Below, piece by piece: positions 1 through 39,163 of a stretch of 39,163 nucleotides of DNA (its first letter is position 1; each line of letters opens with the position of its first letter). A model generated the notes under the pieces. That model made no database searches and was not told the origin of the DNA. It saw nothing but the letters and a program-made list of their open reading frames with translations. The position numbers and the translations under genes were made by a program. This DNA is from Phycisphaerae bacterium (GTDB taxonomy: Bacteria > Planctomycetota > Phycisphaerae > SM23-33): NCBI GenBank assembly GCA_018335035.1, contig JAGXKT010000007.1, forward strand, positions 74,110-113,272. The letters run 5' to 3'.

Positions 1-735
1 GCCCAGCCGCCAGCCCGTCATGGCGTACGTCTTGGACAGCGTGTTGAAAGTCACCGTTCGCTCAGGAAGCCGCGAGTCGAGCGCGGCGAACGAGACGAAT
101 TCCGCGTCGCCGTAGACGAGCTTCTCGTAGACCTCGTCGGAGAAGACCAGTAGATCGCTTTCCAGAACGATCTCGGCGATGGCGGCCAGCGTTTGCGGGC
201 TGTACGTCACGCCGGTGGGGTTGCACGGCGAGTTGAGCACGAGGATGCTGGCCTCGCCGGCGGCCTCGGCGACCTGCTCGGGACGGAGCTGAAAACCGTC
301 GTCCTGACCGGTTGGCAGGATGACCGGCTCGCCGCCTGCCAGCGTGACCATGTTGGGGTAGCTGACCCAGTACGGCGAGGGAATCAGCACCTTCTGTCCC
401 GGCTCGAGCAGCGCCTGGAAGGCGCAGTACAGCGCGTGTTTTCCGCCGAACGTCACGGCCACGTTCTCGGCGCCGACGGACAAGCCGTTCTCGGCCGCGA
501 GTTTCTCCGCGATGACCTGGCGCAGCGCCTGGCCCGAGCGGGGCGTGTACTTCGTGTCGCCGGCGTTGAGGGCTTCGGTGGCGGCCTGCTTGATGAATTC
601 CGGCGTGTCGAAGTCCGGTTCGCCGGCGCCGAAGCTGACGATGTCCTGACCTTCGGCGCGCATCCGTGCGGCCTGGGCGCTCACGGCGATCGTCACGCTT
701 GGACTGATTGCGGATATGCGTCGGGACAGGTTCAT
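1..735 (-). CDS. Class I/II PLP aminotransferase, aspartate aminotransferase-like (3' end outside window)
   Basis: This is the first 245 codons of a fold-type I aminotransferase; the C-terminal part lies beyond base 1. The N-terminus has the usual class I layout: FGAGEPDFDTPEFI near residue 35, then an NSPCNPTG stretch (Asn contacting PLP), a FSDEVYEKL stretch with the Asp that pairs with the pyridine nitrogen, and, at the very edge, SKTYAMTGWRLG with the Schiff-base lysine. This pattern is that of aspartate/prephenate aminotransferases of the AspC subgroup, which exchange amino groups between aspartate or aromatic acids and 2-oxoglutarate in the cytoplasm. Substrate cannot be fixed from the half seen. 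The start at 735 is preceded by CGGAG. A strong promoter lies just upstream at 770-797 and a terminator for the preceding gene at 809-844, so this gene begins its own transcript. Confidence 0.9.
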   Translation of the reverse strand, partial: MNLSRRISAISPSVTIAVSAQAARMRAEGQDIVSFGAGEPDFDTPEFIKQAATEALNAGDTKYTPRSGQALRQVIAEKLAAENGLSVGAENVAVTFGGKHALYCAFQALLEPGQKVLIPSPYWVSYPNMVTLAGGEPVILPTGQDDGFQLRPEQVAEAAGEASILVLNSPCNPTGVTYSPQTLAAIAEIVLESDLLVFSDEVYEKLVYGDAEFVSFAALDSRLPERTVTFNTLSKTYAMTGWRLG

Positions 736-769
736 GGTAGTGGCTCCGTGGGGTTCGTTTTGCGGGGCT

Positions 770-797
770 ACCATAGCGGGCTCGGCGCCGATGTCAA
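770..797 (-). promoter_or_regulatory. Promoter of the aminotransferase gene
   Basis: On the minus strand a perfect -35 TTGACA (792-797), a 16-base spacer and a -10 TATGGT (770-775) are seen. They predict a transcript starting near 763 with a leader of about 28 nt. The promoter sits immediately downstream of the terminator of the preceding gene, so the two genes are separately transcribed. Confidence 0.65.
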
Positions 798-808
798 TGC
801 TGCGGCGC

Positions 809-844
809 AACAAAGCGGGCGGTCCGAACAATCGAACCGCCCGC
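809..844 (-). terminator. Intrinsic terminator after the BRCT-domain gene
   Basis: A perfect 9-bp stem GCGGGCGGT/ACCGCCCGC (815-823 and 836-844) has three further inner pairs closing an ACAA loop. Read on the minus strand it is followed by TTTGTT. It lies 21 bases past the stop codon of the gene ending at 865, in the right position and orientation for Rho-independent termination. Confidence 0.7.
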
Positions 845-864
845 GACGTTGCGTGCTATGCGCC

Positions 865-2412
865 TTAGCGCCGGCGAATCTGCTGCGTCGGCGTGTAGCC
901 GACCAGGTCCAGGAACCGATTGGTGCTCAGGATCCAGATGCCGATTTCCTTGGCCTGCCTCTGGACCGTGTCGAACCGGTCGGCCTGTTCCTGAAGCGTA
1001 CGGTAGCGATCTTCCTCTTCTTCAGGCATCGGCGACTCCGGGCGCGGCGGCACCTGAGGGCGCTTGCCCAGCACCAGGTAGTCCACGTCCGGCGTGATCT
1101 CGTCGACCACCTGCCCACCGGAGAGTTGAATGAGCATCTTGACCTCCTGGCGGTGCTTGGCGCTGGGGTGCCCGGTGTCGAACAGGTCGAAGTGCCCGGC
1201 CACGACGAACTTGTATTCCCGCTTCGCGTCGAAGGCGATGTTGGCGATCTTGTCGTCCTGGCCGACCGGGTCCGTCGAGCTTTGTTCGATAATCTTGCAG
1301 ATGCTGCTGTTCTCGCTGGCCCGGACCACCTCGATCTTGCCTTTGGGCTCCGGCGGGACGGGGATGCCGCTGGACGGGTAGACCGAGAACGTGCTCCGCA
1401 CGGTGACGCCCTGCTCGAGGCCAACGTTGATCTGGCAGGTATTCTGTTCGGTGTCCACGCTGATGATCTCGCCGTCCGGGCGCGTCCGCATCACGCGAAC
1501 CCTCTCGCGAACCTTCTGCTGATTCAACTCGCGGCGCTGCTGCTTGACCACCTCGACGAGTTCGTCGATCTTCGTGGCCAACTTCGTGACGGTCTTGCCT
1601 TTGGCGTCCAGCTTGCTCTGCAGGTCATTGAGCTCCTCCTTCTGCCGGCGGATCTGCGCATCGCGGGCCGCCACCTTCTGCTCGGCGGTGTTCAACGCGT
1701 TCACCTTCTCCTCCAGCAGCTTGTTCGTCTGCGTGTACTGCTGTTGCCATCGTGCCGCTGCGCTGCTGGCCTGCTCAATCTTCTGATCGAGCCGCGCGTT
1801 TTCCTTGCGCGTGTCGGCAAGCGCACCGACGAGCGTGTCAGCGATTTCCCGTTGCGGCTGCAGGCGCTGCGCATAAGCGAGCTTCAACTCGGGCAGCACG
1901 CCGCCCCAGCCGTCGTACACCATAGCGTTGTCGACGCCTTCGACCGCCTCGCCGCCGACGAGGTCCTTAGCCGCCTCGCGCCGCACATACTGGCGGGACG
2001 AGCGAAGCGCGTTGTAGGCCTGAATGGCCACGGCGATCACATCGCCCTCGACGTCGCTTCCGGGGTTGGCCTCCTTCGCCAGGTCGCGGAGGTGCTGCTC
2101 GAGCCGACTGACGACGGGGACCGAACGGGCCCACTGAGCTTCCAATTCGCTGTCGATCTTACCGTCGACTTTATAATCGACGCTGCGAGGCCGTGCCGCA
2201 CGGACCCGCATGCGCTCCTTGACATAACTCGCATCGCGGTCCGAGGCGTCGGCGATCTTGTTGAGCTGCTCTTCCAACTCGGCCTTCGCTTGGCGGGCAT
2301 CGGCCTGCCGCGTGTAGAACAGCACCGCCAGCGTGGTCGCCGCGAGGAAGGCGAAGCTGCAGAGAATCAGTAGATAGGGGGGGCCGGAACGACGTTGAAC
2401 TACGCGTGCCAT
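865..2412 (-). CDS. Membrane-anchored coiled-coil protein with C-terminal BRCT-like domain
   Basis: The predicted protein has 515 residues. Residues 12-32 form one hydrophobic segment after a basic N-terminus, which suggests a single-pass anchor. Residues 185-300 are rich in Gln/Glu/Lys with heptad-like spacing (coiled coil). Residues 303-395 look like a small beta-rich domain (repeated Gly-Val pairs, FSVYP, GKIEVV). Residues 399-505 match the BRCT pattern: FVVAGHFD, then GGQVVDEITPDVDYLVLG, then AKEIGIWILSTNRFLDLV. This is the arrangement seen at the end of bacterial NAD-dependent DNA ligases. No catalytic residues are visible. The start is well supported by GAGGAG seven bases upstream. The function is unknown; BRCT domains normally mediate protein-protein or phosphopeptide binding in cytoplasmic DNA metabolism, so membrane tethering is unexpected. 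Confidence 0.85.
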   Translation of the reverse strand: MARVVQRRSGPPYLLILCSFAFLAATTLAVLFYTRQADARQAKAELEEQLNKIADASDRDASYVKERMRVRAARPRSVDYKVDGKIDSELEAQWARSVPVVSRLEQHLRDLAKEANPGSDVEGDVIAVAIQAYNALRSSRQYVRREAAKDLVGGEAVEGVDNAMVYDGWGGVLPELKLAYAQRLQPQREIADTLVGALADTRKENARLDQKIEQASSAAARWQQQYTQTNKLLEEKVNALNTAEQKVAARDAQIRRQKEELNDLQSKLDAKGKTVTKLATKIDELVEVVKQQRRELNQQKVRERVRVMRTRPDGEIISVDTEQNTCQINVGLEQGVTVRSTFSVYPSSGIPVPPEPKGKIEVVRASENSSICKIIEQSSTDPVGQDDKIANIAFDAKREYKFVVAGHFDLFDTGHPSAKHRQEVKMLIQLSGGQVVDEITPDVDYLVLGKRPQVPPRPESPMPEEEEDRYRTLQEQADRFDTVQRQAKEIGIWILSTNRFLDLVGYTPTQQIRRR

Positions 2413-2702
2413 GCGTGAACTCCTCTAAGCCACATCCGTTGCGACAAGGCGGCTGCGCCGGTCACTTCACTCAGATTACGTATGGCATGAGGCCGAACTG
2501 ACCCGCCGCGCCTGCGGCAGCCGCGTCTGTGGGTTTCTAAGCGTCCGTGAGTATCCGCGAAGCGCCCCATGCAGGTCAACAGCTTTTTCGTCGAGACACG
2601 GCGAGGATATGCGCGCCGCGGCGGGCCGAATCGTCGTTTGCCGTTCGCTCCGCGGTGCCTTCGGCCTTTTCATCGGACGCTTCGTCGGGTATCTCTGGGG
2701 GG

Positions 2703-3956
2703 ATGCGGGCGTTGCGCTACAACATCACGCCGCTGGGTTGGGCGATCTGCCGCTGTGTGCGGCGGTGGTGGCCGGGCTGCCTGCGAACCCGGCTCAACGG
2801 GCTGAGACTCGTGGAGGTCGAGCCGCCGGCGCTGTGCGGCGACGACTGGGTCCGCGTGCGGACGCTTCTGGGCGGCATTTGCGGCTCTGACGTGGCGACG
2901 CTGGCCCAGAAGCATCCGCCGGATTCGCTGCTCCAGGCGTTCACGACGCTGCCGTTCCTGCTTGGTCATGAGAACGTCGCGGTGGTCGAGGAGGTCGGTC
3001 CGGCCGTGGATAAGGCATGGCTGGGCCGCCGCGTCTGCGTGGAGCCGACGCTGGGCTGCGCGCCGCGCGGCATTGACCCGCCGTGTGATCGCTGCCGCGC
3101 CGGACAATTCTGCGCCTGCGAGAACTTCGGCGCTGCCGGGGTCGGCGCGGCCGGGCTGCCGGCCGGGACGAGCATCGGCTACAATCCGCGGACGGGCGGA
3201 TCGCACGGCGAGCACTTCGTCGCACACGTCAGCCGGCTCGTTGCCGTCTCGGACGCGCTGAGCGACGAGCAGGCGGTGCTCACCGACCCGCTGGCCTGCG
3301 GGCTGCACGCCGTCCTCCGCGCGGACCTCGACGGCGCCGAGCGCGTGTGCGTCTACGGTAGCGGCATGCTGGGGCTGGCCGTCGTCGGCGCCTTGCGGGC
3401 AGTCGGCTATGCCGGACGGATTGATGTGATCGAGCGGGCGGGCTACCTGCGCCCGCTGGCCGATGCGGCCGGAGCGGACACCTTCGTGATCCTGCCGCGC
3501 GAGGCGCGGTTGCGGCACGAGCGCATCGCCGAGACGCTTGGATGCCGCGTGCACCGCGCGCGGTTCGGCAACTTCACGATCTCCGGCGGCTACGACGTCA
3601 TGTTCGAGTGCGCCGGCGCGCGCCGCTCGATGAGCGAGGCATTGTGCTGGACGCGTTCGCGTGGCCAGGTCGTGCTGGTGGCGACCGGGCACGGCCGCGG
3701 CGTGGACATGACGCCGATCTGGTTCACCGAGTTGCGGGTTCTCGGCGCCTATGGCCGACAGGTCGAGCATCACGCCGGTCGTGGCGTGACGACCTACGCC
3801 CTGACGCATGAGCTCATGACGTCCGGCGCGCTGCCGACGCGCGGGTTGTTGACGCACACCTTTCCGCTCAGGCAGTATAAACGGGCCTTCGCCGTGGCGA
3901 TGGACAAGGCGGCGCACAACGCGGTCAAAGTGGCGTTTGACTTTCGAACGTCGTGA
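2703..3956 (+). CDS. Zinc-type medium-chain alcohol/sugar dehydrogenase family protein
   Basis: A 417-residue MDR-superfamily oxidoreductase. The catalytic zinc-site motif GGICGSD has Cys60, and GHE is at 88-90. A Cys-rich lobe follows (C128, C131, C137, C139), in the place of the structural zinc of this family. The nucleotide-binding Rossmann glycine motif is VYGSGMLGLA (218-227). It should oxidise an alcohol or polyol with NAD(P) in the cytosol; substrate cannot be assigned. The residues between C139 and the Rossmann domain (GTSIGYNPRTGGSHGE) resemble glucose or threonine dehydrogenase relatives. The ATG at 2703 is chosen because a G-rich Shine-Dalgarno lies directly upstream, although the first 30 residues look poorly conserved and a later start is possible. 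It precedes purE on the same strand by 77 bases. Confidence 0.85.
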   Translation: MRALRYNITPLGWAICRCVRRWWPGCLRTRLNGLRLVEVEPPALCGDDWVRVRTLLGGICGSDVATLAQKHPPDSLLQAFTTLPFLLGHENVAVVEEVGPAVDKAWLGRRVCVEPTLGCAPRGIDPPCDRCRAGQFCACENFGAAGVGAAGLPAGTSIGYNPRTGGSHGEHFVAHVSRLVAVSDALSDEQAVLTDPLACGLHAVLRADLDGAERVCVYGSGMLGLAVVGALRAVGYAGRIDVIERAGYLRPLADAAGADTFVILPREARLRHERIAETLGCRVHRARFGNFTISGGYDVMFECAGARRSMSEALCWTRSRGQVVLVATGHGRGVDMTPIWFTELRVLGAYGRQVEHHAGRGVTTYALTHELMTSGALPTRGLLTHTFPLRQYKRAFAVAMDKAAHNAVKVAFDFRTS

Positions 3957-4033
3957 AGCGCAAGGATGGCGCCCGTGCGAACTGTCTCGCGCCCGGGCGT
4001 GTGATGCGGCACGAGATACAGGAGCCAGGTGAC

Positions 4034-4543
4034 ATGACGGACCCTCAACCGCTTGTCGGCGTGGTCATGGGCAGCGACAGCGACCTGCCCGTAATGCAAA
4101 GCTGTGTGGATATCCTTGAGGAGCTTGGGATTGCGTGGGAAGTGCGGGTGATCAGCGCCCATCGCACGCCGGACGTGGCGCACGCCTACGCGGCCGGAGC
4201 GAAGGACCGCGGGTTGAAGGTGCTGGTCGCCGCGGCCGGGATGAGCGCGGCGCTGTCCGGCGTGTTGGCGGCCCAGACGCCATTGCCTGTGATCGGCGTG
4301 CCGATGGCGTCCGGTCCGCTGGGCGGCATTGACGCGGCGCTGTCGACGATGCAGATGCCGCCGGGCGTGCCGGTCGCCTGTATGGCTGTCGGTAAGGCCG
4401 GCGCTAAGAACGCCGCCGTCTATGCCGCCGCGATTCTCGCTGTCAGCGACGCGGACGCCGCGCAGAAGCTGGCGGCGTTTCGCGACGCCCAACACCGGAA
4501 GGTCGTCGAGGCCGACGCCGCCGTCCAACAGCCCAAGCACTGA
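4034..4543 (+). CDS. purE: N5-carboxyaminoimidazole ribonucleotide mutase PurE
   Basis: A 169-residue class I PurE, which converts N5-CAIR to CAIR in de novo purine synthesis. The signature GSDSDLPVM near the N-terminus binds the substrate phosphate, and SAHRTP carries the catalytic histidine. The region AAGMSAALSGVLAAQTPLPVIGVP matches the usual AGxAxHLPG...PVIGVP segment, with Ala-Ala-Leu in place of Ala-His-Leu. Its length is typical of a stand-alone PurE. The ATG at 4034 gives the family N-terminus and follows AGGTGAC. No purK is adjacent; purC and guaA lie elsewhere in the window, so purine genes are scattered here. Confidence 0.95.
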   Translation: MTDPQPLVGVVMGSDSDLPVMQSCVDILEELGIAWEVRVISAHRTPDVAHAYAAGAKDRGLKVLVAAAGMSAALSGVLAAQTPLPVIGVPMASGPLGGIDAALSTMQMPPGVPVACMAVGKAGAKNAAVYAAAILAVSDADAAQKLAAFRDAQHRKVVEADAAVQQPKH

Positions 4544-4567
4544 CCGTAGCGATCGGCCGTCTCGGCG

Positions 4568-6034
4568 TTACCGCCTGGCGGAGGCGGGCTCTGTGCCCGC
4601 CGTTTCGTACTGTCCGCCCGCCGGCACCGCCTCGCGGTCGGACGGCAGCGGCGCCAGCCGCGTCGCGCACCATCGGCGCCACTCATTGGCCCGGTGGTCG
4701 ATGGCTCGGGCGATCTCGCCGGTCACGTACGTCGGGGGGAAATTTTTGGCCGGGCGGCACTCCGTCTGTCGGAAGACGTCGCGGAACAGGTTCGGGTGAT
4801 CGATCAGCAGGCACGGGCGGGCGCGGTCCGTGATGGTTTTCTGCTTGTCGCGAAACGCCCGGAAGGTCGGGTGCCGCTCCACGAAATCGCCCAGCGAGGC
4901 GTATGCGCTGTCGCCGTGGATGATGTCGAAGATGTTGCCGCACGCCACCGGCGAGAAGACGCAGGGGCTGATGTCGCCGTTGGCATAGATGTGGAAGTAA
5001 TACCTGCCGCCGGCGATGCAACCGCCGACCGGCGGACCGTCGTTCCAGAAATCGCCGAGGAAGATCGGCCGATCCTCCTGCCGCCAGCGGTAGATCGTGT
5101 CGCGCAGCATCGCACGCTGCTCGGTCGTAACCATCAGGTCCGTCCGCGGCGAGCGTCCGATGGGATTCAGCAGGAAGAACCAGCCGAACATGTCGCCCTC
5201 GTCGATCCGCATGTCGATGAAGTCATCGGAGCAGATCGCCTTGCAGTTCTCGCGCGTCACGGTCGCCGAGAAGCCCGTCATCACGCCGCGGTCGCCCATC
5301 AGTTTGCGGGCGCGGCGGTTGGCCCGGCCGATGCCTGCGCCCCGGCGGGCATCGGTCTGGTGCTCGAAGCCCTCGACACTGATGGCCGGGAAGATATTGC
5401 CCACCGCCGCCATGCGATCAGCCGTCGGCTCGTCGATCAGTGTTCCGTTCGTATAGATCAGAAAGCCCCGGTCGGGAAACCGCGCCCCGAGGCGCGTCAG
5501 CGCCTGCTCGTCCCGCTCGCGCAGAAACGGCTCGCCGCCGGATAGCGTAATCAGTGAGACGTTCATGCCGACGACTTCGGTAACGACACCTTCGAGCTGA
5601 TCGTAGGACAGGTCCGCTCCGTCGCGCGTGCTTCTGGCGTAGCAGCCGGGGCAGTTGAGATTGCAGCGGTCCGTCGGTTCGATCACCACGGTCACCGGTG
5701 ACGGCAGCCCGGCCTGCTCCTTCTCCGTCCGCGCGTAGATGTCGTGCATGTAGGCGGCGAGGAATCGCAGAATGGCTTTCGTTGCGGCCGGCCTCTCGCA
5801 GATGAGCCGGTCCAACCACGCCCGGAGGTGCCCGGCGACCCACTGAACGTGCCTGAGCTTCTGGCGGTCGGGTTCGTTCCGGTCGAAGTCGGCGGCGAGC
5901 TTGCCGACGAACTTCTGGAGGAACAACTCACGCAGCATCGGCACGCGGAGAACCCAGTAGGCCCCGCGCGCCCCGAGCGACACCGCCCATTTCGACCAGC
6001 CGTCCCGCCGGCGACCCCGAACGTCGGAAACCAT
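4568..6034 (-). CDS. Radical SAM protein of unknown substrate
   Basis: The product is 488 residues long. The radical SAM cluster motif CNLNCPGC lies at 124-131, followed by SGGEP at 165-169, which binds SAM. A helical N-terminal extension of about 110 residues precedes the core. After the barrel there are further cysteines (C339, C358, C365) in a GGCIAGGRYYFHIYANGDISPC-like arrangement that recalls SPASM/Twitch auxiliary clusters, which appear incomplete. Such enzymes generate a 5'-deoxyadenosyl radical to modify peptides or small molecules. No precursor peptide or partner is adjacent. Start: a GTG at 6064 and an ATG at 6040 are in frame, but AGGGAG stands nine bases before the ATG at 6034, which is preferred. 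The C-terminal 30 residues are low-complexity. It converges on purE with a 24-base gap. Confidence 0.85.
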   Translation of the reverse strand: MVSDVRGRRRDGWSKWAVSLGARGAYWVLRVPMLRELFLQKFVGKLAADFDRNEPDRQKLRHVQWVAGHLRAWLDRLICERPAATKAILRFLAAYMHDIYARTEKEQAGLPSPVTVVIEPTDRCNLNCPGCYARSTRDGADLSYDQLEGVVTEVVGMNVSLITLSGGEPFLRERDEQALTRLGARFPDRGFLIYTNGTLIDEPTADRMAAVGNIFPAISVEGFEHQTDARRGAGIGRANRRARKLMGDRGVMTGFSATVTRENCKAICSDDFIDMRIDEGDMFGWFFLLNPIGRSPRTDLMVTTEQRAMLRDTIYRWRQEDRPIFLGDFWNDGPPVGGCIAGGRYYFHIYANGDISPCVFSPVACGNIFDIIHGDSAYASLGDFVERHPTFRAFRDKQKTITDRARPCLLIDHPNLFRDVFRQTECRPAKNFPPTYVTGEIARAIDHRANEWRRWCATRLAPLPSDREAVPAGGQYETAGTEPASARR

Positions 6035-6077
6035 GGTCATGATCTCCCTATCTGTGATGCGCACGAAGGACCTCTAT

Positions 6078-6107
6078 ATTGTGGCCCTAGCGCAACGTGC
6101 TTTGCAA
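6078..6107 (-). promoter_or_regulatory. Possible promoter of the radical SAM gene
   Basis: Minus-strand TTGCAA (6102-6107), an 18-base spacer and CACAAT (6078-6083). The match is moderate. It would give a leader of about 37 nt to the start at 6034. Confidence 0.35.
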
Positions 6108-6202
6108 GCGGCGCATCGCCAGCGACTCCATGCAGCAAAGACAGGCACTGCGGAATGCGCAAGGTGCGGGGCGAAGCGAATGTGACGTCGGGGCGCCGCG
6201 GG

Positions 6203-7027
6203 CTACATGCCGAGGCGGTGACGCCGGCCGGCGATTTCCAGTGTGACCCGGTTGCGGGTGATCTCGACGACGCGGGCGCCGTCGATGGTCTCACCGCAAC
6301 GGACCATACGCCCGTTAACCATCGCTGTCGGTCCTGACGACCCGACGAGGATCGCGTTGACGGTGAATTGTGAGATGTCCGGCCCGCTGTCAGCGTCCGG
6401 GACGTCGGGCGGCTCGCTCGGACGTTGCGTCGCAGCCGGCTCGTCCGTATTGCGGCCAGAGGTCTTCGACTCGGTCGCGTCGGATGCCGTCTCGCTGTTG
6501 GGCTGACCGTCCGGCTCATCGGTGACGCTGTCGTTGTCAGACGGCCGGGGGGTGTGTCCGGCATCCTCTGCGCTCGGCGAGAACGCGTCGGCGGGCAAGT
6601 CGGGCAGTTCGCTCCAGTCCGGCTCCGGGAGGTTCAGCGGCTCCGTTTGTGCGGGGCGTCGGTTCGGAACGGCCGGCGGCGGGGGCGTGTCCGGCTGGGC
6701 TTCGGCGACCGCTCGTGCCGCACGACGTTTCGCTTCCTGCAGACGCTGGTTAATGGCGCGACGCGCCTGTTCGGCACGCGAGGCATGCCGCGGGGCGTCC
6801 GCATCGGCTGCGGCCTGCCGGGGCGCGCCGTCGTCGCTGCGCAGAAACGCGTACGCCGAGACGCCTGCGGCGCCGGCGATCAACACGGCGGCGATGATCA
6901 TGCCCGTTGGACGTTGCGGCTTGGGCGCCTTCGGGGCGTCCGTTCGGGGCGGCGGCGTTTCCATGCCCGCCAGGTGACGCCGCTTGTCCTGCTCGGCGCG
7001 TTTGAGGGCCTCGTTGACGAGACTCAT
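6203..7027 (-). CDS. GspB-like general secretion pathway protein
   Basis: A 274-residue bitopic protein. The N-terminus MSLVNEALKRAEQDKRR is the short cytoplasmic segment typical of GspB/ExeB partners of ExeA. A transmembrane helix follows at about 41-63, then a long Pro/Ala/Asp/Glu-rich periplasmic linker. The C-terminal 55-residue beta domain (VNAILVGSSGPTAMVNGRMV, then TIDGARVVEI, ending HRLGM) resembles the GspB C-terminal domain. In the known system GspA and GspB help insert the type II secretin through the cell wall. The gene overlaps the upstream ATPase gene as TGATG, so translation is coupled. No secretin or pilus-assembly gene is in the window, so the system served is unknown. Confidence 0.85.
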   Translation of the reverse strand: MSLVNEALKRAEQDKRRHLAGMETPPPRTDAPKAPKPQRPTGMIIAAVLIAGAAGVSAYAFLRSDDGAPRQAAADADAPRHASRAEQARRAINQRLQEAKRRAARAVAEAQPDTPPPPAVPNRRPAQTEPLNLPEPDWSELPDLPADAFSPSAEDAGHTPRPSDNDSVTDEPDGQPNSETASDATESKTSGRNTDEPAATQRPSEPPDVPDADSGPDISQFTVNAILVGSSGPTAMVNGRMVRCGETIDGARVVEITRNRVTLEIAGRRHRLGM

Positions 7028-7848
7028 CAGCCGGCCTCCTTGAGTTCGTCGACAGCCAGGCGCACCAACCGGCGGTCGATGCGCCCCGTGCGATAGACGT
7101 ACCCGGCCAGAAGGGCCTTGTCGCCGATGGCGTTGACCAGTCGCGGTGTACCGCGCGAGTAGCGGTAGATCTCCTTGACCGCGCCGGGGTCGAACTGCAC
7201 CGGCTCGTCGCGGTCATCGCCGCCGGCGATGCGGAGGCGATGACGGAGATACGCGGCCGTGTCTGCGGCGTTCATCGTCTCAAGGTGGTAGCGGACCGTG
7301 ATCCGCTGAGCGAGTTGGCGAAGGGCGGGTTTGGCGAGTTTGTCACGCAGCTCGGGCTGACCGACCAGGCAAATCTGGAGGAGCTTCTGGCTTTCGGTTT
7401 CCAGGTTGCTCAAAAGGCGCGTCAGCTCCAGGCAGCGCGTGGAGACGTCCTGGGCCTCGTCGATGATGAGCACGGCGTCGTGTCCGGCCGAGTTGATCTC
7501 CAGCAGAAACTCGTTGAGCAGACGAAGGTAGCCCAGCCGGTCGCGGCGCTTGGTCTCGATGCCGAATTCCTCGACGATCGCACGGAGAAGCTGCGTCTCG
7601 GTGAGCATCGGGTTGAGAATCAGCGCCGTGCGGTACGCTGGCTCGTGCAGCTCCCGCAACAGCGCCCGGCAGAGCGTGGTCTTTCCGGTGCCGACCTCAC
7701 CGGTCAGGCAGATAAACCCCGTCCGCTGCCGGATGCCGTACAGCAGGTGATCCATCGCCTCGCGGTGCTGTCCGGTCAGGTACAAATACCGCGGATCCGG
7801 CGTGATGTTGAACGGCGGCTCGTGGAGCCGGAAGTACTCGTGATACAT
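7027..7848 (-). CDS. ExeA/GspA-like AAA ATPase
   Basis: A 273-residue P-loop ATPase of the ExeA type. The start MYHEYFRLHEPPFNITPDPR is the characteristic family N-terminus. Walker A GEVGTGKT is at 50-57 and Walker B VLIIDEAQ at 126-133, followed by an arginine-rich sensor region. In Aeromonas, ExeA works with ExeB to localise the secretin and to remodel or bind peptidoglycan. This copy stops after the ATPase part and lacks the transmembrane and peptidoglycan-binding part of full-length GspA, so it may act only as the cytosolic motor. The start at 7848 gives the conserved N-terminus and is preceded by GAGTGAGGT; an in-frame extension upstream is not conserved-looking. Its stop overlaps the GspB-like start. 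Confidence 0.9.
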   Translation of the reverse strand: MYHEYFRLHEPPFNITPDPRYLYLTGQHREAMDHLLYGIRQRTGFICLTGEVGTGKTTLCRALLRELHEPAYRTALILNPMLTETQLLRAIVEEFGIETKRRDRLGYLRLLNEFLLEINSAGHDAVLIIDEAQDVSTRCLELTRLLSNLETESQKLLQICLVGQPELRDKLAKPALRQLAQRITVRYHLETMNAADTAAYLRHRLRIAGGDDRDEPVQFDPGAVKEIYRYSRGTPRLVNAIGDKALLAGYVYRTGRIDRRLVRLAVDELKEAG

Positions 7849-8061
7849 AGCCGTCGACCTCACTCGGCCCTGTGGGGCAAGCATTCCGGCCGCTTGATCT
7901 CACGCTCCGGAAGGGGCCGGTCCCGTCGGTATGTCGGCGCTGCAGAGCGGCGACTTGACCAGCAAATCCCGTACATCCCGCACGACCGCCCGCGTCCGGT
8001 GCGGCAAGACACAAAACGTGGGCGCTTTGCGGAAAAAATGCGCGATTTTCGGGGCGGCGAT
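7849..8061. other. Divergent intergenic spacer without a recognised gene
   Basis: This stretch between the ExeA-like gene and the promoter of the small gene at 8144 shows no convincing coding frame, RNA gene or repeat. An A-rich patch (AAAAAATG near 8035) is the only conspicuous feature. I could not place a clear promoter for the ExeA-GspB pair here. Confidence 0.4.
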
Positions 8062-8090
8062 TTGCCGTGGCGGCGTTCGCGCCGTAAGGT
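8062..8090 (+). promoter_or_regulatory. Possible promoter of the small membrane protein gene
   Basis: TTGCCG (8062-8067), a 17-base spacer and TAAGGT (8085-8090). This is a modest match with ideal spacing. A GC-rich hairpin (GGCGGCG/CGCCGCC) lies between it and the start codon. Confidence 0.35.
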
Positions 8091-8143
8091 ACTGACACGC
8101 GGCGGCGCGGTCGGCGCCGCCGACGGAAAGGACGGCACTCCCG

Positions 8144-8341
8144 ATGCGACGTGTGCTGCTGGTCATCCTGCTTGTCGCGGCCTTTGCCGGCGGGTACCAC
8201 CTCGGCCGGCGGACGGAATCCGTCGACGGCGACGAGGCCCTCCGCACGGCCGGGCAACGCACCCGCCAGGGCTGGCACGACGCCGTCGACGCCGGGCGAA
8301 GCATATTCACGCGGCACGATGATCGCGGGAACGCCGAGTAA
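8144..8341 (+). CDS. Small single-pass membrane or exported protein, hypothetical
   Basis: A 65-residue frame. MRRVLLVILLVAAFAGGYHLGRR has two arginines followed by a hydrophobic run of about 16 residues, giving either an N-terminal anchor or an uncleaved signal. The remaining 40 residues are charged (Arg, Asp, Glu) with no recognisable motif. AGGA stands 11 bases before the ATG and a promoter-like sequence lies at 8062-8090. A strong hairpin follows the stop. It is short, but position, promoter and terminator make it a plausible gene. No homologue recognised. Confidence 0.5.
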   Translation: MRRVLLVILLVAAFAGGYHLGRRTESVDGDEALRTAGQRTRQGWHDAVDAGRSIFTRHDDRGNAE

Positions 8342-8389
8342 GCCAGCGACGCGCAGGGACGCGCGGGACGATGCCGCGGGATGACGATT

Positions 8390-8413
8390 CCGCGGCGCTT
8401 TCATGCGCCGCGG
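8390..8413. terminator. Hairpin between convergent genes
   Basis: A perfect 9-bp stem CCGCGGCGC/GCGCCGCGG with a six-base loop TTTCAT. It lies between the small gene (+) and the aldolase gene (-), so it could end transcription in both directions. No U-tract follows on either strand, so termination is inferred from position only. An upstream GCCGCGG at 8373-8379 can pair alternatively with the left arm. Confidence 0.45.
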
Positions 8414-8433
8414 CACGGGATATCGATTGAAGT

Positions 8434-9075
8434 CTAAACGGCCCTGTCTTCGTCGCCTTTGGGGCGCAGGGCGGCGATTTGCTCGGTGTCTAAGGGGATC
8501 ACGGCGTCGCCGCCGCGGCAGACGATCTCGCAGGCCAGCTCGAAAAACGCCGCCCGCTGGAGCGTCTCGGCGAAGGTCGCCCCGACCGTGACCTGGCCGT
8601 GGTTGGCGAGCATAGCCATGTCATGCGTTTCCATCGCGGCGACGACCGCCTCGGCCAGTTCCGCCGAGCCGGGCTGGCGATAGGGCACCCACGCGACCGG
8701 ACCGATGTAGGCCGGGACCTCGATGATGACGTTCAGGTCCGGCCGGGTGTCGCAACAGGCCAGCACCGTCGCGGCGGGCGACTGAAAGTGCAACACCCAG
8801 TTGACCTCCGGGCGGGCGCGGAAGATGCCCGCGTGGAAGCGGGTCTCGATGCTCGCCGGCGGCCCGGCAAGGTGCTCGCCGTCGGCGATGTGGCAGATGC
8901 TGACCTGCTCGCTCGTCAGATCCGCCAGCCACGTCTGCGAGGCGCTGACGAGCAGGTGTTCGCCATCCAGCCGCTGGGAGAGGTTCCCGCTGCTGCAGCG
9001 CACCAACCCATCGCCCGCGACACGTCGCGCCGCGACGACGAAGGCAGAGAGGGGTTGTTCGTCCACGTCGATCAT
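8434..9075 (-). CDS. Class II aldolase/adducin family protein with altered metal site
   Basis: A 213-residue protein of the fuculose-phosphate aldolase/MtnB fold. Family motifs are present: SSGNLSQR (28-35, phosphate binding), Glu77 in the SIETRFH segment (usual catalytic Glu), and LANHG with His159. The zinc site normally reads HxH; here it is HFQ (His96, Gln98), so one of the three histidine ligands is replaced. It may still bind metal with Gln or may be a non-aldolase relative. Known family reactions are retro-aldol cleavage of sugar phosphates or dehydration in methionine salvage. Neighbours give no pathway clue. The start at 9075 is preceded only by GAG, and the upstream region is a repeat array, so transcription signals are unclear. 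Confidence 0.85.
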   Translation of the reverse strand: MIDVDEQPLSAFVVAARRVAGDGLVRCSSGNLSQRLDGEHLLVSASQTWLADLTSEQVSICHIADGEHLAGPPASIETRFHAGIFRARPEVNWVLHFQSPAATVLACCDTRPDLNVIIEVPAYIGPVAWVPYRQPGSAELAEAVVAAMETHDMAMLANHGQVTVGATFAETLQRAAFFELACEIVCRGGDAVIPLDTEQIAALRPKGDEDRAV

Positions 9076-9084
9076 GGTGCGAAC

Positions 9085-9157
9085 TCAAGCACGAAGTTCG
9101 AAGCACGAAAACCGAAACAAATCCGAAACAGCAAAAGGTAAAATCCGAAACGGCAAG
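9085..9157. repeat. Degenerate short-repeat array, left arm
   Basis: An A-rich run of related 8-12-mers (AAGCACGAA, CCGAAAC, AAATCCGAAAC). It starts about 10 bases upstream of the aldolase start codon. The block 9099-9118 matches 9369-9388 in inverted orientation at 19 of 20 positions. It is unlike the GC-rich surroundings and does not encode a protein. Confidence 0.75.
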
Positions 9158-9180
9158 AGCCGCAACCGGCGCGATCCATT

Positions 9181-9340
9181 TAGGGCAGTCTAACTTTTTC
9201 TGAAACGTTCGGCCTGCCTGCGGCGTCGCCATGCGGCGTCCCCTTGGCCGTACGGCCTAGGGCATCGGCTGCTTCGGCGTCCTTGCCCGGCTCGTCCTCG
9301 GCGACGACCGATCCGCTACATAAAAAGTTAAACTGCTCTA
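9181..9340. mobile_element. MITE-like element with 22-bp terminal inverted repeats
   Basis: A 160-bp unit whose ends are imperfect inverted repeats: 9181-9202 against the complement of 9319-9340, matching at 19 of 22 positions (consensus TAgrGCAGTyTAACTTTTT). Both ends begin with TA, as expected for IS630/Tc1-mariner-type insertion at a TA dinucleotide. The interior has no transposase frame and includes a GGCCGTACGGCC palindrome at 9246-9257. It is therefore best read as a non-autonomous element; the family assignment is inferred from the TA ends alone. Confidence 0.65.
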
Positions 9341-9342
9341 GG

Positions 9343-9402
9343 ATTTGCCGTTTTTGAATTTTCCTTTTGTTTCGTTTTTCGTGCTTCGTATTTCGGATTT
9401 TC
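9343..9402. repeat. Degenerate short-repeat array, right arm (inverted copy)
   Basis: On the minus strand this reads as the same A-rich repeat as 9085-9157, including CGAAGCACGAAAA and ACGGCAA blocks, but 14 bases shorter in the middle. It abuts the right end of the MITE-like element and begins about ten bases after the guaA stop codon. Confidence 0.75.
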
Positions 9403-9411
9403 CCGAAGGGG

Positions 9412-10971
<1,560 letters not shown>

Positions 10972-11015
10972 GGCCTTGTTCGCATTGCGCCCCGGATGCC
11001 GGGAGCGAAGCGGAC

Positions 11016-11044
11016 ATCCTAGCCGCCGCACCCGACGGACGCAA
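11016..11044 (-). promoter_or_regulatory. Promoter of guaA
   Basis: Minus-strand TTGCGT (11039-11044), a 17-base spacer and TAGGAT (11016-11021). Predicted start near 11009, leader about 38 nt. It lies back to back with the amidohydrolase promoter. Confidence 0.5.
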
Positions 11045-11068
11045 CGCCGTCGTCGCCCGGACGCGGAT

Positions 11069-11097
11069 TTGGCACGGCGGGCCCGCCCGCGTATGCT
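11069..11097 (+). promoter_or_regulatory. Promoter giving a leaderless amidohydrolase mRNA
   Basis: TTGGCA (11069-11074), a 17-base spacer and TATGCT (11092-11097). Transcription should begin about 11104-11105, which coincides with the ATG at 11105. No Shine-Dalgarno is present, consistent with a leaderless transcript. Confidence 0.55.
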
Positions 11098-11104
11098 CAT
11101 GCCC

Positions 11105-11905
11105 ATGAGCGCGATCGACATGCATGCCCACGCCTTTCCGGACGCCCTGGCGCCGCGGGCCGTCGCCGCGCTGGAAAAGGCCGCTCCCTGGCAGGCCGTC
11201 GGCGATGGCACCGCCGGGGGACTGATCGCCGCGATGGACGCCGCCGATATCGACGTGGCGGTGGCCTGCACGATCGCCACCAGGCCGCGGCAGGCCGGCG
11301 GCATCCTGAGGTGGTGTCGGAAGATCCGCTCGGATCGCGTCGAGCCGTTTCCGTCGGTGCATCCTGACGCGTCGAAGGCGGACAAGCATGTTGCGAAGAT
11401 CGCCGAGGCCGGCTTCGTCGGCATCAAGCTGCACCCGATGTATCAGGATTTCGCGGCCGACGAGCCGCGGATGGATTCGATTTACGCTGCGGCCTCCGAG
11501 GCGGGGCTTCTCGTGACGCTGCATTGCGGGCGGGACATCGCGTATCCACCGGACGACGACCGAGCGGCGCCGCGCCGGATTCGGGCTGTGATCGAACGTC
11601 ATCCGTCACTGCGGCTTCTGTGCACGCACCTGGGCGGCTGGCAACTGTGGGACGAGGCCGACCGCGAGCTGATCGGGCGCGACGTATGGCTGGAGACGTC
11701 TTTTGCGCTGGGCGAGCGCGGCGTGGATGCGGCGACGGCGGCGGACATGATTCGCCGCCACGGCATCGAGCGCGTGTGCTTCGGCTCGGACTGGCCGTGG
11801 GCGGCGCCGGCCCGCGCGCTTGAGCTTCTGGGGCAGTGTGGGCTCACCCGCGCCGAGCGGCAGCGCCTGCTGTGGTCGAACGCTGCGCGTCTGTTGGGCT
11901 ACTGA
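11105..11905 (+). CDS. Amidohydrolase-2 family metal-dependent hydrolase
   Basis: A 266-residue TIM-barrel hydrolase. Family signatures are the N-terminal IDMHAHAF (HxH metal ligands), [17 protein letters not shown] (metal His), CTHLGGW, and CFGSDWPW near the C-terminus with the catalytic Asp. Members of this family hydrolyse or decarboxylate small cyclic or carboxylate substrates; the substrate here is unknown. There is no signal peptide, so it is cytosolic. Three in-frame ATGs lie at 11093, 11099 and 11105. The last is chosen because the -10 box covers the first and the predicted transcription start falls on the third. Its stop overlaps the end of the convergent exported-protein gene by 7 bases. 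Confidence 0.88.
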
Positions 11906-14604
11906 GGGGTGGCAGCGCGCTCATCGAGCCGCTGCTGAACGGTTTGGCAGGTTCTCAAGAGCTTGCGCCGCCAGTCGTCCAGTTGGTCGACGACAGCGCC
12001 GCGGGCGTTGAACGCGCCGGCGGTTTGTCCGCCGGCGTGGCTGCGCGCGTGGCGGCGGATGTCCGCGACGACGGCGTCCAGCTCGGCAGCGTCGGCTCCC
12101 GCCGCTTCGGCGACGGTGAGCAGAGCCATCGCGCGTCGCAGCAGCCGCCCGTCGCTGCGCCCCTGTTGCAGGACAACGGTAGCGAGCGTGTGAGCGAACG
12201 CGCCCCCGTCCTGCGGAACGAGCAGGGCCCGTCCGCGCACGTGGAAGCCGTCGTAGGGCCCGCCGTCGGACATGTACACGTCAGAGAGGCATGCTCCATC
12301 GGCGTCGACGGCCGCGGCGTAGAAGCCGATGACGTACCGGTCGGGGGGGCTCGACATCAGGTAGACCTTCCCGCCGTCGACGGTTCGCTTGTAGTGCGCG
12401 ATGACGTCATGCGTGCGGGCGTGGTCGGGGTAGAGGATCAGCAGCCGGTAGGGCCTCAGCAGCGCGGCGCGCTGGGCGGGCTTGACCGCGGCCAGATCGC
12501 TGACTTGCAGGCATATCGCGGGACGACCCCCGACGGCGCGAAGCTTGGCGGCCTTCGGAAGCATCGCCTTCAGGTTCTTGACGTTCCACTCCCAGCCGAC
12601 GAAATCGGCACGTGGGCCGCGAAGCGTGCCGTCGGCCTGTCGGCGCACTGCGGCCGTCCAGCCGCGCAGGGCCTTGTGCGCCGCGCTGGTACGGGGGTGC
12701 GCCGAGCCGCGCAGTTGTCCCAGCGCCTGGCGGGCGTCGAACAGCGTCGGGCCGCGTGCCGCTTCGCGCGGGTAGGTGGCCAGCGCGTCCTCGATGGGGC
12801 GGCTCCGGAGGCGCAGCTTCCTGCTCAGCGTAGGGCCTTGGAGCAGCAGCCCGTCGAGGCCGCACGCGATCGCGCGGGTTCGGCTGCGCAGATCGGCGGC
12901 GCGCCGGTTCGGCAACGCCTCGATCAGCGCGCGATGGGCCTCGTCCGCGCCGGCGTCGCTGAGGGCGATGAGTCGGGCCTCGCTTGCGGCGCGGGGCTTA
13001 CAGGCGTGAACCCGCACGCGGATAGGCACGCGCGCCGCGCCGGGGGCAAGCTTGACCCGAACGAATCCCTCATACGTTCCCGGCCGTACCGCGTCGCGCA
13101 CCGCCACTGAGATGACCGCATACACGAGGTCGCCGCCCGTGACGTGCTTGATGCTTTCACGTCGAATCCACGGGTACAAACCCACCTGTCCGTCGGCGAC
13201 ACGCGGCACCGTGGCGAGCATCTCCACGGTGGTCGCGTCCGCATCGAGCAACAGGGGGCGGCCTTCGGCGTTGCGGAGCGTCTCAAGCGCGGCGGAGAGA
13301 TGCGCGGCGTCGTCCACCGGCGCCAACGCCACCACGCCGACGGTCCGGAGCCCCGGTGCGGTGTGAAGCTCCAGCCGTTCGAGGCGGTCCGATTCCTGCG
13401 GCGAGAAGTCCGGCGCGAAGCGCCGCTCGCCGCCGGCGCGGAAGACCATCAGTCCGCTGCTCTGTTCGCCGTCGCTCGGGGCGACCGTGCACCGGGCGTG
13501 GACGGTCCGCCCGACGACGAACTGGCGGCGATAACGTCGCAGGTCGGTCTCGACGCCTGTGACGTACGCGTCCAGGGCCTCGCGCTGTTCGGCGGGCGCG
13601 ACGACGGCCGCGGCAAGTTGACAGTTGAGCAGCGCCAGCTTCTCGCCGTCGCGGATGGTCCCCAGTTCGACGAGCCGAACGAACCGCTCGGCGTGCGTGT
13701 CGGCGAACCACTGTGGCGTCCAGTCTCCGTCGCGGCCGCGGAGCAGCCCCTGCGTGCTGAGCATCGCCGCGGGACTGTGCCGCTCGTGCACGAGTGCGTC
13801 GCCGTTGCGCAGGCCGTATTCCATCGGCGGCATCCATCGGTTGGCGTAGTGCGTCACCCACAGCCAACCCCGGTGAGGTCCCTTGGCATCGAGGCGAAGG
13901 CGAGCGACCTCCCGGACCGCCCTTTGTGTCAGGCGGGCGCCCACGAAGTCGCCGCCCAGCGGGTCGGGGAAGCCCGGCGCGCCGTCGCGGACCGTGACCT
14001 CGCCGCTCCAGATCACCAGGGGGTGCGTTATCCCGGCCGGCGCGAAGCCCGGCCAGGCCGCATCAGACGGATCGCCGAAGTCCACCAGCGTCGCGCCCGG
14101 CGGCGCCTCGGCCGGTGGCTCAAGCCGTAGGTTGTCCACGATCAACGGCGCTTGGGCGTCGTTGCCGAACTCAATGACCACGTTCCCGTCGTCCGGCCAG
14201 GCGTCTCGGTTGGCATCGTTCAGCGGAACGCTCAGCGGCAGGGCCAAACACTGAGCGCCGGGAGCCATGTACGCACGGCGTCGCGTGCTGAGCCCCGTGC
14301 CGCGGAAGCCGACGTGCACCGCGCATGTGACCGGCTCGACGACGGCAACGTCGAGCTTCAGCCACGCCGCGGCCGATAGTTTCGCCGCGGGTACCGGTAT
14401 GCGGACGGTCGCTCCAGCGGGCAATTGGCCCGCCGAGGTACCTTCCGTCAGCCCTTGTCCGCCGGAGACGGCGCTGAGTTTTCCGCCGACGGTGTCAACG
14501 GCGGCGGGGTTCTCGAAGCCCTCGATCAACTCGGCCGGCGCTACCGCCGCCTGTGCCAGGATGATTGCGGCCAGCAACGTCCAGTGTTGCGTTTTGGGGT
14601 CCAT
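11899..14604 (-). CDS. Large exported protein of unknown function
   Basis: A 901-residue protein with a signal peptide (hydrophobic LLAAIILAQAAVAPAELIEG). The first part has two beta-rich segments that each end in a phrase like IVDNLRLEP or end near LVDFGDPSDAAWPGF, which resemble carbohydrate-binding or jelly-roll domains used to describe bound ligands. The middle (about 390-560) is beta-rich; the last third looks alpha/beta (LLILYPDHARTHDVIAHYKR, KVYLMSSPPDRYVIGFYAAA) and ends in a charged helical tail. No catalytic motif is recognisable. It may be a secreted glycoside-hydrolase-like protein of the sort abundant in planctomycetes, but that is inference. GGAGAG precedes the start. Its promoter overlaps that of the divergent gene at 14711. 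Confidence 0.8.
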   Translation of the reverse strand: MDPKTQHWTLLAAIILAQAAVAPAELIEGFENPAAVDTVGGKLSAVSGGQGLTEGTSAGQLPAGATVRIPVPAAKLSAAAWLKLDVAVVEPVTCAVHVGFRGTGLSTRRRAYMAPGAQCLALPLSVPLNDANRDAWPDDGNVVIEFGNDAQAPLIVDNLRLEPPAEAPPGATLVDFGDPSDAAWPGFAPAGITHPLVIWSGEVTVRDGAPGFPDPLGGDFVGARLTQRAVREVARLRLDAKGPHRGWLWVTHYANRWMPPMEYGLRNGDALVHERHSPAAMLSTQGLLRGRDGDWTPQWFADTHAERFVRLVELGTIRDGEKLALLNCQLAAAVVAPAEQREALDAYVTGVETDLRRYRRQFVVGRTVHARCTVAPSDGEQSSGLMVFRAGGERRFAPDFSPQESDRLERLELHTAPGLRTVGVVALAPVDDAAHLSAALETLRNAEGRPLLLDADATTVEMLATVPRVADGQVGLYPWIRRESIKHVTGGDLVYAVISVAVRDAVRPGTYEGFVRVKLAPGAARVPIRVRVHACKPRAASEARLIALSDAGADEAHRALIEALPNRRAADLRSRTRAIACGLDGLLLQGPTLSRKLRLRSRPIEDALATYPREAARGPTLFDARQALGQLRGSAHPRTSAAHKALRGWTAAVRRQADGTLRGPRADFVGWEWNVKNLKAMLPKAAKLRAVGGRPAICLQVSDLAAVKPAQRAALLRPYRLLILYPDHARTHDVIAHYKRTVDGGKVYLMSSPPDRYVIGFYAAAVDADGACLSDVYMSDGGPYDGFHVRGRALLVPQDGGAFAHTLATVVLQQGRSDGRLLRRAMALLTVAEAAGADAAELDAVVADIRRHARSHAGGQTAGAFNARGAVVDQLDDWRRKLLRTCQTVQQRLDERAATPQ

Positions 14605-14654
14605 GGCTCTCCATCCTCAGGCGGTTCCCGCCCACGCCAAACTGAACTCCTGCC

Positions 14655-14683
14655 ATGCTACGTCATGACAACCGCCATTGAAA
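14655..14683 (-). promoter_or_regulatory. Possible promoter of the 901-aa protein gene
   Basis: Minus-strand TTTCAA (14678-14683), a 17-base spacer and TAGCAT (14655-14660). It is interleaved with the divergent plus-strand promoter at 14665-14693, so the two could compete for polymerase. Confidence 0.35.
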
Positions 14684-14693
14684 CACGTATGAT
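14665..14693 (+). promoter_or_regulatory. Promoter of the Gly/Arg/Ser-rich exported protein
   Basis: ATGACA (14665-14670, one mismatch from consensus), a 17-base spacer and TATGAT (14688-14693, one mismatch). Predicted start about 14700, giving a leader of about 11 nt that contains the AGAGGTG ribosome site. Confidence 0.6.
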
Positions 14694-14710
14694 GTAGTAG
14701 AGGTGTTGCC

Positions 14711-15871
14711 ATGTTTCCCAAAATTGTCACACGCGTAGTGCTCGTGGCGGCGGCGTTGATGGGGCTGTGGTCGCTGCCGGCGTCGGCGCAGTCCCGGAAT
14801 CGCGTGACACTGACGACGCCGGGACAGCTTCGCAACAGCTACCGTAGCATCGGCGCCGCCAGGTTCCGCCGCCATTCTTACGGGCTGGGCTCGTCGACGG
14901 GGCCTACGCCGCGAGGCACGGGCACCGCGCTGCAAAGCCGCCTGCGAAGCAGCATGTCCTCCAGCCGCACCATCCGGCGTCGCGGCAGGGGCGGCAGCCA
15001 AGTCGGCGGCGGGCTCGACAGCGGGGGCGGGCTTCTCGGGTTGCAGTCCGCCGGCGTTCGGCTGGACACCGGCTCGCTGAACAGTCCCACCCTCGACGGG
15101 CCCGGGCTTACCCGTTCCGGCGAGCGGTCGACGGGAGGCAGCTTCCGTCCGCAGCTGTCGGGCGAGACGCCCTCCGGCACGTTCGCGCCGAACCCGACGT
15201 TGCGAGGCGTGGCGGCATACATCGATGCCGTCGAGTCGATGGGCGCGTCGCTGGCGGGTCGTAGTGAGACGATTACGTCGCTTGTTCCGGACAACCCGGG
15301 CCCCCTGCGCGAGTATATCAGCGCCGGCGAGGCCGCTTTGAAAAGCGGCGACCGACGGAGTTTCGCGCGGGCGGCCGATCAGTTCGAGCTCGCCAGCGTC
15401 CTCGCCCCTCGCGCGCCGGAGGTTCTGCTGAACCTCGTGCACGCGAATTTCGGCGAGACGGTCGGGTCCTATGCCATGGCAGCGTACTACCTGCGCGACG
15501 CGCTGCGGTATGCGCCGCGCTTGCCGGCGGCGCCGTTGCGTCCCGCGCAGTTCTTCAAAGACCACCCGCTGGTTACCGAGCGCCTGGACGTCTTGGAGCA
15601 CCACATAGAGGACCACCCCGACGACGCCGATGCCCGGCTGGTACTGGCCTACTTTCGCTGGTTCGCGGACGACCGCGAGGTCGATCAGATTCGCCGCTAT
15701 CTCTCCGAGGCACTGGCGATCGCGCGCGAGGACGATGACGATGCGACCGTCACGGCCGTGCAGACCTTCTGGCGGGGCATTGCCGCCGCCGAAGCGATCG
15801 ACGAGCCGCTGAAGCCGGCCACGCCATCGGCGGAGGCCCCCGCCACCCGACCGGCCGAGGACGCCCCGTAG
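14711..15871 (+). CDS. Exported Gly/Arg/Ser-rich protein with C-terminal TPR-like helices
   Basis: A 386-residue protein with a clear signal peptide ending near ASAQ (residue 27). Residues 28-160 are low-complexity and rich in Gly, Ser, Arg, Thr (for example RRGRGGSQVGGGLDSGGGLLG), likely disordered. Residues 165-365 are helical with the alternating small/large pattern of TPR or Sel1-like repeats (LREYISAGEAALKSGDRRSF, AADQFELASVLAPRAPEVLL, PDDADARLVLAYFRWF). The final residues are Pro/Ala-rich. It is probably a periplasmic or surface scaffold; no enzyme motif. AGAGGTG precedes the ATG, and a good promoter is at 14665-14693. The sulfatase gene follows 88 bases later but has its own promoter. 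Confidence 0.8.
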   Translation: MFPKIVTRVVLVAAALMGLWSLPASAQSRNRVTLTTPGQLRNSYRSIGAARFRRHSYGLGSSTGPTPRGTGTALQSRLRSSMSSSRTIRRRGRGGSQVGGGLDSGGGLLGLQSAGVRLDTGSLNSPTLDGPGLTRSGERSTGGSFRPQLSGETPSGTFAPNPTLRGVAAYIDAVESMGASLAGRSETITSLVPDNPGPLREYISAGEAALKSGDRRSFARAADQFELASVLAPRAPEVLLNLVHANFGETVGSYAMAAYYLRDALRYAPRLPAAPLRPAQFFKDHPLVTERLDVLEHHIEDHPDDADARLVLAYFRWFADDREVDQIRRYLSEALAIAREDDDDATVTAVQTFWRGIAAAEAIDEPLKPATPSAEAPATRPAEDAP

Positions 15872-15894
15872 CCGCCCGCCCGAGACCTGCCGCG

Positions 15895-15923
15895 TTGTGT
15901 CCCGTCGGAACCGATGCTATGCT
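15895..15923 (+). promoter_or_regulatory. Promoter of the sulfatase gene
   Basis: TTGTGT (15895-15900), a 17-base spacer and TATGCT (15918-15923). Predicted start near 15930, leader about 30 nt, with AGGGAGA before the GTG start. Confidence 0.5.
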
Positions 15924-15959
15924 GTCGGCCCGCAGCGCTGCCGGCTAGGGAGACGCCTT

Positions 15960-17492
15960 GTGCCCGATAAACCAAATGTCCTGTTCATAGTCTCGGATCA
16001 GCACAACGCCAAAGTCCTCGGCCACAAGGACCACCCGGACGTTCGGACGCCGAATCTTGATCGTCTGGCGGGCGAGGGGACGCGGTTCGACAACTGCATC
16101 ACGCAGAGCCCCATCTGCACGCCCAGTCGGGTGAGCTTCCTGTCCGGGCAGTACTGTCACAACCACGGCTACTACGGACTGTCCGGCCCGAATCCGAATG
16201 GTCTGCCGAACGTTCTCGGGCACTTCCGACGCGGCGGGTACACGACGGCGGCCATCGGCAAGATTCACTGTCCCGAGTACTGGGTAGAGGACGTCTGCGA
16301 CCTGTTCCTGGAGGTCGGCAACTGTTCCGTCGGCGGCAACCCGGAGTACCAGCGTTATCTGCGCGACAAGGGCGTCTGGGATGAATGGGACCGCTGCGAG
16401 CGCCGCACGGGCCCGTTTGGCCAGTCGCTGGAGGGCTTTCCGTCCGAGCAGGCATACCGCGACTCGTCTGAGGGCTGGGCCGTCTCACGCGCGGCGCAGT
16501 TCATGCAGCAGGCGGCCGCAGCGGGCAGGCCTTTCTTCTGCCACGTCAGTTTCCCCAAGCCCCATCAGGTGTACTGCCCGGCGCCGGAATTCTGGGAGAT
16601 GTACGACGAGAACGCCCTGACACTGCCGCCCAACGCAGACTACGAGATGGATCGCAAGCCGCCAAACATGCGCAAGGCGACGAGCGAGTTTCGCCGTCGG
16701 GCGGCCGAGTGGACCGAGTTCGAGCCGCACACCTACGAGGCGGGGCGGCGCCGGAAATTGCGCGGCTACCTGGGCAATGTCACGCACGTGGACTTCGCCG
16801 TCGGCGAGTTGCTCGATGCGCTGGATCAGGCGGGCATCGCGCAGAACACAATCGTCGTATACACCTCGGATCACGGCGACTTCGCCTGCGAACACGGGCT
16901 GATCGAGAAGGCCCCTGGAATTTCCTCCGACGCGATCACGCGGGTGCCGTTGCTGTGGCGCTGCCCCGGGCTGATATCGGCCGGGCACGAGCCCGGCGAG
17001 CTGGTCGAGTCGGTGGATGTCCCCGGCACGCTGACAGCCCTGGCGGGCCTGCCGCCGATGCCCACGTCCGACGGGCGGGACATCTCTGCGCTGGTCTGCG
17101 GCGGCAACGGCTCGGTGCGCGAGGTGGCCGTGACGGAAACGCCCTGGGCGCGATCGATTCGCAAGGAGGACTGGCGGCTGGTCTGGTACGCCCCGGAGAC
17201 CTACGCCGAGGAGTACCCGGACGGCTTCGGCGAGCTGTACAACCTCGCCGACGATCCATGGGAGATGACGAACCTGTGGTTCGATCCGGCCTGCGCGGAG
17301 AAGATTGCCGAGCTTCAGCGCGACCTGCTGACCTGGCTGGTGCGCACGACGCGCGTGACGACCGTGTTGCCGCACTTCCGGCAGCGCGGCGCCGACTGGC
17401 GCCAGCGATACGAGAATTCCGTCCTGGCGGACGGCAAGATCGGCTACGAGCAGATCCGCCAGTCCCAGCGACAGCTGCGGAACTACATCTGA
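15960..17492 (+). CDS. Sulfatase (formylglycine-dependent, type I)
   Basis: A 510-residue sulfatase of the alkaline phosphatase superfamily. The N-terminal LFIVSDQH supplies metal ligands (Asp13, Gln14; the DQ form is seen in choline-sulfatase-like members, whereas many have DD). The modification signature CTPSR at 53-57 has Cys53, which formylglycine-generating enzyme would convert to the catalytic aldehyde hydrate. GKIHCPE and TSDHGDFACEHGL complete the active site. No signal peptide is present, so the protein is predicted cytosolic, unlike most planctomycete sulfatases that act on secreted polysaccharides. The GTG at 15960 is chosen: it gives the family start and follows AGGGAGA. Substrate cannot be told; sulfate esters or phosphonate-type substrates are possible. 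Confidence 0.93.
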   Translation: MPDKPNVLFIVSDQHNAKVLGHKDHPDVRTPNLDRLAGEGTRFDNCITQSPICTPSRVSFLSGQYCHNHGYYGLSGPNPNGLPNVLGHFRRGGYTTAAIGKIHCPEYWVEDVCDLFLEVGNCSVGGNPEYQRYLRDKGVWDEWDRCERRTGPFGQSLEGFPSEQAYRDSSEGWAVSRAAQFMQQAAAAGRPFFCHVSFPKPHQVYCPAPEFWEMYDENALTLPPNADYEMDRKPPNMRKATSEFRRRAAEWTEFEPHTYEAGRRRKLRGYLGNVTHVDFAVGELLDALDQAGIAQNTIVVYTSDHGDFACEHGLIEKAPGISSDAITRVPLLWRCPGLISAGHEPGELVESVDVPGTLTALAGLPPMPTSDGRDISALVCGGNGSVREVAVTETPWARSIRKEDWRLVWYAPETYAEEYPDGFGELYNLADDPWEMTNLWFDPACAEKIAELQRDLLTWLVRTTRVTTVLPHFRQRGADWRQRYENSVLADGKIGYEQIRQSQRQLRNYI

Positions 17493-17574
17493 GCGCCGCC
17501 TGTGCGGCACGTGCGGCCGGCAGGCCCGTGGTCCGCGACCGACGGGAGCAGCCCCACGCACTCGCTGCTCGCCG

Positions 17575-18777
17575 CTAGCGGACGGTCAGGAAGTACTCCA
17601 TCAGTTCGCAGCCGCGATCGATGTGCAGGTCCGCCGCGGCCGCTGTCTGCTCGCAGAACGAGCCCGACACGACCCGCTCGACGCGCTCGCCGGCGAGCAC
17701 GAACGGCACCGCATCCGACGTGTGCGTTCGGATGCTGCATGGGGTGGGGTGGTCCGGCAATACGAGCATGCGCCAGCCGGTGTTCTCGCCTCGCGACGCT
17801 TCGCGCCGCAGGCGCTCGCTGAGCGGGCCGACGATGTGCTGGTCGATCTGCTCGATGGCGCGGACCTTGTCGGCGGCGTTGGCGTTGTGCCCGGCCTCGT
17901 CCGGCGCCTCGACGTGCACGAAGACCAGGTCCACGTCTTCCAGTGCCTCGACGGCCGCAGCGCCCTTACCGGCGTAGTTCGTGTCCACGTAACCGGTGGC
18001 GCCTTCGACCTCGATCGTCCGCCAGCCGATCAGTCGGGCCAGTCCGCGAACCAGGTCGACCGCGGTGATGGCGGCGCCTTCGATGCCGTGACGCTCGGCG
18101 AAGGACGGCAGTTGCGGCATCGTGCCCTCGCCCCACAGCCAGATCCCCGTCGCGGGGTTCTCGCCCAAGTCGCGGCGGACGGTGTTGACCTCATGGTCGA
18201 CCAACAGATTCCGTCCGGCGTCGATGATGTCGCGCAGCGCATCCGAGCCCCTGCCCGACGGAAGATGGGCGTCGGCCTTGTCGCCGAGGATGTCGTGCGG
18301 CGGCGTGGTCGTCACGTCGCAGTCGACGGCGAAGGTCATCAGGTGTCGGTAGCTCACGCCGGGATAGAAGTGAACCGGCGCCTCGTCGAGCAGCGCATTG
18401 AGTTCGTCGATCAGCGCCGCGGCCTCACGCGTGGAGATGTGCCCGGCCGAATGATCGACCATGATCCCGTCAATGATCGTGACGAAGTTGCAGCGGAAGA
18501 CCCACTCGTCGTCGGCGATCTCCACCCCCTGCGCGGCGGCCTCCAGGGGGGCCCGCCCCGTATAGTACTGCGTCGGATCGTAGCCCAGAACCGACAGGAT
18601 CGCCACGTCCGACCCGCAGGGAAGCCCCTGGGGAACGTTGTGGACCGTGCCGCACTTGCCCGCCGCGGCGAGGGCGTCGATGTTGGGCTTGTTGGCGGCC
18701 TCCAGCGGTGTCCGCCCGTCCAGTTCGTCTATTGGCCGATCCGCCGCGCCGTCCGGTATGACGATGGCATACTTCAT
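17575..18777 (-). CDS. Archaeal-type phosphoglycerate mutase homologue, probable homoserine kinase
   Basis: A 400-residue alkaline-phosphatase-superfamily protein. MKYAIVIPDGAADRP carries the first metal Asp, GSDVAILSVLGYDP (55-68) the nucleophile Ser, and HVEAPDEAGHNAN, LPDHPTP and RTHTSDAVPF the remaining metal ligands. By sequence it is cofactor-independent phosphoglycerate mutase of archaeal type (ApgM). However, the TIGR02535 subgroup of this family is named a proposed homoserine kinase because it clusters with threonine genes, and here the gene overlaps homoserine dehydrogenase by ATGA. I therefore favour phosphorylation of homoserine to O-phosphohomoserine over a glycolytic role; this is inference from family and context. 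Convergent with the sulfatase across 82 bases. Confidence 0.88.
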   Translation of the reverse strand: MKYAIVIPDGAADRPIDELDGRTPLEAANKPNIDALAAAGKCGTVHNVPQGLPCGSDVAILSVLGYDPTQYYTGRAPLEAAAQGVEIADDEWVFRCNFVTIIDGIMVDHSAGHISTREAAALIDELNALLDEAPVHFYPGVSYRHLMTFAVDCDVTTTPPHDILGDKADAHLPSGRGSDALRDIIDAGRNLLVDHEVNTVRRDLGENPATGIWLWGEGTMPQLPSFAERHGIEGAAITAVDLVRGLARLIGWRTIEVEGATGYVDTNYAGKGAAAVEALEDVDLVFVHVEAPDEAGHNANAADKVRAIEQIDQHIVGPLSERLRREASRGENTGWRMLVLPDHPTPCSIRTHTSDAVPFVLAGERVERVVSGSFCEQTAAAADLHIDRGCELMEYFLTVR

Positions 18778-20117
18778 GGTGCCTCGGGGTGTTCGTCGAC
18801 GATGCCGATGCAGATGCTACCGGGCTCGATGACGTCCAGAGCGTCGATCTCCGCCAATGCCTTTCGGACCTTGCCTTCTTCGGCCTGATTGGTGGTGATG
18901 ATCACCGGCACGTGCGGCGCCGGCTCGGCGGCGTATTCGCTCTCACGCTGGAGGACGGAATAGATGCTGATGTCGCGGTTGCCCAGCACAGCTGCGATCT
19001 GTGCCAGCACGCCCGGGCGGTCCAGGGCGGTCACGCGCAGGTAGTAGCGCATTCGCGCCGCGTCCGGTGGCAGTTGGCGCGCCGCCGGCGAGCGGTCCGG
19101 CCAGATCGGAAGCTGCGCGAACGTCCGCGGCGCCGTGCCCATAGCCACGGCGGCCAGGTCCGCCACGATCGCCGAGGCCGTCGGCATGCCGCCGGCGCCC
19201 CGGCCGTAGTACATCGTGTGTCCCGTGGCATGCCCGTAAACGCTGACGGCGTTGAACGGTCCGGCGACCCACGCCAGCGGGTGTTCCTGCGTGATGAAGG
19301 CCGGGCGCACTTGAAGCGAGATGCCTTCGTCGTGCTGCTGCGCGATGGCCAGGAGCTTGACGACATAACCCAGCTCCCGCCCGTACACCACGTCGGTCAG
19401 CGAAAGCTCATCGATGCCGGTGACGGGGATGGCGTCGAAATCGACATTCCGGCCGAACGCCAGCGAGGCGAGAATCGCCAACTTATGGGCCGAGTCCGTC
19501 CCGGATACGTCCAGCGTCGGATCGGCCTCGGCCAGCCCGTCGCGCTGCGCCTCGGCCAGCGCATCGGCGTAGGACACGTCCTGCCACGTCATGGCCGTAA
19601 GGATGTGGTTGCACGTGCCGTTGACGATGCCGTACAGCGCCTCGATGCGATTGGCGATCAACCCGTCAGTCAGCGCGCGGACGATGGGGATGCCGCCGGC
19701 GCAACTCGCCTCGAAGGCGATGCAGACGCCGCGATCGCGCGCCAGGGCGTATAGTTCCGCACCATGGTGGGCGAGCAGGGCCTTGTTCGCCGTGACCACG
19801 TGCTTGCCGGCGCGGAGGGCCTGCTCGACGATCTTGCGTGCGACGGTGGTCCCGCCGACCAGTTCGACGACGGCGCCGACCTCCTCGTCTCCCAGCGCGG
19901 CGTCCAGGTTGTCGGTCAGCAGGGCCTCGTCCAGGCCGAGTTGCCGCGCATGCGCGAAGTCCACGTCCACGACGTGGCGCAACGCCAGCGCCGGAGCCAT
20001 GCGCCGCCCAAGCAGATCGGCGTCGCGCGTCAGCAGTGTCGCCGTCGCGCCGCCGATCGTGCCGCACCCGACCAGCGCCACGCCGAATCGCTCTTGGATG
20101 TCCGACTCATGTGCCAT
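18774..20117 (-). CDS. hom: Homoserine dehydrogenase with C-terminal ACT domain
   Basis: A 447-residue enzyme reducing aspartate semialdehyde to homoserine with NAD(P)H, the branch to threonine and methionine. The Rossmann motif GCGTIGG is at 17-23. The catalytic core includes VTANKALLA, FEASCAGGIPIVRAL, GIVNGTCNHILTAM and the catalytic-lysine region DVSGTDSAHKLAILASLAFG. Residues from about 360 form an ACT domain (LRVTALDRPGVLAQIAAVLG), the usual allosteric site for threonine feedback. Length is normal. The gene starts after AGAGGCC. A promoter is at 20156-20184, and a 7-bp GC hairpin (20130-20146) sits at the very 5' end of the predicted transcript. It overlaps the following gene by four bases. 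Confidence 0.96.
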   Translation of the reverse strand: MAHESDIQERFGVALVGCGTIGGATATLLTRDADLLGRRMAPALALRHVVDVDFAHARQLGLDEALLTDNLDAALGDEEVGAVVELVGGTTVARKIVEQALRAGKHVVTANKALLAHHGAELYALARDRGVCIAFEASCAGGIPIVRALTDGLIANRIEALYGIVNGTCNHILTAMTWQDVSYADALAEAQRDGLAEADPTLDVSGTDSAHKLAILASLAFGRNVDFDAIPVTGIDELSLTDVVYGRELGYVVKLLAIAQQHDEGISLQVRPAFITQEHPLAWVAGPFNAVSVYGHATGHTMYYGRGAGGMPTASAIVADLAAVAMGTAPRTFAQLPIWPDRSPAARQLPPDAARMRYYLRVTALDRPGVLAQIAAVLGNRDISIYSVLQRESEYAAEPAPHVPVIITTNQAEEGKVRKALAEIDALDVIEPGSICIGIVDEHPEAP

Positions 20118-20155
20118 GGTGGCCTCTATCGCCGCGGTTCGCGGCGGTGCGGCGA

Positions 20156-20184
20156 ATGGTACGTGCCGCGGGCGTCGGGATCAA
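20156..20184 (-). promoter_or_regulatory. Promoter of the homoserine operon
   Basis: Minus-strand TTGATC (20179-20184), a 17-base spacer and TACCAT (20156-20161). Predicted start about 20149. The transcript would begin almost directly with a CGCCGCG-GTT-CGCGGCG hairpin (20130-20146). Confidence 0.5.
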
Positions 20185-20196
20185 CCCGTCGTGACG

Positions 20197-20850
20197 TCAC
20201 TGCTCCATTTCGGCGGGGCGGACGCGATGCTTGTAGAACAGCTTGGCGATCCGGTCGGCCATGCGATGGGACAGGTTTTGCGCCAATTGGGCGCCGTAGT
20301 CCTGGTCTGTACTGTGGCTCATCGGCAGCTCCACCGGCTCGACGAGGTAGCCCTCGGGATCGTTTCCGGGCCCCAGGCGGCGGCCGGTCTCGACGTCGTG
20401 CACGTCAACGACGGCGGCGAGCTTGCCCTTCCAGACGCCTTTGACGTCGGTGTCCTTCAGCGAGAACTCGGTGATCCGCACGGTGCACACCAAATCGGCG
20501 CCGGCGTCGCGGGCGATGTCCACCGTGCGGCGCGTGGAGAAATCCGGCGCCGCGGCAGAGAGGTTCAGAAGCTTCCGGTAGCTGACCGTCTCGGCGGCGA
20601 CGTCTTGGGTCTCGAGTTGCTCGTTCAGGGCTTCGGTGAGCGTGCGGGTGACCGGGTGGCTGCCGGTCAGTCCGGCATCCTCGACAAACACGCAGATGCG
20701 CTGATCCGCCGGAAGCGTGCAGACGGCGTCGACGGATTGCGGGGGGTTGACCACATGGTAGCATATCCCCAGAAGCTCGCCGCAGGCGCCAACGCTGCAG
20801 GCCAAAGCCGCCAGAAGCACGACCGGTATGAGTCTGCGGATGCGGTTCAC
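20197..20850 (-). CDS. Putative lipoprotein, CsgG/TolB-N-like fold, downstream paralogue
   Basis: A 217-residue protein. The N-terminus has two arginines, a hydrophobic run and VGAC, a plausible lipobox with Cys23. The body has the pattern of CsgG/GNA1162-like domains: a beta strand RICVFVEDAG, a helix TRTLTEALNEQLE, then GADLVCTVRITEFSL and KGKLAAVVDVHDVETG. The C-terminus contains IAKLFYKHR. The gene begins with GTG at 20850, strongly fixed by AGGAGGT six bases upstream, and it overlaps the preceding gene as GTGA. The paralogous upstream protein shares the same order of motifs and the FYKHR ending. Likely periplasmic face of the outer membrane; function unknown. Confidence 0.8.
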   Translation of the reverse strand: MNRIRRLIPVVLLAALACSVGACGELLGICYHVVNPPQSVDAVCTLPADQRICVFVEDAGLTGSHPVTRTLTEALNEQLETQDVAAETVSYRKLLNLSAAAPDFSTRRTVDIARDAGADLVCTVRITEFSLKDTDVKGVWKGKLAAVVDVHDVETGRRLGPGNDPEGYLVEPVELPMSHSTDQDYGAQLAQNLSHRMADRIAKLFYKHRVRPAEMEQ

Positions 20851-21491
20851 GGTTCGACCTCCTCGCGGTGTTTGTAGAAGTTCTTCACGAGCTTGGCGAC
20901 GAACCGCTGTTCGGTTCGGTCGCGGATGCGGATGAGACTGCCCTCGGGGTTGCCCATGGCGGCGTCCTCGGGGTAGCGGGTCGCGACGCGGTCGGTCTGC
21001 CAGATGCGTGCGGCCCGCTCGGGAACGCCGCCCTCGTACACGCTCGCTTCGGCGGTAATCCGTCCGCGGTACAGCGTCGTGCTGCCGGGTTCGCGCATCG
21101 CGTACTCGGTGACGGCGACGAACAGGACGTAATCGGCGTCGAAGCGCTCGGCCAGCGCGGTCTTGTCCTCGGCGTCCCAATACGGGTTCTCGCGTTGATA
21201 GGCGAGGACCGCCTGCGGGTCGACGGTCTCGACGTCGTCGACCTTGTCGTCCAGCTCGGCCGTCACACGCTGGGCCAGGCGCGACCGCGCGCGGGGGTAC
21301 TCGTACTGCGTGTGGATGTCCGTGAAGACGACGACGGCGACGCGTTGGCCTTTAAGATCGGCAAAGGCGGCGTCCACCGATCGCGTTCGGCTGCCGGGGG
21401 CGAACAGGTACGCCAGGTAGCGCACGGCTCGGCAGCCGCCCGTCAATGGCAGCGCCGCCACCAGCAGCCACAGAACGGTCTTCTTGAGCAT
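20847..21491 (-). CDS. Putative lipoprotein, CsgG/TolB-N-like fold, upstream paralogue
   Basis: A 214-residue protein with a lipoprotein-type signal (LLVAALPLTGGC). RVAVVVFTDIHTQYE is the first beta strand, then a helix with RSRLAQRVTAELDD, FDADYVLFVAVTEYAMREP, a Tyr/Arg strand LYRGRITAEASVY, and LVKNFYKHREEVEP at the end. It shares this layout with the downstream lipoprotein, so the two arose by tandem duplication. Members of such families act as accessory lipoproteins in export or envelope complexes, but no specific partner is identifiable. The start at 21491 follows GAGGA. It probably belongs to one transcript with the DUF2752 gene, 28 bases upstream. Confidence 0.8.
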   Translation of the reverse strand: MLKKTVLWLLVAALPLTGGCRAVRYLAYLFAPGSRTRSVDAAFADLKGQRVAVVVFTDIHTQYEYPRARSRLAQRVTAELDDKVDDVETVDPQAVLAYQRENPYWDAEDKTALAERFDADYVLFVAVTEYAMREPGSTTLYRGRITAEASVYEGGVPERAARIWQTDRVATRYPEDAAMGNPEGSLIRIRDRTEQRFVAKLVKNFYKHREEVEP

Positions 21492-21519
21492 TGTTGCAGG
21501 TCCTCGTTCGGTCATAGTG

Positions 21520-22005
21520 CTAATGCGCGGGTAGAGATCCATCCAGCCATCCGGTCAGGAGTACGATGCCCCAACCGGCCATCAGCCCGATCAGGCCCGC
21601 CACCAGCCACCACAGCCCCGGTCGCAGGCGATGAAGCAGGCTTCGGTCGCTGCCCAGTTCCAGCCCGCCGACGATTCCCAGCGTGGCGAGCCCGGCCGCC
21701 AGGGCATAGCCGAACGGCTGGGCGTGCCAGGCCAGGCGCCATTGTCCGTGCATCACGGCCGACAGCGACGTCGTCAGTCCGCAACTTGGACAGGGCAAAC
21801 CCGTCCGCACGCGAAACGCACACGCGGGCATGCCCAACTGCTCATGCGTGCCGTAGCCGCCACGCGAGGGCACCAGCAAGGCGGCGATCACAAGCACGCC
21901 CGCGCAGAGCAGCAGCACGGCAACGCCCCGCAATCGGTAGTATCCCCGGGGCGCTTCGCTGCGCAACGGCGGCACGGCGGCGGGATCGGCGGTTTCGGGA
22001 TGCAT
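21520..22005 (-). CDS. DUF2752 family membrane protein
   Basis: A 161-residue integral membrane protein. The family signature is CPSCGLTTS with the preceding ACAFRVRTGLP, between transmembrane segments at about 28-46, 98-116 and 130-152. The motif and the MHGQWRLAWHAQPFG stretch after it are diagnostic for DUF2752. Function is unknown; the paired cysteines could be redox-active or bind metal. It leads a probable three-gene unit with the two lipoproteins, with a promoter TTGACC/TACGAT at 22031-22060. Confidence 0.9.
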   Translation of the reverse strand: MHPETADPAAVPPLRSEAPRGYYRLRGVAVLLLCAGVLVIAALLVPSRGGYGTHEQLGMPACAFRVRTGLPCPSCGLTTSLSAVMHGQWRLAWHAQPFGYALAAGLATLGIVGGLELGSDRSLLHRLRPGLWWLVAGLIGLMAGWGIVLLTGWLDGSLPAH

Positions 22006-22030
22006 CGGTGAGGTCGCTATCGCGAGCTCT

Positions 22031-22060
22031 ATCGTATGCGGCGACCCCTGCCGGGGTCAA
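22031..22060 (-). promoter_or_regulatory. Promoter of the DUF2752-lipoprotein unit
   Basis: Minus-strand TTGACC (22055-22060), an 18-base spacer and TACGAT (22031-22036). The leader would be about 20 nt. Confidence 0.55.
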
Positions 22061-22080
22061 CGACGCTTCGAGCCGGTTCT

Positions 22081-24813
22081 CTACTGCAACTGCCACCGGC
22101 GGCGCAGCAGCCACTCGCCGGTCATCAGCGCGACGAACGCCACGAACAACACCGCCAGCGCTGGCCCGCCGTAAGCGCCGGGTATGGTGACAGTTAACGC
22201 CGCGCCGCCGGGGCGCAACGCCGCGGGAATCGCGATGCTCTCGACGAACTCGGACAGGCGGTCTTCGCGGCCGGTCGGACCGCCGTGAAGCCGCACCGCT
22301 CGCCCGCGGCGGCCGTCGGGGCCGTGGGTCTGGGCCGCCAGGCGCCCCAGAAGCTCGTGGCGGGCGGCGAGATGCTCCGGACGCGTTTCGGCGTCCGCGT
22401 CACCGTCGGTCGCGGCCGGAACGCGCAGCGGCAACTCGTCGGCGGCTAGCTTGCTTCCGTCCGGTCCCCGCGCAATCACGCGCACCCGGTACGCGCCCGG
22501 CGGCGGGGCAGTGAAGCGCCCGCGGTGATGCGAGGGATCGTCGGCGATGCCCATCGGCGGCGCCGCCGCGGGCGGCGCATCCGGCGGCGCGCCGGTCGCG
22601 ACGACGACGCAACGCACGTCGGAAACGCGCGGCGCGTTCTCGGAGCTCTGACAAAAGGCATGTATGCGGACCGGCTCGCCCGTGCGAAAGACCGTCCGTG
22701 ACGGCTCCAGTGCCGCCAGCGCCGCGACGCCGGCCTGATGGCGCTTGGCTTCCGCCGCGGCCAGCCAGCGGACGAGCTGCCCCCAGAAGCGGGCGTGGGG
22801 GCCCTCGGCGGCGTACGCGCGGAGGCGCAAATGCCACAGCCACGTCGTGTCGGCGGTGAACGCGGCGCTGCGCCCCACGCCGTAGGGCTGCACGGCGAGG
22901 ATGACCAGCGGGCGGCCGTCGGCGCCGCGGTGCGTGGGGTGTACGGCCAGCACGTCAGCGCCGTCCTTGGCGCCGGCGACGGGCACGCACCCGCGCAGCT
23001 CGGGCAGCCGCACGTCGCCGGGCGGCGCGTCGCCGTCGGGGGGAATGAAGTACCCCGTGATGCCGTCGAAGATCGGATGCTCCCGGCCGAGGGGCGTCAA
23101 CGCGGGGACGAATCGCGAGGTCTCCTTCGACTGGTTTCGCGGCCCGCAGAGCACCGGCAGGGCCCGTTCGAGATCCGTGCCGCCGTAGCCGCCCCGACCG
23201 AAGCTCGCCTGTCCGCCGATCATCAGCAGTCCGCCGCCATCGTTGACGAAGGCGCGGATTCGGGCGAGCTGATCGTCATTGAAGAAGGTCCGGTCCACAT
23301 TGCCGAGGATCAGCACATCGAACCGTTCGAAATCGCCGGCGGTACGGGGCAGGCCGGCCAAGTCCGCCGTGCGCGGCATCGCCCAGAAGCGATTGTCCGC
23401 CACGCGGATGAGCGAGGTCAGCCGCACGTTCGGGTCCGTCATCAGCGTCCGTTTGAGGAACTTGCATTCCGGGCGCATCGCGCCGGCGATCTGCAGCACA
23501 CGAATCCGCGGGCGCACCACGAGGGCATGGATCTCGGCGGCGTCTCGGCCCGCATCGGAACTCACCGCCATGCGCGTCTCGATGCGCAGCGCGCGGATAT
23601 CGGCGAGCGTCACGCCGTCGTCGTCAGCCGGCTGAGCCGTCCACTTGAGCTCCACGTCCGTTTCCTCGCGATCGCGCGCGATGCGGACGAACTGCGAATC
23701 CGCGGGCGCCGCGTCGTCGCCGACGAACAGGCGGACCTCGACGGCGGCGCCGGCCAGTCCCGTCAGCGCCAGGCGAACCTTGACGGCCGCGACGTGGTCT
23801 TGGGCCACGATGCGGGGTTCGACGACGGCGCCGGCGATCCGGACGGCGCGGCCGCGCGGCGGCGCGGGGCGTTTGGTGCCGACACCGGCCGCATAGAGCG
23901 GCACGCCCAGCCGCCGGCCTGCCTCGAACAGTCCGGCCGTCGCGTCGACGCCGGGCCGCTCGATGCCGTCGGACAGCAGCATCACGCCGGCGAGGGCGTC
24001 ATCCGCGTGCTCGCGCGCCACGGTTCGCAGCGCCTCAGCGAGGCGCGTATCGTCGGCGTCGGGCGCGTCAGGGGTCACCGTGGTGAGGGCGTCGAGTGTA
24101 TCGGCCGGCGCCGCCTCCTCGGCGACGTGATACCATGCCGGTGCGAAGCGCCGCTCGATGGCGTCGGTCGCGACGCGAAGTTGATCGACCGCCCACGCGT
24201 GACGCGTCCGTTCGCTGCCGCCTGCGCCGGCGGGGCCGGGCACGTCCTTGCGACCCATCGAGCCGGAGCGGTCCAGAATGACGGCCAGCAGGGGCTTGGC
24301 CTGCGTCTCGCTCGGCGTGGTGCGCCGGCGGACGGCGGGGCGAAACAGGACGGTCAGCACGGCGGCGATCGCCGCGCATCGCAGAATCATCAACGTTGAG
24401 ATGCGCCGCGGTCCCAGCCGGGCGTAGACGATGGCGTAGAATAACCCCACCGCCAGGGCGATCTCGGCGGCCAGCCCGACCAGCAGCAGCGCCGCGACCG
24501 GATCGCCGTCCAGCCAGCCGATGGCGACCGCGGCGGCGGCGCCCGCCAGCGCCAGCAACCCGGCCGCCAATGCCGACAGCTTGCCGCGCCCCCAGTCGCC
24601 GGCGCGGAAGCCGACGACGGCATCGACTGCCAGCGCTATGGCCGCAACGGGCGCGCCCAGCCCCCCGGCCAGGCACAGCAGCCCATAACGCCGCCGCCGA
24701 CGGACAAGCTGGACCACGCCCCAGCCGATCAGCACGAGGGCGATTCCGCCGAGCAGAACGCTCAGCAGAGCGACGTTGCGGCTGCCGGTGAAGATGAGCG
24801 TGGTGGTGGTCAT
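22081..24813 (-). CDS. Multi-pass membrane protein with VWA and glutamine-amidotransferase-like domains
   Basis: A 910-residue protein. Several transmembrane helices fill residues 14-160 and one more lies at the C-terminus (about 885-903). A von Willebrand A domain begins at 174: LLAVILDRSGSMG holds the MIDAS Asp181-Ser183-Ser185, with the later VMLLSDGIERPG strand. After a beta region there is a class I amidotransferase-like domain (VLILGNVDRTFFNDDQLARI and GGGLLMIGGQASFGRGGYGG) of the PF07090 kind, in which the catalytic Cys is absent. Such proteins are common in planctomycetes and Verrucomicrobia, usually beside MoxR/Bat genes; here it stands alone. Likely an envelope adhesion or assembly factor. 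Start is the ATG opening the membrane part. Confidence 0.88.
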   Translation of the reverse strand: MTTTTLIFTGSRNVALLSVLLGGIALVLIGWGVVQLVRRRRRYGLLCLAGGLGAPVAAIALAVDAVVGFRAGDWGRGKLSALAAGLLALAGAAAAVAIGWLDGDPVAALLLVGLAAEIALAVGLFYAIVYARLGPRRISTLMILRCAAIAAVLTVLFRPAVRRRTTPSETQAKPLLAVILDRSGSMGRKDVPGPAGAGGSERTRHAWAVDQLRVATDAIERRFAPAWYHVAEEAAPADTLDALTTVTPDAPDADDTRLAEALRTVAREHADDALAGVMLLSDGIERPGVDATAGLFEAGRRLGVPLYAAGVGTKRPAPPRGRAVRIAGAVVEPRIVAQDHVAAVKVRLALTGLAGAAVEVRLFVGDDAAPADSQFVRIARDREETDVELKWTAQPADDDGVTLADIRALRIETRMAVSSDAGRDAAEIHALVVRPRIRVLQIAGAMRPECKFLKRTLMTDPNVRLTSLIRVADNRFWAMPRTADLAGLPRTAGDFERFDVLILGNVDRTFFNDDQLARIRAFVNDGGGLLMIGGQASFGRGGYGGTDLERALPVLCGPRNQSKETSRFVPALTPLGREHPIFDGITGYFIPPDGDAPPGDVRLPELRGCVPVAGAKDGADVLAVHPTHRGADGRPLVILAVQPYGVGRSAAFTADTTWLWHLRLRAYAAEGPHARFWGQLVRWLAAAEAKRHQAGVAALAALEPSRTVFRTGEPVRIHAFCQSSENAPRVSDVRCVVVATGAPPDAPPAAAPPMGIADDPSHHRGRFTAPPPGAYRVRVIARGPDGSKLAADELPLRVPAATDGDADAETRPEHLAARHELLGRLAAQTHGPDGRRGRAVRLHGGPTGREDRLSEFVESIAIPAALRPGGAALTVTIPGAYGGPALAVLFVAFVALMTGEWLLRRRWQLQ

Positions 24814-24858
24814 GACGAATCACGCGCGCATTCGCCGCCGCGGCACGGCGACGGAGTG

Positions 24859-24887
24859 ACTGTACGCCTGCGGATGGTGCGACACAA
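24859..24887 (-). promoter_or_regulatory. Promoter of the VWA membrane protein gene
   Basis: Minus-strand TTGTGT (24882-24887), a 17-base spacer and TACAGT (24859-24864). It lies in the divergent spacer shared with the CPBP gene. Confidence 0.5.
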
Positions 24888-24909
24888 GCGCATCGCCGCG
24901 GCTTGGGCG

Positions 24910-24938
24910 TTGTTCCCGACGTGTCCGGCGGGCATAAT
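24910..24938 (+). promoter_or_regulatory. Promoter giving a leaderless CPBP protease mRNA
   Basis: TTGTTC (24910-24915), a 17-base spacer and CATAAT (24933-24938). Only six bases separate the -10 box from the ATG at 24945, so transcription should start at or next to the start codon. No Shine-Dalgarno is present. Confidence 0.6.
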
Positions 24939-24944
24939 ACGCGT

Positions 24945-25679
24945 ATGACACGACGCGACCGCTGGTTACGTGGCCGCAGTGAGACGTATGCCCGGCAGAC
25001 GCTCCGGCCGGTGCATTCGCTGCTGTTCGTGTTGCCGATGCTGGCATTCTTTCACGTCGGCACGTTTTCCGGCGGGTCAGATCTGCTGGCGCTGTATCAC
25101 CTGCGCCGACTTCTGGGGTACTTCAACGCCACACTGGCGCTGTTGCCGCCGGCGCTGATCGTCGTCGTGCTGCTGGCGCAGCAGACACTGCATCATGACG
25201 GTTTCCGCGTCCGTCCACGCGTGTTGGCGGGCATGTGCGGCGAAGCGGTCGGCTGGGTACTGCCCCTGATCGCGCTGGGGCACATTACCGGACGACTGTG
25301 GCTGCACCAGGCCGGCGGCGCGGACGCCTCGGCAGGACTGCTTCAGGAACTCTGCGTCGCCGTCGGCGCCGGCGCCTATGAGGAATTCGTCTTTCGCATG
25401 GCGTTGATCGGGCTGTTGATGTTGCTTCTCGTGGACGTGTTTGAACTCAACGCCGACGGGGTCGCGCTGGCGTCCGTGCTCGTGACGGCCGCGGCGTTCA
25501 GCGCCTATCATCTCTCCCCGGCCGTCTGGAGCGGCGCCGACGCCGTCGCCTGGGACGACTTCCTCTTTCGCTGGATCGCGGGCGTCTACCTGGGTGTGCT
25601 GTTCCTCTATCGCGGGTACGGCATCGCGGCCGGCGCCCACGCGGTCTACAACCTCTACACCGTGGCGTACCATTACTGA
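24945..25679 (+). CDS. CPBP family intramembrane metalloprotease
   Basis: A 244-residue polytopic membrane protein of the CAAX protease/bacteriocin-processing (Rce1-like) family. All three active-site motifs are present: EEFVFR (Glu146, Glu147, Arg151), FSAYH (Phe185, His189) and HAVYN (His232, Asn236). Around six hydrophobic segments flank them. The family cleaves near membrane-embedded C-terminal residues or processes secreted peptides; substrate here is unknown and no bacteriocin gene is adjacent. The ATG at 24945 is fixed by the promoter, whose -10 box overlaps the in-frame sequence just upstream. Confidence 0.9.
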   Translation: MTRRDRWLRGRSETYARQTLRPVHSLLFVLPMLAFFHVGTFSGGSDLLALYHLRRLLGYFNATLALLPPALIVVVLLAQQTLHHDGFRVRPRVLAGMCGEAVGWVLPLIALGHITGRLWLHQAGGADASAGLLQELCVAVGAGAYEEFVFRMALIGLLMLLLVDVFELNADGVALASVLVTAAAFSAYHLSPAVWSGADAVAWDDFLFRWIAGVYLGVLFLYRGYGIAAGAHAVYNLYTVAYHY

Positions 25680-25699
25680 AGTCGGCGGTCGGAGTGCGG
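25680..25699. repeat. Short TCGG-type repeat abutting a stop codon
   Basis: AGTCGGCGGTCGGAGTGCGG follows the CPBP stop codon directly. Its 12-base core GGTCGGAGTGCG (25687-25698) recurs in the array after the dapL stop codon (complement of 37871-37886 region). It is a minimal version of the array that brackets the four-helix-bundle gene. Confidence 0.4.
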
Positions 25700-25819
25700 C
25701 CTTTGGCGTGTGGGGCCGACGCGGCATGGGGCGGGCACGTCGAAGATCGCGTGTGACCGCGGTCGTACGGGCCCACGCGGCTCCGGTGAGCGCTGGTTGC
25801 TGAAAGCTCAGAGCTTCTG

Positions 25820-26716
25820 CTACGCCCAGGGGAAGTCCTGCCCGGTCAGACGTGTATAGGCCTCGACGTACTTGTCGCGGGTCTTCTGGATGACCTCGGG
25901 CGGCAGCGGCGGGGCGGGGGGCGTGCGGTCGAACTTGATTTTGTCCAGATAGTCGCGGACGAACTGCTTGTCGAAGCTCGGCTGGCTCTTGCCGGGCTTG
26001 TAGGAATCCACCGGCCAGAAGCGAGAAGAATCCGGCGTGAGCACCTCGTCGATCAGCATCAGCTTGCCGTTCTCGTCGCGGCCCCACTCGAACTTGGTAT
26101 CAGCGACAATGATGCCGCGCTCGCCGGCGTAGTCCCGCGCGCGGCGGTAGATTGCCAGCGAGCGGTCGCGCAGTTCGGTCATCGTCTCGGTGCCGACCAA
26201 CTCGCAGGCGCGCTCGAAGGAGATGTTCTCGTCGTGCTCGCCCTGCTCGGCCTTGGTCGCCGGAGTGAAGATCGGTTCGGGCAGTTCGCCGGCGCGCTTG
26301 AGCTTGGGGGGGAGCTTGATGCCGCACACTGTCCCGTCGGCTTTGTACTCCCGCCAGCCGCTGCCGGCGAGGTAACCCCGCACGACACACTCGATCGGCA
26401 CGACGTCGGCCTTGCGGCAGAGCATGAACCGCCCCTTGAGTTCCTCGCTCTGGATGGCAGTCGGGAGGTCTTGCATCTCGGCCGAAATCAGATGATTGGC
26501 CGTGATCTCTTCCAGCAGCGAGAACCAGAACACGCTGATCTGTGTCAGGACGCGGCCCTTGTCGGGAATGCCGTTGGGCAGGACCACATCATAGGCGCTG
26601 ATGCGATCGGTGGCGACCATCAGCAACCGCTGCGGCAGTTCATAGATGTCACGCACCTTGCCGGAACGCTTCGGATAGGTGCCCACGGAGGTTGTCAACA
26701 GGGCCGTGCTCTTCAT
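25820..26716 (-). CDS. purC: Phosphoribosylaminoimidazole-succinocarboxamide synthase
   Basis: A 298-residue SAICAR synthetase joining CAIR and aspartate with ATP in purine synthesis. Typical segments: [26 protein letters not shown] near the N-terminus (nucleotide-binding loop), [33 protein letters not shown] and [15 protein letters not shown] (Mg/substrate site), then DKQFVRDYL. The length fits the longer type shared with yeast ADE1. The ATG at 26716 follows AGGGAG; the frame extends a further 16 codons upstream without family similarity. Convergent with the CPBP gene and 48 bases downstream of the CobS-like membrane gene. Confidence 0.97.
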
Positions 26717-26723
26717 GGGCTCC

Positions 26724-26752
26724 CTTCTACCGTTGTCGCATACGTGCGTCAA
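26724..26752 (-). promoter_or_regulatory. Possible promoter close to purC
   Basis: Minus-strand TTGACG (26747-26752), a 17-base spacer and TAGAAG (26724-26729). If used, the transcript would begin at about the purC start codon; yet GGGAG also stands before that codon, so the gene may instead be translated from the upstream transcript. Confidence 0.4.
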
Positions 26753-26764
26753 GGGTCCGAGCAC

Positions 26765-27574
26765 TCAGATGACCGCCAGGTACGCCAGGATGAAAACCAC
26801 CTGAACGGCCACGTTCGCGCCGCGCAGGGCGTCGTGCGTCAGTCCGCCCGTGCGCCGGGCGGCTAAGGGGCCGGCCGCAACGGCTGCAATGACCACCGCA
26901 CCGATCAGCGCAAGCTCCCATCCGCCTAGAAAGTGAAAGTAGAGCCACGTCAGCCCCCCGGGAACGGTCAACGCCAGCACGGCCGCCACAGGCCCGCACC
27001 CGCGGGCGAAGGCCGTGACCGCCGCGCCGGCTGCGGGGCTCGGACGAGCGAACTGCACGGAAATCAGCATCGCCCACGCGCCCCAGACGGGCATCAGCAG
27101 CAGCACCCGCTGGGCCTCGAAGGTTGGGCGGAGCCACGCCAGCGGTGTCGGCAGGGACAGCTCGTGGTGGTAGGGATCGGCGCGCAGCGCCAGCAGCGCC
27201 AAAGCGACGACCGCAACGAGCGCCGCGGTGCCTGTCATTCGTTCGGTCGGCTCGTTGCCGAGGATCAGGCCGACCAGCGCGGTGACGGCGCGCCGATACG
27301 GCCCGAGAAGCATCACGCCCAGGACGACCGCGACAGGGGCGAAAAGCACGTCGGATCGTGCGACCAGACGCCACGCGCCGCCCCACAGGCCGACCCAGAC
27401 GCCCCCCCAGCCCAGCGACAGGAGCATCAGTCCCGCCCAGGCACGGGCGTAGGCCGACGGTGTCGCCAATGGCACGCCCGCCGCCTCGCCGGACAGCAGT
27501 ACGTAGCTCGGTCTGGACAGAATCCACCGCAATGGGCGTCGTCCGGACGTGTTGTCATGCGACGTCTCGGGCAT
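26765..27574 (-). CDS. Multi-pass membrane protein with CobS-like C-terminus
   Basis: A 269-residue protein with about six hydrophobic helices (roughly 44-66, 75-95, 113-130, 160-178, 195-212, 220-240). The C-terminus RRTGGLTHDALRGANVAVQV resembles the end of adenosylcobinamide-GDP ribazoletransferase CobS, where the motif reads GGxTGDxLGAxxE; here His replaces Gly and the Glu is absent. The rest does not look like CobS, and no other cobalamin gene is present, so a role in B12 assembly is doubtful. The start has only weak ribosome-site character. It lies between the TPR/HEAT gene and purC on the same strand. Confidence 0.7.
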   Translation of the reverse strand: MPETSHDNTSGRRPLRWILSRPSYVLLSGEAAGVPLATPSAYARAWAGLMLLSLGWGGVWVGLWGGAWRLVARSDVLFAPVAVVLGVMLLGPYRRAVTALVGLILGNEPTERMTGTAALVAVVALALLALRADPYHHELSLPTPLAWLRPTFEAQRVLLLMPVWGAWAMLISVQFARPSPAAGAAVTAFARGCGPVAAVLALTVPGGLTWLYFHFLGGWELALIGAVVIAAVAAGPLAARRTGGLTHDALRGANVAVQVVFILAYLAVI

Positions 27575-27611
27575 CCCGTTCGTTCCGATCCCGGCTACGG
27601 GCCGAAGAGGT

Positions 27612-27638
27612 GTTTGCCGATATTGCCCTGCGGCAAAC
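27612..27638 (-). terminator. Hairpin between the TPR/HEAT gene and the CobS-like gene
   Basis: An 8-bp perfect stem GTTTGCCG/CGGCAAAC (27612-27619, 27631-27638) with an 11-base loop, 12 bases after the TPR/HEAT stop codon. No U-tract follows; it may be a weak terminator or an mRNA-stabilising stem. Confidence 0.35.
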
Positions 27639-27649
27639 GTGCCATGCGG

Positions 27650-29986
27650 CTACCGCCGCGCCTTGTTCAAAGCCGAGGCCATCTGCGCTACAAGCGGATC
27701 GCGGTCCTGGGCGAGGTAGTCGATCAGCGTCTGGCGTCCTCGCGTGCGCGACGCGCCGATCAGTTCGGCCATGCATAGGCGGACCAGCGGCGTGTCGTCC
27801 GATGCGGCGGGGGCGATTCGCTTCAGGATGCTCGCGTCGAGTCGCACGTCCCCGAGGGCGACGAGCAACTGGGCTCGGACAGCGGGACTGCGGTCGTTGA
27901 GCACCTCGCGGCACATCCGCAGCAGCACGGCCTTGTCGACGGCGTCGCGCAGCGCCTCCGGCGGGCCGGTCTGACCGAGCTCCATCTGCCGCGCCAGTCC
28001 CAGCAGCGATGCGACCTGCCGAGCCGCACGCATCCGCGCCGCAAGCGGTTCCCGCTTGAGATCATACACAATCCAGCCCAGTACCTCGCGATATGCCTCG
28101 GGCGGATCGGATCGCTTTGACTCATTGACACGCTGAAGCAGCGAGACGCGCTTCAGGCGAAGTGGCTCAACCGCCAGGCCGGGCACCGAGCTGTGCAACT
28201 CGCCGCTGCGGACGACCGGCCCGGGCAACGCCGTGACCGTGATTGTCATGTCGCGCAGAGGGGCGCGGCGCAGTTGCCGCCCGACGGGGCCGGCGTCCAG
28301 TGTCACGGTCGTGCGGATCTCCTTGCCCGGCGGCAGCCGTCGTGGCGCCGCCCAGACGACGTCCGGCGGATCGGTGAAGTCGACGGTGACCTCGCCGGCC
28401 GTGACGCGCAGCGCCATCCGCGGTGCCAGCAGGGCGTCGGCGCCGAGCGTGATCGGCACGTCGCCGGTGTTGGACAGGACGGCCTCGATCCGCACCGGCT
28501 CGCCGCAGGGAACTTCCGCCCGGATGGGCTTCAGCGCGATCGCCATGAAATCACCGGGCCTCGTCGCGGGTGCCAGCCGGCGAAAATCAAACGTCGCGAC
28601 GGCGCGAGCCGCGGCGGCGCTGTCGGGGGGCGTCGGTACCGTGACGTCGTGCTCCTGTGCCAGGTCGCGCAGGCGACGGTAGGCCCACCCGCCGTGTGTC
28701 AGGGCAAGGGCCTCGCGGACGGCCTGGCGCCCACCGTCCGTATCGCCGGCGGCGAACCGATGCTCGGCGAGGAATACGCCCGCGAACGGGTCCTCGTCCA
28801 GCAGCGGTTCGAGACGCTGGACGCCCTTGTCGGCTTGCCCGGCGGCGATCTGCGCCGCGCCGAGAAGAGCTGTCGGCCCGCCTCGGCGCTCGGGCGCGCC
28901 GCGCTCAAAGCGCCGTTCGTAGGCGTGCTGGGCGAAGGCCAGCGCCAGTTTCGGCCGCTCGTGGTGCACCAGGTAGAACCACGCCACTTCCATCGCGGTC
29001 GCGGGCGACAGCGCAGCCGTCGGCTCCTGTTTGCGATAGACCTCGGCCAGTGCGGCGAGCACTTCCTCGGCCTTGCCGACGTTGCCCTGGCGGCGGTAGG
29101 CCTCGATGAGTTTCAACTGGAGCGGGCGAGGATTGCCGAATTGCGAGACGTCTTCGGACAGCAACTCGACAACGGCGCCTGGCTTGCCGGCATCGAGCAG
29201 AGCGTCGCAGAGTCCGTTGATCGCATCGGTCCGCGGCGAGCCGATGCGTTGGAGCACCTGGTGGGCGTGGCGGTAGAAGCGCGCGGCCTCGTCCGGGCGC
29301 TGCAAGGCGTGCAGCAGATTCGCCAGCGTCATGGCGCCGTCGACGTTGACGGGGCGTCCGGCAAGCTTGGCGAGCATGCCCTCGACGCGCTGGGCGGCAG
29401 TCGGCCCGCGTTCGTCCGCGTTCGCCTGAAGGTGCATATCGATCGCCTCGCCATTGTGCGCGTCGAGCTGCAGTGCCGCCGTGGCGGCCTCCGATGCTGA
29501 GGTCCATCGCCCCTGGCGGGCGCGGATGCCGGCGATCTGGGCGAGTGCTTCGGCGCGCAGGGCAGGCCCGAGACCTTCGCGCGATGCGACGTCTTGGAAG
29601 AAGGCGATGCGCTGCTCGGCCGTGTGCAGCATGCCTCGTCGCGCGCGAAGCCAGTCGAGCCCCACGGCGTAGTCGGACGGATGCGCCGCCAGGTAGGTCT
29701 CCAGCACGGCGACCTGGTCATCTCGGCGGGCGAGCGTCAGGTACAGCCCGGCCAGATCACGTGCGACGGACGGGTCATTCGGCGCCAAACGCCGGGCCAT
29801 CTCCAGCGTCGCCCGCCGCCGCGCCGAACGCGCCGGCGCCTCGCCCGTCAACAGCAGGTCCTGGGCGTGACGGTGGAGCATCTCCGCCGCCGCGGCACCG
29901 GCGGGTGTGGCGCGGCCCGGTTGCGTCGTCTGTCCGGTCGCGGTCGCGGCGGTCAGGAGCAGCGCGGCGCAGGCGATGCGGTTCAT
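27650..29986 (-). CDS. Exported TPR- and HEAT-repeat protein
   Basis: A 778-residue protein with a signal peptide (residues 1-18, ending ATATGQ). Residues 35-460 contain TPR-like helical pairs (for example ARRLAPNDPSVARDLAGLYL and AEALAQIAGIRARQGRWTSA). Residues 480-610 are beta-rich with PCGEPVRIEAVLSNTGDVPI, an immunoglobulin-like or DUF1573-like strand pattern. The last 130 residues are HEAT-like helices (SPAVRAQLLVALGDVRLDAS, then DTPLVRLCMAELIGASRTRG). It is most likely a periplasmic or surface scaffold assembling other envelope proteins. It follows the pseudo-HtrA gene by 22 bases on the same strand, suggesting a shared transcript. Confidence 0.82.
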   Translation of the reverse strand: MNRIACAALLLTAATATGQTTQPGRATPAGAAAAEMLHRHAQDLLLTGEAPARSARRRATLEMARRLAPNDPSVARDLAGLYLTLARRDDQVAVLETYLAAHPSDYAVGLDWLRARRGMLHTAEQRIAFFQDVASREGLGPALRAEALAQIAGIRARQGRWTSASEAATAALQLDAHNGEAIDMHLQANADERGPTAAQRVEGMLAKLAGRPVNVDGAMTLANLLHALQRPDEAARFYRHAHQVLQRIGSPRTDAINGLCDALLDAGKPGAVVELLSEDVSQFGNPRPLQLKLIEAYRRQGNVGKAEEVLAALAEVYRKQEPTAALSPATAMEVAWFYLVHHERPKLALAFAQHAYERRFERGAPERRGGPTALLGAAQIAAGQADKGVQRLEPLLDEDPFAGVFLAEHRFAAGDTDGGRQAVREALALTHGGWAYRRLRDLAQEHDVTVPTPPDSAAAARAVATFDFRRLAPATRPGDFMAIALKPIRAEVPCGEPVRIEAVLSNTGDVPITLGADALLAPRMALRVTAGEVTVDFTDPPDVVWAAPRRLPPGKEIRTTVTLDAGPVGRQLRRAPLRDMTITVTALPGPVVRSGELHSSVPGLAVEPLRLKRVSLLQRVNESKRSDPPEAYREVLGWIVYDLKREPLAARMRAARQVASLLGLARQMELGQTGPPEALRDAVDKAVLLRMCREVLNDRSPAVRAQLLVALGDVRLDASILKRIAPAASDDTPLVRLCMAELIGASRTRGRQTLIDYLAQDRDPLVAQMASALNKARR

Positions 29987-30008
29987 AGCGCCTCCTCGTG
30001 GGCGTCAG

Positions 30009-31376
30009 TCAGCGGCTGGGCACGGCGATCTGAAGCGTTTGCTTGGATTCGCCGCGCATGACCTCGGCGGAAACGGTTTGTCCCGGACGTTTCAGCACGT
30101 CGTCCGTGACCTGGCGGAACTGCTCGACGGTCCGAATATCCTTTCCGTCCAGGGACGTCAGCACGTCGTTGCTTCTGAATCCGGCCTGTGCCGCCGGGCT
30201 GCCGCTGGCCACCGCGTAGACGATCACGCCCGGCACGTCGCTTGCGAGCGATTGTTCCACATAGGCATCGAACAGGACGCGCCCGCGCGCGCCCAATCCC
30301 AGGCGCCGGACGTAATGCCGCGGCGCCTCCCACGGGCGATTCGGCACCGGCTCGGTCGTCACGGGGAGGGTTTGCTTCGTGCCGTCGCGGAGAACGGCCA
30401 GGGTGACCTTCGTTCCCGGCGGCAATGCGCTCAGCCGCTGCTGAAGATTCGCTGCGACTAACTGCGGCGTGCCGAGTCGCGGCAGCGGCTTGCCGTCGCG
30501 GCCGACGATCAGGTCACCGTCGCGCAGTCCCGCTTCGTCGCCGGGCGTTCCGTCGACGATCCGTCCCAAGCGAACGCAGGGCGTGTCGATCTCCTTGACG
30601 GCGGCGATGTCGGCGCTGATGCCCTCGAAGTTCAGGGCTCCGATCCACGACATGCGGCGCGGCGTGCGCGGGCGGGAGAGCACGTCGGCGAATTCCTCAA
30701 CCGGCACGAAGTAGCTCGTCTCCTGGCGGCCGCGTACGGTCACGGGCACACGCCGTCGGCCGACCTGCACAAACCGACTCGCCCGGGGCCGCTGGTGACT
30801 GACAAGCCCGATGGCCTTGCCGTCGACGTTGAAGACCGGCGAGCCGTAACGCGTCAACTTGCCGCCCGTGACGTACGCCAGCCGGTGCGGCGCGCGGACG
30901 AGTGTCGAGACGCGCGCGGCGCCGAGATAGATTGGATGCCCCACGTCCCCCGGCATCAAGCCCGCGGAGGCGACGGGCGCGCCGACGTGCAGCTTGGCCT
31001 CATCGGCGAACGTGATCGCACGCCAGCCGGTGGCGTCCTCGGCCTGGATGAAGGCGATGTTCGTCACCTCATCCAGCCAGAGCAGTTTGGCGGGCAGGGG
31101 CGTCTCCGCCTGCCCGGGGCGGAACAGTCGAAAATCATCGAGACGGTCCGCGCCGAGACTCGTCCCGACGTCCAGTGTGACGAACAGACCGGAATCGTCG
31201 ATGCACACGGCCTGTCCGCCGAACGTGCGCGTGCCGCCTTCGCCGACGTAGCTGTATCGCACCACAGCCAGCGCGTCGCGCGACGCCTTGTGCGCGGCGG
31301 TCAGGACCTTCTCGACGTCCCCGGAGGCGATCGTCGGTGCCAGCAGCGCCAGACACAGGAGAGGTTTGCGAATCAT
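30009..31376 (-). CDS. HtrA/DegP-fold protein with degenerate catalytic triad and two PDZ domains
   Basis: A 455-residue exported protein (signal peptide 1-19). Residues 25-235 align by pattern with the trypsin fold of HtrA, but the catalytic positions are lost: the His of the TNxHV motif is replaced in LFVTLDV (Asp69), the Asp of DxAL is Asn106 in EVTNIAFI, and the Ser of GNSGGP is Tyr177 in TRYGSPVFN. Two PDZ domains follow at about 248-340 (LGRIVDGTPGDEAGLRDGDL) and 358-452 (VYAVASGSPAAQAGFRSNDVL). It should be a non-proteolytic chaperone, adaptor or sensor in the periplasm. It begins 2 bases after lgt and precedes the TPR/HEAT gene by 22 bases. The start at 31376 opens a signal peptide. 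Confidence 0.85.
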   Translation of the reverse strand: MIRKPLLCLALLAPTIASGDVEKVLTAAHKASRDALAVVRYSYVGEGGTRTFGGQAVCIDDSGLFVTLDVGTSLGADRLDDFRLFRPGQAETPLPAKLLWLDEVTNIAFIQAEDATGWRAITFADEAKLHVGAPVASAGLMPGDVGHPIYLGAARVSTLVRAPHRLAYVTGGKLTRYGSPVFNVDGKAIGLVSHQRPRASRFVQVGRRRVPVTVRGRQETSYFVPVEEFADVLSRPRTPRRMSWIGALNFEGISADIAAVKEIDTPCVRLGRIVDGTPGDEAGLRDGDLIVGRDGKPLPRLGTPQLVAANLQQRLSALPPGTKVTLAVLRDGTKQTLPVTTEPVPNRPWEAPRHYVRRLGLGARGRVLFDAYVEQSLASDVPGVIVYAVASGSPAAQAGFRSNDVLTSLDGKDIRTVEQFRQVTDDVLKRPGQTVSAEVMRGESKQTLQIAVPSR

Positions 31377-31378
31377 GC

Positions 31379-33241
31379 TTAGGCCTTTCCCGGCTTTGAG
31401 CCGCTCCGTCGTGCCGTGGAATGTTGCGTTCGCCCGACCGGCGCCGGTGGCAGTCGCCCCAGAAACACCCACAACGCCACACCGGCGGCGACCAGTATCA
31501 TCGAGGTGTACTGATTGTGCGTCAAGACTCCATGAGTCAGGTCGTGGCCGTTGGAACGGACCATCTCCAGCAGAAACCGCGTGATGGGATACAGGATCAA
31601 TAGCATGGCGAAGACCTGTCCCTCCCGCCTTCGCAGACGATGAAAGCCCATCAACAGCGCCGCCAGCACCAACGCGTTGAGGATGCCCAGCGGCTGAGCG
31701 GGCTTGACCGGCAGCGACCGCTGCGCCGCGGCCAGGGCCTGTTCGTCCGCCTGAAGGTAGGCATTGGCCCGCTTTGCTGCGGCCGGGTCGTCCAGCGGGC
31801 CGAACGCCCGCCCCAGAAACTCGCCGCGCCACTGCAAGTACCTCCAGACGTCTGAGAACGTGAGCAGATTGTCGTTGTCCGTCAGTGCCAGCGCTTCCGA
31901 CCAATGCTCGCTGCCGCGTAGCACGCCGTCGCCCGCCGCCAGCGCGCGGTCCCAGTCGGCCCGATCCATCAGCCGATCGGGTCCGGCCGCCCTGTCGAAC
32001 AGGTCGTGGGCCGTCTGCTCGTCGTCGAGCAGCACCGCCAGTTGATCGCTCGCCAACGCCGCATGCAACTCCCGCGGAGGCAACAGGGGGTACAGTTCTT
32101 TCTGCGTCACGGCTCGTGCGGCCTTCCGTGCGTGCGCCCGGGCCTGCTTGGCGAAGTGGCGATCCCACTTGGCCTTGTCGGGCCAGTTGATCAGGCGCCC
32201 GTCCAGCGGAATGTGGGGAACCTGCAGTTCGTCGGCCTGAAGCGCGGCGTTGGCGCGTCCGGCCGCGGCGGGATCATGCAGTGGGCCGAACCGCTCGATG
32301 AGCCATGCGCGCCGCCACTGGAGGTAGTCCCACGCCTCGTCGAAGGTCAACGTGCCGTCGCCGTTACCGTCGCTGAGGACAGCGACGGACCAGTGCTCGC
32401 TTCCACGGAGGAACCCGCCGCCGCGGTTCCGCGCGGTCAGCCAGTCATCGCGCCCCACTTGTCCGTCGTCGCCGGCCAGGGCATCGAAGGCCTCTTCGGC
32501 GACATCGCGGGCGGCGCGCAGCGTCACGAGCTGGTCGTCGTCCAGCGCGCCGTGACGGTCCCAGACAGGGATCAGCGTCACGGCGTCGCCGTCGCCGGCC
32601 TCGGCGGCGCGCCGCGGATTGACCAGTCGCTGCCCCGGCGGGGGGCTGAGCTGATCGGCGAATACGGGCGTTGGTGTATCCGTGCTGTTCGAGAAGGGAT
32701 TGTCTCGCCCGTCGAACTTCAACAGGGGCTTGGAGTACAGTGGGAACCGCATCGCCAGCGGCCAGTCGTGTCGGCACGGCGCGCCGTAGCAGCAGCCGTT
32801 GAGCGTGCAGCCGGCCCGCCCGAACGCCAGACCGATCATCAGCGACGGGGCGATGATGTCGAGATAGCGGCGGATCGGCAGACGGCGAACACGCAGGAAC
32901 ACCAGCACCGCGAGCGCCGCGAGCACCACGCCCCCGTAGTAGATCAGCCCGCCGGAGGTGATGTTAAGCATGGCGCCGAGCGCGTGGGGCCTGCCGGCGA
33001 AGTGCTCGTAGTTTTCGATGACATAGGCCGCGCGGGCCCCGACGACGCCGGCGACCAGCGCCAGCAGCCCGCAGTGAGCGACATTGTGGGGCGATTCGCC
33101 CGCGCGAAGGGCCCGCCGCTGGGCCAGGTAGAGCGCCGCCAGGAATCCGAACACGAGCATCAGCCCGTAGCCGAAAACCCGCAACGACAACTCGAAGCCG
33201 AGCAGTTCCACGCGGCCGAAATCGATAATGATGCGTTGCAT
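31379..33241 (-). CDS. lgt: Prolipoprotein diacylglyceryl transferase Lgt with EF-hand-containing insert
   Basis: Lgt transfers diacylglycerol from phosphatidylglycerol to the lipobox Cys of prolipoproteins. This form has 620 residues, about twice the usual length. The Lgt core is residues 1-167 (membrane helices; GLIYYGG at 98-104, where many have a His before the Gly pair; GRAGCTLNGCCYG at 141-153 with Arg142) and 516-596 (YPITRFLLEMVR at 551-562 with Arg555 and Glu559, then THNQYTS). Between them lie about 345 extra residues. They hold two related 100-residue units (237-337 and 399-500); the first has a perfect EF-hand loop DGNGDGTLTFDE (291-302). The insert lies on the outer side, where Lgt has a small head domain. 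The gene follows panD by 31 bases. The start at 33241 removes an irrelevant upstream extension. Confidence 0.92.
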   Translation of the reverse strand: MQRIIIDFGRVELLGFELSLRVFGYGLMLVFGFLAALYLAQRRALRAGESPHNVAHCGLLALVAGVVGARAAYVIENYEHFAGRPHALGAMLNITSGGLIYYGGVVLAALAVLVFLRVRRLPIRRYLDIIAPSLMIGLAFGRAGCTLNGCCYGAPCRHDWPLAMRFPLYSKPLLKFDGRDNPFSNSTDTPTPVFADQLSPPPGQRLVNPRRAAEAGDGDAVTLIPVWDRHGALDDDQLVTLRAARDVAEEAFDALAGDDGQVGRDDWLTARNRGGGFLRGSEHWSVAVLSDGNGDGTLTFDEAWDYLQWRRAWLIERFGPLHDPAAAGRANAALQADELQVPHIPLDGRLINWPDKAKWDRHFAKQARAHARKAARAVTQKELYPLLPPRELHAALASDQLAVLLDDEQTAHDLFDRAAGPDRLMDRADWDRALAAGDGVLRGSEHWSEALALTDNDNLLTFSDVWRYLQWRGEFLGRAFGPLDDPAAAKRANAYLQADEQALAAAQRSLPVKPAQPLGILNALVLAALLMGFHRLRRREGQVFAMLLILYPITRFLLEMVRSNGHDLTHGVLTHNQYTSMILVAAGVALWVFLGRLPPAPVGRTQHSTARRSGSKPGKA

Positions 33242-33272
33242 ACCTTCCCCGGCGGCAGGTCCGAGACGCCGC

Positions 33273-33629
33273 CTACCTGGTTTCGGTGATGGCGTTGGCG
33301 TCGTCGACCAGCACGACACGGGGGCTTAGCGCCGCGGCCTCGTCGTCCGTGACGTAGGCGAAGGCCATGATGATGACTTCGTCACCGACCGTCACAAGCC
33401 GCGCCGCGGCACCGTTGATGCAGACCGTCCCGCTGCCGCGGTCGCCTTCCATCACGTACGTCTCGAAGCGGGCGCCGTCGGTCATGTCCGCCACCAGCAC
33501 GCATTCGCCGACAATAAGCCCGGCCGCGTCGATCAAATCACGGTCGATCGTGATCGACCCGACGTAGTCGATCCGCGCCTCGGTCACCGTCGCGCGGTGG
33601 ATCTTGGATTTCAAAAGCTTCTGAAGCAT
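33273..33629 (-). CDS. panD: Aspartate 1-decarboxylase
   Basis: A 118-residue pyruvoyl enzyme that makes beta-alanine from aspartate for pantothenate. The N-terminus [18 protein letters not shown] is the family start. Autocleavage occurs at Gly24-Ser25 in DYVGSITI, which turns Ser25 into the pyruvoyl group. [21 protein letters not shown] is the conserved C-terminal core. The ATG at 33629 gives normal length; GGGTGA precedes it. It is the second gene of a panC-panD pair, with a hairpin (33641-33672) between them that may reduce read-through. Confidence 0.97.
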
Positions 33630-33640
33630 GGAATCACCCG

Positions 33641-33672
33641 GCAAACAACGCCCGCGCCACAACGGCGCGGGC
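33641..33672 (-). terminator. Hairpin between panC and panD
   Basis: A perfect 9-bp GC-rich stem GCCCGCGCC/GGCGCGGGC (33650-33658, 33664-33672) with loop ACAAC. On the minus strand it is followed by GTTGTTTG. It has the form of an intrinsic terminator or attenuator 15 bases after the panC stop codon, so panD and downstream genes may be expressed at a lower level or from partial read-through. Confidence 0.5.
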
Positions 33673-33687
33673 AGGTATGTCCCTATT

Positions 33688-34551
33688 CTACGACGCGCCG
33701 GCGGGCGGGTCCACCCGCAGATTGTCGATCAGCCGCGCCGAGCCGAGCCGCACGGCCAGGGCGATCACCACGGGGCGGTCCGTCCGCTGCACGTCTTCCA
33801 GTGTCTCCGGGTCCACGACGCGGACGTAGTCGATCGTCCCGTCCGGCGCCCCGTCCGCCAAGGCGGCGCGAACGGCCTCGATGACCGTCTCGGCCGGCGG
33901 CGCGTCGCGGCGGATCATCGCCGCGGCCTGTTGCAGGGCCGCATGCAATGCCGGCGCCTGGCGGCGCTGCTCGGCGCTGAGGTAGCGATTCCGGCTGGAG
34001 ACCGCCAACCCGTCCGGCTCGCGCACCGTCGGACAGACGACCAGCTCGACGGGAACATTCAGGTCCGAAACCATGCGGCGGAGGATCGTGGCCTGCTGGT
34101 AGTCCTTCGCACCGAAATACGCCCGGTCCGGCGCGACGATGTTCAGCAGCTTGGCCACCACGGTGCAGACGCCGTCGAAATGCCCGGGGCGGTCGGCGCC
34201 ACAGAGCGTTTCGCTGAGCCGATCCACGTGCACCGTTGTCAGCGACCGGCGCGGGTACATCTCCTCGACACTCGGAGCGAAGACCACGTCCGCCCCGTGG
34301 GCCTCACAGACCGCCAGGTCTTCCCGCTCGCAGCGGGGGTAGCTGTCGTAGTCCTCGCCGGGTCCGAACTGCGTGGGGTTGACGAAAATGCTGACCACGA
34401 CGCAGCCCGTCTCCGCTCGCGCCCGGTCGATCAGCGCCGCGTGCCCAGCGTGCAGCGCGCCCATCGTCGGCACGAAGCCGACGGACCGTCCGGCCGCGCG
34501 GGGCGTGCCGATCACACGGCGAACGTCAGCAATGGTGCGTGTGGTTTCCAT
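33688..34551 (-). CDS. panC: Pantothenate synthetase
   Basis: A 287-residue enzyme joining pantoate and beta-alanine with [13 protein letters not shown] near residue 28 is the HIGH-type nucleotide-binding motif. [41 protein letters not shown] and the SARLIDNL ending are family features. Length is normal. The start follows GGTGAG. A 194-base spacer with a long palindrome separates it from the kinase gene upstream, so it probably starts a new unit. Confidence 0.97.
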
Positions 34552-34590
34552 GGCTCACCAGCGATTCGGATGTCATTCGTGGGCGGGTAC

Positions 34591-34633
34591 CGTGGTCTGC
34601 GACGCCCCGGCGTGTCGGGGCGTCGCAACCACG
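34591..34633. repeat. Near-perfect 18-bp-stem palindrome
   Basis: CGTGGT, one bulged C, and TGCGACGCCCCG pair with CGGGGCGTCGCA and ACCACG across the loop GCGTGT: 18 paired bases with one bulge. It lies between the deoxynucleoside kinase gene and panC. No U-tract follows on the minus strand, so it is not a standard terminator. A REP-like palindrome or an RNA-stabilising element are alternatives. Confidence 0.7.
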
Positions 34634-34693
34634 TGCGAAAGAGCGTGGTTGCTCGCTTGATTGCCATCGGGGCTCGCGAACCGCGGCACCCCG

Positions 34694-34735
34694 CCGATCT
34701 GTGTAATCTGTGGATTCTGTTGGTGTTCCTCGTGC
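34694..34735. repeat. Degenerate (A)TCTGTG-type short repeat array
   Basis: A run of related 9-10-mers (GATCTGTGTA, ATCTGTGGA, TTCTGTTGG) about ten bases after the kinase stop codon on the minus strand. It resembles intergenic arrays common in several bacterial phyla that read CCACAGATTACACAGAT on the other strand. It is not coding. Confidence 0.55.
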
Positions 34736-34745
34736 GCCGCGCGTG

Positions 34746-35348
34746 CTAATCGCGGCTTGGCGATAGGACTTGCCGCACCTGCTCGGCGATGGCGGCAACC
34801 GTCGCGGCGTCGCGGAAGTCGACCTGATCAGCACGAAGCGTAACCGTGCCGTCGGTCTCGGCCGCCACGGCCGAACAGGCATCGCGCATTGCCTGGAGGA
34901 AGTCGCGGTCCATGCCCTGTTCGAATCTCCGCCCACGGGCACCGATGCGCCGCCGAAGCTCGTCGGTCGCGGCGTCGACGGCGATCAGAACGTCCGGCGG
35001 CTTGATCCGCGGCTCGATCCGTCGGGCCAGCGCGTCGTACAAGGCCCAGTCGTCGGCGTCGAGCTGCTGCCGGGCGTACATGCGATCGTGGCAGAAGCCG
35101 TAGTCGCTGATACGCGTTCCGGTCCCCGGCCAGGACGGCAGGGCGAGTTGGGCTGCCCGCGCCATAAGGAAGTACACCTGGGCGGGCAGCTTCGCCGAGG
35201 CGTCCGTCGTATACGACACGCCGAGGAACGGGTTACCCGCGTAATCCTCGTAGAGCACCTCGGCGCCGAGGTGCCCGGCGAGTCCTTCGGCAAGGGTCGT
35301 CTTGCCCGCCGCCGGCGGCCCGATGATGCTCACCAGCGTCGCGCTCAT
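34746..35348 (-). CDS. Deoxynucleoside kinase
   Basis: A 200-residue P-loop kinase of the dNK/thymidine kinase 2 family (PF01712). Walker A GPPAAGKT is at 10-17. LYEDYAGNPFLGVSY is the variant of the ExxxNPFL substrate loop, and ISDYGFCHDRMYA with VLIAVDAATDELRRRIGARGRR carries the DR-type nucleoside contact and the arginine-rich lid. It would phosphorylate deoxyadenosine or deoxyguanosine for salvage. It overlaps folK by ATGA, a pairing seen in many bacteria; the two products act in unrelated pathways but share a transcript. Confidence 0.9.
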   Translation of the reverse strand: MSATLVSIIGPPAAGKTTLAEGLAGHLGAEVLYEDYAGNPFLGVSYTTDASAKLPAQVYFLMARAAQLALPSWPGTGTRISDYGFCHDRMYARQQLDADDWALYDALARRIEPRIKPPDVLIAVDAATDELRRRIGARGRRFEQGMDRDFLQAMRDACSAVAAETDGTVTLRADQVDFRDAATVAAIAEQVRQVLSPSRD

Positions 35349-35827
35349 ACGTCGCTCTCCAGCTCCGCCAGCAGGCGGGCGACGGTCTTATCCAGGCCCG
35401 GGTGTCGCGCCCGCGGAGCGATCTGCGCCAGCGGGCCAAGCACGAATCGCCGCTCGTGCATTCGCGGATGAGGCAAGGTCAGCGCGTCGGTGTCGCTGGT
35501 CTGCTCGTCGTACAGCAGCAGGTCCAGGTCGCACGTTCGCGGACCCCAGCGCGTCTCGCGCGCCCGGTCGCGCCCGAGAGCGACCTCGATCTTCTGAAGC
35601 CGCTCGAGCAGATCGGGGGGCGGCAGTTCGGTGGAGACGCACACGGCCGCGTTGAGATACGCCGGCTGATCCTCCGGGCCGCCGACCGGAGCCGTGCGCA
35701 CGAATTGCGAGATGCGCAGCACCTCGGTGTGGTCGATTTCGTCGATCCGCTTGACGGCGTCCAGCAGCGTCGCGGCGCTGTCGCCGACGTTGCTGCCAAG
35801 GGCGATGTAGGCGGTGTGCGAATCCAT
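35345..35827 (-). CDS. folK: 2-amino-4-hydroxy-6-hydroxymethyldihydropteridine pyrophosphokinase
   Basis: A 160-residue HPPK, which transfers pyrophosphate from ATP to 6-hydroxymethyl-7,8-dihydropterin in folate synthesis. TAYIALGSNVGD opens the enzyme. TAPVGGPEDQPAYLNAAV, RWGPRTCDLDLLLYD (two catalytic Asp of the DxD metal site) and PHPRMHERRFVLGPL are diagnostic. The ATG at 35827 is preceded by GGAGG seven bases upstream. Promoter TTGCGA/GACAAT at 35857-35884. It overlaps the kinase gene by four bases. Confidence 0.96.
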   Translation of the reverse strand: MDSHTAYIALGSNVGDSAATLLDAVKRIDEIDHTEVLRISQFVRTAPVGGPEDQPAYLNAAVCVSTELPPPDLLERLQKIEVALGRDRARETRWGPRTCDLDLLLYDEQTSDTDALTLPHPRMHERRFVLGPLAQIAPRARHPGLDKTVARLLAELESDV

Positions 35828-35856
35828 AAGGACGCCTCCGGAAGCGACGAGATGCC

Positions 35857-35884
35857 ATTGTCGCCGAATGGCGGCAGGTCGCAA
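35857..35884 (-). promoter_or_regulatory. Promoter of folK and the deoxynucleoside kinase gene
   Basis: Minus-strand TTGCGA (35879-35884), a 16-base spacer and GACAAT (35857-35862), in the 72-base gap after the URO-D family gene. Confidence 0.4.
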
Positions 35885-35899
35885 GGGCGCCGGCGGCGC

Positions 35900-36952
35900 T
35901 TACAGCGTGCCGTTTTCGTGGAGGGTCTCGTACATTGTCACGATGTTTTCGGTCGGCGAGACGGGCTGGATGTTGTGGCAGGGGGCACAGATCCACCGCA
36001 CCGCCGCAAAGATGCGGATGTTGTCCAGGACTTCATTGCGCACGTCGTCGGCGCTGCCGAACGCCAGCGTCTGCTGGTTATCGACGGCGCCGTGGAAGAT
36101 GACCTTGTCGCCGAAGTCGCGGACCAGGCCCTCGCGCTCCATGCCCGCGCAGCGCCACTGGATCGGGTTGAGGATTTCAATGCCCGTGACCTCGATCAGC
36201 TCGGGGATCACGTCCCGCGCCGCGCCGTCGGTGTGGTAGAAGATGTGAATCCCGTGGTCCCGCGCCAGGTCCGCCATCCGCTTTTGGTTCGGCAGGATGA
36301 ACCGGCGGATCTGCTCCAGGCCCATCAGCAGCCCGTGCTGTGACCCGAGGTCCTCGGCGACGTAGGTGATGTCGACCTTACCCTCGGCCAACTCGAACAT
36401 CCGCTCGTTGACGCGGTAGTGATAGTCGAAGATCTTTCCCAGCGCCGCCTCGGCAAGCTCGGGCGAGAGCACCAGGTCCATCATCGCCTGTTCCATCCCG
36501 CGCAGGTAGCAATACAGGAGGAACGGCTCGTAGCCGCCGCAGCGGACCGCGCGCCGCCCGCTGAGGTTCTTGACCTGTTGCTCGAAGTCCTCCCAGTCGC
36601 GCTGGTCGGGGTTCGGCCAGGGGTAGGCCTCGATGTCATCGACGGTCTCGGCGTCGGCGAGCGGGTGCGTGGCGGCCTCGTCGTAGGCGCCGGTTTCGTG
36701 CTCGATCCGCCGGAAGCGCACGCCCCACATGTCTGCGGCGCCGTCGTGGGGGAATTTCGCGGTCGGATGGGCGTTGATCGTCTCGACGCCGTCGATGTGC
36801 AGCTTGTCGTATAGCGCGCCAGCGTCGGCGCAGCGGAGGTCTCTCTTGAGCCGCGCGGTAACTTCGGGCGTCGCCCAGTAGTCGGTGGGGATGCGGTCCG
36901 GCGTCTCGCCGTTCAGCAGCGCCAGCCAGCGTTCACGCGGCGTCATGGCCAT
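35900..36952 (-). CDS. Uroporphyrinogen decarboxylase family protein (methyltransferase-like)
   Basis: A 350-residue TIM-barrel protein of the URO-D superfamily (PF01208). It starts TPRERWLALLNGETPDRIPTDYW, as in MtaA/CmuA-type cobalamin-dependent methyltransferases and relatives, not the RQAGRYLPEY type of true HemE. Potential zinc ligands are YHTDG and CAPCHNIQP (His and Cys pairs near the C-terminus). VAEDLGSQHGLLMG and FHGAVDNQQTLAFG are typical middle strands. Many such paralogues exist in planctomycetes beside sugar or methyl-metabolism genes; substrate unknown. AAGGAG stands nine bases before the ATG. Confidence 0.9.
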   Translation of the reverse strand: MAMTPRERWLALLNGETPDRIPTDYWATPEVTARLKRDLRCADAGALYDKLHIDGVETINAHPTAKFPHDGAADMWGVRFRRIEHETGAYDEAATHPLADAETVDDIEAYPWPNPDQRDWEDFEQQVKNLSGRRAVRCGGYEPFLLYCYLRGMEQAMMDLVLSPELAEAALGKIFDYHYRVNERMFELAEGKVDITYVAEDLGSQHGLLMGLEQIRRFILPNQKRMADLARDHGIHIFYHTDGAARDVIPELIEVTGIEILNPIQWRCAGMEREGLVRDFGDKVIFHGAVDNQQTLAFGSADDVRNEVLDNIRIFAAVRWICAPCHNIQPVSPTENIVTMYETLHENGTL

Positions 36953-36978
36953 TTCGGTGTGCTCCTTGCGTGCTCGGG

Positions 36979-37374
36979 TTAGGGGGGACCGCTTCGGTGC
37001 AGTTCGAGGCGGTCGATGGGAATCCGCACGTAGCGCCCCGTCAGCGATTCGTCGTCGGTCCAGGTCGCATCTTCCATCCGCAGGAGCCCGAAGTCAATCG
37101 CGACGGGCATGATGTCCATCACGCGCCCGTAGCCGACGTACGACCAATCGCGGACCGGATCCAGACGTTTGCGCCGCGAGGGGTTGCCGCGGACCGCTTC
37201 GGACCACGAGAACCCCTCGGCCGGGACGTAGGTGAACCGCACGCTCTCCAGCGGACCCGGCGTGACGGGGCGTTCGCGTGCCGAGATGTTGTCGCAGACG
37301 ACCAGCAGGTGACCGTCCACCCACACCTCCGCCCGCCGGGCGAGCCCTTCGCTATGTTCCATGCGGATGGTCAT
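36979..37374 (-). CDS. Conserved-looking hypothetical protein
   Basis: A 131-residue cytosolic protein without recognised domain. It is mostly beta-like, with EVWVDGHLLVVCDNIS, VRFTYVPAEGFSW and VRIPIDRLELHRSG, and contains many Asp/Glu. The ATG at 37374 is chosen because upstream codons are only translated TCGG repeats. That repeat array begins six bases upstream, so no normal Shine-Dalgarno is visible; expression may depend on read-through from dapL. It precedes the URO-D family gene by 26 bases. Confidence 0.65.
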   Translation of the reverse strand: MTIRMEHSEGLARRAEVWVDGHLLVVCDNISARERPVTPGPLESVRFTYVPAEGFSWSEAVRGNPSRRKRLDPVRDWSYVGYGRVMDIMPVAIDFGLLRMEDATWTDDESLTGRYVRIPIDRLELHRSGPP

Positions 37375-37380
37375 GTTCGA

Positions 37381-37415
37381 GTTCGGAGGTCGGAGGTCGG
37401 AGTTCGGAGGTCGGA
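37381..37415. repeat. Left 7-bp tandem array of the four-helix-bundle element
   Basis: Five 7-mers, GTTCGGA-GGTCGGA-GGTCGGA-GTTCGGA-GGTCGGA, ending beside the palindrome GAGCATGCTC (37414-37423). It starts six bases upstream of the hypothetical gene. Confidence 0.85.
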
Positions 37416-37439
37416 GCATGCTCTGCCCGTAACGATCGA

Positions 37440-37841
37440 CTACGCGGAAGCGGCATCTGGCCGCAACGAGGCGTCCCTTGCACGGCCGACATTGCGAATC
37501 AGCCCCTTGACGATCTTCCGAACCTCCACAGTCCTGTTGATCGCAACAGCGAGCTTCGACGCGTCCGCGTAGCCCAGTTCTCGTGCTATGAGCAGATGCG
37601 TTTCCACCTCATTTGCCGATCCACAGGCGATGTCCAGGAAGCGCATGTAATCTGCCTTTCTGCTGCGGCCGAAGCCCTCTGCGATGTTGGCGGGAATGCT
37701 TACGCCAGCGCGTCGGAGTTGTGATGTCAGGCCGAAACGCTCCTCTGTTGGGAAGCCGGCGGTGAGTCTGTACAGATCGAGGACAAGCCGAAAGGACTTC
37801 TGCCAGCCAACCAAGTCCTTGTAGTCACGGATCGTGCTCAT
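37440..37841 (-). CDS. Four-helix-bundle protein (23S rRNA-IVP/S23 family)
   Basis: A 133-residue protein of the family first found inside 23S rRNA intervening sequences (TIGR02436). Diagnostic parts: YKDLVGWQKSFRLVLDLYR at 7-25, the central LTSQLRRAGVSIPANIAEG (38-56), then FGRSRKADYMRFLDIACGSA and the last helices ETHLLIARELGY. These proteins form homopentameric four-helix bundles related to the Avd accessory protein of diversity-generating retroelements. The function is unknown. Here the gene is free-standing, not in rRNA, and flanked by inverted repeat arrays. Lower G+C than its neighbours suggests later arrival. There is no clear Shine-Dalgarno and no reverse transcriptase nearby. Confidence 0.93.
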   Translation of the reverse strand: MSTIRDYKDLVGWQKSFRLVLDLYRLTAGFPTEERFGLTSQLRRAGVSIPANIAEGFGRSRKADYMRFLDIACGSANEVETHLLIARELGYADASKLAVAINRTVEVRKIVKGLIRNVGRARDASLRPDAASA

Positions 37842-37879
37842 GGTTCGATTCCAGGCAGTGGCTGCCGCACGCTACGCAC

Positions 37880-37914
37880 TCCGACCTCCGACCTCCGACC
37901 CCGACCCCGACCTC
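37880..37914. repeat. Right tandem array of the four-helix-bundle element, inverted
   Basis: Three copies of TCCGACC followed by two CCGACC units. On the minus strand it begins directly after the dapL stop codon. It is the reverse complement type of the left array. Confidence 0.85.
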
Positions 37915-39091
37915 ATCCCTGCAGTGACGCGATTCGCTCGACGGCTTTGGTCAGCACGGCCTCCGGGTAGGTCAGAGAGATACGGAAGTAGCCCTCGGCG
38001 GCCTCGCCGTACCCGCGCCCCGGCGTGACCATCACGCCGGTCTTGTCCAGCAGGTCGGCCACGAACGCGCCGCTGTCGCCGTCGTATTTGCCGGGCACCG
38101 GCGCCCAGACGTAGATCGTTCCGACGGGCCGTTCGAGCAGCCACCCGGCCGCGTTGAGACCGTCAACGACCAGGTCCCGCCGCCGCTGATAGATCGCGTT
38201 GAGCTCGGGCAGGATGTCCTCGGCGGCGTTGAGTGCCTTGGCGGCGGCGAACTGCACGGCCCGCAGCGAGCCGTTGTCGATGTTCTCCTTGACCGTGTTC
38301 AGCGCCGTCACGGCCGAGGCGTTGCCCGCGACGAACCCGGCGCGCCAGCCGGTCATGTTGAACGCCTTCGACAGCGAGAACAGCTCCACGGCGACCTCCT
38401 CGGCCCCGTCGATCTGGAGGATGCTCGGTGCCTGGTAGCCGTCGTAGGTGTTCGTGATGTAGGCCGCATCGTGGGCGATCAGGATGTTGTTGTCGCGTCC
38501 GAACTGCACGGCCCGGGCGAAGAATTCCATCGGCGCCGTGGCCGTGGTGGGGTTGTTCGGGTAATTCAGCCACAGCACCTTGGCGTCGCGGCGGACCTCG
38601 GCGGGTATCGCGTCGAAATCGACGAGGAAATCGTTCTCCGCTCGCAGCGGGGCGTAGTAGGTGCTGCCACCGGCGAAGACGTGTCCGATGTTGTAGGTGG
38701 GATAGCCCGGCTGGGGGGCGATGCCCACGTCGCCGGGGCTCATCAGCCCCAGGCACATCTTGACGATGGCGTCTTTCGAGCCCATCGTCGTCACCAGTCC
38801 GTCCTCGGCGAGGTCCACGTCGAAGCGGCGCTTGTAGAAGTCGCGTGCGGCGGCCGGCAGGTCCGCCACGGGCCGGTCGCAACCGTAGCGGTGGCGGTCC
38901 GGGTCCGTCGCGTCGTCGGCGGCGCGTTGCAACTCAGCCACGACCGGCGCCGGGGCGGGCCGGTCCGGGTCGCCGATGTCCACGCGGATGACCTCGATGC
39001 CTTTGTCGCGCGCCGCGGCCATCTTCCGCCGAAGGTCGGCGAACAGGTAGGGCGGCAGCTTGTCGAGGCGGTCCGATTGTCCGAAATCCAT
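37913..39091 (-). CDS. dapL: LL-diaminopimelate aminotransferase
   Basis: A 392-residue fold-type I aminotransferase. It starts with SDRLDKLPPYLFADLRRKM and IEVIRVDIGDPDRPAP, the N-terminus typical of bacterial DapL. YPNNPTTA, then HDAAYITNTYDGYQAPS, and SLSKAFNMTGWRAGFVAG (Schiff-base lysine) mark the PLP site. DapL converts tetrahydrodipicolinate straight to LL-diaminopimelate, bypassing the succinylase route, for lysine and peptidoglycan. This form is common in planctomycetes and chlamydiae. The ATG at 39091 has AAAGG upstream; a TTG five codons earlier is unlikely. Promoter at 39128-39155. Confidence 0.92.
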   Translation of the reverse strand: MDFGQSDRLDKLPPYLFADLRRKMAAARDKGIEVIRVDIGDPDRPAPAPVVAELQRAADDATDPDRHRYGCDRPVADLPAAARDFYKRRFDVDLAEDGLVTTMGSKDAIVKMCLGLMSPGDVGIAPQPGYPTYNIGHVFAGGSTYYAPLRAENDFLVDFDAIPAEVRRDAKVLWLNYPNNPTTATAPMEFFARAVQFGRDNNILIAHDAAYITNTYDGYQAPSILQIDGAEEVAVELFSLSKAFNMTGWRAGFVAGNASAVTALNTVKENIDNGSLRAVQFAAAKALNAAEDILPELNAIYQRRRDLVVDGLNAAGWLLERPVGTIYVWAPVPGKYDGDSGAFVADLLDKTGVMVTPGRGYGEAAEGYFRISLTYPEAVLTKAVERIASLQG

Positions 39092-39127
39092 GGGAAGGCC
39101 TTTCAAAGAGAGATTCGAGGACGCGGC

Positions 39128-39155
39128 ATTCTAGCAGGTTCGTCGGCGGCCGCAA
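39128..39155 (-). promoter_or_regulatory. Promoter of dapL
   Basis: Minus-strand TTGCGG (39150-39155), a 16-base spacer and TAGAAT (39128-39133). Leader about 30 nt. Confidence 0.5.
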
Positions 39156-39163
39156 GCTCAGCG

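Follow-up and report, generated by a model that had tools for sequence, protein, structure and literature searches.

What is a calcium-binding-type domain doing inside prolipoprotein diacylglyceryl transferase (Lgt), and where did it come from? To our knowledge, Lgt is near-universal in bacteria, has a compact fold and has no known metal requirement. The question is raised by an lgt gene in the stretch of DNA analysed here (the window; 39,163 nucleotides of a Phycisphaerae genome). An earlier note, made from the sequence alone, had proposed that the membrane core of this Lgt is split by a large extracytoplasmic insert containing duplicated EF-hand units, through which calcium could control or stabilise the enzyme, or on which substrates could dock.

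The lgt gene and its membrane core

The gene is read on the minus strand from an ATG at 33241 to a stop at 31379. This start is supported by the N-terminus of the 620-residue product, MQRIIIDFG, which fits the M-x-Q-I-I-I-D-F-G conserved among family homologues. The product matched PF01790 with E = 1.9e-48 (165 bits, against a cut-off of 24.9) in two stretches, the N-terminal one covering residues 17–164, and each half of the core exceeded the cut-off on its own, confirming a core split by an insert of about 340 residues. The PF01790 search of the genome (97% complete) found this one gene and no second, ordinary Lgt elsewhere. The genome also encodes LspA, which acts next in the pathway.

The nearest solved structure by sequence was that of E. 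coli Lgt (5azb; E = 7e-15), which was also the best structural match to the model in the PDB (seven-helix fold; Z = 21.2 over 263 residues, rmsd 3.2). The likeness to E. coli Lgt (5azb/5azc; PF01790) extends over the membrane core and the arms. R142, R555, E559 and R562 are invariant in 29 homologues, and Y551 is nearly so; in the 5azb alignment these residues correspond to E. coli R143, R239, E243, R246 and Y235, respectively, which belong to the catalytic network and include the essential arginines R143 and R239. E. coli H103, N146 and E151, on the other hand, are replaced by Y102, C145 and C150, and the signature GRxGN-FINGE appears in the variant form GRAGC-TLNGC. Replacements of the H103/N146/E151 type have likewise been described for distant Lgts (PMC13251419). 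As judged from sequence and model, the gene product is a genuine and complete Lgt, with predicted diacylglyceryl transfer activity.

The extended signature (GRAGCTLNGCCYGAPC, residues 141–156, 32774–32821 on the minus strand) includes cysteines 145, 150 and 151, none of which varies among the 29 family Lgts. For Leptospira Lgt, a disulfide has been proposed between cysteines at comparable positions (PMC13251419). Upstream of lgt, the same strand carries panD, panC, a deoxynucleoside kinase gene and folK (HPPK) at 33273–35830, and a PanD-like motif was found just upstream of lgt at 15 of the 19 family loci checked. The gene directly downstream (30009–31442, minus strand) encodes, according to Pfam, a trypsin-like domain with two PDZ stretches after it; its product has YGSPVF, apparently in place of the usual GNSGGP serine motif, and may be an inactive HtrA-like protein.

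Table 1. Features of the lgt gene and its product; positions are those of the window.
Feature	Position	Strand	Basis
lgt (prolipoprotein diacylglyceryl transferase); head domain split; 620 aa + stop	31379..33241	-	PF01790; 5azb match; one PF01790 gene
N-terminal membrane core, residues 1-172; signature GRAGCTLNGCCYG at 141-153	32726..33241	-	Pfam, PDB, homologue alignment
Linker in the head domain leading to unit 1, residues 173-229; model confidence low over 204-233	32555..32725	-	Alignment, AlphaFold2
EF-hand unit 1 (predicted), residues 230-340	32222..32554	-	Profile match 7.1e-38; AlphaFold2; EF-hand structural neighbours
Degenerate EF1 frame in unit 1 (LAGDDGQVGRDD), residues 255-266	32444..32479	-	Relatives' alignment; helix-loop-helix with bridge in model
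EF2 of unit 1, DGNGDGTLTFDE, residues 291-302	32336..32371	-	Sole canonical calcium loop of the protein
EF3 remnant in unit 1, FGPLHDPAAAGRAN, residues 318-331	32249..32290	-	Relatives: FDxDxDGxLxxxERxAAN
Linker between units, residues 341-391	32069..32221	-	Alignment, AlphaFold2
EF-hand unit 2 (predicted), residues 392-502	31736..32068	-	Profile match 6.7e-37; identity to unit 1; pLDDT
EF2 frame in unit 2 (LTDNDNLLTFSD), residues 453-464, degenerate at position 1 (Leu)	31850..31885	-	Unit alignment
C-terminal membrane core, residues 509-600; conserved Y551, R555, E559, R562	31442..31717	-	Homologue alignment

Position of the insert in the head domain

The two halves of the core align to E. 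coli Lgt up to residue 168 and from residue 193 onward, and a head loop of about 25 residues in E. coli is matched by one of about 340 here. E. coli residues G154, R155, D157, E172, H196 and P197 have been treated as part of the head domain, which is periplasmic (PMC4728403, PMC13251419). Since the insert is located between positions 168 and 193 of this periplasm-facing domain, it is predicted to be extracytoplasmic, on the periplasmic side of the membrane as previously proposed and not on the cytosolic side. The head is the most variable part of Lgt and has been proposed to contact the prolipoprotein linker; exchanging it alters function in E. coli, and some head swaps are tolerated there (PMC13251419). 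Parts of the linkers had pLDDT values below 50 in the full-length AlphaFold2 model, which does not fix where the units sit with respect to the membrane and the cavity.

Sequence of the EF-hand units

The insert contains two units of about 111 residues that are 51% identical over 115 aligned residues. The alignment score was 267, compared to a mean of 34 (sd 6, maximum 64) for 2000 shuffled sequences, or z = 38, so the repeat described in the earlier note is well founded. An assembly error was ruled out as the source of the duplication, because identity between the two copies is just 51% at the protein level and 57% at the DNA level.

The earlier note had assigned one EF-hand to each repeat. 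The repeats are indeed predicted EF-hand units, but alignment with relatives revealed three EF-hand frames in a row in each (EF1, EF2 and EF3), making six loops in the protein, of which one is canonical. EF1 is degenerate, and its position 1 is not Asp in any relative. EF2 of unit 1 fits the pattern D-x-[DNS]-x-[DNS]-G-x-[ILVF]-x-x-x-E exactly where the perfect loop had been noted, a strict match that arose in 19 of 20,000 shuffles of the insert. Unit 2 has no canonical loop; its EF2 keeps the frame with the previously observed Leu at position 1. EF3, which reads FDxDxDGxLxxxE in many relatives, is reduced to FGPLxDPAAA in both units.

A profile search of the insert against EF-hand families, which the earlier note had suggested as a check, gave a divided result. 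The Pfam EF-hand models stayed below their cut-offs both for this Lgt and for its isolated insert, but they matched seven of the 13 units in the family, with E values up to 0.01 and a best case (locus L012) of 37 bits against a cut-off of 25.9. A profile built from the units matched SCaMC, calpain and sorcin in the PDB with E values of 5e-4 to 0.02. Weak matches to ferritin, TMD0 and Mn-superoxide dismutase were judged to be due to chance.

Predicted fold of the units

AlphaFold2 models were made using an alignment of family sequences as input. For unit 1 modelled alone, pLDDT was 92 and pTM was 0.85, and the loops of EF1 and EF2 contained single bridge residues. In the models, the units consist of helix-loop-helix pairs connected by a β-bridge. 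In the full-length model, unit 2 was predicted with a pLDDT of about 95–97; unit 1, for which the other aligned sequences offer no equivalent, was poor. Nearly all of the top structural neighbours were EF-hand proteins, including sorcin, centrin, calmodulin, troponin C and S100. The E values and Z scores were middling (0.07 and 7.0 at best, respectively), as would be expected for a small helical domain. The structure prediction called for in the earlier note thus did find an EF-hand fold, and on the basis of sequence and model each unit is an EF-hand domain, with calcium binding predicted for the canonical loop of unit 1.

The units have the EF-hand fold in common with the penta-EF-hand proteins (calpain small subunit, sorcin), the SCaMC regulatory domain and calmodulin, with profile E values down to 5e-4 and Foldseek probabilities up to 0.98. 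These proteins, however, are eukaryotic and either cytosolic or mitochondrial, and their kinship with the units is evident at the level of the EF-hand superfamily. Assignment to the penta-EF-hand group, which has five EF-hands per chain with the fifth used for dimerisation, was ruled out by the three frames per unit.

Distribution and constraint in related genomes

Among about 30 genomes of this family of uncultured planctomycetes, mostly metagenome assemblies, the unit was present in 13 Lgts, including this one, and absent from 16. The family lies within the Phycisphaerae and includes UBA12270, B1Sed10_206R1 and SM23_33. The other 12 carriers have one unit each, at the identical site, and two units were seen only here. 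The single-unit Lgts (e.g., L012/L064 of UBA12270 and L002/L063 of B1Sed10_206R1) thus differ from this one in unit number, but share its insertion site, the unit itself and a similar gene setting downstream of panD; L012 and L017 each have a unit with two canonical loops. In a set of 80 named Lgt loci, the unit was confined to members of this family; the head gaps of the other Planctomycetota and Verrucomicrobiota Lgts in the set ranged from 8 to about 180 residues and contained no EF loop. Searches with unit profiles in 397 genomes from the class and 392 from the phylum gave no recognisable Lgt match outside the family. The sequence of another Phycisphaerae Lgt (L091), whose head gap spans about 182 residues and lacks an EF-hand loop, indicates that further kinds of head insertion exist in the phylum.

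All carriers belong to a single supported clade (100/99) that comprises 20 Lgts, seven of which lack the insert. The core tree requires five changes of state; a single clade of carriers was not recovered, but neither was it rejected (AU p = 0.058), and one gain followed by losses is therefore indistinguishable from several gains in this tree. The insert-free members of the clade allow empty and occupied sites to be compared directly: for example, VAPRDFTPEQITVALGEWSHPLKPAQ is found where carriers have LPPRDLHG...YLQADLY...WSxPVRPAQ. In a tree of the units, units 1 and 2 of this Lgt are sister branches (96/92), so the duplication took place inside the lineage of this gene.

The calcium sites vary more than the domain that bears them. 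EF2 and EF3 have been lost independently among the carriers, with calcium ligands disappearing loop by loop while the Trp, Gly and hydrophobic positions of the unit stay. A loop whose positions 1, 3, 5 and 12 all carry ligands occurs at least once in 12 of the 13 carriers, and in none of 17 insert-free Lgts. The exception, L004, keeps the domain without any calcium loop, which argues that calcium is not indispensable for it. Independent loss would be expected to leave about 2.7 carriers with no complete loop, not significantly different from the one seen; the pattern of at least one loop per carrier is suggestive, and within reach of independent loss. In three pairs of carriers, dN/dS for the unit was 0.13, 0.23 and 0.37, compared to 0.09–0.40 for the core in those pairs. 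The unit is under purifying selection, with dN/dS similar to or modestly above that of the core, and its presence is patchy.

Relationship to secreted EF-hand repeat proteins

The unit profile also matched secreted EF-hand repeat proteins from this and neighbouring families, mostly with E values of 1e-10 to 5e-18. The matching region is the N-terminal domain of these proteins (L044–L054, L060), which has about 95 residues and, like the Lgt unit, a degenerate EF1, an EF2 and an EF3, together with the motifs FVRxFDxW (LRGSEHW in Lgt) and AANxxL. The proteins differ from Lgt in being soluble, with an apparent N-terminal signal sequence (assigned by eye) and further EF-hands. When both calcium loops were masked, the profile still matched the secreted proteins at 2e-5 to 2e-11, while generic planctomycete EF-hand repeat proteins scored no better than 0.03. 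The match thus extends beyond the motif, and points to common descent of the Lgt unit and the secreted N-terminal domain. The Lgt units form one clade relative to the secreted domains (100/100), which were the single outgroup. Because the secreted form is more widespread, we infer that the domain was transferred from a secreted protein to Lgt. A donor copy of the secreted protein was looked for in the genome that carries this lgt gene, and was not found. The secreted proteins are lineage-specific, with several per genome in two of the genomes (G010 and G033); L046:1459-1788:+ is one example, and the N-terminal domain of the group reads VDPYxxxxQKxxFFxAAGxDxELxxxEF...FVRxFDxW...

Discussion

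Envelope EF-hand proteins described elsewhere in bacteria, such as Caulobacter CaBP (PMC13171946) and Pseudomonas EfhP (PMC4053335), resemble this Lgt in having EF-hands in or at the envelope, but they are free-standing and not part of a lipoprotein-maturation enzyme. We found no paper combining EF-hands with prolipoprotein diacylglyceryl transferase in the open full-text literature, which was the part searched. The earlier remark that such an Lgt had not been described therefore holds for the open literature, but the insert is not peculiar to this gene, being common to 12 related genomes; among the genes seen, only the duplication is. From its sequence, an Lgt with an inserted EF-hand domain, single across the family and doubled here, appears to be a new variant of the enzyme.

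The explanation that we prefer, although we would put its chances no higher than even, is that the Lgt head carries a calcium-stabilised accessory extension for substrates or partners, made from a domain akin to that of the secreted proteins and duplicated here, which would bind calcium and may affect activity. Sequence, trees and models show the Lgt identity, the insertion site in the head, the EF-hand fold, the kinship with the N-terminal domain of the secreted repeat proteins, the duplication in this genome and the purifying selection. The intact loop of unit 1 would be filled with calcium most of the time in the periplasm, holding the domain rigid, with unit 2 and the degenerate EF1 serving as calcium-free scaffold partners. 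The extension would lie above the active-site cavity and may aid the handling of prolipoproteins or of another envelope partner. Catalysis would remain with the conserved core (R142, R555 and their neighbours), and the extension would be accessory, non-catalytic and probably no switch. Some effect on substrate handling would naturally be expected, because the head is what varies most in Lgt and its exchange alters function (PMC13251419).

Of the roles suggested in the earlier note, stabilisation by calcium or docking by the insert may apply, and calcium control of the enzyme was not supported. Calcium is unlikely to serve catalysis, since E. coli Lgt works in EDTA (PMC4728403). A switch, in which loop occupancy would follow external calcium and open or close the Lgt cavity so that lipoprotein maturation tracks calcium, could draw on the insertion in the head adjoining the cavity, on the capacity of EF-hands for conformational change, and on the fact that the free-standing envelope EF-hand proteins of other bacteria are linked to their stress responses (PMC13171946, PMC4053335). 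However, one of six loops is canonical, the calcium sites vary in number and position among relatives, several close relatives manage without the insert, and E. coli Lgt has no need of metal, all of which makes a switch rather improbable; an essential one is disfavoured by the patchy presence of the insert. It would be a long shot that calcium at the head EF-hand gates access or selects substrates, with external calcium setting which lipoproteins are made, or how many.

Calcium might instead be dispensable, with the EF-hand lobe acting as a docking platform, that is, a protein-binding scaffold for the prolipoprotein linker or for a secretion or maturation partner, and the remaining loop a relic. 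In their calcium-free state, EF-hand lobes often bind proteins. The loop-by-loop decay of the calcium ligands around a preserved framework, the absence of an intact loop from L004, the lack of a canonical EF1 in any relative and the proposed meeting of the head with the prolipoprotein linker (PMC13251419) are all consistent with this role. The ligand-complete loop retained by 12 of the 13 members argues against it, albeit at a frequency not significantly above that expected from independent loss, and we consider calcium-independent docking unlikely, if a real possibility. The domain might also be a tolerated passenger, captured by recombination and kept merely because the head loop accepts insertions. 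The highly variable length of this loop (8 to about 180 residues in unit-free Lgts), the patchy presence of the unit and the head swaps tolerated by E. coli (PMC13251419) would fit. This is very unlikely in view of the low dN/dS of the unit, the retention of the fold across deep divergence, and the fact that the domain was duplicated here, not lost.

The analysis identifies a lineage-specific EF-hand domain common to Lgt and secreted proteins. If calcium did gate the head, lipoprotein biogenesis in this lineage would be coupled to calcium at its first step. A calcium-binding-type domain placed in the Lgt head by the cavity amounts to a natural domain-insertion experiment on a part of the enzyme thought to shape its substrate range, and close relatives with the insert, without it and, in one case, with two copies provide material for testing head function. 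The finding suggests that calcium may stabilise or tune a basic, normally metal-independent enzyme in these bacteria.
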